Source: Eubacterium sp.
GTDB lineage: Bacteria > Bacillota > Clostridia > Acetivibrionales > DSM-1351
Assembly: GCA_029266335.1 (NCBI GenBank)
Contig: JAQSXC010000013.1
Span: 1-46,185 of the forward strand
DNA: 46,185 nt
Direction of reading: 5' to 3'
In this document: one piece after another, positions 1-46,185 of the stretch
Layout of the letters: the number at the start of each line of letters is the position of its first letter
Numbering within the stretch: position 1 is the first letter of the stretch
Position numbers and translations under genes: made by a program
The notes under the pieces: generated by a model
What the model was told of the DNA's origin: nothing
What the model saw: the letters and a program-made list of their open reading frames with translations, nothing else
Database searches by the model: none

Positions 1-84
1 GGCTGCTTTTTCTTCAATTATTACTAAACTGAGAATTAATGAGCTTGCGAGATTTTGGTCTGGAAGCAGGGTCATGGAGGTTAA

Positions 85-1596
85 ATGCTTTACTATAAAA
101 ATGATTGTGACAGCTTTGATTATGAATTTGAAGATGTTATCAAACTATTCTTTTTAAAAGAAGAACTTAAGAAAATAAACGGCCCCTGGGATCAAAGTTC
201 CGGGGGATTTCTTTTCTGCCGGCCGGACAGCAATGAAAAAGGTAAATCAATAAATATCAGGCTTCAGGGTAAGGATTTTGATGAAAGCACCTGCATAATT
301 CTTCCTGAGGAGTTTTCTTCGGGGAACAAGTCCAAGTTAAAGTCCTTTAAAAAAATTTTTAAGAGGAAGTTGTTTTTGCTGCTTCAGAACTATACCGGCA
401 AAATCATTCCCTGGGGAGTTATGACAGGAATCAGGCCAACTAAGCTTGTTAATGAACTCCTTGACGGACATGCCGGAAAAGACCGGATAATTGACACTTT
501 GACAAAGGATTATTTTGTAACTGGAAACAAAGCTGAACAGCTTTACAAGGTTGCAGTCAACCAGAGGGAGTTGTTTGGTAACTCAGATTCAAAAAGCGTT
601 TCACTGTACGTTGGGATTCCTTTTTGTCCTACCCGGTGCCTTTACTGCTCCTTTAGCTCCAGTACCCTCGGACAGTATAAAAAAGTTGTGGACACATACT
701 TAAATACTCTGCTGATGGAAATAGAGCATACAGCCGGACTCATCAAAGAGAACGGGTTTAATATAGAGAGCATTTACATTGGCGGCGGTACTCCAACCTC
801 AATAAACCCAATTCAGCTGGACAGGCTTCTTAAAGGTATAGAAGACAGCTTGGATTTAAGCTTTCTGCGAGAATACACTCTGGAAGCCGGCCGACCTGAT
901 ACTATTGATGCTGAAAAACTAAAGGTGATTAAGGACAGCAGGGTTACCAGAATAAGCATTAATCCTCAAAGTATGAATACAGCTACACTTGAGCGCATTG
1001 GTAGAAACCATACCCCGGCAGATGTGGAGAAAGCATTTTTCTTGGCGCGGGAGCTGGGCTTTGACAATATCAATATGGACGTAATATGCGGCCTGCCGGG
1101 GGAAGATGTGAGTATGTTTAAAGCTACCATGGATAGAATAGCTCAGCTTAACCCTGAAAGCATTACGGTTCATACCATGGCTATAAAAAGAGCCTCCAGG
1201 CTTACTCTGGAAATGGATAAATATAATCTGCACAAGGAGTATGAGCAGGTTGCAGAAATGGTGGAGACAGCACAGGAATACGCCGCTTCTCTGGGGCTTG
1301 AGCCATACTATCTGTACCGTCAGAAGAATATACTGGGCAACCTGGAAAATGTGGGATACAGCCAAAAGGGCAAGGAATGTTTATATAACATTCAGATTAT
1401 GGAGGAAAGGCAGTCCATATTTGCATGCGGTGCAGGTGCCGTAACCAAGATGGTTTTCCCTGAAAATAGAATCGAAAGGTCCTTCAATGTTAAAAGTGTT
1501 GAAGAATATATCGGACGAATTGATGAAATGTTTGCACGGACCAGAACAGTAGTAAGCGGGTTCAAGACTGAAATTAGAACCCAAAGTCATAAATAA
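85..1596 (+). CDS. hemZ: Oxygen-independent coproporphyrinogen III oxidase-like radical SAM protein HemZ
   Basis: A radical SAM enzyme of the HemZ branch of the HemN family, expected in the cytosol and associated with anaerobic haem/porphyrin synthesis. The cluster motif CPTRCLYC lies at residues 181-188, giving Cys181, Cys185 and Cys188 (C-x3-C-x2-C), and is followed by the SAM-contacting GGGTPTS motif near residue 232. About 175 residues precede the radical SAM core; this N-terminal extension and the ~500 aa length are typical of HemZ rather than HemN. ATG at 85 follows GGAGG at 76-80. It stands alone upstream of the hisS leader, with no clear terminator after it. HemZ is often only HemN-like and its exact substrate is not proven by sequence. 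Confidence 0.93.
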   Translation: MLYYKNDCDSFDYEFEDVIKLFFLKEELKKINGPWDQSSGGFLFCRPDSNEKGKSINIRLQGKDFDESTCIILPEEFSSGNKSKLKSFKKIFKRKLFLLLQNYTGKIIPWGVMTGIRPTKLVNELLDGHAGKDRIIDTLTKDYFVTGNKAEQLYKVAVNQRELFGNSDSKSVSLYVGIPFCPTRCLYCSFSSSTLGQYKKVVDTYLNTLLMEIEHTAGLIKENGFNIESIYIGGGTPTSINPIQLDRLLKGIEDSLDLSFLREYTLEAGRPDTIDAEKLKVIKDSRVTRISINPQSMNTATLERIGRNHTPADVEKAFFLARELGFDNINMDVICGLPGEDVSMFKATMDRIAQLNPESITVHTMAIKRASRLTLEMDKYNLHKEYEQVAEMVETAQEYAASLGLEPYYLYRQKNILGNLENVGYSQKGKECLYNIQIMEERQSIFACGAGAVTKMVFPENRIERSFNVKSVEEYIGRIDEMFARTRTVVSGFKTEIRTQSHK

Positions 1597-1808
1597 TACG
1601 ACTAAACAGTAAATGATAATCAATACACGATAAACCATAAATGATGGAATATAAACCATAAGTCATTGACCAAAAGTCAAAAGAATAATTCATAAGTTAT
1701 AAGATATAAGTAGGCGGCTGAAACCGGAAATCTGCCATATAGTCAAAACGCCAATTGTTTTTACAATACAGAATATAGAAGTATGGAGGATTCATCCAAT
1801 AATTAATA

Positions 1809-1837
1809 TTGACAATACATGATGTGAATTTTAAAAT
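1809..1837 (+). promoter_or_regulatory. Sigma-A type promoter of the T-box leader
   Basis: A -35 TTGACA at 1809-1814 and a -10 TAAAAT at 1832-1837 are separated by exactly 17 bases. This is close to the vegetative consensus and starts transcription about 30 bases before Stem I of the T-box leader. The 210 bases between hemZ and this promoter are AT-rich with repeated short words such as ATAAACCATAA, and hold nothing else recognisable. Confidence 0.75.
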
Positions 1838-1870
1838 ATATAGTAGATTAATACTGTACAAGCCTTAAAA

Positions 1871-2141
1871 GGGAAGAGTAATCAATACTTCTATTCAGGG
1901 AAAAGCTGTCAAAGTCAATTAAGGTTGAATACTTAATTGACTATGGACTGCGAGCAGCTTATAGAAAAGGTGATGAAAGACACCCTCTTGGAAATGCTTC
2001 CTGGGCTGATGAGTCAAAAGCTCATCCGTTTTCTGCGTTAAAGATTTCAAGTAGGTTTCTGCTGTAACATATTCAGCAAGGAATCATTAGGGTGGCATCA
2101 CGGGAAATCCTCTCGTCCCTTGTGGGATTGGGGGACTTTTT
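1871..2141 (+). promoter_or_regulatory. T-box leader RNA controlling hisS-aspS, specifier region GACAC
   Basis: The basal helix of Stem I pairs AAGAG (1874-1878) with CTCTT (1985-1989). Further helices pair CTTCTAT (1888-1894) with ATAGAAAAG (1961-1969), AAGCTG (1903-1908) with CAGCTT (1955-1960), and a GTCAATTAA/TTAATTGAC apical stem. The specifier position at 1979-1983 reads GACAC, so GAC (Asp) and CAC (His) overlap. The T-box AGGGTGGCA lies at 2089-2097 and is followed by a terminator. The variable base after TGG is C, which would pair with a G73 discriminator, as in tRNA-Asp. Uncharged tRNA would favour the antiterminator and expression of both synthetases. Confidence 0.9.
2108..2141 (+). 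terminator. T-box attenuator terminator
   Basis: The stem 2108-2119 pairs with 2124-2135 across loop TTGT: 12 pairs with several G-U wobbles and one mismatch, followed by CTTTTTATT. It overlaps the antiterminator module starting with the T-box at 2089, so the two folds exclude each other. Confidence 0.85.
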
Positions 2142-2279
2142 ATTGCCCAGGGTATATTTTTAGTTATATTTATAGCACCTGAGGCCTGAATAAATAGCGT
2201 AATTGGAAAATTCATTATTTAATTTGATTTTTAAGTAAATAATTGATTGTATATTTATATTAAGACAGGAGTTGTATAA

Positions 2280-3605
2280 ATGGAGAAACAACAAGTAATA
2301 ACACCTTCCATATTACCCGGTTTTATGGAATTATTGCCCGCAGATCAAATGGTGTTTAATCAGATGTTGGAAACAATAAAAAAGACATATGAAACTTACG
2401 GCTTTATTCCTCTGGATACTCCTATGATTGAAAAATCCGAGGTATTGCTGGCTAAAAGCGGAGGGGAAACCGGAAAACAGGTATACAGATTTAACAAAGG
2501 GGATAATGACTTATCGCTTAGATTTGATCTGACAGTTCCATTGGCAAGGTATGTTTCACAGCATTTTGGCGAATTGACCTTTCCGTTTAAAAGATATCAT
2601 ATAGGTAAGGTTTTCAGGGGTGAGAAACCTCAAAAGGGGAGATTCAGGGAATTCTATCAATGCGATATAGATATTATAGGTTTTGAAAATTTAAGCGTTA
2701 TAAATGATGCTGAAATATTAAGTGTAATTTATTCAACCTTTAAGGCTCTTGGCTTTAGCGATTTTACCATCAGATTAAATAACAGAAAAATATTAAATGG
2801 TTTTTTTGAAAGCCTGAAAGTAACCGATAAGGCTGAAGTTCTCAGGATTATTGATAAGCTTGAAAAGATTGGTCAAAGTGCGGTTTTAGCCGAACTAAAA
2901 GCTATTGGGCTATCTGATGAGGATGCCCAGAGTGTATTGAGATTTGTAAACATAAAAGGAAGCTGCAGTGAGATTATTGAAAACCTTCGGAATATGGGAG
3001 TGCAGAATGAGATGTTCCTGGGAGGTATAGATGAACTGGAATTGGTTATTAATTATATAGATTCCTTTAAGGTTCCTTCAGGTAACTATACAATTGATCT
3101 TACAATCGCCAGAGGTCTTGACTACTATACCGGGACAATTTACGAGACTATTTTGAATCAATACCCTTCAATTGGAAGTGTATGTTCGGGAGGAAGATAC
3201 GATAACCTGGCTCAGAACTATACAACAAAGAAATTGCCTGGAGTAGGTATTTCCATAGGCCTTTCGAGATTATTCTACCAGCTCAGGGAGGCCGGAGTAC
3301 TTGGTGAAAGCAAAAAAGCTACACCGTCACAAATATTGGTAATACCAATGAAGGAAACAATGGCTCAGGCCCTGGAACTGGCAACCAGGGTAAGAGATTC
3401 GGGAATTGCTGCAGAAATTTATTTTAATGAAGGCAAGATCGGGAAGAAATTCTCATATGCCGACAAGCTTGGTATTCCATTTGCAGTGGTTGTTGGTGAG
3501 GATGAAGTAATCAGCGGTATATATAAACTAAAGAATATGTTGACCGGTGAGCAGGCTGAACTTGACGTTGATCAGATAATACAGCACTTAAAGCTGGAAG
3601 TTTAA
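2280..3605 (+). CDS. hisS: Histidyl-tRNA synthetase
   Basis: Charges tRNA-His with histidine in the cytosol. It is a class II synthetase of 441 aa. The histidine-recognition motif ARGLDYYTGTIYE is at about residues 277-289, the class II motif 2 region lies around YHIGKVFRGEKPQKGRFREFYQ, and the last ~90 residues form the HGTP anticodon-binding domain. The N-terminus (ITPSILPGFMELLPAD) differs from the common KGTKDILP opening, so it belongs to a divergent bacterial HisRS branch; a HisZ-like paralogue is unlikely because the catalytic motifs and anticodon domain are complete. ATG at 2280 follows AGGAG. It is first in the T-box-controlled hisS-aspS unit. Confidence 0.93.
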   Translation: MEKQQVITPSILPGFMELLPADQMVFNQMLETIKKTYETYGFIPLDTPMIEKSEVLLAKSGGETGKQVYRFNKGDNDLSLRFDLTVPLARYVSQHFGELTFPFKRYHIGKVFRGEKPQKGRFREFYQCDIDIIGFENLSVINDAEILSVIYSTFKALGFSDFTIRLNNRKILNGFFESLKVTDKAEVLRIIDKLEKIGQSAVLAELKAIGLSDEDAQSVLRFVNIKGSCSEIIENLRNMGVQNEMFLGGIDELELVINYIDSFKVPSGNYTIDLTIARGLDYYTGTIYETILNQYPSIGSVCSGGRYDNLAQNYTTKKLPGVGISIGLSRLFYQLREAGVLGESKKATPSQILVIPMKETMAQALELATRVRDSGIAAEIYFNEGKIGKKFSYADKLGIPFAVVVGEDEVISGIYKLKNMLTGEQAELDVDQIIQHLKLEV

Positions 3606-3630
3606 CTTTACTGCACAACTAAATAAATCA

Positions 3631-3707
3631 GGCACGAAGACGTGAGGATAGCATGAGGAGAATGCTCAGCCCGCTCTTCATGCTGACATTAACGCCGCGA
3701 TTGCGGC
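3631..3707 (+). other. Structured hisS-aspS intercistronic region
   Basis: Three hairpins lie in the 117-base gap: CACG/CGTG (3633-3644), an 11-bp stem AGCATGAGGAG (3650-3660) with CTCTTCATGCT (3674-3684) including one G-U, and GCCGC-GATT-GCGGC (3694-3707). No T-run follows, so they are not a standard terminator. They end just before the GGAGG of aspS and could set mRNA processing or relative expression. Confidence 0.5.
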
Positions 3708-3722
3708 CAATCGGAGGTATAT

Positions 3723-5501
3723 ATGGGAGAATCAATTTTCGGACTCAAAAGGAGTCACAAATGTGCTGAGCTATCTTCAGTAAATATAGGTGAAACTGTC
3801 ACAGTAATGGGTTGGGTACAGAAACAAAGAAATCTGGGAAGTCTGGTTTTTGTTGATTTAAGAGACAGATCAGGTATTTTGCAGCTGGTATTTACAGATA
3901 AAGACGGAGAGATGTTTGATAAGGCAAAAACTATCAGAAGTGAATACGTGGTTGCAGTAGTCGGTACTGTTGCTGCCAGAGCTCCCGAAGCTGTTAACAG
4001 AAAAATGGCAACAGGCGAAATTGAAATTAATGCTGTAGAACTTAGAATACTCAGTTCGGCTGAAACACCGCCCATTTACATTGAAGAAAATTCGGATGTA
4101 AATGAAATAACAAGACTTAAATATAGATACCTGGACTTAAGAAGACCTGACATGCAGAGAAATATGATACTCAGACACAGGGTTGCAAAGGTTGCACGTG
4201 ACTACTATGATGATAACGGCTTTTTGGAGATTGAAACTCCTATACTGGTTAAGAGTACCCCTGAAGGTGCAAGAGACTACCTTGTACCCAGCAGAGTACA
4301 CCCAGGTAAATTCTATGCGCTTCCTCAGTCACCTCAGCTTTATAAGCAACTGCTGATGGTATCGGGCTTTGACAGGTACTTCCAGATCGCCAAATGTTTC
4401 AGGGATGAAGACCTAAGAGCTGACAGGCAGCCTGAATTTACACAGATTGATATTGAAATGTCCTTTGTAAATGTTGAGGATGTTTTAAACGTTAATGAAG
4501 GATTTATTAAAAGAGTATTCAAGGAAGCTCTCGGAGTAGAATTGCAGACTCCTTTCCTCAGAATGCCATATGCTGAAGCTATGGAGAGATTCGGTTCTGA
4601 TAAGCCCGATATCCGTTTCGGCATGGAGCTTGTGAATGTATCAGACCTTGTAGCTGATTGCGGCTTTAAGGTATTTACAGATGCAGTAGGAAACGGTGGC
4701 AGTGTTAGAGCTATTAATGCCAAGGGCTGTGCTAAATTCAGCAGAAAAGAAATTGACGCACTGGTTGAGGTTGTTAAGACTTATAAAGCAAAAGGAATGG
4801 CATGGATCTCAATCGACACCAACAACGAAATAAAATCTTCTTTCGCAAAGTTTATGTCTGAGGACGAAATGAAGGCATTGCTTGAAAGAGTTCAGGCAGA
4901 AGCCGGAGACTTGATATGCTTCGTTGCAGACAGGAATAATGTAGTATTTGATGCACTGGGTCAATTGAGACTTGAAGTCGCAAGAAAGCTTAATATTTTG
5001 AATCCTGACGAATTTAAGTTCTTATGGGTTACAGAATTCCCATTATTTGAATATGATGAAGAAGAGGGACGTTATGCTGCCAAGCATCATCCATTTACAT
5101 GTCCTATGGATGAGGATATTGAGTTCCTTGATACCGAGCCCGGTAAAGTCCGTGCCAAGGCATATGATATAGTATTGAACGGTGTTGAGCTTGGTGGAGG
5201 AAGTATCAGAATCCATATTCAGGAGCTTCAGGCAAAGATGTTTAAACTGCTCGGGTTTACCGAGGAAGATGCAAACATTAAATTCGGTTTCCTACTGGAT
5301 GCGTTCAAATATGGAACACCACCTCACGGCGGTATGGCCTTTGGTCTTGACAGAATAATAATGCTGATGGCCAAGACCGGCAGCATAAGAGATGTAATAG
5401 CATTTCCCAAGGTACAGAACGCTTCAAGTCCTATGGATAATGCCCCTGATGTTGTTGACGATAAACAGCTACAGGAATTGCATATAAATATTAAGGAATG
5501 A
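3723..5501 (+). CDS. aspS: Aspartyl-tRNA synthetase
   Basis: Class II synthetase of 592 aa that charges tRNA-Asp in the cytosol. It has an N-terminal OB-fold anticodon domain (about 15-110, including GWVQKQRNLGSLVFVDLRD), class II motif 1 near FLEIETPILVKSTPEGARD, motif 2 with FRDEDLRADRQPEFTQID, a GAD insertion domain in the middle, and motif 3 HGGMAFGLDRIIMLM near the end. The length is usual for bacterial AspRS. ATG at 3723 follows GGAGG. It is second in the hisS-aspS unit, so the upstream T-box should respond to Asp and perhaps His starvation. Whether it is discriminating or also charges tRNA-Asn cannot be decided here. Confidence 0.96.
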   Translation: MGESIFGLKRSHKCAELSSVNIGETVTVMGWVQKQRNLGSLVFVDLRDRSGILQLVFTDKDGEMFDKAKTIRSEYVVAVVGTVAARAPEAVNRKMATGEIEINAVELRILSSAETPPIYIEENSDVNEITRLKYRYLDLRRPDMQRNMILRHRVAKVARDYYDDNGFLEIETPILVKSTPEGARDYLVPSRVHPGKFYALPQSPQLYKQLLMVSGFDRYFQIAKCFRDEDLRADRQPEFTQIDIEMSFVNVEDVLNVNEGFIKRVFKEALGVELQTPFLRMPYAEAMERFGSDKPDIRFGMELVNVSDLVADCGFKVFTDAVGNGGSVRAINAKGCAKFSRKEIDALVEVVKTYKAKGMAWISIDTNNEIKSSFAKFMSEDEMKALLERVQAEAGDLICFVADRNNVVFDALGQLRLEVARKLNILNPDEFKFLWVTEFPLFEYDEEEGRYAAKHHPFTCPMDEDIEFLDTEPGKVRAKAYDIVLNGVELGGGSIRIHIQELQAKMFKLLGFTEEDANIKFGFLLDAFKYGTPPHGGMAFGLDRIIMLMAKTGSIRDVIAFPKVQNASSPMDNAPDVVDDKQLQELHINIKE

Positions 5502-5636
5502 TTTAGAACATGTAGTCCTTCCAGCAGTTAAATACTGTTGAAAACATTGCCATTTGGCGGTAGTAACTTACTTTGGTATAATTAATGTAGCAGTTTGTAA
5601 GTTAAATATGGAACTTCGGGGGATAACTTAAGTGAG

Positions 5637-5683
5637 AACTATGTAAAAACTCTTTGCATATTTCAAGCAATTTTTACATAGTT
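5637..5683. repeat. Perfect 13-bp inverted repeat before the activase gene
   Basis: AACTATGTAAAAA at 5637-5649 is exactly repeated in inverted form at 5671-5683 (TTTTTACATAGTT), with a 21-base spacer. It ends 31 bases before the ATG of the next gene. It may terminate aspS transcription, since the second arm supplies a T-run inside the stem, or act as an operator or 5' leader hairpin. Confidence 0.6.
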
Positions 5684-5714
5684 TATAAAATTAGTTTTGG
5701 AGATTAGTCAATAT

Positions 5715-8700
5715 ATGAAAAAGAATTATCATGTGGGGTTGGATGTTGGATCTACCACTGTAAAAATGGCTGTTCTTGATAAAAATAACAAGATTGTTTT
5801 TTCAAAGTATCAAAGGCATTATTCTGACATAAGAAAAACCATCTTTGAATTAATGGATGAGACCTGTGATAAATTTTATCAGGAAGAATGCACCATTATG
5901 ATTACCGGCTCGGGTGGTTTGCTGGTTTCACAGTGGTTGGGTCTTGATTTTATTCAAGAAGTTATTGCAGGCTCTGAGTCTGTACAGACACTAATTCCCA
6001 ACACAGATGTTGCAATTGAACTTGGTGGAGAAGATGCTAAAATAACATATTTTAAAGGCGGCCTTGAACAGCGTATGAATGGTACCTGCGCAGGTGGTAC
6101 CGGTTCCTTTATTGATCAGATGGCTTCATTGCTGCAAACAGATGCGACTGGGTTAAATGAGTTTGCTAAAAACAGCAGAATAATTTATCCAATAGCCGCA
6201 CGGTGTGGAGTTTTCGCAAAAACAGATATTCAGCCGCTGCTTAACGAAGGAGCTGCCAGGGAAGATATTGCAGCCTCTGTATTTCAGTCTGTTGTAAATC
6301 AGACTATCAGCGGTCTTGCGTGTGGTAAGCCTATAAAAGGAAATATTGCCTTTCTGGGCGGGCCTCTGCATTTTCTGTCTGAATTAAGAAAGAGATTTGA
6401 GATTACTTTGAATCTTACACCTGAACAGGTGATCTTTCCGGAAAATTCCCAGCTTTTTGTGGCTATAGGTGCAGCTCTGTCTTCAAAGGAATGTAAAGTT
6501 GTTTCCTTCAAGGAATTGAAGGAAAAACTTCCTGAGCTGAATACAGTTGTAGTGCATGAGGTTGAAAGACTAAAGCCGCTGTTCGCCAATCAGCAGGAGC
6601 TTGATGAATTCAGGGGCAGACATGCAAAGCATTCTGTTCATGTAAAGCCATTAAGCGAATACAAAGGAGATTGCTTCCTTGGGATTGATGCGGGTTCAAC
6701 TACTACAAAGGCTGTTTTAATCGATACCAATGGAGAATTGCTTTTTTCACATTATGGAAGTAACGAAGGAAGTCCATTAAATTCGGCTATTAAAATATTA
6801 AATAATATATATGCACAATTACCTTCGGAAGCCAGAATTGTAAATTCTACAGTTACCGGTTACGGTGAAGGTTTAATTAAGGCTGCACTGAAAGTTGATA
6901 TAGGAGAAATAGAAACTATAGCTCACTACAAGGCAGCTGACTTTTTCCTTCCCGGTGTTGATTTTATCCTGGACATTGGTGGTCAGGATATGAAGTGCCT
7001 TAGAATTAAGGATGGCATTATCGACAGTATAATGTTGAATGAGGCATGTTCGTCAGGCTGCGGTTCATTTATTGAAACCTTTGCCAAGTCTCTTAATTTT
7101 AAAATTGAAGATTTTGCAGCTCAGGCCTTATTGGCTGAAAAACCGGTGGATCTGGGTTCAAGGTGTACAGTATTTATGAATTCCAGAGTAAAGCAGGCTC
7201 AAAAGGAGGGTGCCCAGGTTGGAGATATTTCGGCCGGATTATCCTATTCCGTAATTAAAAATGCCTTGCTTAAGGTTATTAAAATCCGTGATCCTAAGGA
7301 AATGGGAGAAAAAATCATAGTTCAGGGAGGCACCTTCCTGAATGATGCTGTTCTGAGAAGCTTTGAGCGGATTTCTGAAAGAGAAGCTGTAAGGCCTAAT
7401 ATTGCCGGTCTTATGGGGGCGTTTGGTGCTGCTCTTATTGCAAAAGAACGTTATAAAGGCGAACAGTCAACTCTGCTGTCCAAAGAAAATCTCGGTGAAT
7501 TCGAATACAATACCGGGCTTCAGAGATGTAAGCTTTGTAATAACAATTGCTTATTGACCATCAACGAATTCAGTGATGGAAGCAAGTTTGTTTCAGGAAA
7601 CAGATGTGAAAGAGGAGCAGGTATAGAAAGCCTGACACAGGATGTACCAAACCTCTATGACTATAAATACAAGAGGATTTTCAGCTATAAGCAGGCTGCC
7701 GGTATAGAATACACAAGAGGGACAGTTGGCTTGCCGCGTGTTCTTAATATGTATGAAAACTATCCGTTTTGGTTTACTTTCTTTGATCAGTTGAAATTCA
7801 GGGTGGAATTGTCGCCACGGTCATCTAAGAAAATATACGAACTTGGAATTGAAACAATGCCTTCTGAATCAGTCTGCTATCCTGCTAAACTGGTGCATGG
7901 ACATATAACAAGTCTGGTTAATAAAAATGTAAACTTCATTTTCTATCCTTGTTTACCCTATGAGATCATAGAAGATGAAGGTGCCGACAATCATTATAAT
8001 TGCCCTATTGTTACTTCATATCCTGAAGTTATTAAGAACAATATGGACATATTGAAGCAAAAGAATATTAAGTTCATGAATCCTTTCCTTCCTTATGATA
8101 ATAAGGAAAAAATGAAAACGAGGCTTTTTGAGGAGCTTGGAAAAGAATTCGATGCAACAAGAGCGGAAATTGAAAATGCCGTTGAAATGGCGTATGCAGA
8201 AGATGCAAAGTTTAAGAGTGATGTCAGGCAAAAAGGTGAAGAGACTTTAAAATATTTGAAAGATAATAACAGGAGAGGTATCGTACTTGCCGGAAGGCCT
8301 TATCATATAGATCCTGAAATAAATCACGGTATTCCTCAGATCATTAATACTCATGGCTTTGCTGTTCTGACCGAGGATTCAATTTCACATTTGGGCAAGA
8401 TTGAACGTCCATTACGAGTTGTTGACCAGTGGAAATATCATTCCAGACTGTATGCAGCAGCAACTGTTGTAAATGAATATCCAGAACTTGAGATGATTCA
8501 GCTGAATTCCTTCGGCTGTGGGCTGGATGCGGTTACAACAGACCAGGTTCAGGAAATTCTGAATACAAATGAAAATATTTATACTGTTTTAAAAATAGAT
8601 GAGGGAAATAATTTAGGAGCAGCAAGAATCAGAATCCGGTCACTGGTTGCTGCTATTGAAGACAGGGATAAAAAAGCCCTGAAACCTCACCAGAAGCATG

Positions 8701-10016
8701 AACCTCACAAAAAAGCCATATTTACCGAGGAAATGAGAGCAAAGCATACAATTCTGGCTCCTCAGATGTCTCCAATACATTTTGAATTTATTGAGGCTGC
8801 CTTCAGAAAATGCGGATACAAAGTTGAGGTATTGCCAAAGGTAGACAGTGCTGCGGTAGAAGACGGTTTAAGGTATGTAAACAATGATGCCTGCTACCCG
8901 TCAATTATTGTCGTAGGTCAGATAATACATGCTTTGAAATCGGGTAAATATGATCTTGATAACACATCTGTTTTGATTACTCAAACCGGTGGAGGCTGTC
9001 GTGCTACAAATTATATCGGCTTCCTGAGGAAAGCATTGCTTGAAGCAGGTATGAGTCAGGTTCCTGTTATTTCATTAAATGCGCTGGGTCTGGATAACCA
9101 GCCGGGCTTTAAGATAACACTCGATCTTTTGGATAATGCCTTTAAAGGCCTTGTATATGGTGACTTGCTAATGCGAGTACTATACAGGGTAAGACCATAT
9201 GAAGCTGTTCCGGGTTCTGCCAATGAACTGTACAGGAAATGGACCAAGATTTGTATTGATTCAATCAATCAAGGCAAAAAGGGTAGCTTTAAGCGTAATA
9301 TAAAGGGTATTGTAAAAGAGTTTGATGAACTTGAATTAAAGGATATTGTGAAACCGAAGGTTGGCCTGGTTGGAGAGATACTTGTCAAATTCCATCCTGA
9401 CGCCAATAACAGTGTAGTTGATGTTGTAGAGAAAGAAGGCGCTGAGGCGGTAATGCCCGATTTGATTGACTTCTTCCTGTACTGCGCATACGATGCAAAC
9501 TTCAAGTACAAGAACCTATCAGGTTCCTTTAAGAAATTAGTAATAAACAATGCGGCAATTCTGGGTATAGAATGGTACAGAAGGCATATGAAGAAGTATT
9601 TGCATAAGAGTAAGCGATTTGACCCTCCGCATTCAATTTACGAATTGGCTAACAGCGCTTCTGAAATCCTCTCAATCGGAAACCAGACCGGTGAAGGCTG
9701 GTTCCTGACCGCTGAAATGATTGAGCTGATTAAGAGTGGTGCCGGAAATATAGTTTGTATGCAGCCGTTTGCGTGTCTGCCAAATCATGTTACCGGTAAG
9801 GGAATGATAAAGGAACTGAGAAGGAGATATCCCGAATCAAATATTGTTGCCGTTGATTATGACCCCGGCGCCAGTGAGGTTAACCAGCTGAACAGAATAA
9901 AGCTCATGATGTCAGTAGCCTTTAAGAATCTGAAAAATCCGCCTGAAAAAGTGGAGGTTCCAGAAATTGAGGAGAAAGAAGAAGTTCTGGTGCAGGAAGA
10001 GAAAATCAGCTCATAA
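5715..10016 (+). CDS. Fused acyl-CoA dehydratase activase (two BadF/HgdC ATPase domains) with dehydratase-like C-terminal region
   Basis: A giant cytosolic protein of about 1433 aa. Residues ~5-260 and ~315-580 are two ASKHA-fold BadF/BadG/HgdC activase domains, opening with [10 protein letters not shown] and [10 protein letters not shown]. Each keeps the two cysteine contexts that hold the bridging [4Fe-4S] cluster in Hgd[12 protein letters not shown] plus ARCGVFAK, and [11 protein letters not shown] plus SRCTVFMN. A cysteine cluster CKLCNNNC follows near residue 605, then DUF2229 and a 2-hydroxyacyl-CoA dehydratase-like region with several Cys-containing loops ([22 protein letters not shown]). 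Activases use ATP to send one low-potential electron to a dehydratase. No separate HgdA/B genes are adjacent, so the substrate is unknown. The longest frame starts at TTG 5697, but ATG 5715 lies behind GGAG and is preferred. Confidence 0.88.
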
Positions 10017-10036
10017 AATAGAAGAAGTAGAAAATG

Positions 10037-10058
10037 AGGCCGACTTTATGTCGGCCTT
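10037..10058 (+). terminator. Terminator after the activase gene
   Basis: GGCCGAC (10038-10044 region) pairs with GTCGGCC across a short loop; the 7-bp GC-rich stem is extended by A-T and followed by TTAACTTT. It lies between two convergent genes and could serve both. Confidence 0.7.
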
Positions 10059-10076
10059 AACTTTCCCCAAATTGAT

Positions 10077-10418
10077 CTATTTACCAGAACCTGTTTTTTC
10101 ATTTAAAATTTCGTTTATAATGCTTAAATAAAATTGTCCTTCACTTTTTTGAAGACGGTCAAGAATATCTCTTATAAAAAAGTTGTCCTTTAACAATCTG
10201 GATTTCATTTTACTTCTAATGGCATTTAGTGAGGTTTGAGCTTGTGAAAAATCTGAAAATATTCTTTCGTGCCAGATATCGGAGTATACGAAGGTATTTA
10301 ACGAATGACCGTTTATTCTGATCCACATTCCTTCGGCAGTGGCTTCGATAAACCTGCCCTCCTCAATGGTACCGGAAATTGTGTCAATATAAAATATCTT
10401 TTCATTTTCTTTAAACAT
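10077..10418 (-). CDS. Conserved hypothetical protein, 113 aa
   Basis: Not recognised. The frame is open to 10451, but ATG at 10418 (MFKENEKIFYID) follows AAGGAG at about 10429-10434 and is the better start. The N-terminal half looks like a small beta domain (FYIDTISGTIEEGRFIEATAEGMWIRING), the C-terminal half like helices rich in K, R and D. There is no signal peptide, membrane segment or cysteine pair. It faces the activase gene and shares its terminator region. Confidence 0.65.
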   Translation of the reverse strand: MFKENEKIFYIDTISGTIEEGRFIEATAEGMWIRINGHSLNTFVYSDIWHERIFSDFSQAQTSLNAIRSKMKSRLLKDNFFIRDILDRLQKSEGQFYLSIINEILNEKTGSGK

Positions 10419-11002
10419 AGGAACCAACTCCTTAATTATTTGCCTCTGCATAGACTGGTAACTTATATATGGCTTAATATCTTCTACTTATATTATATTC
10501 TATATTCCTCTAAGTGGGCTATGCAAGACTGCATGTGTTTTTGCTATTTTCTCTTTAGTAAATCAATAATACGTAACCAGGTTTATTTTACTTTAATGCA
10601 TTTATAGTTGTTGAAGAATAACCGGATAATAAAAAAAGTGACTTCATGAGTCACCAATTAGAAAAAATTTCAGATTATTAAAACCTATGACCATATATTG
10701 GTATTTGCATGTGTGGTCTACATAATGCATGATACATAATATGTTTATGCCAATTATATGGTGATATGTAGATATTAATTCACAATAAAGAAAAATTACT
10801 TAAATATCAAATAGAAATATTTTATACAGTGCTGATAATATCTGCAAAATTTATTGCTTTGAGCCTTGAAAACTGAGTAGTGAAGCATTAGACCAATACT
10901 TCAAATTATATTATTAATATGGTATTATTGGTAATAGTTGATTGAATTAAGTTATTGTTACTAATGTAAAATAAGGATAATATTTGGGCAGGGAGAACAA
11001 TT
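10419..11002. other. 584-base AT-rich gap without a gene; minus-strand terminator at 10631-10654
   Basis: No coding frame with a ribosome binding site is visible. The only clear structure is GTGACT (10638-10643) pairing with AGTCAC (10649-10654), preceded on the plus strand by seven A residues (10631-10637). Read on the minus strand this is a hairpin followed by a run of seven U residues, a standard intrinsic terminator. No minus-strand gene lies immediately upstream of it. Confidence 0.55.
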
Positions 11003-11428
11003 ATGAGATGTAAGGCATATGAACTGAACATGTTAAAAACCTATAAATATGTGGTTATTATGGCAAAGTATCAAAGTAAATGGATTTTGTGTAAGCACAA
11101 AAAACGGGATACATGGGAGACTGCAGGTGGTCATATTGAATTAGGTGAAACTCCTTTGGATGCTGCAAAAAGAGAATTATTTGAAGAAACAGGTGCTGTT
11201 ACGTTTGATATAAAACCTTTATTTGATTACTGGGCTTCAGATGACACTTCTGAAGCAAACGGTATGGTTTTTTATGCAGAGATTTATGAGCTTAATGATT
11301 TGCCTGAAAGTGAAATGGAAAGAGTAAAATGCTTTGAAACATTGCCACCTAACCTTACATACAGAGACATTACTCCACTTTTATTTCAGTATCTGGAGGA
11401 TAACTTTAAGCAAATATTTTCAGTATAA
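11003..11428 (+). CDS. NUDIX hydrolase
   Basis: A 141-aa cytosolic NUDIX pyrophosphohydrolase. The complete Nudix box runs from GGHIELGETP through KRELFEETGA at about residues 45-68 (G-x5-E-x7-R-E-U-x-E-E-x-G-U), with the metal-binding REL.EE residues intact. The remaining sequence does not identify the substrate (nucleoside di/triphosphate, 8-oxo-dGTP or other). Start ATG follows GGGAG. It is the first of three same-direction small genes with AT-rich gaps between them; no operon promoter was pinned down. Confidence 0.88.
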   Translation: MRCKAYELNMLKTYKYVVIMAKYQSKWILCKHKKRDTWETAGGHIELGETPLDAAKRELFEETGAVTFDIKPLFDYWASDDTSEANGMVFYAEIYELNDLPESEMERVKCFETLPPNLTYRDITPLLFQYLEDNFKQIFSV

Positions 11429-11520
11429 TTTTTAGTAGTTTTAAGGAGTACCTTAATTTAAATATACCAATTTTAATTGTATATAATGATAAATAGAAAT
11501 TTTAAGGAGCGATGAGATTC

Positions 11521-12129
11521 ATGCTAAAGATGGATATTATGCCTGATTTTGTATTTAGTCCTCAACCTATGTATATCATAGGCACAAAAAATGAAGCTGA
11601 AGTGCCTGATTTTTGCATTATAACTTGGATTGGTTTTTCCTTTGACAAGACACCTCACTTAATGATGACAATAGGCGGTAACAAGCAGACGAAAACAAAC
11701 ATATTGCGTGATAAAATGTTTTCGGCAAACTTAATTAGTGAAGATATTATTTGGCTTGCAGACTATTTTGGGACTACAAAAGCTGAAGAAAAACTTAAGA
11801 ATGATATACGGTATGATTATAAATGGGGGAATTATTTAAAAGTACCTATTTTAGAGCAAAGTAAATGGGTTTATGAATGTGAAGTGACTAGAATAATTGA
11901 ATTAGATGGAAGTCACCTATTCTTAGCCGACATTAAAAATATACAGATAGATAAGAACTTTGAGGGAATTGACCTTGAAATGATAGATTTGAAAATGCTG
12001 AATCCTGCAATATATGCACCATATAATTACTTTTCAATTGGAGACAGAATCGGTGGATGTGGAGAATGGAAAAATCATTTTCTTAAAGATAAACAGAAAC
12101 ATGAAACTATCAAAGTTCGAGCAAAGTAA
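11521..12129 (+). CDS. Flavin reductase-like / flavoredoxin family protein
   Basis: About 202 aa with the split-barrel FMN-binding fold suggested by the opening (PMYIIGTKNEAEVPDFCIITWIGFSFDKTP) and the central KTNILRDKMFSANLIS segment, typical of flavin reductase-like domain proteins. These bind FMN and transfer electrons in the cytosol, but the partner is unknown. AAGGAG at 11504-11509 is only 2 bases from ATG 11512, while ATG 11521 is 11 bases away, so 11521 is preferred; 11512 remains possible. Confidence 0.8.
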   Translation: MLKMDIMPDFVFSPQPMYIIGTKNEAEVPDFCIITWIGFSFDKTPHLMMTIGGNKQTKTNILRDKMFSANLISEDIIWLADYFGTTKAEEKLKNDIRYDYKWGNYLKVPILEQSKWVYECEVTRIIELDGSHLFLADIKNIQIDKNFEGIDLEMIDLKMLNPAIYAPYNYFSIGDRIGGCGEWKNHFLKDKQKHETIKVRAK

Positions 12130-12262
12130 ATTTTAATAATATGAGATAGGCAGTTCATTTACAGTCTATAAATTTTATGATTTACAATTACAGTCATGCA
12201 TTAAGAGATGTTTAGTAGATAGTTGTTATAAAATGTTTGATTTAAACAGGGGGAAGATAATT

Positions 12263-12790
12263 TTGTTTTTTCATGATTTAAAAACTGAAAGGTTATTACT
12301 TAAAAATATTGACGTGAGTGATAGAAATTTTATATTTAGCCAGTTTTCAGATCAGGTAGTAAATAGATACTTGTTTGATGCGGAACCGCTAAGTGATATT
12401 TCCGGAGCAGATGAAATAATTGAATTCTATGTACAGCCTGAGCCAAGACTGCAGCATCGGTGGATTATCCTACGAAAATCTGATGGCATGAAAATGGGTA
12501 CATGCGGATTTCACTGTTGGAATATACAGGATTTAAAGGTTGATGTAGGTTATGACCTCAAGGAGGAGTTCTGGGGAAATGGGTACATGCAAGAATCAAT
12601 GAAAGAAATTATTAAATTTGCTGAAGAAAATATGAATATAAAAGAAATAAATGCCTGTATATTCATAGACAACTTAAAATCTATTAAACTGGCAGAAAAA
12701 CTTGGATTTGTATTATCAGGCACGTCATATGAAATATTTAGGAACGAAGAATATTTACATAATAGATACTCTCTTTATTTTACAAAATAA
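12263..12790 (+). CDS. GNAT-family N-acetyltransferase (RimJ/RimL-like)
   Basis: Cytosolic acetyl-CoA-dependent acyltransferase of about 175 aa. The opening LKTERLLLKNIDVSD is the usual RimJ/RimL-type start, and motif A, the acetyl-CoA pyrophosphate loop region, is VGYDLKEEFWGNGYMQESM at about residues 93-111. The C-terminal helix-strand SIKLAEKLGFVLSG also fits. The frame is open from ATG 12233, but a TTG at 12263 lies about 8 bases after AGGGGGAAG and gives the family's normal N-terminus. The substrate (ribosomal protein, antibiotic or small amine) cannot be told. Confidence 0.85.
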   Translation: MFFHDLKTERLLLKNIDVSDRNFIFSQFSDQVVNRYLFDAEPLSDISGADEIIEFYVQPEPRLQHRWIILRKSDGMKMGTCGFHCWNIQDLKVDVGYDLKEEFWGNGYMQESMKEIIKFAEENMNIKEINACIFIDNLKSIKLAEKLGFVLSGTSYEIFRNEEYLHNRYSLYFTK

Positions 12791-12791
12791 G

Positions 12792-12810
12792 TGTAAAAAA
12801 CGGTTTTACA
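12792..12810. terminator. Weak terminator-like hairpin
   Basis: TGTAAAA (12792-12798) pairs with TTTTACA (12804-12810) across AACGG just after the GNAT stop and before the 3' end of the convergent gene. The stem is short and AT-rich. Confidence 0.4.
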
Positions 12811-12828
12811 TTGTATTTAAGACGTTAA

Positions 12829-13107
12829 TCAAACTGAATCAACAATGCAAATATTATGTAGAGAGTAGATTTTAGTTTCATTTAAAAACACGTTCATTCC
12901 GGCATCAAATATGGAGGGTCTTACTTCAAGTGTTTTTTCTATACCGTCACGGTTTGGTATTATAAATTTCCGTTTATTACGTTTGCTTTTAACGCATTTT
13001 TCAGCACGTATACCGTTTACAAACACGGCAGTTTTTCCGGTAAGGAAAGAATATTCCAGATCAACGACGGTATCAGGTTGCTGTGGCAGACTAAAAGTAT
13101 ACTTCAT
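12829..13107 (-). CDS. Hypothetical protein, 92 aa
   Basis: Not recognised. The sequence alternates hydrophobic and polar residues (VVDLEYSFLTGKTAVFVNGIRAEKC) with a basic middle (KSKRNKRKF), suggesting a small all-beta protein; no membrane segment or signal peptide. ATG at 13107 follows AAAGGATATATA on the minus strand. It stands alone, convergent with the GNAT gene. Confidence 0.6.
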   Translation of the reverse strand: MKYTFSLPQQPDTVVDLEYSFLTGKTAVFVNGIRAEKCVKSKRNKRKFIIPNRDGIEKTLEVRPSIFDAGMNVFLNETKIYSLHNICIVDSV

Positions 13108-13176
13108 TATATATCCTTTATATATCCTTTCAAATCGATTTTAAATACTAAAGAGATATCGTAAAAAATTGCAGTT

Positions 13177-13206
13177 TACTTAACTGTTTAAAGAATCAGT
13201 TAAGTA
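13177..13206. repeat. 10-bp perfect inverted repeat in a 308-base gap
   Basis: TACTTAACTG (13177-13186) and CAGTTAAGTA (13197-13206) form a perfect inverted repeat with a 10-base spacer and no T-run. It sits between divergent genes (starts at 13107 and 13416), which suits an operator. TATATCCTTT is also directly repeated at about 13110-13130. Nothing else is recognised in 13108-13415. Confidence 0.45.
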
Positions 13207-13415
13207 TAAATTCCTAGCTTGCCAATGAGTGGACAAAAGCAAAATGAACTTCCGGAAGCAACTTATATAAGTTTGCAGTAAATATAAAAACCACGTGAAT
13301 AAAGAAGCTTGTCTTACATTATAATTGACTTAAAATATTATTGTTTTATATATTCATAATATTCAGGTCAATTGAATAATGTTATTATGAGCTTTTATAT
13401 ACATGGAGGTATTTT

Positions 13416-14228
13416 GTGGGATATTATATCAATGTTGAACCAAATGTAAACATTTACGTGGAGGACCTAAATCCAACCGGAAAGAAAACAATTCTATTTC
13501 TGCACGGTTGGCCTGGAAGTACCAGATTATTTGAATATCAGTTTGATCAACTTCCGAAAATGGGATATAGATGTATTGGAATAGACACAAGAGGATTCGG
13601 TAATTCAGATAAACCATGGGGGGGATACGATTATGACAGATTGTCTGACGATGTCCGTGCAGTGGTAGAGGCAATCAAAATAAATAATTTTACCCTTGGA
13701 GGCCATTCAACAGGCGGAGCTATGGCGGTAAGATATATGGGCAGACATAATGGATATGGAGTATCAAAACTTGCTCTTTTTGATGCAGCAGCACCCAGTC
13801 TTATAAAGCGTCCTAATTTTCCTTATGGCGTAGACAAAGAAGTAGTTCTGCAAATTATAAACGGAACATATACTGACAGGCCTAAAATGCTTCAAGATTT
13901 TGGAGATATATTCTTCTTTCAACATATAACACAAGCATTTTCAGATTGGTTCTTCCAATTGGGATTACAGGCAGCAGGATGGTCAACCGCCGCTATTGCA
14001 AATACCTGGATAAACGAAGTATTATTTTCTGATTTATCCAAAATACATGTTCCAACTTTAATTATTCATGGTATTCATGACAAAGTTGTGCCATTTTCAC
14101 TGGGCGAGGTACAAAAACAAAGTATTAAAAACTCAAAACTAATACCGTTTAAATATAGTGGTCATGCAACATTCTACGATGAGCGGGACCACTTTAACGA
14201 AGAACTGGTAAAATTTATTGAAACATAA
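13416..14228 (+). CDS. Alpha/beta hydrolase (haloperoxidase/epoxide hydrolase-like)
   Basis: A 270-aa alpha/beta hydrolase with a full catalytic set: oxyanion motif HGWPG at 30-34, nucleophile Ser98 in GGHSTGG, acid Asp222 in IHGIHDKVVP and His250 in YSGHATF. The DTRGFGNSDKPW segment is the usual post-strand loop. The helical cap (~125-205) is of normal size. There is no signal peptide, so it is cytosolic; the ester, lactone or other substrate is unknown. It starts with GTG at 13416 behind GGAGG. Confidence 0.88.
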   Translation: MGYYINVEPNVNIYVEDLNPTGKKTILFLHGWPGSTRLFEYQFDQLPKMGYRCIGIDTRGFGNSDKPWGGYDYDRLSDDVRAVVEAIKINNFTLGGHSTGGAMAVRYMGRHNGYGVSKLALFDAAAPSLIKRPNFPYGVDKEVVLQIINGTYTDRPKMLQDFGDIFFFQHITQAFSDWFFQLGLQAAGWSTAAIANTWINEVLFSDLSKIHVPTLIIHGIHDKVVPFSLGEVQKQSIKNSKLIPFKYSGHATFYDERDHFNEELVKFIET

Positions 14229-14272
14229 ATTTTGGTAATATACAGCTAAATAATATTTTTAAACAATAAATA

Positions 14273-14313
14273 AATACCGTATTATTCAGAAATTAACTGA
14301 GCAATACGGTATT
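14273..14313. terminator. Bidirectional terminator between hydrolase and histidine kinase genes
   Basis: AATACCGTATT (14273-14283) pairs with AATACGGTATT (14303-14313) over 11 bp, followed by TTATT. It sits between convergent genes. Confidence 0.75.
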
Positions 14314-14334
14314 TTATTATCTTGTGTCAATCCA

Positions 14335-16632
14335 TTATTCTTTAACCATAGGGAGGGTGATTGTAGCTTTGAAAAGATCACCGTCAATATTTATTGAGAA
14401 ACTGCCTCCTTGAAGTTCAGTAAGGCTCTTTGCAATCGACAGGCCTAAACCTGAGCCTTCGCTGTGGCGGGAGGCATCACCTCTCTTGAATCTTTCCATT
14501 AATTCATCAGCATCCACATTCAGTTCATAAGCTGAAATATTCTTAATAATTATTTTAACTGTTTCGTCATTTGCCGGTATTACATCGATATATACCCTTG
14601 AGTTGGGTAGAGCATATTTAAAAACATTTGACAAAAGATTTTCGATTACTCTCCAAAGAAGTCTTCCATCGGCATTTACCAATATGTTCTCAGTAGGAAG
14701 ATTAGTTTTGAAATTAAGTTCCGATGCTTCAATTTTATCTGAAAGCTCTCCAAGCCCCTGAGTTATAAGTGATGCTACATTTATGTTTTCGAAGTTTACC
14801 GCAATATTGCCGCTTGTTGCTTTGGCTGCCTCAAACAAATCTTCTGTCAATGACTTTAACCGCTGGGACTTTGAATCGATTATACCAAGGTATTTTTCCG
14901 CATTCTCAGACTGCAGCCCTTCGTTTTTCAGAAGGTCAACATAAGTAATAATTGAAGTTAAAGGTGTTTTGAGATCATGAGAAACATTTGTAATTAATTC
15001 AGCTTTCATACGTTCAGCTTTAACCTGACTGCCTACAGCATTTTTCAGTCCGTCTGCTATTTTATTTATGGACACCGATAGCTGTTTCAGTTCGGGGAGA
15101 CCCTGCTCAGGCAGGTTGTAGGTTAGTTCTCCGGCCCTGATTCTTTCAGCACCGTCCCTGATTTCTGTGAAAGTTTTTAAAGTTTTAAGTACAAAATACA
15201 CAGCTACTACATTAACACCAACAATACCTATGAAACCTAATAATACGCCGGCTTCATCTGCCAGGAACAAAAGTGAGCAGATGAAAATAAGGAGGGCATA
15301 TGCACCAAATATAAGCACAAGTCTCATTGCTAGAGGACTTCTATCAAATACATAGTTAATTCTGGACTTAAAACCATAATACATTTTTTTTATCTTTAAA
15401 AATATCCAGTTCAGTATTCTGAAAATCAAAGTATGTCTTATAACTTCATGCCTTTTAAGTCTTTTGGCAAACATTGTCATAAACAGCAGCCCGATTAGTG
15501 TGCCTAAAGCTATAATGACACTGAAAATTGCATATACAAGCGATGCATTAAAACTTATCTTATCACGGTAGTAATACGGCAAGAACTCCATAATTGGAGC
15601 AAAACACAGAGCTATGGCAGCTATGCTTACAGCTAATGCTATATCCAGATAGATTATATCAACTGCAATCAGATGAACACCATCTTTATCAGAACGCCTG
15701 CCGGCTGCATATAAGAGATATATAAAGCCTGTTAAAAATGAGAGTAGGCCTATGGCTGAAGTTTTTATACCTGCTAAGCCCTTACTGGAATTTTTCTCAA
15801 AAGTTGCAACTTCCGAATTGTATCTTTCATGTGACACTCCCAAATGAACCGTAGTGTTTTCCGGTATAGAATAAGCGTAGTGATATGTGCCCAAAAATTC
15901 ATTGATGTTTTTATTTGTTAGCTGTACAGAGTAGGGGAGAGACTTATAATAATTTTCTATGCCGCTGTTGCCCGATACGTTTGTAAATGTTGTTTTATCA
16001 TTTTCAACAACGGTATAATGTATACCCTCGTAGTTTTTCAAATAGTCCATTTGAACCTTGTAATCGGAAAGCTGCTGATTAATGTAATCATTTTTTACAT
16101 CGTTTATCAATTTATCATATTTGTCATTTATTTCTTTTATATTCGAGTCTTTTTGAGCTTTCAACAGCTTAATCCGTTCCTGAATATCTTTAATTTTAAT
16201 ATCATTTATGATATCAGTGCTATCAGAAACATTGCCGTTTTGATCAATAATTATTTTTTGATCATTGAGTGAATTCTGGTACTGGTTTATAGAGTCAAAA
16301 TAATTATCTTCCACCTGTTGAATGGCATTTTCCTGCTCATTTTTCAAGTTGCTTTTTCTATCATCGATTTGGATTTCATCCAAGGCAGCTCCAGATTTTA
16401 TATGCTCCTCGCTCTTATACATGAAGGCAAGGTTTGAAACAGTATTGTAGGTTTGTGACAAAATATTCTTTCCTGTAATACTATCCTTAAATTCAGTATT
16501 CTGAATGGCGTCCTCAAAATATGGAGCCTGTAGAAGTCCATATGCAAGTGTTATCATACCCGCAACGCATAAAATAACCGCCAGAAACTTAAACCAGACG
16601 GAATATCTATAATTTTTCAATTTTGTATCCAA
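14335..16632 (-). CDS. Sensor histidine kinase with large extracytoplasmic coiled-coil sensor and six predicted membrane segments
   Basis: A 765-aa membrane kinase. Membrane segments are seen at about 15-35, 291-311, 321-345, 365-388, 436-458 and 461-482. Residues ~36-290 should be outside and contain a charged, helix-rich stretch (85-200) suggestive of coiled coil. A HAMP-like linker (~480-535) precedes HisKA with phospho-acceptor His552 (NVSHDLKTPLTS) and a HATPase with ENLLSNVFKYA and GSGLGLSIAKSL. The start is TTG at 16632 with AAGGTGG upstream, 26 bases inside the response-regulator gene, so the two are translationally coupled. The signal is unknown; the multi-pass region after the sensor is larger than in common VanS- or PhoR-type kinases. 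Confidence 0.9.
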   Translation of the reverse strand: MDTKLKNYRYSVWFKFLAVILCVAGMITLAYGLLQAPYFEDAIQNTEFKDSITGKNILSQTYNTVSNLAFMYKSEEHIKSGAALDEIQIDDRKSNLKNEQENAIQQVEDNYFDSINQYQNSLNDQKIIIDQNGNVSDSTDIINDIKIKDIQERIKLLKAQKDSNIKEINDKYDKLINDVKNDYINQQLSDYKVQMDYLKNYEGIHYTVVENDKTTFTNVSGNSGIENYYKSLPYSVQLTNKNINEFLGTYHYAYSIPENTTVHLGVSHERYNSEVATFEKNSSKGLAGIKTSAIGLLSFLTGFIYLLYAAGRRSDKDGVHLIAVDIIYLDIALAVSIAAIALCFAPIMEFLPYYYRDKISFNASLVYAIFSVIIALGTLIGLLFMTMFAKRLKRHEVIRHTLIFRILNWIFLKIKKMYYGFKSRINYVFDRSPLAMRLVLIFGAYALLIFICSLLFLADEAGVLLGFIGIVGVNVVAVYFVLKTLKTFTEIRDGAERIRAGELTYNLPEQGLPELKQLSVSINKIADGLKNAVGSQVKAERMKAELITNVSHDLKTPLTSIITYVDLLKNEGLQSENAEKYLGIIDSKSQRLKSLTEDLFEAAKATSGNIAVNFENINVASLITQGLGELSDKIEASELNFKTNLPTENILVNADGRLLWRVIENLLSNVFKYALPNSRVYIDVIPANDETVKIIIKNISAYELNVDADELMERFKRGDASRHSEGSGLGLSIAKSLTELQGGSFSINIDGDLFKATITLPMVKE

Positions 16633-17293
16633 TTCCCCACACCACCTTTAAATATTTTGGTTCTTTAGGATTGATTTCTATTTTTTCACGTATTCTTCTG
16701 ATGTGCACTGCAACAGTATTTTCGGGACTAAAGGAAGGTTCATTCCAGACCTGTTCATAGATCTGATCTATGGAAAATACGCGGCCGGCATTCTCACACA
16801 GTAACTTTAATATCTTGTATTCAACCGGTGTAAGTCGTACCTGCTCATTATCAACTTTGACTTCTTTTGCAACGTCATCAACAATAAGTCCGCCTGACTT
16901 GAAAACTCCTGTTTTTGGAACAAAGCTGCCAAGGGAAAGGTATCTTCTTAAAAGTGATTTTACCCTGGCCAGTAATTCCAGGGGATTAAAGGGCTTGGTT
17001 ACATAGTCGTCAGCTCCGAGATTGAGTCCAAGGATTTTATCGGTATCTTCTGATTTTGCACTCAGCATAAGAACAGGTATATTATACTTTTCACGTATTT
17101 TTGTTGTTGCTCTTATGCCATCCATTACAGGCATCATAATATCCATAATTACCAGTTGTATGTCTGATTTGTCAAAAACAGCCAGTGCTTCAGCCCCGTT
17201 ATATGCTTTAAAAACCGTATAACCTTCGTTTTTCAAATATATTTCAATAGCTTCTACAATTTCCTTTTCATCGTCGCAAACAAGAATATTCAC
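16607..17293 (-). CDS. OmpR/PhoB-family response regulator
   Basis: A 228-aa DNA-binding response regulator. The receiver has acidic residues Asp7 and Asp8, phosphorylation site Asp51 (VIMDIMMPVMDG), Ser78 and Lys100 (YVTKPF). The C-terminal winged helix (~130-226, ending VRRIREKIEINPKEPKYLKVVWGIGYKI after AVHI) is of OmpR type. Overall it resembles VanR-like regulators. ATG follows GGAGG on the minus strand. Its 3' end overlaps the kinase gene by 26 bases. The adjacent upstream gap carries three 11-bp repeats that suit this DNA-binding family. Confidence 0.95.
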   Translation of the reverse strand: MNILVCDDEKEIVEAIEIYLKNEGYTVFKAYNGAEALAVFDKSDIQLVIMDIMMPVMDGIRATTKIREKYNIPVLMLSAKSEDTDKILGLNLGADDYVTKPFNPLELLARVKSLLRRYLSLGSFVPKTGVFKSGGLIVDDVAKEVKVDNEQVRLTPVEYKILKLLCENAGRVFSIDQIYEQVWNEPSFSPENTVAVHIRRIREKIEINPKEPKYLKVVWGIGYKIEKL

Positions 17294-17472
17294 TTTCCAA
17301 CCTCCGTATGTGAATGATTTAATATAAATGTTTCTATTTATCTAATCATTCCCTTTGATAATCCTAATCATTATATCACATCCTTACATTTCAATTTTCT
17401 CTTACCAGAATCAAAGAAATTAGTGAAAATGAATCTTTTATAATATGATAACAATGCCATCTTTCAAAGTTG

Positions 17473-17505
17473 CTGACATATTTCTTACAATTTTCTTAAC
17501 ATTAA
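17473..17505 (+). promoter_or_regulatory. Three tandem 11-bp repeats, candidate response-regulator binding site
   Basis: CTGACATATTT, CTTACAATTTT and CTTAACATTAA lie head to tail at 17473-17483, 17484-17494 and 17495-17505. Direct repeats of this kind in exact 11-bp phase are the usual target layout for PhoB/PhoP/OmpR proteins. The site is in the 327-base gap between the two-component pair and the small membrane protein gene at 17621; the rest of the gap is AT-rich with no gene. Confidence 0.55.
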
Positions 17506-17620
17506 GATATTGGAAGTTAAAAGATATTTCTTCTAATATATTGTTCAGTAACATAAAGTTGTTAGTAGAGAATTCAATTTATCTGGTAGATTTAGTTATT
17601 AATATTGAAAGGAGATTTAC

Positions 17621-17953
17621 ATGACGGAACAGGATAATACAAATGTATACAGTTCTGAGGACATTGAGAAAAACAAGGTCGTATCGGCACTTGCCTACAT
17701 TCTATTCTTTTTACCGCTTATAGCTTGCGCAGATTCTCCCTTTGGCAGATTCCATGCCAATCAGGGATTGCTACTGCTTATAGTTGCAGTGGCAGGTAAT
17801 ATCGTGCTGGGAATTATACCATTCATAGGATGGGTATTACTTCCTTTATTCTCGCTGGCAACCTTTGTTTTTGCAATCTTGGGAATAGTAAATGCAGCAA
17901 CCGGAAAGGCAAAAGAACTGCCCATCTTCGGAAAATTCAGAATTATCAGGTAG
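17621..17953 (+). CDS. Small DUF4870-like membrane protein
   Basis: A 110-aa protein with a short acidic cytosolic N-terminus (MTEQDNTNVYSSEDIEKNK) and hydrophobic segments at about 25-38, 50-66 and 72-92, consistent with a DUF4870-type multi-span membrane protein. The pattern FGRFHANQGLLLL between segments is characteristic of this group. Function is not established. ATG follows AAAGGAG. It lies just downstream of the candidate response-regulator site and may be a target of the neighbouring two-component system. Confidence 0.75.
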   Translation: MTEQDNTNVYSSEDIEKNKVVSALAYILFFLPLIACADSPFGRFHANQGLLLLIVAVAGNIVLGIIPFIGWVLLPLFSLATFVFAILGIVNAATGKAKELPIFGKFRIIR

Positions 17954-17997
17954 AACATCTGGTATCTCTTAACAATCATTTATAGAAGAGACAATTA

Positions 17998-18038
17998 AAC
18001 CGTGTAGAGTCAATGATTTTTATACGGTTTTATTTTTT
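17998..18038 (+). terminator. Terminator after the small membrane protein gene
   Basis: AACCGTGTA (17998-18006) pairs with TATACGGTT (18021-18029) over 9 bp with one G-U, followed by TTATTTTTTT. Confidence 0.8.
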
Positions 18039-18105
18039 TAAAGCTATAGAGATATAACTGACTGCATGGTAAAATATACTTGTTAAAAATTTTGATAATA
18101 TTGTT

Positions 18106-18147
18106 ATTACTTGTTTGGAGATCTGATAAAATGATAAAACAAGTAAT
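18106..18147. repeat. 11-bp inverted repeat upstream of glycerate kinase
   Basis: ATTACTTGTTT (18106-18116) is repeated inverted at 18137-18147 (AAACAAGTAAT) around a 20-base spacer, about 100 bases before the glycerate kinase start. It could be an operator or a leader hairpin. A 27-codon frame (18131-18214) starts inside it and is not convincing. Confidence 0.4.
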
Positions 18148-18245
18148 TTATATTCTCCCGGAAGAAAGTACTATCAGCCAGACTAAAATTAAACCTAATG
18201 CGTCAAATGCTTAATATTGATATTGAAATTGGATTGGAGTACCCT

Positions 18246-19379
18246 ATGAAAAAAATTATACTTATACCTGATTCTTTTAAAGGAACAATGTCTTCTAAAG
18301 AGGTATGCGATATTATGAAAAAATCCATAAATCGTCACTTTCCTCGAACTGAAGTCGTTAGTATTCCTGTGGCTGATGGAGGAGAGGGAAGCGTTGATTC
18401 ATTTCTGGAAGCAGCCGGCGGCAAAAAAATTCATGTGGGAGTAAAAGGTCCGTATTTCGAAGACCTTGAGAGCTTTTACGGGGTTCTCCCTGATAATACT
18501 GCGGTAATAGAAATGTCTGCAGCCGCCGGATTACCTTTGGTGGGCGAAAACAAGCATGTGGAGCGGACTACTACTTTTGGAGTGGGACAGCTTATGGAAC
18601 ATGCTGTAATTTCAGGCTGCAAACGAATAATAGTCGGGCTGGGAGGAAGTGCGACCAATGACGGCGGCACAGGGGCCGCAGCAGCATTGGGTGTTAAGTT
18701 TAAAAATGCCTATGGAAAAGAGTTTATTCCTTTAGGAGGCACATTGAATCTAATAGCTTCAATTGAGGCAGGTTCGGTAAATCCCATGCTTAATGATGTA
18801 GAGATTATTACCATGTGTGACATTGATAACCCCCTGTGCGGTGAAAATGGTGCTGCTGCCGTATTTGCTCCTCAAAAAGGAGCTGACGCCCATATGGTCA
18901 GGGTTTTGGACAGCAATTTAGCCCACCTGGCTGAAATAGTAAAAAGAGATCTTGGCAAAGAAATAACTGATATACCGGGTGCAGGAGCAGCTGGGGGTAT
19001 GGGAGGCGGCATGGTTGCTTTCTTTAATAGCAGGCTGCAGATGGGAATAGACACAGTTCTGGATACGGTGGGCTTTAACTCCGTCCTGTCGGGCGCAGAT
19101 CTGGTTATTAGCGGAGAAGGGAAAATAGACAGTCAATCCCTGAGAGGCAAAGTTGTCATTGGCTGCGCCCGGAGGGCGAAAAAAGCCGGGGTGCCTTTGC
19201 TTGCTGTGGTTGGTGACATAGGTGACAATATTGATGCTGCTTATGATGAGGGAGTCAGCGCCATCTTCAGCATAAACAGAGCAGCACTGCCCTTTGAACA
19301 GGCTAAAAAGCGCTGCAAGAATGATATGGCGCGGACAATGGATAACCTGGCAAGAATAATAAAGGTGTTCAAAATATAG
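18246..19379 (+). CDS. Glycerate kinase (GlxK/GarK family)
   Basis: Cytosolic kinase of 377 aa that phosphorylates D-glycerate with ATP, feeding glycerate into lower glycolysis. The opening IILIPDSFKGTMSS, VADGGEGSVD, the glycine-rich VGLGGSATNDGGTGAAAALG and GAGAAGGMGGGM, and the late LVISGEGKIDSQSLRGK are all family signatures in the right order. The frame is open from 18198 but ATG 18246 has TTGGAG upstream and gives the normal N-terminus. It is monocistronic, with a strong terminator after it; whether the product is 2- or 3-phosphoglycerate cannot be read from sequence. Confidence 0.93.
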   Translation: MKKIILIPDSFKGTMSSKEVCDIMKKSINRHFPRTEVVSIPVADGGEGSVDSFLEAAGGKKIHVGVKGPYFEDLESFYGVLPDNTAVIEMSAAAGLPLVGENKHVERTTTFGVGQLMEHAVISGCKRIIVGLGGSATNDGGTGAAAALGVKFKNAYGKEFIPLGGTLNLIASIEAGSVNPMLNDVEIITMCDIDNPLCGENGAAAVFAPQKGADAHMVRVLDSNLAHLAEIVKRDLGKEITDIPGAGAAGGMGGGMVAFFNSRLQMGIDTVLDTVGFNSVLSGADLVISGEGKIDSQSLRGKVVIGCARRAKKAGVPLLAVVGDIGDNIDAAYDEGVSAIFSINRAALPFEQAKKRCKNDMARTMDNLARIIKVFKI

Positions 19380-19405
19380 AAGTTATTTAATTTTTATCAA
19401 TATAG

Positions 19406-19439
19406 AAAATGGTTCGGGAGAAAACCCCGAACCATTTTT
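19406..19439. terminator. Strong terminator after glycerate kinase
   Basis: AAATGGTTCGGG (19407-19418) pairs with CCCGAACCATTT (19426-19437) across a 7-base loop, followed by T residues. It lies between convergent genes and may serve both, since A residues flank the left arm. Confidence 0.88.
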
Positions 19440-19466
19440 ACTAATATATTTAAATATGGAAGTTTT

Positions 19467-19667
19467 TTATATGTTAAAATCATATTTAAAAATGTTTTGG
19501 TAAGGCTCGGCACTAATGGCCTTGGTAACATTTGTTCCATTCAAGGTAAGTCTGTGACCACAGCTTTCACATCTAAAGGTAAGACTATTAAGTCTTTCGA
19601 GTTCTTCCTCAGGAAGATTCAATAAGACACTGTCACAAATACAACATCTAACTGTGCGAAAATTCAA
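19467..19667 (-). CDS. Small zinc-ribbon-like protein, 66 aa
   Basis: A short protein with two cysteine pairs, CxxC in CCICDSVLL and CxxC in FRCESCGHRL, about 24 residues apart, as in zinc ribbons. The 20 C-terminal residues are unremarkable. The start is TTG at 19667, chosen because AGGAGGG lies 6 bases upstream on the minus strand. No family is recognised; a metal-binding structural or nucleic-acid-binding role is possible but not shown. Confidence 0.7.
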   Translation of the reverse strand: MNFRTVRCCICDSVLLNLPEEELERLNSLTFRCESCGHRLTLNGTNVTKAISAEPYQNIFKYDFNI

Positions 19668-19864
19668 CTTTTTCCCTCCTATTCTAAAATAAGTATATTC
19701 TTAGTTATATGAATATGTACCTGTTTTTAGAACAAAAATTCTAAAAATCAGTCACTAAAATATATTACATTATTTCCCATAAAACAAAAGCATGTTTTTA
19801 TTCATATGAGAGGTTTGTTGTACAAGCCAGTCATAATTTATAAAATTCTGAATATAGTTTTATA

Positions 19865-19954
19865 ACGCATAGGTCAAAATAAAATTTTCCGGCTGTAGAA
19901 AAATTTTATACCTTAAGTGCGTTTCAACTAGGCACAGGTGTCCTCAAGGACACC
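19865..19954 (+). repeat. Structured ~90-nt element, copy A (spoIIP leader)
   Basis: ACGCA (19865-19869) pairs with TGCGT (19918-19922); inside, GGT pairs with ACC and ATAAAATTTT (19879-19888) pairs with AAAATTTTAT (19900-19909) around a loop containing GGCTGTA. A second hairpin GGTGTCC-TCAA-GGACACC (19937-19954) follows. About three quarters of the bases match a reverse-complement copy at 26664-26751. It lies in the leader of spoIIP, 63 bases before its start. It matches no riboswitch class I can name. Confidence 0.65.
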
Positions 19955-20017
19955 ATGCACATCTGTTGCCTTGTTATAAATTTTTTTTTAATCCAATCGT
20001 TATTTATGGAGGCTGTT

Positions 20018-21292
20018 ATGAGAGAAGCTGCAAGATTTGAAGGAAATTCTTACTGCAATGGATCAAATATGGAAAGCAACAAAGGCAATTTTTCAAGATT
20101 ACCAATAATACTATGCGCAGTTGCAGGGATTCTAATCGGAGGACTGGCCTTTAGAGCCGCATACGGAAACATAAACATATCGGATTTAAAAATCGGAGCT
20201 CAGTCCGGGAGTCAGGCAGAAAAGACTGATTCCTTTGGTGTTATAAAGGATATCATATTTCAGGCTTTTGGTATGGATCGTTATAATCCGATTACAATAT
20301 TAAACTCAAATTCTACTTTTTTTGAGGAATACTACAAAAATGATTACCTTAAATTCATAGCGGAAAAAGAGCAGCAGAAACTGGAAGAACAAATAGTTTC
20401 CATTGATGAGGTTCATGATGATCCTCCTAAGACAAGTGTGGAACCTGCTGAAGCAAGTCCTGAAAGTACAGTTTCATCAGGTACTGGTGCATTGAAGGAG
20501 GTATCCAGCAGTATTACTTTTGAAAGTGATGTAGACAGTAGTGATCAGTTGAAGAATCCTACGGTCACAAACGGTAAAATCAAAGTGGTGAACGAAACTA
20601 AATACAATATTGATATAAATAAACTGTTAAAGGAGCCTCTAAAACTTAATCCTGTAAAAACTGGACCTCAGATATTTGTTTATCATACTCACACGACAGA
20701 AAGCTTTCTGAGAAATGTCAGCCAGCTTAATAACAGCGCAAATGTACCCTCTAGAACCACAGACAGCAATTATAATGTAGTGAGAGTAGGAGATGCATTG
20801 ATAAATAATTTGAAAAAATTCAAGATAAATGTTCTTCACAATACAACAATACATGATAAGGATTATAACAGTTCATATGTTAAATCTCTGGGTACCCTTA
20901 CCAACTATGTAGAAAAGTATCCATCACTAAAAATGACAATTGATCTTCACAGAGATGCTGCAGGAGATGACAAACTGAGAGTTGCCAAAAAAATTAACGG
21001 AAAAGATTATGCACAGATAATGTTTGTTATTGGAACTGATTCCAAGCTTAGCAACCCAAAATGGAGGGAAAACTTAAAACTGGCATTAAAACTGCAATCA
21101 AGGCTGAACGAAATAGCTCCGGGGATTGCTAAACCAACTTACATAAGCAAAAACAGGTATAACCAGCATTTGACAAATGGATCGGTAATAATTGAAATAG
21201 GAGGGGACGGAAATGTCATTGATGAGTGTGTAAGAAGTACCGGATATTTGGCACAGGCAATCAATGACGTTATATATAAAAATAAATATTAA
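20018..21292 (+). CDS. spoIIP: Stage II sporulation protein P
   Basis: SpoIIP is the amidase and endopeptidase of the SpoIIDMP engulfment machine that degrades peptidoglycan at the sporulation septum. The 424-aa protein has an N-terminal membrane anchor (LPIILCAVAGILIGGLAFRAAY, ~28-50), a variable linker and the SpoIIP domain from about 200: IFVYHTHTTESFL, DSNYNVVRVGDAL, TIDLHRDAAGD, the NPKWRENLKLALKLQSRL segment and IIEIGGDGNVIDE. The His and Glu residues of these motifs are the expected zinc ligands and catalytic groups. ATG at 20018 has GGAGG upstream; the frame is open from 19955. The usual neighbour gpr is absent, but lepA follows at 2.5 kb, as in many Clostridia. The gene should be under SigE control. 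Confidence 0.93.
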   Translation: MREAARFEGNSYCNGSNMESNKGNFSRLPIILCAVAGILIGGLAFRAAYGNINISDLKIGAQSGSQAEKTDSFGVIKDIIFQAFGMDRYNPITILNSNSTFFEEYYKNDYLKFIAEKEQQKLEEQIVSIDEVHDDPPKTSVEPAEASPESTVSSGTGALKEVSSSITFESDVDSSDQLKNPTVTNGKIKVVNETKYNIDINKLLKEPLKLNPVKTGPQIFVYHTHTTESFLRNVSQLNNSANVPSRTTDSNYNVVRVGDALINNLKKFKINVLHNTTIHDKDYNSSYVKSLGTLTNYVEKYPSLKMTIDLHRDAAGDDKLRVAKKINGKDYAQIMFVIGTDSKLSNPKWRENLKLALKLQSRLNEIAPGIAKPTYISKNRYNQHLTNGSVIIEIGGDGNVIDECVRSTGYLAQAINDVIYKNKY

Positions 21293-21356
21293 TGATTAAA
21301 TTTATTCCTGCCAGTCAAAAATAAGTATCAAAAAGATGTTTATTTTGGAGGTAATT

Positions 21357-21635
21357 TTGGCACGGAAAATCAGGTTCAGAAAAAAAAGGCTTTATAATAT
21401 CAGAATTTTTATTGTTATGATTATGTTTTTTGCTGTTACAGCTGGTGGCTTAGCTGCGGTTGATCTGAATAAAAGCTATGTACTGTACGGATACCAGGAG
21501 TTTGAAATGATAAAAGTTGATGAAGTTGAGAAAGATATATATCAACTTTCAATTTTTAATGAAAAATTTAGTTTGAATTTTAAATATCTGAGAAGAGATT
21601 TTGATAGAATTAGAAATTTTTTCAATAAAGTTTGA
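21357..21635 (+). CDS. Hypothetical membrane-anchored protein, 92 aa
   Basis: Not recognised. It has a very basic N-terminus (ARKIRFRKKRLYNIR) followed by one membrane segment (IFIVMIMFFAVTAGGLAAV, ~17-35) and a ~55-residue outside domain ending in a basic helix. The positive-inside rule places the C-terminus outside. TTG at 21357 is chosen because GGAGG at 21347-21351 lies 5 bases upstream. The gap after spoIIP is 64 bases, so it may be co-transcribed with it. Confidence 0.7.
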   Translation: MARKIRFRKKRLYNIRIFIVMIMFFAVTAGGLAAVDLNKSYVLYGYQEFEMIKVDEVEKDIYQLSIFNEKFSLNFKYLRRDFDRIRNFFNKV

Positions 21636-21813
21636 AAAAATATGTAACTTTTTTGTCACCATTACGTCTAAAGAGTATGCTAATATTTTTACTGACAGCT
21701 GATTATTAATGGCGCCCCTATACAGCAAAAGACAAAATATACCGCCGGTTGATATGACTCCTGACTATTGTTTGAGAGTAAATAAGACGGGATCAAAGAG
21801 AGGATATGATGTA

Positions 21814-23250
21814 ATGAAAAAAATAATATCACTGATTTTGGCTGTACTGATACTCGTAACTTCATTTTCAACATTTGCAGGAGCGGAAGCAGCTAAGTCC
21901 AAAGTGAAGGTTGAACCTGGCAAAATTGAGAAACTGGAAGAAAATTTGAGTATTAAAGTTATTTACCCTTATTTATCGGGATTCAGCACAGCAGCCAAGC
22001 TAAATGAGACAATCAGGAACAAAAATATAAGTAACATTGGAAATTTTAACAATTATTATAAAGAATTAAAGGAAGAACTGAAAAATGCCGGAGAAGAAAT
22101 GAGCCCTATAGGTTTTTCTTTGGAATCATATTTTGATTACAATATAAGCGGAAGCCTGTTATCTCTGATAATAAGCACATATGAATACACCGGTGGAGCC
22201 CATGGTATGTCATATGTTGAAAGCTATAATGTAAATACCGGAACCGGGGCAACTTTGACGTTTGATTCCCTTTTCAAAAACAGCAATTATAAAAAAATTA
22301 TCCTACAAAAAATCTACAAATTGATAGATAAAGAAAAAGAGCTTTATTTTGATGACGCCAAGAAAACAGTGGCTGCGTTAAACAGCAATTATCAATTTTA
22401 TATCGACGGCAACAAACTGGTCATATATTTTGGTCTTTATGAGTTAAGACCTTATGCCGGAGGGATGCCGGTATTTGAGATTAATGCCCGTGAATTGAAA
22501 GGATATCTGAAGGATGATATATACTCCCAGATGATCAATGCAAAACCCCTTGAGAAAGTCAGATTCAACGGTACAAGTCTGAAGCCTCAGGTAAATACTT
22601 ATGAGCAGAGCTATTCCCTGATGGTTCCTTTGCAAAGCATTGCAAAGCTCCTGGGATACAAGGTTACCTGGCATGCAACCAAAGGTTGGGGAGTTGCCGG
22701 AGGATATTTAAAAAATAATGTAAACAGCTATTATTCTGATAAATCTGAAAAAGTAAAACTGGATTTGCCTCCTAAAGCAAAAGGTAATACACTATATGTT
22801 CCTAACACATATTTTTCAGAAGTATTAAAGGAAGATGTATTTTATGACGGTAAAGCATTAAGAATTTTTAAAATTAATTCTACTCAGCAGAAAATGTTTG
22901 ATCAGTTAATCGGTGATTTTGTATCACCCGGGAGTGCAGAGGAAAGTGTTAAAGAATATGCCCAGGCAGTACAAAAAAGAAATGGTGCTGTTCAGTATGC
23001 TTTGATGTCTGAAGCCTTGAAAGCAAAAAACAGGGCTGCATTTGAAGAATTGAACTGGGTTACAGGTGTTTCAAGCCCATGGGTAACAAGCTATGATATT
23101 AAAAAGGCGGATAATGGAAAATATGATATCGTATTTCATTGGGCTACCTCTGCCGGAAACGCCGGTGACAGCACGACACAGCTTACTGTTGCCCAAATAA
23201 AGGGGACAGAATACTGGGAGATAACCGGAAGCAAGGAATTGGAGCAGTAA
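21814..23250 (+). CDS. Secreted DUF4163/DUF3298 (RsiV/PdaC-like) protein with a copper-amine-oxidase-N type domain
   Basis: A 478-aa exported protein. A signal peptide covers about residues 1-25 (MKKIISLILAVLILVTSFSTFAGAEA). Residues ~35-235 resemble DUF4163 plus DUF3298, with the hallmark EYTGGAHGM. A stalk-type domain of the copper-amine-oxidase-N family follows (~250-350: QSYSLMVPLQSIAKLLGYKVTWH). A C-terminal ~110-residue domain resembles regions that follow such domains in other clostridial envelope proteins. These domains have no copper amine oxidase activity themselves and are thought to act at the cell wall. ATG 21814 lies behind AGAGAGG; the frame is open from 21709 but that start has no ribosome binding site. 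Confidence 0.78.
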   Translation: MKKIISLILAVLILVTSFSTFAGAEAAKSKVKVEPGKIEKLEENLSIKVIYPYLSGFSTAAKLNETIRNKNISNIGNFNNYYKELKEELKNAGEEMSPIGFSLESYFDYNISGSLLSLIISTYEYTGGAHGMSYVESYNVNTGTGATLTFDSLFKNSNYKKIILQKIYKLIDKEKELYFDDAKKTVAALNSNYQFYIDGNKLVIYFGLYELRPYAGGMPVFEINARELKGYLKDDIYSQMINAKPLEKVRFNGTSLKPQVNTYEQSYSLMVPLQSIAKLLGYKVTWHATKGWGVAGGYLKNNVNSYYSDKSEKVKLDLPPKAKGNTLYVPNTYFSEVLKEDVFYDGKALRIFKINSTQQKMFDQLIGDFVSPGSAEESVKEYAQAVQKRNGAVQYALMSEALKAKNRAAFEELNWVTGVSSPWVTSYDIKKADNGKYDIVFHWATSAGNAGDSTTQLTVAQIKGTEYWEITGSKELEQ

Positions 23251-23294
23251 TCAGAAGTTTGCCATTGGTTTGCTAAATGCTATAATTTAGCATT

Positions 23295-23350
23295 AAAAAA
23301 AGTCAATTACCTGTTCGAACTCTTCCCTTCAACTGGTAATTGACTTTTTT
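23295..23350 (+). terminator. Long-stem terminator
   Basis: AAAAAAGTCAATTACC (23296-23311) pairs perfectly with GGTAATTGACTTTTTT (23335-23350) over 16 bp. It ends the DUF3298 gene and may be bidirectional. Confidence 0.88.
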
Positions 23351-23452
23351 ATTGTATTTGCATATATATATTTTAAGAAAAATTCAATTGTTCAAGTACA
23401 AACACGTAGATAGATCGGTTTCGCAACATTTGTTTTTCTTTAGGTAATACTA

Positions 23453-23508
23453 ACAGATGAAGATTATAGAGCCGCATTTCGCCGCACCCGTTGCGGCTCA
23501 TTCCGGCC
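23453..23508 (+). repeat. 56-bp direct repeat, copy 1
   Basis: This segment and 23678-23733 match at 53 of 56 positions. Each contains a GAGCCGC...GCGGCTC hairpin and, read from its ATG, encodes MKIIEPHF(A/T)APVAAH. It is noticeably richer in G+C than its flanks. Between the copies, a 66-codon frame (23457-23657) is open but without a ribosome binding site. Confidence 0.8.
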
Positions 23509-23635
23509 GTGTTATTAGCCTCGAAAAGCTTGCAGAACCGGCAAACTTTTCTGCGGTAATAACAGCCAAGGAAGATTATATTGCGATAAAACGCCGCAAG
23601 CTTATCAGTTGCGCCGCTTTATCCGCTTGCTATTA

Positions 23636-23670
23636 TTTGAGAAAACTTGCTATGTAGCACTTTTCTCAAA
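23636..23670. repeat. 10-bp perfect inverted repeat inside the island
   Basis: TTTGAGAAAA (23636-23645) pairs with TTTTCTCAAA (23661-23670) with a 15-base spacer; it ends 7 bases before the second direct repeat. Confidence 0.5.
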
Positions 23671-23677
23671 TATAGCG

Positions 23678-23733
23678 ACAGATGAAGATTATTGAGCCGC
23701 ATTTCACCGCACCCGTTGCGGCTCATGCCGGCC
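23678..23733 (+). repeat. 56-bp direct repeat, copy 2
   Basis: Second copy, starting 225 bases after the first and differing at three bases. Its frame happens to run without a stop into lepA, but lepA has its own ribosome binding site and start 63 bases later. The 545 bases of 23251-23795 contain only the terminator, these repeats and the inverted repeat. Confidence 0.8.
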
Positions 23734-23795
23734 TATGTTATAATAAATTGCTAACTTATGTGCAAATATTTGAAACGAGCTGTGGAGGATATGGA

Positions 23796-25604
23796 ATGCC
23801 AAGTGAAAGACAAAAATATATTAGAAATTTTTGCATTATTGCTCATATAGACCATGGAAAATCTACTCTTGCAGACAGGCTGCTGGAGAAAACCGGTGTG
23901 CTTACTTCAAGAGAAATGCAGGAACAGGTTCTTGATAATATGGAACTTGAGAGGGAAAGAGGTATCACTATAAAAGCACAGGCTGTCAGAATGGTATATA
24001 AAGCCCCTGACGGACATGAATATATTTATAACCTTATTGATACCCCGGGCCATGTTGACTTTAACTATGAGGTATCAAGAAGTCTGGCTGCCTGCGAAGG
24101 CGCAATTCTGGTCGTTGATGCGGCTCAGGGTATAGAAGCTCAGACACTGGCAAATGTGTATCTTGCCCTTGAACACAATCTTGAAATAATGCCGGTTATA
24201 AATAAAATTGACCTTCCGAGTGCACAGCCGGATGTAGTAAAAAAGGAAATAGAGGACGTTATAGGATTGGATGCTTCTGATGCTCCGATGGTATCAGCCA
24301 AGAACGGCTTAAATATAGAAGAAGTCCTTGAAAAAGTTGTTCATATGATTCCCTGTCCGGATGCAGATGAAGATGCACCACTGCGTGCATTGATTTTTGA
24401 CTCCTTTTATGACAGCTATAAGGGTGTAATAGTATACATGCGGGTAAAGGAAGGAACTGTTAAAACCGGTGACACTATCCATATGATGTATACCAAAAAG
24501 GAATTTGTTGTTACTGAATTAGGTCATCTGAAACCGGGAGGACTTTCACCTGCCAGTGAACTCAGAGCAGGTGATGTTGGTTACATTGCTGCCAGTATTA
24601 AAAATGTCAGAGATACACGTGTTGGAGACACAATCACACTTGTTGATAATCCTGCAAAGGACCCGCTTCCGGGTTACAAAAAGGTAAATTCCATGGTATT
24701 CTGCGGGATATATCCTGCTGATGGAGCTAAATACGGAGATCTTAGAGATGCTCTTGAAAAGCTTCAGCTTAATGATGCGGCGCTTACCTTTGAGCCTGAG
24801 TCTTCAGTTGCGCTGGGATTTGGTTTCAGATGCGGTTTCCTTGGACTTCTTCATATGGAAATAATACAGGAAAGGCTTGAAAGAGAGTATAATTTTGACC
24901 TTGTTACTACTGCTCCAAGTGTTATATATAAAGTTACAACGACTAATGGAGATGTTTTAACCATAGACAATCCTACAAACCTTCCTCCTGTTACAGAAAT
25001 TGACATGATGGAGGAACCGATCGTGAAAGCTACAATTATGGTTCCAACTGAATATGTAGGTAATATTATGGAGCTTTCACAGGAGAGAAGAGGCGTTTAC
25101 AAGGACATGTCCTATATTGATGAGGGCAGAGCAATGCTGACTTACGAGATGCCGTTGAATGAAATAATCTATGACTTCTTTGATGCGCTTAAGTCAAGAA
25201 CAAAGGGTTATGCATCCTTTGACTATGAACTCACAGGTTATAGAGAATCTGATCTTGTAAAGCTGGATATCATGTTGAATGGTGAAATAGTTGATGCATT
25301 ATCCTTTATAGTCCATCGGGAAAAATCAGTTTCAAGAGGCAGAAGAATGTCTGAAAAGCTTAAGGAATCAATACCAAGACAGATGTTCGAGATACCTATT
25401 CAGGCATGTATCGGTGGCAAGATTATTGCTCGTGAAACCGTCAAAGCCTTCAGAAAAGATGTTTTGGCAAAATGTTACGGCGGTGACATAACAAGAAAGA
25501 GAAAGCTGCTTGAAAAGCAAAAGGAAGGTAAGAAACGTATGCGTCAGGTAGGCTCTGTCGAAGTACCGCAGGAAGCCTTCATGAGCGTATTGAAACTGGA
25601 TTAA
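23796..25604 (+). CDS. lepA: Elongation factor 4 (LepA) GTPase
   Basis: Ribosome-associated translational GTPase (EF4) of 602 aa, normal length. G1 is [10 protein letters not shown]3 is DTPGHVDF, G4 is NKID and G5 is SAKNGLN. Domains II, III and V follow, and the unique C-terminal domain ends with [29 protein letters not shown] after an ITRK segment. ATG at 23796 lies behind GGAGG at about 23784-23788; a longer in-frame extension through the upstream direct repeat is unlikely because it would add 38 residues absent from the family. It is monocistronic, with a terminator after it. Confidence 0.97.
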
Positions 25605-25618
25605 AATATATAATAATT

Positions 25619-25650
25619 AAAAGGCATTGGAGGATTTTCCAATGCTTTTT
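25619..25650 (+). terminator. Terminator after lepA
   Basis: GCATTGGA (25624-25631) pairs with TCCAATGC (25638-25645), extended by AAAAG with TTTTT, followed by GAATAT. Confidence 0.82.
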
Positions 25651-25734
25651 GAATATCAGTCCGTAGAGGTCCATAATTATTATGAATCCCTTTTTTGCAG
25701 TTAATTATTAAAATTATGTTATGGAGGAATAATT

Positions 25735-26169
25735 GTGTCACAGGAATACTTGTCATGGTTGCGCGAATACTTGAAAGAAACATATAAAACTCCCATACTT
25801 GAGAATTTTCTTGGCTTGGAAGTAGTAGAGCTTAGTGAAGGGAAAATAGTCTACAGTGTAAAGATTAATAATGAGCATTGCAATATGTATGGTTTTGTAC
25901 ATGGTGGAACCCTTGCCTCCATTTCTGATGTTGCAATGGGAGTTTCCTGCATTACTCATGGGAAGCGAGTAGTTACAATAGATATGAACATCAGCTATAT
26001 AAAAAATACACCTGTGGGAAGTACCCTAACTGCTGTTGGGGAAGTTATAAGCAACGGCAGAACCATAATGCGTGCTTCAGGTGAAGTATATGATGAAAAA
26101 CATCAATTGCTGGTAAAGTCCCAGGCTTCTTTCTTTGTGACGGGAGAGTTTGGTGAAAATGAAAAGTAA
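25735..26169 (+). CDS. PaaI-type hotdog-fold thioesterase
   Basis: A 144-aa single hotdog-domain acyl-CoA thioesterase of the PaaI family, cytosolic and normally tetrameric. The signature HGGTLASISDVAMG at about residues 58-71 carries the His-Gly-Gly and the Asp used in catalysis, and NISYIKNTPVGSTLTAVGEVISNGRTIM is the second conserved strand pair. The start is GTG at 25735 behind GGAGG. The acyl-CoA substrate is unknown; phenylacetate genes are not nearby. Confidence 0.88.
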   Translation: MSQEYLSWLREYLKETYKTPILENFLGLEVVELSEGKIVYSVKINNEHCNMYGFVHGGTLASISDVAMGVSCITHGKRVVTIDMNISYIKNTPVGSTLTAVGEVISNGRTIMRASGEVYDEKHQLLVKSQASFFVTGEFGENEK

Positions 26170-26514
26170 GTATGCAATTTGAAGTTCCTTTTTAGGTAAA
26201 GGCTATGCAACTGAAATAGGATCGCAGCTGAATGACTTGTCTCGGTCTGCAGGAATTCAGAGATGAAATGGATTTGTTCTATAAAATTGAAAGAAATTAT
26301 AAAAGTAAAATTGATTAATGTAATTCTGTTTGTAATATATGGCATTTTTGAAGCGTTTCACCATAAAATTTGTAAACCCTTTGGGTTTACTGGCATCACA
26401 TTAGTTCTTTTAGCATTTTCCATCATCAATTATTCTATTTTCCAAATATTCCAGCAATGTCACATCGAATAGTTTTTTTTGTTAAGGTAAAAATAATAAA
26501 ATAAATCAGGTTTT

Positions 26515-26541
26515 GGAACAACTTATTAAGTAAGTTGTTCC
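26515..26541 (+). terminator. Terminator-like hairpin
   Basis: GGAACAACTTA (26515-26525) pairs perfectly with TAAGTTGTTCC (26531-26541) around TTAAG; TTGGGTTTC follows. Confidence 0.6.
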
Positions 26542-26590
26542 TTGGGTTTCATCAAATGCACTTAATTTCGCCATACAGTTATAACGAGGC

Positions 26591-26621
26591 AAAAAAAGAT
26601 GTCCCCCACCTTTACAGGTGG
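26591..26621 (-). terminator. Minus-strand hairpin followed by U-run downstream of element copy B
   Basis: Read on the minus strand, CCACCT-GTAA-AGGTGG (26621 down to 26606) is followed after 8 bases by seven U residues (26597-26591). The 8-base gap is longer than in a standard terminator. Confidence 0.4.
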
Positions 26622-26663
26622 CAAGTACCTATTTGCTTTTCAAGGTGAAAGGCATATCCATGT

Positions 26664-26751
26664 TGTCCCATTGGACACCTTTGTCTCGTCGAAACGCCAG
26701 AGGTAAGAAAATTTTTTTACAGCCTAAAAATTTTCTATTGAACCGATGCGT
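26664..26751 (-). repeat. Structured ~90-nt element, copy B (inverted)
   Basis: On the minus strand this 88-base segment matches copy A. The lower stem ACGCA/GCGT, the GGT/ACC pairing, the AGAAAATTTTT/AAAAATTTTCT stem and the GGCTGTA loop are all kept, and the trailing TGTCC/GGACA hairpin is present. The outer base pairs of the upper stem changed together between copies (AT with AT in A; AG with CT in B). It precedes the nucleotidyltransferase gene but points away from it. Confidence 0.65.
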
Positions 26752-26789
26752 TACAAGTCATACAACAAAAATGTGAAAGGATGGATCTG

Positions 26790-29264
26790 ATGAAAGCTGT
26801 GATTATGGCAGGCGGAGAAGGTTCACGGTTAAGACCGTTGACCTGCAATCGCCCAAAGCCAATGGTACCAATTGCTAACAAACCGGTAATGGAACATATT
26901 ATTGAACTACTAAAAAAGTATGGTATTAAAGATATTGCAGTTACCCTTCAGTATATGCCCGAAATTATAAAAGATTATTTTGGAGATGGAAGCGATTTTG
27001 GAGTAAACTTGAACTACTACACCGAGGATACTCCTTTAGGAACAGCCGGAAGTGTTAAAAATGCTGAAGAATTTTTAGATGAACCCTTTATTGTTATCAG
27101 CGGAGATGCATTGACAGATATTAATCTGGAGATGGCCCTTGCATTTCATCGTAAAAGACAGGCAGTTGCCACACTCGTTTTAAAAAGGGTAGAAAGCCCT
27201 ATTGAGTATGGTGTCGTTGTTACGGACCAGACGGGAAAAATAACTCGATTTCTGGAAAAACCCAGTTGGGGTGAAGTTTTTAGTGATACTGTCAACACAG
27301 GAATATATGTTTTAAATCCTGAGATTTTAAACTATATAAAACCCATGCAAATGTTTGATTTCAGTAAGGATGTGTTTCCTGCCCTGTTAAAAGAAAACCG
27401 GCCTATGTTTGGTTTTGTATCTGAAGATTACTGGTGTGATATAGGAGATCTTGACGCATACGTTTCTGTTCACAACGATATTTTGGACAAAAAGGTCGAC
27501 ATAAAAGTAGATGCTGAAGAAATCCGCCAGGGCGTGTGGGTTGGTGAAGGAGCAGTTATTTCAAAGGAGGCAAGTATAAAACCTCCTGTTTTTATCGGTA
27601 AAAATTCAATAATAAGGGCAGGCAGCAGTATAGGCAGTTATACGGTAGTTGGAGCCAACAACCATATTTTTGAAGGCAGTTCAGTTAAAAGAAGTGTTCT
27701 GTGGAAGGGCTGTGTTTTAAAGAGCCACACCCAGATCAGAGGAAGTGTGCTCTGTAATAAGATTCAGGTAAATGATAGAGCTTCCTCATTTGAAGGAGCC
27801 GTCATAGGTGACAAATGTATTCTTGGAAAAAGTGCATCAATAAAACCTGGTGTAAAGGTATGGCCAAACAAGAAAATTGACAGTGACACTGATGTTTGTT
27901 CCAATCTGGTTTGGGGTTCAAGGTATACTAAAAACCTCTTTGGAAACAGAGGTATTCTTGGCGAAATTAATGTTGATATTACCCCTGAATTTGTATCAAA
28001 ACTTGGAGCTACCTATGGTTCAATATGCAAGAAGGATTCAAAGATAGGTGTCAGCTGTGATGATGTTGATGCGCTGAAAATGCTGAAAAATTCATTGATA
28101 TCTGGGCTGCTCTCTTCAGGAATTGAGGTCTATGATATTGGAGCGACTCTTTTACCGGTTACAAGATCGGCAATAAGGTTTTACAGCTTAAATGGAGGTA
28201 TTCATATTTCTGCGTCGGGACAGGAACATGATATGCTTGTAATAGATATTTTAAATAAATCCGGAAGCAATATTGACAGGGGCGAGGAACGTAAAATTGA
28301 AAATTTGTTTATCCGGGAAGATTTTGTCCGTTGCTCGGTAAATGAAATAAAGCCTGTTGTCATCGTTCCTGAGCACAGCATTTTCTATAGCAGGAATATA
28401 CTCAACAGTGTTCAGGGCAAGGAGCATAACTACAGGATTGCATTAATAGTAAAGTCTGAGCTGGTCAAAAAAGTGGTTGAAAGAGTACTTTCAGAACTTA
28501 AATGTGAATATGCCTTTATTAACCAAAAGCTGGACGGAAACTATAAAAAGAAGGAAAGCATGTTTTCTGATATCAAAGCTCTGACTACCACGGTAAAACA
28601 GGGCAAGTTTGATATTGGAGTATATCTGGAGAACTCAAATGAAAAAATGATGCTTGTAGATACAAAAGGGAGGGTTATTGCCGACGATATGTTTATGGCT
28701 CTTATCAGCCTTATTCATTTAAAATCCACCAAGGGCAATACAGTTGTGGTTCCATTGAATATCAGCAATGTTATAGAAAGAATAGCAAGTGAACATGAAG
28801 GAAATGTTGTAAGAACTAAAACTTCAATACAGGAACTTATGAAAAAGATGCTCTGTGATGATAACACCAATAATTCCAGTGGGTTTTTTGATATGAATTT
28901 TGATGCCATTGCGGGACTGGTAAAAATAATTGATTATATGGCACTAAATGATGTAACACTTGATGAAATGGCGGATATGATACCTGATTTTCATATTCTC
29001 AAAAAAGAGGTTAAATGTCCCTGGTCGGCTAAAGGGAAGGTAATCAGAGCTATTATTGAAGAAAATGACAGCGGACAAATCGAAACAACCGAAGGTGTAA
29101 AAATTGTTGGTGATAAAGGCTGGGTGCTTGTATTGCCGGATGCCGAAAAGCCGGTCTGTAAAGTGATAAGTGAGGGTTTTTCCGAAGAGTATGCGGCAGA
29201 ACTTACTGATATCTATGTCAATAAAGTTAAAACCATAAGTCAGGATAATGTCAGCAGTAGTTAA
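26790..29264 (+). CDS. Sugar-1-phosphate nucleotidyltransferase fused to a degenerate phosphomannomutase-like domain
   Basis: An 824-aa two-part enzyme, ManC-ManB-like by architecture. Residues 1-230 are the nucleotidyltransferase ([25 protein letters not shown]), which should join a sugar-1-phosphate to NTP, probably GTP and mannose-1-phosphate. Hexapeptide repeats (~245-370) form a left-handed beta-helix. The last ~440 residues follow the phosphohexomutase fold, but the catalytic serine loop reads SASGQEHD (nt 28209-28232) instead of TASHNP, the metal loop DxDxDR is replaced by LENSNEK (nt ~28625-28645) and the GExSGH loop is lost. ATG 26790 is chosen because AAAGG is 9-10 bases upstream; ATG 26781 is too close. 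Confidence 0.85.
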
Positions 29265-29344
29265 ACGTTACTAAAGGAATATCTCCAAAAGAAATATTGC
29301 CTGAATAAATATCTGAGGCCATTGCAGATCAGAATAAAGTTTTT

Positions 29345-29385
29345 ACAGCCCTGTGTAATTGAAAAATATCAATTTACAGGGCTGT
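29345..29385 (+). terminator. Terminator after the nucleotidyltransferase
   Basis: ACAGCCCTGT (29345-29354) pairs with ACAGGGCTGT (29376-29385), with an inner AATTGA/TCAATT stem, followed by TTATTTGTATTTT. Confidence 0.85.
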
Positions 29386-29520
29386 TTATTTGTATTTTAT
29401 TATTTGCAAAGGTATAATTAATTTAATAGACACAAGGTAAACATATTTTAGGCTTATTTAAATTATGACTTTGCTGTCTGCATAAAAACATAAGATAGAA
29501 ACTGGAAACGGAGTCTGGTA

Positions 29521-30648
29521 ATGAAAAGTATAAAAAAAGCCCTGATAATAATTATTTGCATTTGTGTTTCTGCCTGGAGCTGCTTATTCCCGGCAGTACT
29601 GGTAGAGGCTGTCACAACAGGACAGAAGCTATATGTGGCAATAGGAGATTCGATTACGTCGGGATACGGCCTGGAAAGCTTTCAAAATAATGATTTAAAG
29701 AATAAAAACAGTACATACAATTTTGTCACAAAACTTGGCAGGAAGCTGGGAATGAAAACTCTTAACCTTGGAGTTGAAGGGGTAGATAGTACCATGCTAT
29801 TAAAAGCAATAAGCAATCCTTCGACTGAAGATGAAAAAAATGCTGTAGCGCAAATCAGAAATGCTAACCTTATTACACTTTCCATAGGCGGAAATAATGT
29901 TTTTATACCACTTTTGAATTCTATTAATGATGGAATAGGAAACGGAAAAAATATTTTTAATGCAAACGCCACAGAAATTCAAAATGCGCTGATAAAGTTG
30001 CTTTTTAATGAAGATGAGATTGAAAAACTGAAAAAAAATATCTCCAATGGAGCAGATGTTTTTGCAGATGATGCCAAAGCGAAAAAAACCGGTGATTTTT
30101 CAAAAATAATAAGTACGGTAAAAACGCTTAACCCCAAGGCAAAAATAGTTGTTCAGACAATATATAATCCGTATGATTTGATTTTTGCGGATTCCATAGG
30201 AACCGCCATAAACAGGATGAATGCTGAAATAGTCAGAGGTTCGGAAAATGGGAAAAATTACAAGGTGGCAGATGTTTATTCCGCCTTCAACAAAGCAAAA
30301 GCCGAAACACAATTGGTTAATGCAGATACGGGAAAATCCTTTGATCCGCATCCTACCCAAAAGGGACATGAGGTAATATATACACTGGTAGCATATGCAG
30401 CTGGAAATGACACACTGCCATATTCAGTGAAATTAAATATTGTCAAAGGTAAGGCTTCTGTCAGAATATCCGCCGGAGAACTGCTTCTGACATTTGCTCC
30501 GTCTGCAGGCTACAAGCTGCCCAAGAGTATTTTCTTGACGATAGGTAAAAGTCAGAAAACTGCTTTGGTTCTCAAAAATGGCGTGGCAGCTGTCCCCATA
30601 GCAGACGTTGGCACAGATATTACCGTTACGGCAGTTTGTACAAAGTAG
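29521..30648 (+). CDS. Secreted SGNH/GDSL hydrolase
   Basis: A 375-aa exported esterase or lipase-like protein. A signal peptide covers residues 1-30 (IIICICVSAWSCLFPAVLVEA). The nucleophile is Ser44 in GDSITSGYG, block III is SIGGNN at 121-126, and the late catalytic Asp/His motif is FDPHPTQKGH at 274-283, probably His277. Residues after ~300 form an extra ~75-residue beta-rich module (KLNIVKGKASVRISAGELLLTF) of unknown role. No dockerin or SLH domain is visible, so it is not a cellulosome subunit. The ATG start is 12 bases after a GGAG-like site. The substrate (lipid, acetylated polysaccharide) is unknown. Confidence 0.87.
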   Translation: MKSIKKALIIIICICVSAWSCLFPAVLVEAVTTGQKLYVAIGDSITSGYGLESFQNNDLKNKNSTYNFVTKLGRKLGMKTLNLGVEGVDSTMLLKAISNPSTEDEKNAVAQIRNANLITLSIGGNNVFIPLLNSINDGIGNGKNIFNANATEIQNALIKLLFNEDEIEKLKKNISNGADVFADDAKAKKTGDFSKIISTVKTLNPKAKIVVQTIYNPYDLIFADSIGTAINRMNAEIVRGSENGKNYKVADVYSAFNKAKAETQLVNADTGKSFDPHPTQKGHEVIYTLVAYAAGNDTLPYSVKLNIVKGKASVRISAGELLLTFAPSAGYKLPKSIFLTIGKSQKTALVLKNGVAAVPIADVGTDITVTAVCTK

Positions 30649-30658
30649 TCTATAAATT

Positions 30659-30696
30659 AAAGCCCATTCCACTTCTTAGGGGTGGAATGGGCTTTT
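30659..30696. terminator. Strong bidirectional terminator
   Basis: AAAGCCCATTCCAC (30659-30672 region) pairs with GTGGAATGGGCTTT (30682-30695) over about 14 bp. It separates the convergent SGNH hydrolase and hypothetical genes. Confidence 0.9.
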
Positions 30697-30714
30697 GAAA
30701 TATTTTCTTTTATG

Positions 30715-31047
30715 TTACATCTCTCCAACAGGGTCATAGGTTCTGTCAACTACGGGCTCAAAATAAAAATCAATGTGCAGGGGAGCCTTTCCTTCTAGTC
30801 CGGCTGAAGTTACCGGTGAAGTATGGAAAGCTATTCTGTACTCAAATTCAGGTTCCTTAACTCTGTCCCTTGCATTAATGTCATATGGAAGGCCTTCTAT
30901 TTTATATATTCCTTTTGTCTCCAACTGCTTTATAAACCAGTTCAATTCATCATTATCATTAACATCCATGCATGGAATATTGCCTTTTTTCATTTCATCT
31001 ATAATCTGTGAAATCTCACCGGTTTGATATCTTTCTTGATAAAACAT
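30715..31047 (-). CDS. Conserved hypothetical protein, 110 aa
   Basis: Not recognised. It is a soluble acidic protein without cysteine pairs, signal peptide or membrane segments; the N-terminal third looks helical (GEISQIIDEMKKGN), the C-terminal half beta-rich (FEYRIAFHTSPVTSAG, APLHIDFYFEP). ATG at 31047 has an ideal AAGGAGG 7 bases upstream on the minus strand, which supports a real gene. It is divergent from thpR across 175 bases. Confidence 0.7.
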   Translation of the reverse strand: MFYQERYQTGEISQIIDEMKKGNIPCMDVNDNDELNWFIKQLETKGIYKIEGLPYDINARDRVKEPEFEYRIAFHTSPVTSAGLEGKAPLHIDFYFEPVVDRTYDPVGEM

Positions 31048-31222
31048 CTGAAATCCTCCTTAGTAGTAATAACAGTAGTATAGTATAATTAGTTCAGCAA
31101 AAATTATATTATAACTATACCACATTTACCGGACATAAATCAAAAAGTTGTGCTACGTGAAAAAATAACTGATACCGGTACATATTTTATGGTGTATGAT
31201 ATTTTATTTTTTGGAGGATGAT

Positions 31223-31762
31223 ATGAGAGTATTTTTTGCAATAGAATTTGAAGAAGAGATTAAAGAATATTTATATTCTGTTCAACAAGAGGTTAAGAGG
31301 AATTGCAGCGGAGGTAATTTTTCTCATAAGGAAAACTTCCACCTGACTTTGAGGTTTATGGGTGAACAAAGTCCTCAACAAATAACTGTGTTGAAGAATG
31401 CTTTGCTTGAGACTGCTGAGAAACTGAAGGGTTTTGAACTTAAACTTAATAAATTGGGCAGTTTTAATAAGGGGAATAAAAAGATTATTTGGTTAGGGCT
31501 TCAACGCAGTGGTGAACTTCAGATATTATACAAAAAGCTTGAAGGAGTACTGGAAAAAGAAGGCTATGCAAGGGAAGACCGTGGCTATAATCCTCATATC
31601 ACGCTGGTAAGGGAAGCCAGACTGGATGAGAAAGTTGTAGAAATCGAGAACATAAACATAGAGAAACTGACTGTAAGGGTTAAAACCATATCGCTGATGG
31701 AAAGTGCCCGCGTAAACAATAAGCTCGCTTATACAGCCATACAAAAGGCTGGATTGATTTAA
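31223..31762 (+). CDS. thpR: RNA 2',3'-cyclic phosphodiesterase (2'-5' RNA ligase family)
   Basis: A 179-aa 2H phosphoesterase that opens 2',3'-cyclic phosphates on RNA ends. The two catalytic HxT motifs are HLTL at His40/Thr42 and HITL at His125/Thr127, in the usual two-lobed arrangement, with FFAIEF at the start. ATG 31223 lies behind GGAGG; the frame is open from 31196. It is monocistronic as far as visible; a truncated Uma2 remnant follows 6 bases after its stop. Confidence 0.9.
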   Translation: MRVFFAIEFEEEIKEYLYSVQQEVKRNCSGGNFSHKENFHLTLRFMGEQSPQQITVLKNALLETAEKLKGFELKLNKLGSFNKGNKKIIWLGLQRSGELQILYKKLEGVLEKEGYAREDRGYNPHITLVREARLDEKVVEIENINIEKLTVRVKTISLMESARVNNKLAYTAIQKAGLI

Positions 31763-31768
31763 CTTTAA

Positions 31769-32011
31769 TTACACCTGGTTGAAGTACTTTCACCATCCTC
31801 AAAGAAACACGATATGCTTAGAAAACTTAACTTATACGCTCTGACAGGTATTAGGGAATTCTGGCTGGTGGATACTGATAAAAAAATAGTTTATACGTAT
31901 CAGTTTGAAAATAAAATTATTGTTGATAATAATGCTTTTTTTAAAAGCGACTTTTTAAAATCAGTTGTTTTTGAAGGTCTTGAGGTTCCTCTCGAGGAAG
32001 TATTTATATAA
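31769..32011 (+). pseudogene. 5'-truncated Uma2-family (DUF820) endonuclease remnant
   Basis: Translation from 31769 gives LVEVLSPSSKKHDMLRKLNL followed by YALTGIREFWLVD, the conserved core and C-terminus of Uma2 proteins (PDD/E-XK nuclease fold), ending normally at 32011. The N-terminal ~100 residues of the family, including the first catalytic acidic residue region, are missing: the frame has a stop at 31766-31768, right after thpR. The only internal ATG (31814) would give 65 residues and has no ribosome binding site. It is best read as a decayed gene cut at its 5' end. Confidence 0.75.
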
Positions 32012-32032
32012 TGGCAGCTGTTAGATTTAGAC

Positions 32033-32080
32033 ATGTATTTAAGCATGTATATAGATATGTATTTAAGTTATGTATTTAAA
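32033..32080. repeat. Four imperfect tandem repeats of ATGTATTTAAG
   Basis: Units beginning ATGTATTTAAG, ATGTATATAG, ATGTATTTAAG and ATGTATTTAAA follow each other every 12-13 bases in the gap between the Uma2 remnant and the 3' end of the BlaR1-like gene. Confidence 0.55.
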
Positions 32081-32113
32081 CAGGGTAGCAGGATTTTTAA
32101 TAACTACCCTGTT
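32079..32113. terminator. Terminator after the BlaR1-like gene
   Basis: AACAGGGTAG (32079-32088) pairs perfectly with CTACCCTGTT (32104-32113). On the minus strand it is followed by TTAAATACA. Confidence 0.65.
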
Positions 32114-32122
32114 ACAAATCAA

Positions 32123-34615
32123 TTAATCTTTTATATAGCTTATTTCATTAAGATCTTCAAATTCTACTGTGAAGTTTCCTTTTGTTTTTTCAAGCAGGTC
32201 TCTTTTCAAATAAATACATATTCTGTCTGAAGGGCCATTGCTGCGTAAGGATACCATGTCTTTCAAAGTGCCGTTTCCGGGCAGAAGGACGTCTTTTATT
32301 ACATTGCCGCTTAAAGAACTGCTCCGGTTTTCAGAGTTAACAATCTTAAGAGTACTTAAAATGCTGCTGGTTTTGTTTCCTTTTATATCATGAATAAAAT
32401 ACATATCAGCATATAGAAATTCAGGCCCTTCGTTTGCTTCATAGATGCCTTTGAGATACAGCGTAGAATTTTTGTATCTTGCCAACGGTATTTTGTAATC
32501 AATATTCGCAGCCTTATATGCAACGCTATAGTCATCTGTAAACATTTTTGAGTTGAACTCAACCTTTAAATCAACCGGTTTTTGATCTGTTATTTTATAG
32601 CCGTTTTCATTAAAGATATTCTGAGAGTAAGCATTATTTGATTCAAAACTTACTTCGGGCAGGAAAAGTTCAGCATGGTATTCAGGAATACTGTACAGGC
32701 ATAGAACCTTATTATCTTTATCAATGACGGTGATTTTACGTAATTGGCCAAAGCTCCTGGTTTCAAAAGTATAACCCTGCTTATCTGCTATTGGGATTTC
32801 TATGGTTTTCTCTGTTCCTTCAACCAGCATTTCATTACCCAATGCAAAAAGGCGCTCATCATTTATTATAATATTTGCAAAAGGATAGTTTCCTGATGCA
32901 GTACCGCCTGCAAGAACTATAGGCGGTTTTTGTTCTGAAAAACCCTGAACTTTCCTGCTTAAAAGCTTATTACTCTTTGTATCCTTCCAAAGTTCAAAGT
33001 AGCCTGTTGTATTTCCCTGCTGAAATAATACTACAGTGTAAAAGTCATATATCTTTGTGGTGCCAATGGCGTTAATTTTTTCATTTTCAATGAATGCGGA
33101 AATTTCTTCGGAAGTGACAACTCCCCAATTGTTTATATCCGTAGTTTTGTCAAAAGCTTTAAGCTGTCCTGATATTCCACCTGGGGCTTTTTCAAAAATT
33201 GAAAAGCCGGCAGAGTAGGAAAGCTCGAAAAAGGCATTATTGTAATTAAGTTCACTAATATCGAAGTCAAGTTTGTTTTCAGCAGAAATATTAAAGTCCT
33301 TACTGGTATACACTAAATTTGATTTGCTCCCATCAGGCGGGCCGTCAAATATTTCGAGCTTGCAGTCATAAAGCTTTATTCTGCTGTTATTATGAATTTG
33401 AAGATCTATGTTTTGCAGGTTGTTTTTTGAACCGGCAGATGTGACACTGAGTAATATATTATTCTGCAAATTCATTTTTTCTTCAGCTGTCCCGGAATAG
33501 TTTGAGGGTGAGCTGCATAGAAAAACTCCCAGGATAACAAACAAAACAATAGCCGCAAAACTCAGGGTATACTTCTTTTGGGAAAAGTTTGCAATACTTA
33601 TTATTCTGTCCTTTAAAGTTGAATTATTTTGATTTATTCCGGCTGAAATAATCATAGTTCCGGGGCTGTGTATATGTTTTCGTGACATTTGCAAAATTGT
33701 CCTGCCATAGCTGTGTATTTGTTCCTCTGTCATAAAAAGCATTGCAAAGGCATCTGCACAAAGCTCCTGGTTACGTTTCAAAACAAAGCTGCTGTACCAT
33801 ATCACAGGGTTGAACCAATGAACACCACAAAGGATGGACCATAAAAGATTAACCGGTAAATCAAGACGCTTTATGTGTGCCAGTTCGTGAAGCAGTATGG
33901 CCGACAAAGCTTTACTATCCATTGTATCCAGCATGCCTTTGGGAATAAGGACAATGCTGTTTTTCAGGCCAAATACACATGGGGAGCTTATTTCAGAACT
34001 TTCCTTAACTGTGACCTTCCTCTTTATGTTCAGTTTGCTTTTAAGCTCATTAATAATTATTTCCGGGATTTCCGCTCTCCTTAGTTGTCTGATTTTCCTG
34101 CAAAATAAGATATTTGAAAGTGAAATGTACATAATAATAAACAGCGCTATAGAAAACCAGATATAGGCAAGTATAAGCTGAAGCGTTATTTGGATAGAGG
34201 CAGCTCCGGTACCCGGGTAAATGTTTTCCTGTTCCGGAGTAGCAGTATTCTCAGGTTGTGGTTTTGCAGCAGTTGGTGTTGAGCCCTGAGAGGTATTTGA
34301 GGCATTATTTTTCGTAAGACTGTCCCACGCCCGGTTCCCGGTGGGATTTTCAGGTTTGTGGTTTTTGTCGGGTTTCATGAAATCTGAAACGCTGGAACCG
34401 AAAACATTGAACAGGCTTAAAGGGGTTTCGGGAAGTACAGGTATAATAAGGCGAATTAATACGAAAACCCACAAAAAACAGGACAGTCTGGGATTAATGC
34501 GATTTTTAAACAATCTGCCGATAACGAGAATTATTATTGCCACAATAGAGGCTTTAAAACTCAATGAGACTATATTTGAAAATATAACTGAAAGAAGATT
34601 ATTTAAATTGTTCAT
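32123..34615 (-). CDS. BlaR1/MecR1-like M56 membrane metallopeptidase with a non-penicillin-binding sensor
   Basis: An 830-aa signal-transducing membrane protease, expected to relieve repression by the BlaI-like protein encoded just upstream. Membrane segments lie at about 10-33, 44-62, 143-170 and 349-368. The M56 zinc motif HELAH is at 243-247, with a third-ligand region ELCADAFA at 284-291, both on the cytosolic side. The ~460-residue C-terminal outside domain has no SxxK/SxN/KTG serine-acylation set, so it is not the beta-lactam sensor of true BlaR1 and its ligand is unknown. A Pro/Thr-rich loop (~85-135) separates segments 2 and 3. Its ATG overlaps the repressor stop (ATGA). Confidence 0.88.
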   Translation of the reverse strand: MNNLNNLLSVIFSNIVSLSFKASIVAIIILVIGRLFKNRINPRLSCFLWVFVLIRLIIPVLPETPLSLFNVFGSSVSDFMKPDKNHKPENPTGNRAWDSLTKNNASNTSQGSTPTAAKPQPENTATPEQENIYPGTGAASIQITLQLILAYIWFSIALFIIMYISLSNILFCRKIRQLRRAEIPEIIINELKSKLNIKRKVTVKESSEISSPCVFGLKNSIVLIPKGMLDTMDSKALSAILLHELAHIKRLDLPVNLLWSILCGVHWFNPVIWYSSFVLKRNQELCADAFAMLFMTEEQIHSYGRTILQMSRKHIHSPGTMIISAGINQNNSTLKDRIISIANFSQKKYTLSFAAIVLFVILGVFLCSSPSNYSGTAEEKMNLQNNILLSVTSAGSKNNLQNIDLQIHNNSRIKLYDCKLEIFDGPPDGSKSNLVYTSKDFNISAENKLDFDISELNYNNAFFELSYSAGFSIFEKAPGGISGQLKAFDKTTDINNWGVVTSEEISAFIENEKINAIGTTKIYDFYTVVLFQQGNTTGYFELWKDTKSNKLLSRKVQGFSEQKPPIVLAGGTASGNYPFANIIINDERLFALGNEMLVEGTEKTIEIPIADKQGYTFETRSFGQLRKITVIDKDNKVLCLYSIPEYHAELFLPEVSFESNNAYSQNIFNENGYKITDQKPVDLKVEFNSKMFTDDYSVAYKAANIDYKIPLARYKNSTLYLKGIYEANEGPEFLYADMYFIHDIKGNKTSSILSTLKIVNSENRSSSLSGNVIKDVLLPGNGTLKDMVSLRSNGPSDRICIYLKRDLLEKTKGNFTVEFEDLNEISYIKD

Positions 34616-35016
34616 TTGCTCTTATCACGCCTTTGCTTCAAAATATTCTCAAGCTCGGAAATTTCCCTGTCGCTTAAATCGGTTTCCTGAATCAGGGAAG
34701 CGAGCACAAGACCTGCTTTTCCTTTGATAATTCTCTTTAAAAAGGATTTGCTCTCGGTTTCCAGTGCGCTGCTCTCATCGATGATAGGGAAATAATAGTA
34801 TATGCGGCTGTCGGATTTATCCTGTTCAAACCTCAAAGCCCCCTTATCCAGCAGCCTTCTCAAATAAGTTCGAATAGTCCCGTCGCTCCATTTGTTTTCC
34901 CTGGCAACCTCAGCAGATACCTGCGAAGCAGTTAGCCCCGGTTTGAGCCATAAAACCTTCATAACCTGCCATTCCGCTTCAGAAATTTGAAGCTGCCTGT
35001 TTGTTTTCTTAGCCAT
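34612..35016 (-). CDS. BlaI/MecI-family transcriptional repressor
   Basis: A 134-aa dimeric winged-helix repressor. The DNA-binding domain is residues ~8-80 (EAEWQVMKVLWLKPGLTASQ, then WSDGTIRTYLRRLLDKGAL), the rest is the dimerisation helix set with C-terminal SDREISELENILKQ. The ATG at 35016 has TGGAGAA upstream; the longer frame from 35046 is not supported. It is the first gene of a two-gene unit with the BlaR1-like protease and sits behind an operator-promoter that fits autorepression. Confidence 0.93.
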   Translation of the reverse strand: MAKKTNRQLQISEAEWQVMKVLWLKPGLTASQVSAEVARENKWSDGTIRTYLRRLLDKGALRFEQDKSDSRIYYYFPIIDESSALETESKSFLKRIIKGKAGLVLASLIQETDLSDREISELENILKQRRDKSK

Positions 35017-35112
35017 AAAATGTTCTCCAGTCAGAAAATAATCCATAATACATATACTCGGTTCTTCAGCACAATGCTTACTCTAATAGTTGATTTATCC
35101 TCATGCTTTATT

Positions 35113-35167
35113 AACCTAATACAAATGTATTTAATAATATAATACATTTGTATTAGGTTTAAGTCAA
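35113..35167 (-). promoter_or_regulatory. BlaI-type double operator overlapping a sigma-A promoter
   Basis: Two BlaI-like boxes, TACAAATGTA (35120-35129) and TACATTTGTA (35143-35152), lie 23 bp centre to centre and form the core of a perfect 19-bp-arm palindrome (35113-35131 and 35141-35159). On the minus strand, -35 TTGACT (35167-35162), a 17-base spacer and -10 TATTAT (35144-35139) place one box inside the promoter and the other just after the start site. This is the classic autorepression layout. The site is also 131 bases upstream of the divergent HtrA-like gene. Confidence 0.85.
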
Positions 35168-35289
35168 TATTAAGATATATGAAAAATATGCCAATTTGGA
35201 AATGCAATTGAACTGGCCTTTACAAAATGGTAAAATGGAAATCTGGAAACAAAAGAAATCCTGACCAGAATATAAGTTATGGAGGGAAT

Positions 35290-36429
35290 ATGATAAAAAA
35301 AACAATTGCAAAAGCAGTTTGCATCATGTCGGCAGTTATTTTTATGACATCCAGTACATTCGCAGCCGGTAATGTGACACTGAAGATTGACGGGAAACAG
35401 GTTAATGATGCCGTAAGGGTCATTAACGGAAAGCAGTACATACTGGTAGACAGCCTGACAAACAACCTGGAGGGCATCACTGTTAACAAAGACAGCAAAA
35501 GTGTTGAAATAAATACCGATACAAATAGAATATCAAAAATTATAAACAAGGTAAGCCCTTCGGTTGTGGGGATTATCGGCAAATTAAAAGAAAGCAGCTA
35601 TGACTACAGCGAATATACTGACAACCTGATATTCGGGACTGGTGTTATATATAGAAGTGACGGGTACATAATTACTAATGCACATGTTGTAAAGGACATG
35701 GAATCAATAGTGGTGGTACTATCCGACAGTAAGGCATATAAGGCCCGCTTAAAGGCAATAGACGACAGTCTTGATCTTGCAGTTATTAAAATTGACAAGG
35801 GCGGACTGACCCCTGCAGTGTTTGGAAATATGACCAGTGTAGCAGTAGGACAGGAAGTAGTTGCCATCGGAACTCCTCTTTCCTTCAACTTAAGAAATTC
35901 TGCAACAAAAGGTATTATAAGTGGCATGAACAGATCAACCGACGGAGAGTATAGATTTATCCAGTCTGATGCAGCCATAAATGGAGGAAACAGTGGAGGA
36001 CCTCTTGTAAATATGAAGGGAGAGGTTATAGGTATTAACTCTGTAAAGCTCATTGGCTTCGGAGTAGAAGGTCTCAATTTCTCAATTCCGGTGGATACTG
36101 TTAAATATGCCATCAGTCACTTTGAAAAGTTCGGCAAGATAAAAAGACCGTATCTGGGAATTGTATTTTCCGAAAGTATAACCTCGCAATACGGATTGCC
36201 CGGTACAACCGGAGGACTTATGATTAGGGATATCATAGAAAATTCTCCTGCAGAACAATATGATATTCATGTGGATGACAAGCTTGTTTCAGTTAACGGA
36301 GTAGAGGTTAATTCCATAATTGATTATAACGAAGAAATGAAAAAGTATCTTCCCGGCGACAAGGCAAACTTCAAATTAATCCGGGATAATAAACAACTGA
36401 CCGTTAAGGTAACCTTCGGAGAAAAATAA
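35290..36429 (+). CDS. Secreted HtrA/DegP-like serine protease with stalk-type domain and PDZ domain
   Basis: A 379-aa exported protease. A signal peptide covers about 1-26 (IMSAVIFMTSSTFAAG). Residues 28-77 look like a shortened copper-amine-oxidase-N type domain (VTLKIDGKQVNDAVRVINGK). The trypsin-like domain carries His132 (TNAHVV), Asp162 (DDSLDLAV) and Ser235 (NGGNSGGPLVN). A PDZ domain occupies ~290-375 with GGLMIRDIIENSPAE. It degrades or refolds envelope proteins in HtrA relatives. ATG 35290 has GGAGG upstream; the frame is open from 35227. The next gene starts 12 bases after its stop, so the two are probably one operon. Confidence 0.9.
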   Translation: MIKKTIAKAVCIMSAVIFMTSSTFAAGNVTLKIDGKQVNDAVRVINGKQYILVDSLTNNLEGITVNKDSKSVEINTDTNRISKIINKVSPSVVGIIGKLKESSYDYSEYTDNLIFGTGVIYRSDGYIITNAHVVKDMESIVVVLSDSKAYKARLKAIDDSLDLAVIKIDKGGLTPAVFGNMTSVAVGQEVVAIGTPLSFNLRNSATKGIISGMNRSTDGEYRFIQSDAAINGGNSGGPLVNMKGEVIGINSVKLIGFGVEGLNFSIPVDTVKYAISHFEKFGKIKRPYLGIVFSESITSQYGLPGTTGGLMIRDIIENSPAEQYDIHVDDKLVSVNGVEVNSIIDYNEEMKKYLPGDKANFKLIRDNKQLTVKVTFGEK

Positions 36430-36440
36430 AGGATGTGACT

Positions 36441-38396
36441 ATGAATATGAGAAAAACCTTTTTAAGTATATTGATTATGATTTCCATATTATTAACCTGT
36501 TTTGTTAATACATATGCCGCAGCCAATGTTAAACTGACACTTGAACTTAATGTTGGAAGTACCTCAGCCAAAATAAACAGTATTGTATCCAAAGTTGAAA
36601 AACCCTATGTGGTCAACCAGACAATCATGCTGCCGCTGGAATGGTTTACAACAGCAGTTGGAGCTGAAGTAAACAAGAAAACTTCAAAAGTCACTGAAAT
36701 AATCTATGGGGAAATGAATGCTGAAATTACTACAGGTTCATTAAACTATACAGTAAATTCAGAAACAAAAAAGCTAACTGTTCCGCCGGCTGTAAAAAAC
36801 ACCAAGCTAATGGTACCGCTTGATTTTATATCTAAAAACTTTCCTGTTACAGTAACAAGTGATATTAAAAAGGGTACTGTTAAGATTGTGCTGGAAGATG
36901 ACGGGGCTCTTAGTGATTTATCCTTCTTAACCGGCGGCATAAGCAGTCCGAAGGTAGGTAACAGTTTTTACGGCTGGAGTTTGGGTGTGCCATCAGGTTC
37001 AAGAATTATCTCAAACAGCTTTAAATCTGACAAAGTCGGCATTACAAATGAAAGCAGAAGCTTATATTTTGAAATATCTGTGGAAAATAAGAAGGGAAGA
37101 ACTCTAAACGAGTTGTATAATAATGTTCTGTACAGCAGTACAATACGTTCCTCTAAAATTGACCTTAAGGCAGCTGTTCCATATTTTCAGTATACGAGAT
37201 TGTCTGAATACGACGAAGCCTTACGTGTAAAAGTATTTGATAAGGGCGATTATTTTTATTACCTGACCATTAATTGCTATGATAATTCTGTTACTCCAGA
37301 AAAGCTGGTTACTGACAAATACTATGAAAACATAATGAGCTCCTTCAGCCTGAATTATAAGGGTGCCGTAAAAGGCGTTGAAGATATATCAAAAGTCAGG
37401 CAGGACAGAGCCAGCTACTACAATTACATAGCATTAAACCTGAACTCAAAATATTTGCCATGGTCTATAAATGTACCTGCAAATTGGGATAAGGTATTGG
37501 CAAGTGATGATCCCATGACTACCAGCCTTGGAATTGACAACACCCATTATATGAAAGTAACCATGAACTCAATTGGCAATGCCGGCTCTCTGGATACTTA
37601 CGTGGACAGTATAAAAGGCAGGTATGATAAATATTTTAATCCGGCCATATATACATTCATATCAGACGATTATACCACTGTGGCGGGAACAAAAGCCAGA
37701 AATTTGAAGTTCAGTATAAAACAGGCCGACAAAGTCTATATTATGGATGAGTTATATTTTACCAAGGATGATTTTGTATACGAAATCACTGTAAAAATCC
37801 CGGAAGGTGAATATGACAAGCTTATAAAACAGTTTTATGATACATTGGACCAGATGACCTTTTATACCTTTGATGAAGAGAAATTCAAGAGTGATTTTGA
37901 AAAGTATGATACCAGAAACCAGGGAATCAGAGTCTCTCAACAGGACGATTTGTTTGAGTATATTAACAACTCCTACAAATGGAGTGTTAAGCTGCCCGGA
38001 TATTGGACAAAATCAGGTGCCGAGGATGGGAGCTCTGTAACCTTTGAAAACCCGGATACAGGTGCAAGTGTAATGGTTTATGCAGTAGAGAATTCTTCCA
38101 TAACCAAATCACTTACAGATGAAGAAAAATTCAGCGTAATGAGAGCTATCAAAAAAGTATATAATACATCCCCTGTTCAAGGCACTATAAATGATAAGGG
38201 TTACCAGATCAGGACATATACATACAAGGTTCAAAGTACTGATAATGATTTCTTTGCAAATATAACCTGCTATTGTTTTGACGCAGGGAATTATACCTAC
38301 TGTTATTTAAGTATCATTCCGGACCTGACAGCAAAGGATGAAGCGGTGAAGGAAGTAAATGACATCTGGAAATCCTTTGCCATAACTAAAAAATAA
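36441..38396 (+). CDS. Secreted protein with copper-amine-oxidase-N type domain and repeated C-terminal modules
   Basis: A 651-aa exported protein of unknown function. A signal peptide covers ~1-27 (FLSILIMISILLTCFVNTYAAA). Residues ~30-150 form a stalk-type copper-amine-oxidase-N domain (MLPLEWFTTAVGAEVNKKTSKV, then LMVPLDFISKNF). Three related ~150-residue modules follow; each has a pattern like SWSIKVPxxW (YGWSLGVPSG, LPWSINVPANW, YKWSVKLPGYW) at about 178, 340 and 510. GTG 36435 and ATG 36441 are both possible; AAAGGATG upstream favours 36441. It follows the HtrA-like gene with a short gap and may be its substrate or partner, which is an inference from position only. Confidence 0.78.
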   Translation: MNMRKTFLSILIMISILLTCFVNTYAAANVKLTLELNVGSTSAKINSIVSKVEKPYVVNQTIMLPLEWFTTAVGAEVNKKTSKVTEIIYGEMNAEITTGSLNYTVNSETKKLTVPPAVKNTKLMVPLDFISKNFPVTVTSDIKKGTVKIVLEDDGALSDLSFLTGGISSPKVGNSFYGWSLGVPSGSRIISNSFKSDKVGITNESRSLYFEISVENKKGRTLNELYNNVLYSSTIRSSKIDLKAAVPYFQYTRLSEYDEALRVKVFDKGDYFYYLTINCYDNSVTPEKLVTDKYYENIMSSFSLNYKGAVKGVEDISKVRQDRASYYNYIALNLNSKYLPWSINVPANWDKVLASDDPMTTSLGIDNTHYMKVTMNSIGNAGSLDTYVDSIKGRYDKYFNPAIYTFISDDYTTVAGTKARNLKFSIKQADKVYIMDELYFTKDDFVYEITVKIPEGEYDKLIKQFYDTLDQMTFYTFDEEKFKSDFEKYDTRNQGIRVSQQDDLFEYINNSYKWSVKLPGYWTKSGAEDGSSVTFENPDTGASVMVYAVENSSITKSLTDEEKFSVMRAIKKVYNTSPVQGTINDKGYQIRTYTYKVQSTDNDFFANITCYCFDAGNYTYCYLSIIPDLTAKDEAVKEVNDIWKSFAITKK

Positions 38397-38476
38397 AATG
38401 AAGTAATTGGCTTAGACAGCCTGGTGTAAAAATTATGCTGTCCGAGCTGTGGTTTGATTATTCCCGAAGGAGTATT

Positions 38477-39766
38477 ATGAGAGATAAAGTACAGCCTCTG
38501 GCGTATAGAATGGCACCAAGGACAATAGAAGAATTTGAAGGACAGGGACATATTATAGGCAAGGATAAAATGCTTTACAGAATGATTAAGGCCGACAGAA
38601 TAACTTCAATCATTCTGTATGGTCCTCCGGGTACCGGAAAGACATCTCTGGCAAGAATCATAGCCAATACAACACAATCCTGTTTTGAGAAGCTTAATGC
38701 TGTTACCTCAGGAGTTGGTGATATAAAAAGGATAGCGGCAGATACAAAAAATACAATGCTTAATCCTAAGGGAAGAACCGTGCTGTTCATAGATGAAATT
38801 CACCGTTTCAATAAATCACAGCAGGATGCGCTGCTGCCCTATGTAGAGGACGGGTCGATTGTTCTGATTGGTGCCACCACGGAAAATCCTTTTTTTGAAG
38901 TAAACAAGGCATTGATATCCCGATCTACGGTATTCATGTTGAAACCGCTGGAAAAGGAGGATATAAGAAATCTGCTGTTAAATGCAATAGAAGATAAGGA
39001 AAGAGGTCTTGGAAACTATAATATAACCATAGCGGATGAAGCACTTGATTACCTGTGTGAAGTTTGTTCGGGTGATGCCCGAACAGCACTGAACTCCATT
39101 GAACTGGCAGTGCTTACCTCAGAGCTTGGAGAAAACGGTCATATCAGTATAAATTTGAACACCATTGAAGAGTGTGTTCAGAAGAAAGCCATACGTTTTG
39201 ATAAAAACGGTGAAGAGCATTATGATAATATCAGTGCATTCATAAAATCCATGAGAGGCAGCAGTCCCGATGCTGCTGTGTTTTATCTTGCAAGAGCACT
39301 GTATGCCGGAGAGGATGTTGAATTTCTTGCAAGAAGAATAATAATATGTGCCTCCGAGGATGTTGGCATGGCTAACCCTACCGCACTGCAGGTAGCAGTT
39401 GCAGCAGCACAGGCAGTTAAAATGATTGGAATGCCCGAAGCGCGGATAATATTGTCACATGCGGCGGTAACTGTGGCTTGCAGTCCAAAATCAAACGCTG
39501 CCTATATGGCAATCAACAGGGCGCTCTCGGATGTTGAAGCAAAAAATACCGGAAGTGTGCCAATGCATCTGAGGAATGCTGCGGCAAAGGGTATGGAGAA
39601 ACTGGGCTACGGGCAGGGTTATAAGTATGCTCATGATTATAAAAACAATATCATCAAACAGGAATTTTTCCCTGAAGAAATGAAGGGAACACTTTACTAC
39701 CATCCCACTGCAAATGGCTATGAGGCCAAAATCAAGGAATGGCTGGAGAAATGGAGAGATCAGTAA
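38477..39766 (+). CDS. rarA: Replication-associated recombination protein A (RarA/MgsA) AAA+ ATPase
   Basis: Clamp-loader-like AAA+ protein of 429 aa acting at stalled replication forks. Walker A GPPGTGKT is at 49-56, Walker B FIDEIHRF at 104-111, sensor 1 IGATTENPFF follows, and sensor 2 CSGDARTALN is present. The C-terminal MgsA tetramerisation domain (from ~245, including ASEDVGMANPTAL and SPKSNAAYMAI) is complete. ATG 38477 follows AAGGAG; the frame is open from 38435. Its stop codon overlaps the start of the next gene (TAATG). Confidence 0.95.
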   Translation: MRDKVQPLAYRMAPRTIEEFEGQGHIIGKDKMLYRMIKADRITSIILYGPPGTGKTSLARIIANTTQSCFEKLNAVTSGVGDIKRIAADTKNTMLNPKGRTVLFIDEIHRFNKSQQDALLPYVEDGSIVLIGATTENPFFEVNKALISRSTVFMLKPLEKEDIRNLLLNAIEDKERGLGNYNITIADEALDYLCEVCSGDARTALNSIELAVLTSELGENGHISINLNTIEECVQKKAIRFDKNGEEHYDNISAFIKSMRGSSPDAAVFYLARALYAGEDVEFLARRIIICASEDVGMANPTALQVAVAAAQAVKMIGMPEARIILSHAAVTVACSPKSNAAYMAINRALSDVEAKNTGSVPMHLRNAAAKGMEKLGYGQGYKYAHDYKNNIIKQEFFPEEMKGTLYYHPTANGYEAKIKEWLEKWRDQ

Positions 39767-40080
39767 TGGCAAAAAGAATATTGGCATGGGTTTTATTGGC
39801 GGGTTTTATTTTACTGTTATTAAATATAATAGTATTTCAGGTTTTCCTTATGCAAAGCGTGGCAGTCTATGCTGTAATAGCAATTTGGTTTGTATTTACC
39901 AATAAACCCTTACCCAGCAACAAGATTATTAAAACAGCTGAAAATGGTCCGGATAATACTATGGACAATACCGTAGAGGGCAATACTGAAGAAGGAAATA
40001 CCGTAGAAGATAATACCGAAGAAAGTTCTGCTGACTTTGAAGCAAATAAGGCTGATGTAAACGATCAAGAAAACAAATAA
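39766..40080 (+). CDS. Small membrane protein with acidic repeat tail, coupled to rarA
   Basis: A 104-aa protein of unknown function. A basic start (MAKRILAW) precedes one or two membrane segments (ILAWVLLAGFILLLLNIIVF and AVYAVIAIWFVF). The C-terminal third is acidic and repetitive, with NT-V/E-E units (NTVEGNTEEGNTVEDNTEES, ~66-86) encoded by imperfect 15-base DNA repeats at about 39955-40025. Its ATG shares the A of the rarA stop codon, so translation is probably coupled. A terminator follows. Confidence 0.7.
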   Translation: MAKRILAWVLLAGFILLLLNIIVFQVFLMQSVAVYAVIAIWFVFTNKPLPSNKIIKTAENGPDNTMDNTVEGNTEEGNTVEDNTEESSADFEANKADVNDQENK

Positions 40081-40122
40081 TTTTTTTCAGAATAATTATT
40101 CCGCCTCTGCAAATACTATCAG

Positions 40123-40190
40123 GGAATGACTTAGAGTAAAAAAATATTTTACTGGAAGTTAATGTTAAAGGAGATAAGTCATTCCTTTTT
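40123..40190 (+). terminator. Terminator with nested hairpin
   Basis: GGAATGACTTA (40123-40133) pairs perfectly with TAAGTCATTCC (40175-40185), followed by TTTTT. An inner AGTAAAA/TTTTACT hairpin fills part of the 41-base loop. It lies only 24 bases before the UPF0180 gene's ATG and could also act as a leader attenuator for it. Confidence 0.75.
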
Positions 40191-40209
40191 ATGTTTCGGA
40201 GGTGGATAT

Positions 40210-40491
40210 ATGGTAGTTGCAATACAGTCAAATTTAACCGCGCTTTCTCAAGCTTTATCCCAAAGAGGTTATACGGTAGTAGATTTATATACCTACAGAA
40301 ATCCTATAGATGCTGTGGTATATGAGGGAAGACGGTTTGATTTCTCGGCAATAACTGAAGAAAATACAAATCCCGTTATGAGCACCAGCAGCAAATCAAG
40401 CTATGGTGTTTTTATTGTGTGTGCTAATGGAAAAAGCATAGATGAAATCGATTATATGCTTAAAACAAGATGCTACAGTTCATTCTTTTGA
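40210..40491 (+). CDS. UPF0180 (YkuS-like) family protein
   Basis: A 93-aa protein whose opening IQSNLTALSQALSQRGYTVVDL and closing ANGKSIDEIDYMLKTR match the UPF0180/YkuS family of small Firmicutes proteins. No function is established. It is slightly longer than the typical ~80 aa because of a Ser/Thr-rich loop in the middle. ATG 40210 has GGAGG upstream; the frame is open from 40162. Confidence 0.75.
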   Translation: MVVAIQSNLTALSQALSQRGYTVVDLYTYRNPIDAVVYEGRRFDFSAITEENTNPVMSTSSKSSYGVFIVCANGKSIDEIDYMLKTRCYSSFF

Positions 40492-40608
40492 ATGGAAGCC
40501 GTTATAAGCAAACATAAATAATTCAAGCAATTAATACAAATGTTACCGTTTTTACTTGAATTCCTTTTTCCGTTATGGTAACATCAAATTAAAGTCTAGT
40601 AAATTAAT

Positions 40609-40641
40609 TGGAATTAAGGTGATTAAATTGACTGGAATTAA
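40609..40641 (+). promoter_or_regulatory. iscR upstream region with a direct repeat and -35-like TTGACT
   Basis: TGGAATTAA occurs at 40609-40617 and again at 40633-40641, 24 bases apart. TTGACT (40628-40633) resembles a -35 box and touches the second copy, though the -10 at the right distance is poor. A role in IscR autoregulation is plausible from position only. Confidence 0.35.
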
Positions 40642-40698
40642 TAGGATTTATTTTTATTAGTTATATAGTTTATATTGTGTAAGATTGGGGTGATTATT

Positions 40699-41145
40699 TT
40701 GAAAGTTTCAACTAAGGGAAGATACGGCCTTAGAGCTATTGTTGATCTTGCTGTCCACGATAAGGATGGGCAGGTATCATTAAAATGTGTCGCTGAGAGG
40801 CAGGGTCTTTCCGAAAACTATCTGGAGCAGCTTTTTTCCTCGTTAAAAAAGTCCGGACTTGTCAAGAGTGTCAGAGGAGCCCAGGGTGGCTATTTGCTTG
40901 CTAAACCGGCTGAAAATATTTCAGTTGGGGATGTTTTGCGTTCACTGGAAGGAACACTGTGCCCGGTAGACTGCATAGATCTTGAAATGCCTGTAAACTG
41001 TGATAAGGCAGATTCCTGTGTTACTGCAACTGTTTGGACAAAATTAAGGGATAAAATCAATGAAGTGGTAGATTCCATATCAATTTCAGATCTTGTGCTG
41101 GAGTATGAAAGCAAAACAAAAAATGATTATATATATTACATATGA
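40699..41145 (+). CDS. iscR: Rrf2-family transcriptional regulator IscR
   Basis: A 148-aa winged-helix regulator. The opening MKVSTKGRYGLRAIVDLA, the helix-turn-helix SLKCVAERQGLSENYLEQLFSSL and wing SVRGAQGGYLLAK are typical of Rrf2 proteins. Cys88, Cys92, Cys101 and Cys107 lie in the loop that binds a [2Fe-2S] cluster in IscR and can sense Fe-S status. TTG at 40699 is chosen because it gives the family N-terminus and follows GGGGTGA; upstream in-frame codons are not family-like. It heads the iscR-iscS-iscU-mnmA cluster. Confidence 0.92.
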   Translation: MKVSTKGRYGLRAIVDLAVHDKDGQVSLKCVAERQGLSENYLEQLFSSLKKSGLVKSVRGAQGGYLLAKPAENISVGDVLRSLEGTLCPVDCIDLEMPVNCDKADSCVTATVWTKLRDKINEVVDSISISDLVLEYESKTKNDYIYYI

Positions 41146-41254
41146 TCCTGTTTTTATTGGATTTATAGGGGTATATTATCTTATGGAAATGTTGTTCTGA
41201 GGTTTTTTTATTTTTGAAATATATTTTTATTTAAATAAGTTACTAAGGAATACT

Positions 41255-41293
41255 TGAAAAATGTAATAAGTCATTTTTCATATGTTCTATAAT
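41255..41293 (+). promoter_or_regulatory. iscS promoter region with inverted repeat
   Basis: TGAAAAATG (41255-41263) and CATTTTTCA (41272-41280) form a perfect 9-bp inverted repeat. A -10 box TATAAT lies at 41288-41293 with no good -35; the repeat occupies the -35 position, as expected for a regulated promoter. IscR is the obvious candidate regulator. Confidence 0.5.
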
Positions 41294-41312
41294 ATAAAGG
41301 GAGTGTTTCATA

Positions 41313-42494
41313 ATGGGAAATAAAATTATTTACTTGGATCATGCAGCGACCACATATGTCAAGCCTGAAGTATTTGAAGCAATGAAGCCGTACTTCAGCG
41401 AACATTTTGGGAATGCTTCTTCAATATATACAATAGGCCGTGACAGTAAGAAAGCCGTTGAGGAAGCCAGAGAAAAAGTAGCAAAAGCAATAGGAGCACA
41501 AGCCAGAGAAATCTATTTTACCGGATCAGGCAGTGAAGCCGATAACTGGGCATTAAAAGGTATTGCAGATGCAAACAAAAAGAAAGGTAATCATATAATT
41601 ACATCTGCCATAGAACATCCTGCAGTTATGGAATCCTGCAAGTACCTGGCAAGTCAAGGCTTTGAAATTACCTACCTGCCGGTTGACAGCGACGGAGTTG
41701 TTTCACTGGATGAATTGAAGAAAGCCATTAAAAGTACTACAATACTCATAAGTATTATGTTTGCCAACAACGAAATTGGTACAATACAGCCTATACAGGA
41801 AATTGGAGCCATAGCTCGTGAAAAGGGAATTGTTTTTCATACTGATGCAGTACAGGCTATTGGTAATGTGGCAATTGATGTTGAAAAGCTGAACATTGAT
41901 ATGCTTTCCTTATCGGGACATAAGTTTTATGGACCGAAGGGGGTAGGAGCCCTTTATATAAGAAAGGGTGTCAAAATAACCTCCTTTATGCACGGCGGAC
42001 ATCAGGAAAGAGGCAAGAGGGCCAGTACAGAAAATATTCCTGGTATAATAGGTCTTGGAAAGGCTATGGATTTGGCTGCTGAAAATATGGAAGCCTATAA
42101 CAAAAAGCTTCTTAATTTAAGAGAAAAAACCATAGAAGGACTTATGGCCAAAGTACCATATATCAGACTTAATGGTCATAGAACAAACAGATTACCCGGA
42201 AATGTTAACATTTCATTTGAGTACATTGAAGGAGAATCACTACTGCTGATGCTTGATATGATAAATGTGTGCGGTTCAAGCGGATCAGCATGTTCCTCCG
42301 GTTCACTCGACCCATCCCATGTGTTGATGGCTATAGGCTTACCCCATGAAATTGCACATGGTTCATTGAGATTGACTTTTGGAGAAGAAAATACAGAAGA
42401 AGATGTTGATTTTATTCTCGAAGAAATCCCTAAAATAGTTAACAGATTGAGAGATATGTCTCCTTTATATGAAGCAGTTAAGAATAAAAAGTAA
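41313..42494 (+). CDS. iscS: Cysteine desulfurase (IscS/NifS family)
   Basis: PLP-dependent enzyme of 393 aa that takes sulfur from cysteine as a persulfide for Fe-S clusters and thiolated tRNA. PLP-binding Lys204 is in SLSGHKFYGPKG, the cofactor-stacking His is in AIEHPAV (~102), and the catalytic loop GSSGSACSSGSLDPSH holds Cys327. The loop type is that of group I IscS/NifS enzymes. ATG follows GGGAG. It is followed within 40 bases by iscU and then mnmA, its two likely sulfur acceptors. Confidence 0.96.
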   Translation: MGNKIIYLDHAATTYVKPEVFEAMKPYFSEHFGNASSIYTIGRDSKKAVEEAREKVAKAIGAQAREIYFTGSGSEADNWALKGIADANKKKGNHIITSAIEHPAVMESCKYLASQGFEITYLPVDSDGVVSLDELKKAIKSTTILISIMFANNEIGTIQPIQEIGAIAREKGIVFHTDAVQAIGNVAIDVEKLNIDMLSLSGHKFYGPKGVGALYIRKGVKITSFMHGGHQERGKRASTENIPGIIGLGKAMDLAAENMEAYNKKLLNLREKTIEGLMAKVPYIRLNGHRTNRLPGNVNISFEYIEGESLLLMLDMINVCGSSGSACSSGSLDPSHVLMAIGLPHEIAHGSLRLTFGEENTEEDVDFILEEIPKIVNRLRDMSPLYEAVKNKK

Positions 42495-42533
42495 TCACCC
42501 AAAGTTATTTAATAAGAAGAGAGGTTATATAAA

Positions 42534-42995
42534 ATGTATAGTGAAAAAGTAATGGATCATTTTTCAAATCCTAGAAATGTTGGAGAAATTGACGATGCTA
42601 ATGGTGTGGGTCAGGTTGGAAACGCTAAATGCGGTGATATAATGAAAATGTACCTTAAAATAGAGGATAATATTGTTGTTGATGCCAAATTCAAGACCTT
42701 TGGCTGCGGAGCAGCAGTTGCCACCAGCAGTATGGCTACAGAGCTTGTTAAAGGTAAAACTGTTGAAGAGGCAATGAAGATAACAAATAAAGCGGTTGCC
42801 GAAGCTCTTGACGGGCTACCTCCTGCAAAAATGCATTGTTCAAACCTTGCGGAAGAAGCCATTGCTGCAGCACTGGAGGATTACAGAAGAAGAAACGGTT
42901 TGGCAGCCGATGAAAGTGTAGACTGCACCGGTTGTTGCAGCGGATGTCATCATAGCCATGGTCGTGAAGAAGACTTTGATGAAGATGAAGACTAA
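42534..42995 (+). CDS. iscU: Iron-sulfur cluster scaffold IscU/NifU-N with a Cys/His-rich C-terminal tail
   Basis: A 153-aa scaffold on which IscS-derived sulfur and iron form clusters. The three ligand cysteines are Cys33 (NAKCGD), Cys58 (FGCGAA) and Cys102 (KMHCSNLAEEA), with Asp35 present. After the ~122-residue IscU core there is an unusual tail: Cys131, 134, 135 and 138 with His139, 140 and 142 (CTGCCSGCHHSHG), then an acidic end (EEDFDEDED). The tail could bind metal. ATG follows AGAGG and the gene lies between iscS and mnmA. Confidence 0.93.
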   Translation: MYSEKVMDHFSNPRNVGEIDDANGVGQVGNAKCGDIMKMYLKIEDNIVVDAKFKTFGCGAAVATSSMATELVKGKTVEEAMKITNKAVAEALDGLPPAKMHCSNLAEEAIAAALEDYRRRNGLAADESVDCTGCCSGCHHSHGREEDFDEDED

Positions 42996-43017
42996 TAGAA
43001 GTTGGAGATAGGGGTAA

Positions 43018-44097
43018 ATGAGCTCAAAAAAGGTTATGCTTGGTATGAGCGGCGGCGTGGACAGTTCTGTTGCAGCCGCCATTTTGCTGCAGCAAGGTTA
43101 TGAGGTAATAGGTGTAACTCTTCAGATATGGCAGGACATGGACGAGGAAATGAAGAAATCCGAAGGCGGCTGCTGTTCACTTTCGGCGGTGGACGACGCA
43201 AGAAGAGTTGCCAATAAGCTGGGAATACCTTATTACGTATTGAATTTCAAAGATATTTTTAATAAGACAGTTATTGAATATTTCAAGGAGGAGTACTTTA
43301 AAGGCCGTACTCCTAATCCGTGTATTGCCTGCAACAGACATGTGAAGTGGCAGGCAATGCTTGATAAGGCAGTTTCCATGGGAATTGACTATATCGCTAC
43401 AGGTCATTATGCAAAGGTGATTTTTGACGCTGTGTCAGGCAGATATATTCTAAAGAAATCTGTAACCGACAGGAAGGACCAGACCTATGCACTGTACAAT
43501 CTGACGCAGCAGCAGCTGAGCAGAACCTTGATGCCGGTGGGAGATTACTCCAAGGAAGAAATCAGGCAAATAGCCAAGGATATAGGCCTCTCTGTAGCAA
43601 CTAAACCTGACAGCCAGGAAATCTGCTTCATAAATGACAATGATTATGGAAAATTTTTAAGTGAGAACAGTGATAAAAAAATTGTTCCCGGTAAATTTGT
43701 TGATACAAAAGGAAATGTGTTGGGAACTCATAAGGGAATAGTACACTATACTGTGGGCCAGAGAAAAGGGCTTGGAATTGCATTTGGAAAACCGATGTTT
43801 GTTATTGCTCTGGATGTTGAAAACAACAGGGTTATTCTGGGAGATGACAGTGAGGTGTTCTCAAACTCACTAACAGCGTCGGATCTGAATTTTATTTCAA
43901 TAGAGAAACCCTTTGAGGGAATGAAGGTAAGTGCCAAGATTCGCTATTCCGCAAAGGAAGCACCTGCAACCATTCATGTTGTTGATGATCGGAAAATCCG
44001 GGTGGATTTTGACATTCCTCAGAGAGCTATTACTCCCGGACAATCGGTGGTTTTCTATGACGGTGATGTAGTTGTAGGTGGCGGAACTATTGATTAG
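43018..44097 (+). CDS. mnmA: tRNA-specific 2-thiouridylase MnmA
   Basis: ATP-dependent enzyme of 359 aa that thiolates U34 of Lys, Glu and Gln tRNAs using sulfur relayed from IscS. The PP-loop SGGVDSS is at 11-17, the nucleophile Cys102 is in NPCIACN and the second catalytic Cys203 in DSQEICFI. The C-terminal domains (VHYTVGQRKGLGI and following) are complete. ATG follows GGAGATAGGGG. It starts 22 bases after iscU and ends the operon before a long wobble-rich hairpin. Confidence 0.96.
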   Translation: MSSKKVMLGMSGGVDSSVAAAILLQQGYEVIGVTLQIWQDMDEEMKKSEGGCCSLSAVDDARRVANKLGIPYYVLNFKDIFNKTVIEYFKEEYFKGRTPNPCIACNRHVKWQAMLDKAVSMGIDYIATGHYAKVIFDAVSGRYILKKSVTDRKDQTYALYNLTQQQLSRTLMPVGDYSKEEIRQIAKDIGLSVATKPDSQEICFINDNDYGKFLSENSDKKIVPGKFVDTKGNVLGTHKGIVHYTVGQRKGLGIAFGKPMFVIALDVENNRVILGDDSEVFSNSLTASDLNFISIEKPFEGMKVSAKIRYSAKEAPATIHVVDDRKIRVDFDIPQRAITPGQSVVFYDGDVVVGGGTID

Positions 44098-44157
44098 TCT
44101 TACAAGGTAAAGTGTTTATGTTGTTGGTTTGTTATAAAATAATGTTTTGATTTTTAC

Positions 44158-44206
44158 AAAAGGATTGTTTGGATTAATATTTAAAATTAGTCTGAGCGAT
44201 CCTTTT
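44158..44206 (+). terminator. Terminator after mnmA
   Basis: Positions 44158-44173 pair with 44191-44206 over 16 bp including four G-U pairs; the second arm ends in CCTTTT. No separate T-run follows. Confidence 0.6.
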
Positions 44207-44331
44207 AAAATAAGACATAAATGTATTAGTTTTCCCACATATTAAAATTTAATTTGTAAAAATTAATACTGAATTGTTTCTATGAATCAGAAAACTAAAT
44301 CTGATTGATTCAAATACGGGGAGGGATTCTT

Positions 44332-44520
44332 TTGCGCGAGGGACTGATTCCAACTGTTTTAGGAACAGCAGTGACAGCAACAGGGTTTGCAATGCGAAGT
44401 TTTGACATGAAAAAACGTGGCATGACCAAGCGTGATACAACAGTTGCCATAGGTGCTGGAATAATCGGTTTCGGATTGGCACACGTTGTATTGGGCTCCA
44501 TAGACCTTGTTCAGAAATAA
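44332..44520 (+). CDS. Small two-span membrane protein, 62 aa
   Basis: Not recognised by name. Two hydrophobic segments (LIPTVLGTAVTATGFAM and TVAIGAGIIGFGLAHVVLGSI) flank a basic loop (RSFDMKKRGMTKRD), so both ends should be outside. TTG at 44332 is chosen because GGGGAGG lies 8 bases upstream; the frame is also open from TTG 44305. The codon use and a perfect terminator support a real gene. Confidence 0.7.
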   Translation: MREGLIPTVLGTAVTATGFAMRSFDMKKRGMTKRDTTVAIGAGIIGFGLAHVVLGSIDLVQK

Positions 44521-44527
44521 TATCATT

Positions 44528-44550
44528 CGGGGTGCATAGCACCCCGTTTT
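44528..44550 (+). terminator. Perfect terminator
   Basis: CGGGGTGC (44528-44535) pairs with GCACCCCG (44539-44546) across ATA, followed by TTTTAATTTT. Confidence 0.9.
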
Positions 44551-44558
44551 AATTTTCC

Positions 44559-44628
44559 TTAATTCTTAATTCTTAATTCTTTAATTCTTTAATTCTTTAA
44601 TTCTTTAATTCTTTAATTCTTTAACTTT
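44559..44628. repeat. TTAATTC(T) heptamer/octamer tandem repeat
   Basis: Two TTAATTC heptamers are followed by six TTAATTCT octamers (44573-44620) and a degenerate copy. It lies between a terminator and the transposase leader and is a candidate length-variable tract. Confidence 0.9.
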
Positions 44629-44698
44629 TTCTTTAATTGCAAATCGAAATGCAACCTAGCCGATTTGAATTAAATCATTTTAATTTAAAAATTTTATC

Positions 44699-44746
44699 CC
44701 GCCAAGAGGCTGCATCTTGGCTTACAAACTAAGTAAGTTGGCGGCA
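44699..44746 (+). promoter_or_regulatory. Two mutually exclusive hairpins before the transposase
   Basis: GCCAAGA (44701-44707) can pair with TCTTGGC (44715-44721). The overlapping CCGCCAA (44699-44705) can instead pair with TTGGCGG (44738-44744), right next to the AAGGAG of the transposase gene. Only one fold can form at a time. Confidence 0.5.
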
Positions 44747-46078
44747 AAAGGAGTGTAAATATGTCAAAGTTTTTTACCTATGAAGAAAGATTAACCCTAC
44801 AGAAATACCTAAAGGAGAGTTTATCCTTTAAAGAAATCTCTAAATATTTGGATAAAAATCCAACTACAATTTCCAGAGAAGTCCGTAAGCATTCATCGGA
44901 GGTTGCAACCGGATATCCCGGATTTCCATACAACTCTTGCAAAAGCCGTTTTACGTGCCGAAAGAAATCACTATGCGGCAAGGAATGTACAAGATCTTCA
45001 ACCGTATACTGCAAACTCTGTTCAAAGTGTAATGACAACTGCTCAGATTACATTGAAGAAATCTGTACTGCAAGATTCCGTGTACCTTATGCCTGCAATG
45101 GTTGTGAACAAATCAGCAAATGCACATTGTTGAAAACCATTTATGATGCCGAGCATTCCCATGTTAAAGCCCATGAAACCATATCTGAATCCCGCAGCGG
45201 CCTTTGTATATGCGAAGAAGAAATATCACGACTAAACGCAATTATCAGCCCACTGGTGAAGCAAGGACAGTCTATACACCAGATTTATATATCGCACGAA
45301 AATGAGCTTATGTGCAGTGAGAAAACCATTTACAATTACATAGATGCCTGCATTCTGGATGTCCGCAACATTGACCTTCCCAGGAAAGTTAAATTCCGTG
45401 AACGCTACAAAAAGCCGGAATTCAAAGTGGACAAGGGTTGCAGGATTGGGCGTAATTATGAATCATTTCAAAGCTACATGAAAGCTAATCCTGACATAGC
45501 AATTGTTCAAATGGACTCAGTAATTGGATCGAAAGGAGGAAAATGCTTGCTCACAGTACATTTCGTAGAAATCAGTTTAATGCTTGCCTTTCTTAGAGAA
45601 TCTAATACCTCTCAATCAGTCATAGACATATTTAACGATCTAGATAAAAAGTTAGGGCGTGAACTGTTTAAAAAGCTTTTTCCTGTTATTCTGACTGATA
45701 ACGGTAGTGAGTTTTCCAATCCAAAGGCTATCGAATATGGAGCTGAACTACACGGTATGCGTACACGTATCTATTATTGTGATGCTGGCTGTCCACACCA
45801 AAAAGGAGCTATTGAGGTGAATCACAGTTTGATTCGCAGGGTGCTTCCGAAAGGGACATGCTTTAATCATTTGACACAGGAAGACATAACTCGAATGATG
45901 AACCATATCAATTCATACAAAAGAAAAAAGCTGAACAATCGTAGCCCTTACGAAACATTCAGCTTTTACCATGGAGAAGAGGTCTTGCAAAAACTTGGAT
46001 GCTCAGCGGTTACAGCCGATGAAATCCATCTAAAACCAAGTCTTCTCAAAAGATAGAACAAAAAACTGTGCCGCCAAC
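44737..46078 (+). mobile_element. IS30-family insertion sequence (boundaries tentative)
   Basis: GTTGGCGGCA at 44737-44746 is repeated inverted at 46069-46078 (TGCCGCCAAC), tightly bracketing the transposase gene and giving a 1342-bp element, normal for IS30 types. The match stops at 10 bp, shorter than most IS30 ends, and only a trivial AA flanks both sides, so a target duplication is not established. Confidence 0.55.
44761..46056 (+). CDS. IS30-family DDE transposase
   Basis: A 431-aa transposase. The N-terminal helix-turn-helix is YEERLTLQKYLKESLSFKEI continuing to NPTTISREVRKH (~5-45). A cysteine-rich insertion (~60-125: CRKKSLCGKEC, CKLCSKCNDNC, CNGCEQISKC) probably binds zinc. The catalytic core shows the DDE residues in VQMDSVIG, ILTDNGSEFSNP and GAIEVNHSLIR. 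It is longer than most IS30 transposases because of the cysteine insertion. ATG follows AAGGAG. The frame is intact, so the element may be active. Confidence 0.93.
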   Translation: MSKFFTYEERLTLQKYLKESLSFKEISKYLDKNPTTISREVRKHSSEVATGYPGFPYNSCKSRFTCRKKSLCGKECTRSSTVYCKLCSKCNDNCSDYIEEICTARFRVPYACNGCEQISKCTLLKTIYDAEHSHVKAHETISESRSGLCICEEEISRLNAIISPLVKQGQSIHQIYISHENELMCSEKTIYNYIDACILDVRNIDLPRKVKFRERYKKPEFKVDKGCRIGRNYESFQSYMKANPDIAIVQMDSVIGSKGGKCLLTVHFVEISLMLAFLRESNTSQSVIDIFNDLDKKLGRELFKKLFPVILTDNGSEFSNPKAIEYGAELHGMRTRIYYCDAGCPHQKGAIEVNHSLIRRVLPKGTCFNHLTQEDITRMMNHINSYKRKKLNNRSPYETFSFYHGEEVLQKLGCSAVTADEIHLKPSLLKR

Positions 46079-46185
46079 AATCCATGCTCACCCATAAAAG
46101 CAGGGGTTGATTCTCCGATTACAAAAACATCGAGAGGGAATTGACCTCTGTTTGGCATGCCCATTTTTCTCATAATACGCCAGAA
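46030..46185 (-). CDS. Possible 3' end of a minus-strand gene, running off the window
   Basis: On the minus strand the frame is open from the window edge to TAG at 46030-46032 and reads FWRIMRKMGMPNRGQFPLDV then FVIGESTPAFMGEHGLLAAQ. The codons look natural. It crosses the presumed right end of the IS element and ends inside the transposase gene, so it could be a gene truncated by the insertion. No family is recognised and the frame is short. Confidence 0.25.
   Translation of the reverse strand, partial: FWRIMRKMGMPNRGQFPLDVFVIGESTPAFMGEHGLLAAQFFVLSFEKTWF

Follow-up and report, generated by a model that had tools for sequence, protein, structure and literature searches.

A two-hairpin sequence dispersed through Clostridia genomes and inserted at TTAT sites

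The described sequences closest to the one analysed here are short intergenic repeats and insertion sequences. REP sequences are presented as palindromes scattered between genes and presumed to be mobilised by the single-strand nuclease TnpA-REP (PMC6006769), and the bcr repeats as short, high-copy, intergenic, MITE-like stem-loop sequences with TTTAT motifs tied to their mobility (PMC6542083, PMC3446304, PMC2267715). According to a further paper, the orientation of IS200/IS605 members recapitulates replication, and the same paper reports an orientation bias for other, beta-clamp-binding IS families (PMC5371812). For IStrons, the sites TTGAT, ATTAT and TTTAT are given (PMC4227781).

The window, a stretch of 46,185 nucleotides, belongs to a genome (G000) that was placed in Ruminiclostridium by named orthologous loci. 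A first-pass annotation had marked two copies of a structured element, on the plus strand at 19865–19954 and on the minus strand at 26664–26751; both are present there, and both carry the described ACGCA/TGCGT stem, GGT/ACC, A/T upper stem and GGCTGTA loop. The loop, said to be invariant, also occurs as GATTGTA, GACTATA and other variants among the copies, and the ends had been drawn too short, as copy 1 extends to 19977 instead of 19954 and copy 2 to 26581 instead of 26664. When 16 strict-pattern copies were read with their flanks, the full unit was TTAT-AACGCAT...GCCTCG-TTAT, with the left boundary directly after the first TTAT, and thus passed the annotated end. Its order is TTAT, a hairpin P1 (AACGCA...TGCGTT), the linker TC, a second hairpin P2, and TTAT; P1 is the fold described before, and P2 had been missed. 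The P2 arms, AACGAGGC and GCCTCGTT, enclose a variable interior, and the trailing GTGTCC/GGACA hairpin of the first description does exist, though rather as a variable insert inside this second stem. Most elements are ∼85–180 bp long (modal length 148–150 bp without the left TTAT), and their ends carry a short inverted TTATAACG/CGTTATAA, with no inverted repeat found there beyond ∼8 bp. Elsewhere in the window, a 431-aa open reading frame at 44761–46056 looks like an IS30-family transposase, judging its translation by eye.

Table 1. Element copies and neighbouring features in the window (L171–L173 are the spoIIP loci of R. cellobioparum, R. cellobioparum subsp. termitidis and R. hungatei).
Feature	Position	Strand	Basis or remark
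Left TTAT flank of copy 1 (target site)	19860–19863	+	Single TTAT at the empty site in L171–L173
Element copy 1, 114 bp, just upstream of spoIIP	19864–19977	+	Empty site in congeners
P1 hairpin of copy 1 (AACGCA...TGCGTT)	19864–19923	+	Folding and covariation
P1 loop GGCTGTA of copy 1	19891–19897	+	Conserved, not invariant
P2 hairpin of copy 1	19926–19975	+	Arms AACTAGGC (19926–19933) and GCCTTGTT (19968–19975), 7/8 paired
Inner GGTGTCC/GGACACC hairpin of copy 1	19937–19954	+	Variable insert inside P2
Right TTAT of copy 1	19974–19977	+	Empty-site comparison
spoIIP, downstream of copy 1	20018–21292	+	Name from the first-pass annotation; 5 named Ruminiclostridium records carry orthologues
P2 domain of copy 2	26583–26690	-	Arms GACGAGAC (26683–26690) and GCCTCGTT (26583–26590), 7/8 paired
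Element copy 2, 172 bp	26581–26752	-	Site empty in L171–L173
P1 hairpin of copy 2 with TC linker	26691–26752	-	
Left flank of copy 2, TTGT instead of the usual TTAT	26753–26756	-	

A covariance model of 78 positions (R1), built from 16 copies, recovered 99 matches at E ≤ 0.01 in the window's own genome, two of which were the same site on the other strand; there are thus 97 distinct sites where two copies had been reported. A strict pattern found 16 copies in this genome and its reversed control found 0. The search of Clostridia genomes that had been proposed with the first description recovered the element across the genus (7 of 11 genomes), the order (26 of 58 genomes, spread over 13 of 30 genera) and, under stricter filters, the class (19 of 391 genomes, spread over 12 of 222 genera), the own genome being counted at each level. 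The element is therefore dispersed through Clostridia genomes. In the complete genome of a congener (G003), 51 matches at E ≤ 0.1, minus 4 opposite-strand matches at the same sites, left 47 sites, some of them head-to-tail units with a common end site, and G041, an assembly 93% complete, had 38 matches at 34 distinct sites. A head-to-tail array of element units with a period of 165 bp was seen at one G003 locus (L080). The printed element stretches at four loci from four genera (L117, L119, L120, and L235) were identical, and the adjoining genes there resemble, by eye, an arsenic-type permease/thioredoxin cluster, which suggests horizontal transfer of the whole locus. A distant blastn search of plasmid and phage records with one long-form copy gave no match; in IMG/VR, the long pattern was not found, and the 15-base core occurred in 55 stretches, of which 0 had a model match and 0 the flanking fold. 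No literature on this family was recognised among the open-access papers searched, and the family, ordinary in kind as a mobile repeat yet widespread, could not be matched to a described one.

Comparison of loci within the genus revealed sites with and without the element. In the spoIIP leader, the three congeners of Table 1 read GAATATAGTTTTATAAATTT, and the window reads GAATATAGTTTTAT followed by the element and AAATTT, so that the three congeners have an exact junction with a single TTAT. The site of copy 2 is empty in the same three loci, which have TTAAT or CTTAA there and no exact TTAT; a further spoIIP locus (L174) aligned poorly at both window sites, and L175 was left out of the empty-site alignment. 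R1 matched none of the five orthologous spoIIP loci, those of papyrosolvens and sufflavum included. A third insertion (L009) ends the gene upstream of an rng-like gene, where the GTT TTA TAA stop uses the first two bases of the element, and this junction lacks the element in 10 of the 10 other genomes of the genus. Because congeners lack these three insertions, the sequence is a mobile element rather than a leader conserved at spoIIP, and we regard its being mobile DNA as nearly certain. Among the identities first proposed, that of a new leader RNA is not supported, as three orthologous leaders read through an empty TTAT and the other two loci gave no model match, and that of a non-autonomous mobile element is borne out by the dispersed copies, the empty sites in relatives, the patchy distribution and the TTAT at both ends. 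In G001 and G010, which are close relatives, the flanks of four pairs of copies match (L027/L035, L034/L028, L044/L045, and L049/L055), so that some sites persist, which speaks against constant movement.

Across several genomes, the word on the left was TTAT in 89 of 113 copies, and that on the right was TTAT in 84 of the 109 copies whose right end was found, in a search that allowed nine words only and thus leans to TTAT-like ends. The first position after the right TTAT was A in 82/109 copies and the second was A in 60/109. Insertion thus occurs at TTAT, often TTATAA, and leaves TTAT on both sides.

The copies point one way relative to replication, clearly in G003 and weakly in the window's own genome. 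G003 is a single contig of 4.82 Mb, sampled in 20 stretches, in which the GC skew stays positive up to 2.18 Mb and is negative beyond 2.40 Mb inclusive, with one sample about zero, and 45 of its 47 sites are oriented with replication, the top strand being the minus strand in the first half and the plus strand in the second. Counted as clusters, 38 of 40 follow replication, versus 211 of 262 sampled open reading frames on the leading strand (Fisher P = 0.025, binomial P = 0.0098). By a simple caller, 0 of the 47 copies lie inside an open reading frame, and all 16 copies with at least one lagging-strand neighbour gene, at 14 independent places, keep their orientation, so transcription does not explain the pattern in this genome. 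In the own genome, skew was read in the window and in 20 stretches picked because they contain copies; where the skew is clear, 21 of 29 copies follow it, with 8 reversed, including copy 1, and 2 of 2 at weak skew follow it as well. The share of open reading frames on the leading strand in these stretches (289/341) is higher than that of the copies, at divergent or convergent gene pairs 4 copies follow replication and 3 do not, two copies lie inside an open reading frame by the simple caller, and 14 of 20 contigs are concordant (random P = 0.018); this modest bias leaves replication and transcription unseparated. Eight of the nine G041 contigs with at least 2 copies are one-stranded (random P = 0.004), which alone does not split replication from gene direction, and in G021 one of only four pairs was concordant. 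Since other IS families, which bind the beta-clamp, are reported to show a bias too, such orientation is not exclusive to single-strand transposition.

Copy 1, the copy folded by itself, gave a z-score of -5.85 as single-stranded DNA, far better than shuffles, of which 0 of 200 were as good. Alignment A2 comprised 28 of 32 long-form copies, leaving out L073, whose interior differs, L151 and L247, in which the left end is shifted, and the near-duplicate L054. RNAalifold returned only P1 and P2 for this alignment, with changes on both sides in 13 of 22 pairs. Once two inner helices had been added by hand, both-side changes occurred in 18 of 35 pairs over the 28 rows, versus at most 9 in slid controls, and the covariation score was 0.200, versus at most 0.087 for slid partners; 0 of 500 shuffles reached the pair count or any of five measures, outcomes that are not probabilities, as the rows are related. 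An inner hairpin, P4, was dropped as weak (60.2% of cells paired). The paired changes first noticed in the stems of the two window copies are thus real and numerous across the long-form copies, and the likeness is not confined to an AT-rich stem. P1 may even be replaced wholesale, as in G003 units with AATACC/GGTATT. At L049, L055, L085, and L042, P1 is a perfect or almost perfect palindrome, as though either arm had served as the template for its partner.

Covariation between copies of a repeat is by itself no proof of a regulatory RNA. Selection on one RNA strand should favour G.T over A.C departures from pairing. In the 28-row alignment, G.T and A.C departures were nearly equal (50 versus 49, each at 20 of 35 pair positions), and the covariation therefore reflects selection on base pairing that is most likely that of DNA; a second count, in the P2 arms of 109 copies, gave 42 G.T versus 28 A.C and is a caution, and a small control of 18 tRNA acceptor stems gave 7 versus 1. 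A small RNA family, another of the identities first proposed, is disfavoured by the lack of a G.T excess in the alignment and by the orientation in G003, which follows replication and not the neighbouring genes (less clearly so in the window's own genome), with the P2-arm count on its side. More broadly, a transcribed RNA (a leader, small RNA or decay element) that mobility had dispersed and the host later put to use would be consistent with the strong covariation, the persistent sites in G001 and G010 and the P2-arm count, and the bcr1–3 repeats are reported to lie often in UTRs (PMC3446304). Directly upstream of copy 1, a block at 19810–19863 (GTACAAGCCAGT...GAATATAGTTTT) that is conserved in L171–L174 looks like a promoter; as copy 1 lies just behind it, this copy is probably transcribed as part of the spoIIP 5′ UTR. 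The equal departures in the alignment, a G003 orientation that is independent of neighbouring genes, and the absence of conservation at the three sites compared among congeners nevertheless make such an RNA very unlikely. Rfam, in addition, gave no match in the window at the gathering score, and at a permissive E-value returned two sub-threshold, chance-level matches in one search and none in another of four loci, so that the first-pass statement that no known riboswitch class fits holds for Rfam and no known family was recovered. Empty sites, replication orientation and the G.T/A.C balance jointly point away from RNA and toward a DNA hairpin element.

The sequence is probably a short non-autonomous mobile DNA element of two hairpins that moves as single-stranded DNA at replication forks, in the manner of IS200/IS605 or REP; the single-strand fork mechanism, taken by itself, we place just on the likely side. 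Like the transposases of IS200/IS605, an enzyme acting in trans would recognise the hairpins of one strand during its single-stranded phase as the lagging-strand template, would cut at two TTAT/ATAA sites, and would insert the excised single strand elsewhere, again at a fork. Of the two strands, the lower (5′-TTATAACGAGGC...GCGTTATAA-3′) would be the likelier active one, because of the orientation and the additional target preference on the right flank (A, A after TTAT).

The same ends could come from a miniature element that a DDE transposase or site-specific recombinase moves in trans, TTAT being the fixed 4-bp target or crossover site and forks being targeted, for example through the beta-clamp; we consider this possible but unlikely. 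A fixed TTAT duplication and single-strand transfer look alike in the present data, the TTAT on both sides and the single TTAT at the empty spoIIP site fitting the former equally well, and the element ends do carry short inverted sequences; bcr mobility is likewise described as possibly resembling site-specific recombination, with TTTAT motifs (PMC6542083). The inverted repeat is, however, at most ∼8 bp, and the element has two separate hairpins instead of paired ends. Among 14 copies whose non-TTAT left word was also allowed on the right, only 2 repeated it there, both TTTT, which in a nine-word search argues weakly against a duplicated target.

Y1 genes were sought in the own genome, six congeners and the order. 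Of the 26 genomes that carry the element 22 had such a gene, as did 23 of the 32 that lack it, a hand tally with no clear association. The own genome has only one frame-split and one truncated Y1 gene, no long Y1 frame was found in G000, G003, or G041, and G041, for all its 38 element matches in an assembly 93% complete, gave no Y1 match at all. No convincing element ends were found at the Y1 loci inspected (24 from the own genome and six congeners and 24 from the order, some overlapping and comprising part of the order's Y1 matches), where the best matches, of 11.6 and 7.5 bits, were at chance level. Nor did an autonomous copy appear between paired nearby elements in G042 and G043, where the enclosed genes look ordinary, and the searches linked no transposase to the element. 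Y1 matches in frames of ∼250–380 aa are common in the order, and at one locus in G036 (L364, 1501–2774) the end of a 312-aa RAYT-like Y1 gene lies ∼110 bp from an element in convergent orientation, the sole such neighbour seen. Both observations would suit a REP-like sequence moved, as in a REPtron, by a RAYT-type (TnpA-REP) Y1 protein; the other inspected Y1 loci, which do not cover all Y1 matches of the order, the three genomes that lack a long Y1 frame and the lack of a GTAG foot speak against it and render it very unlikely.

An IS200-type element of the genus (L103 and L105–L110 in G002; L095 in G001) has TTAT on the left flank in the printed copies. Its Y1 matches in G002, for which no skew was computed, lie on the plus strand to 1.60 Mb and on the minus strand from 2.01 Mb, the same kind of bias with a polarity opposite to that of the element's top strand, and on account of this opposite polarity the genus's own IS200 was dropped as a candidate mover via the top-strand TTAT. 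Because G041 has 34 distinct sites and no detected Y1 gene, a mover other than Y1 is suggested, and the element might belong to a family, extending across Clostridia, whose single-strand, replication-coupled movement depends on a non-Y1 enzyme, a tentative proposal that we hold to be rather unlikely. If it is true, the two-hairpin anatomy with TTAT at both ends marks an undescribed mobilisation system. Mobility in any case accounts for some hundred structured sites in a single genome and for the scattered ones in 13 of the 30 genera of the order, and orphan repeats, bcr1 among them, lend themselves directly to the tests of empty sites, replication orientation and G.T/A.C balance.

Set beside known systems, the element resembles IS200/IS605 and its derivatives in its hairpins near the ends, its tetranucleotide site and, in G003, its replication-linked orientation, which is modest in G000 and absent in G021 (1 of 4 pairs). 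It differs from them in having no tnpA or tnpB, no ends common to the inspected Y1 loci, the same TTAT word at both ends, and a polarity opposite to that of the genus's IS200. With REP sequences and REPINs it shares a dispersed, intergenic and palindromic nature, but it is longer, consists of two different hairpins, has TTAT in place of a GTAG/CGTC-type foot, and neighbours a RAYT gene at one locus. Rfam families likewise have covarying hairpins, and none matched in the window at the gathering score. The TTATAAC/GTTATAA of the element resembles the outer boxes of integron attC sites; an attC site would be one hairpin of R and L boxes beside an integron integrase, whereas the element has the two hairpins P1 and P2. 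The Bacillus cereus group, which hosts the bcr repeats, is another class of Firmicutes than the hosts of the element. Compared by description, bcr1–bcr3 are like the element short, high-copy, intergenic, MITE-like and stem-loop forming.
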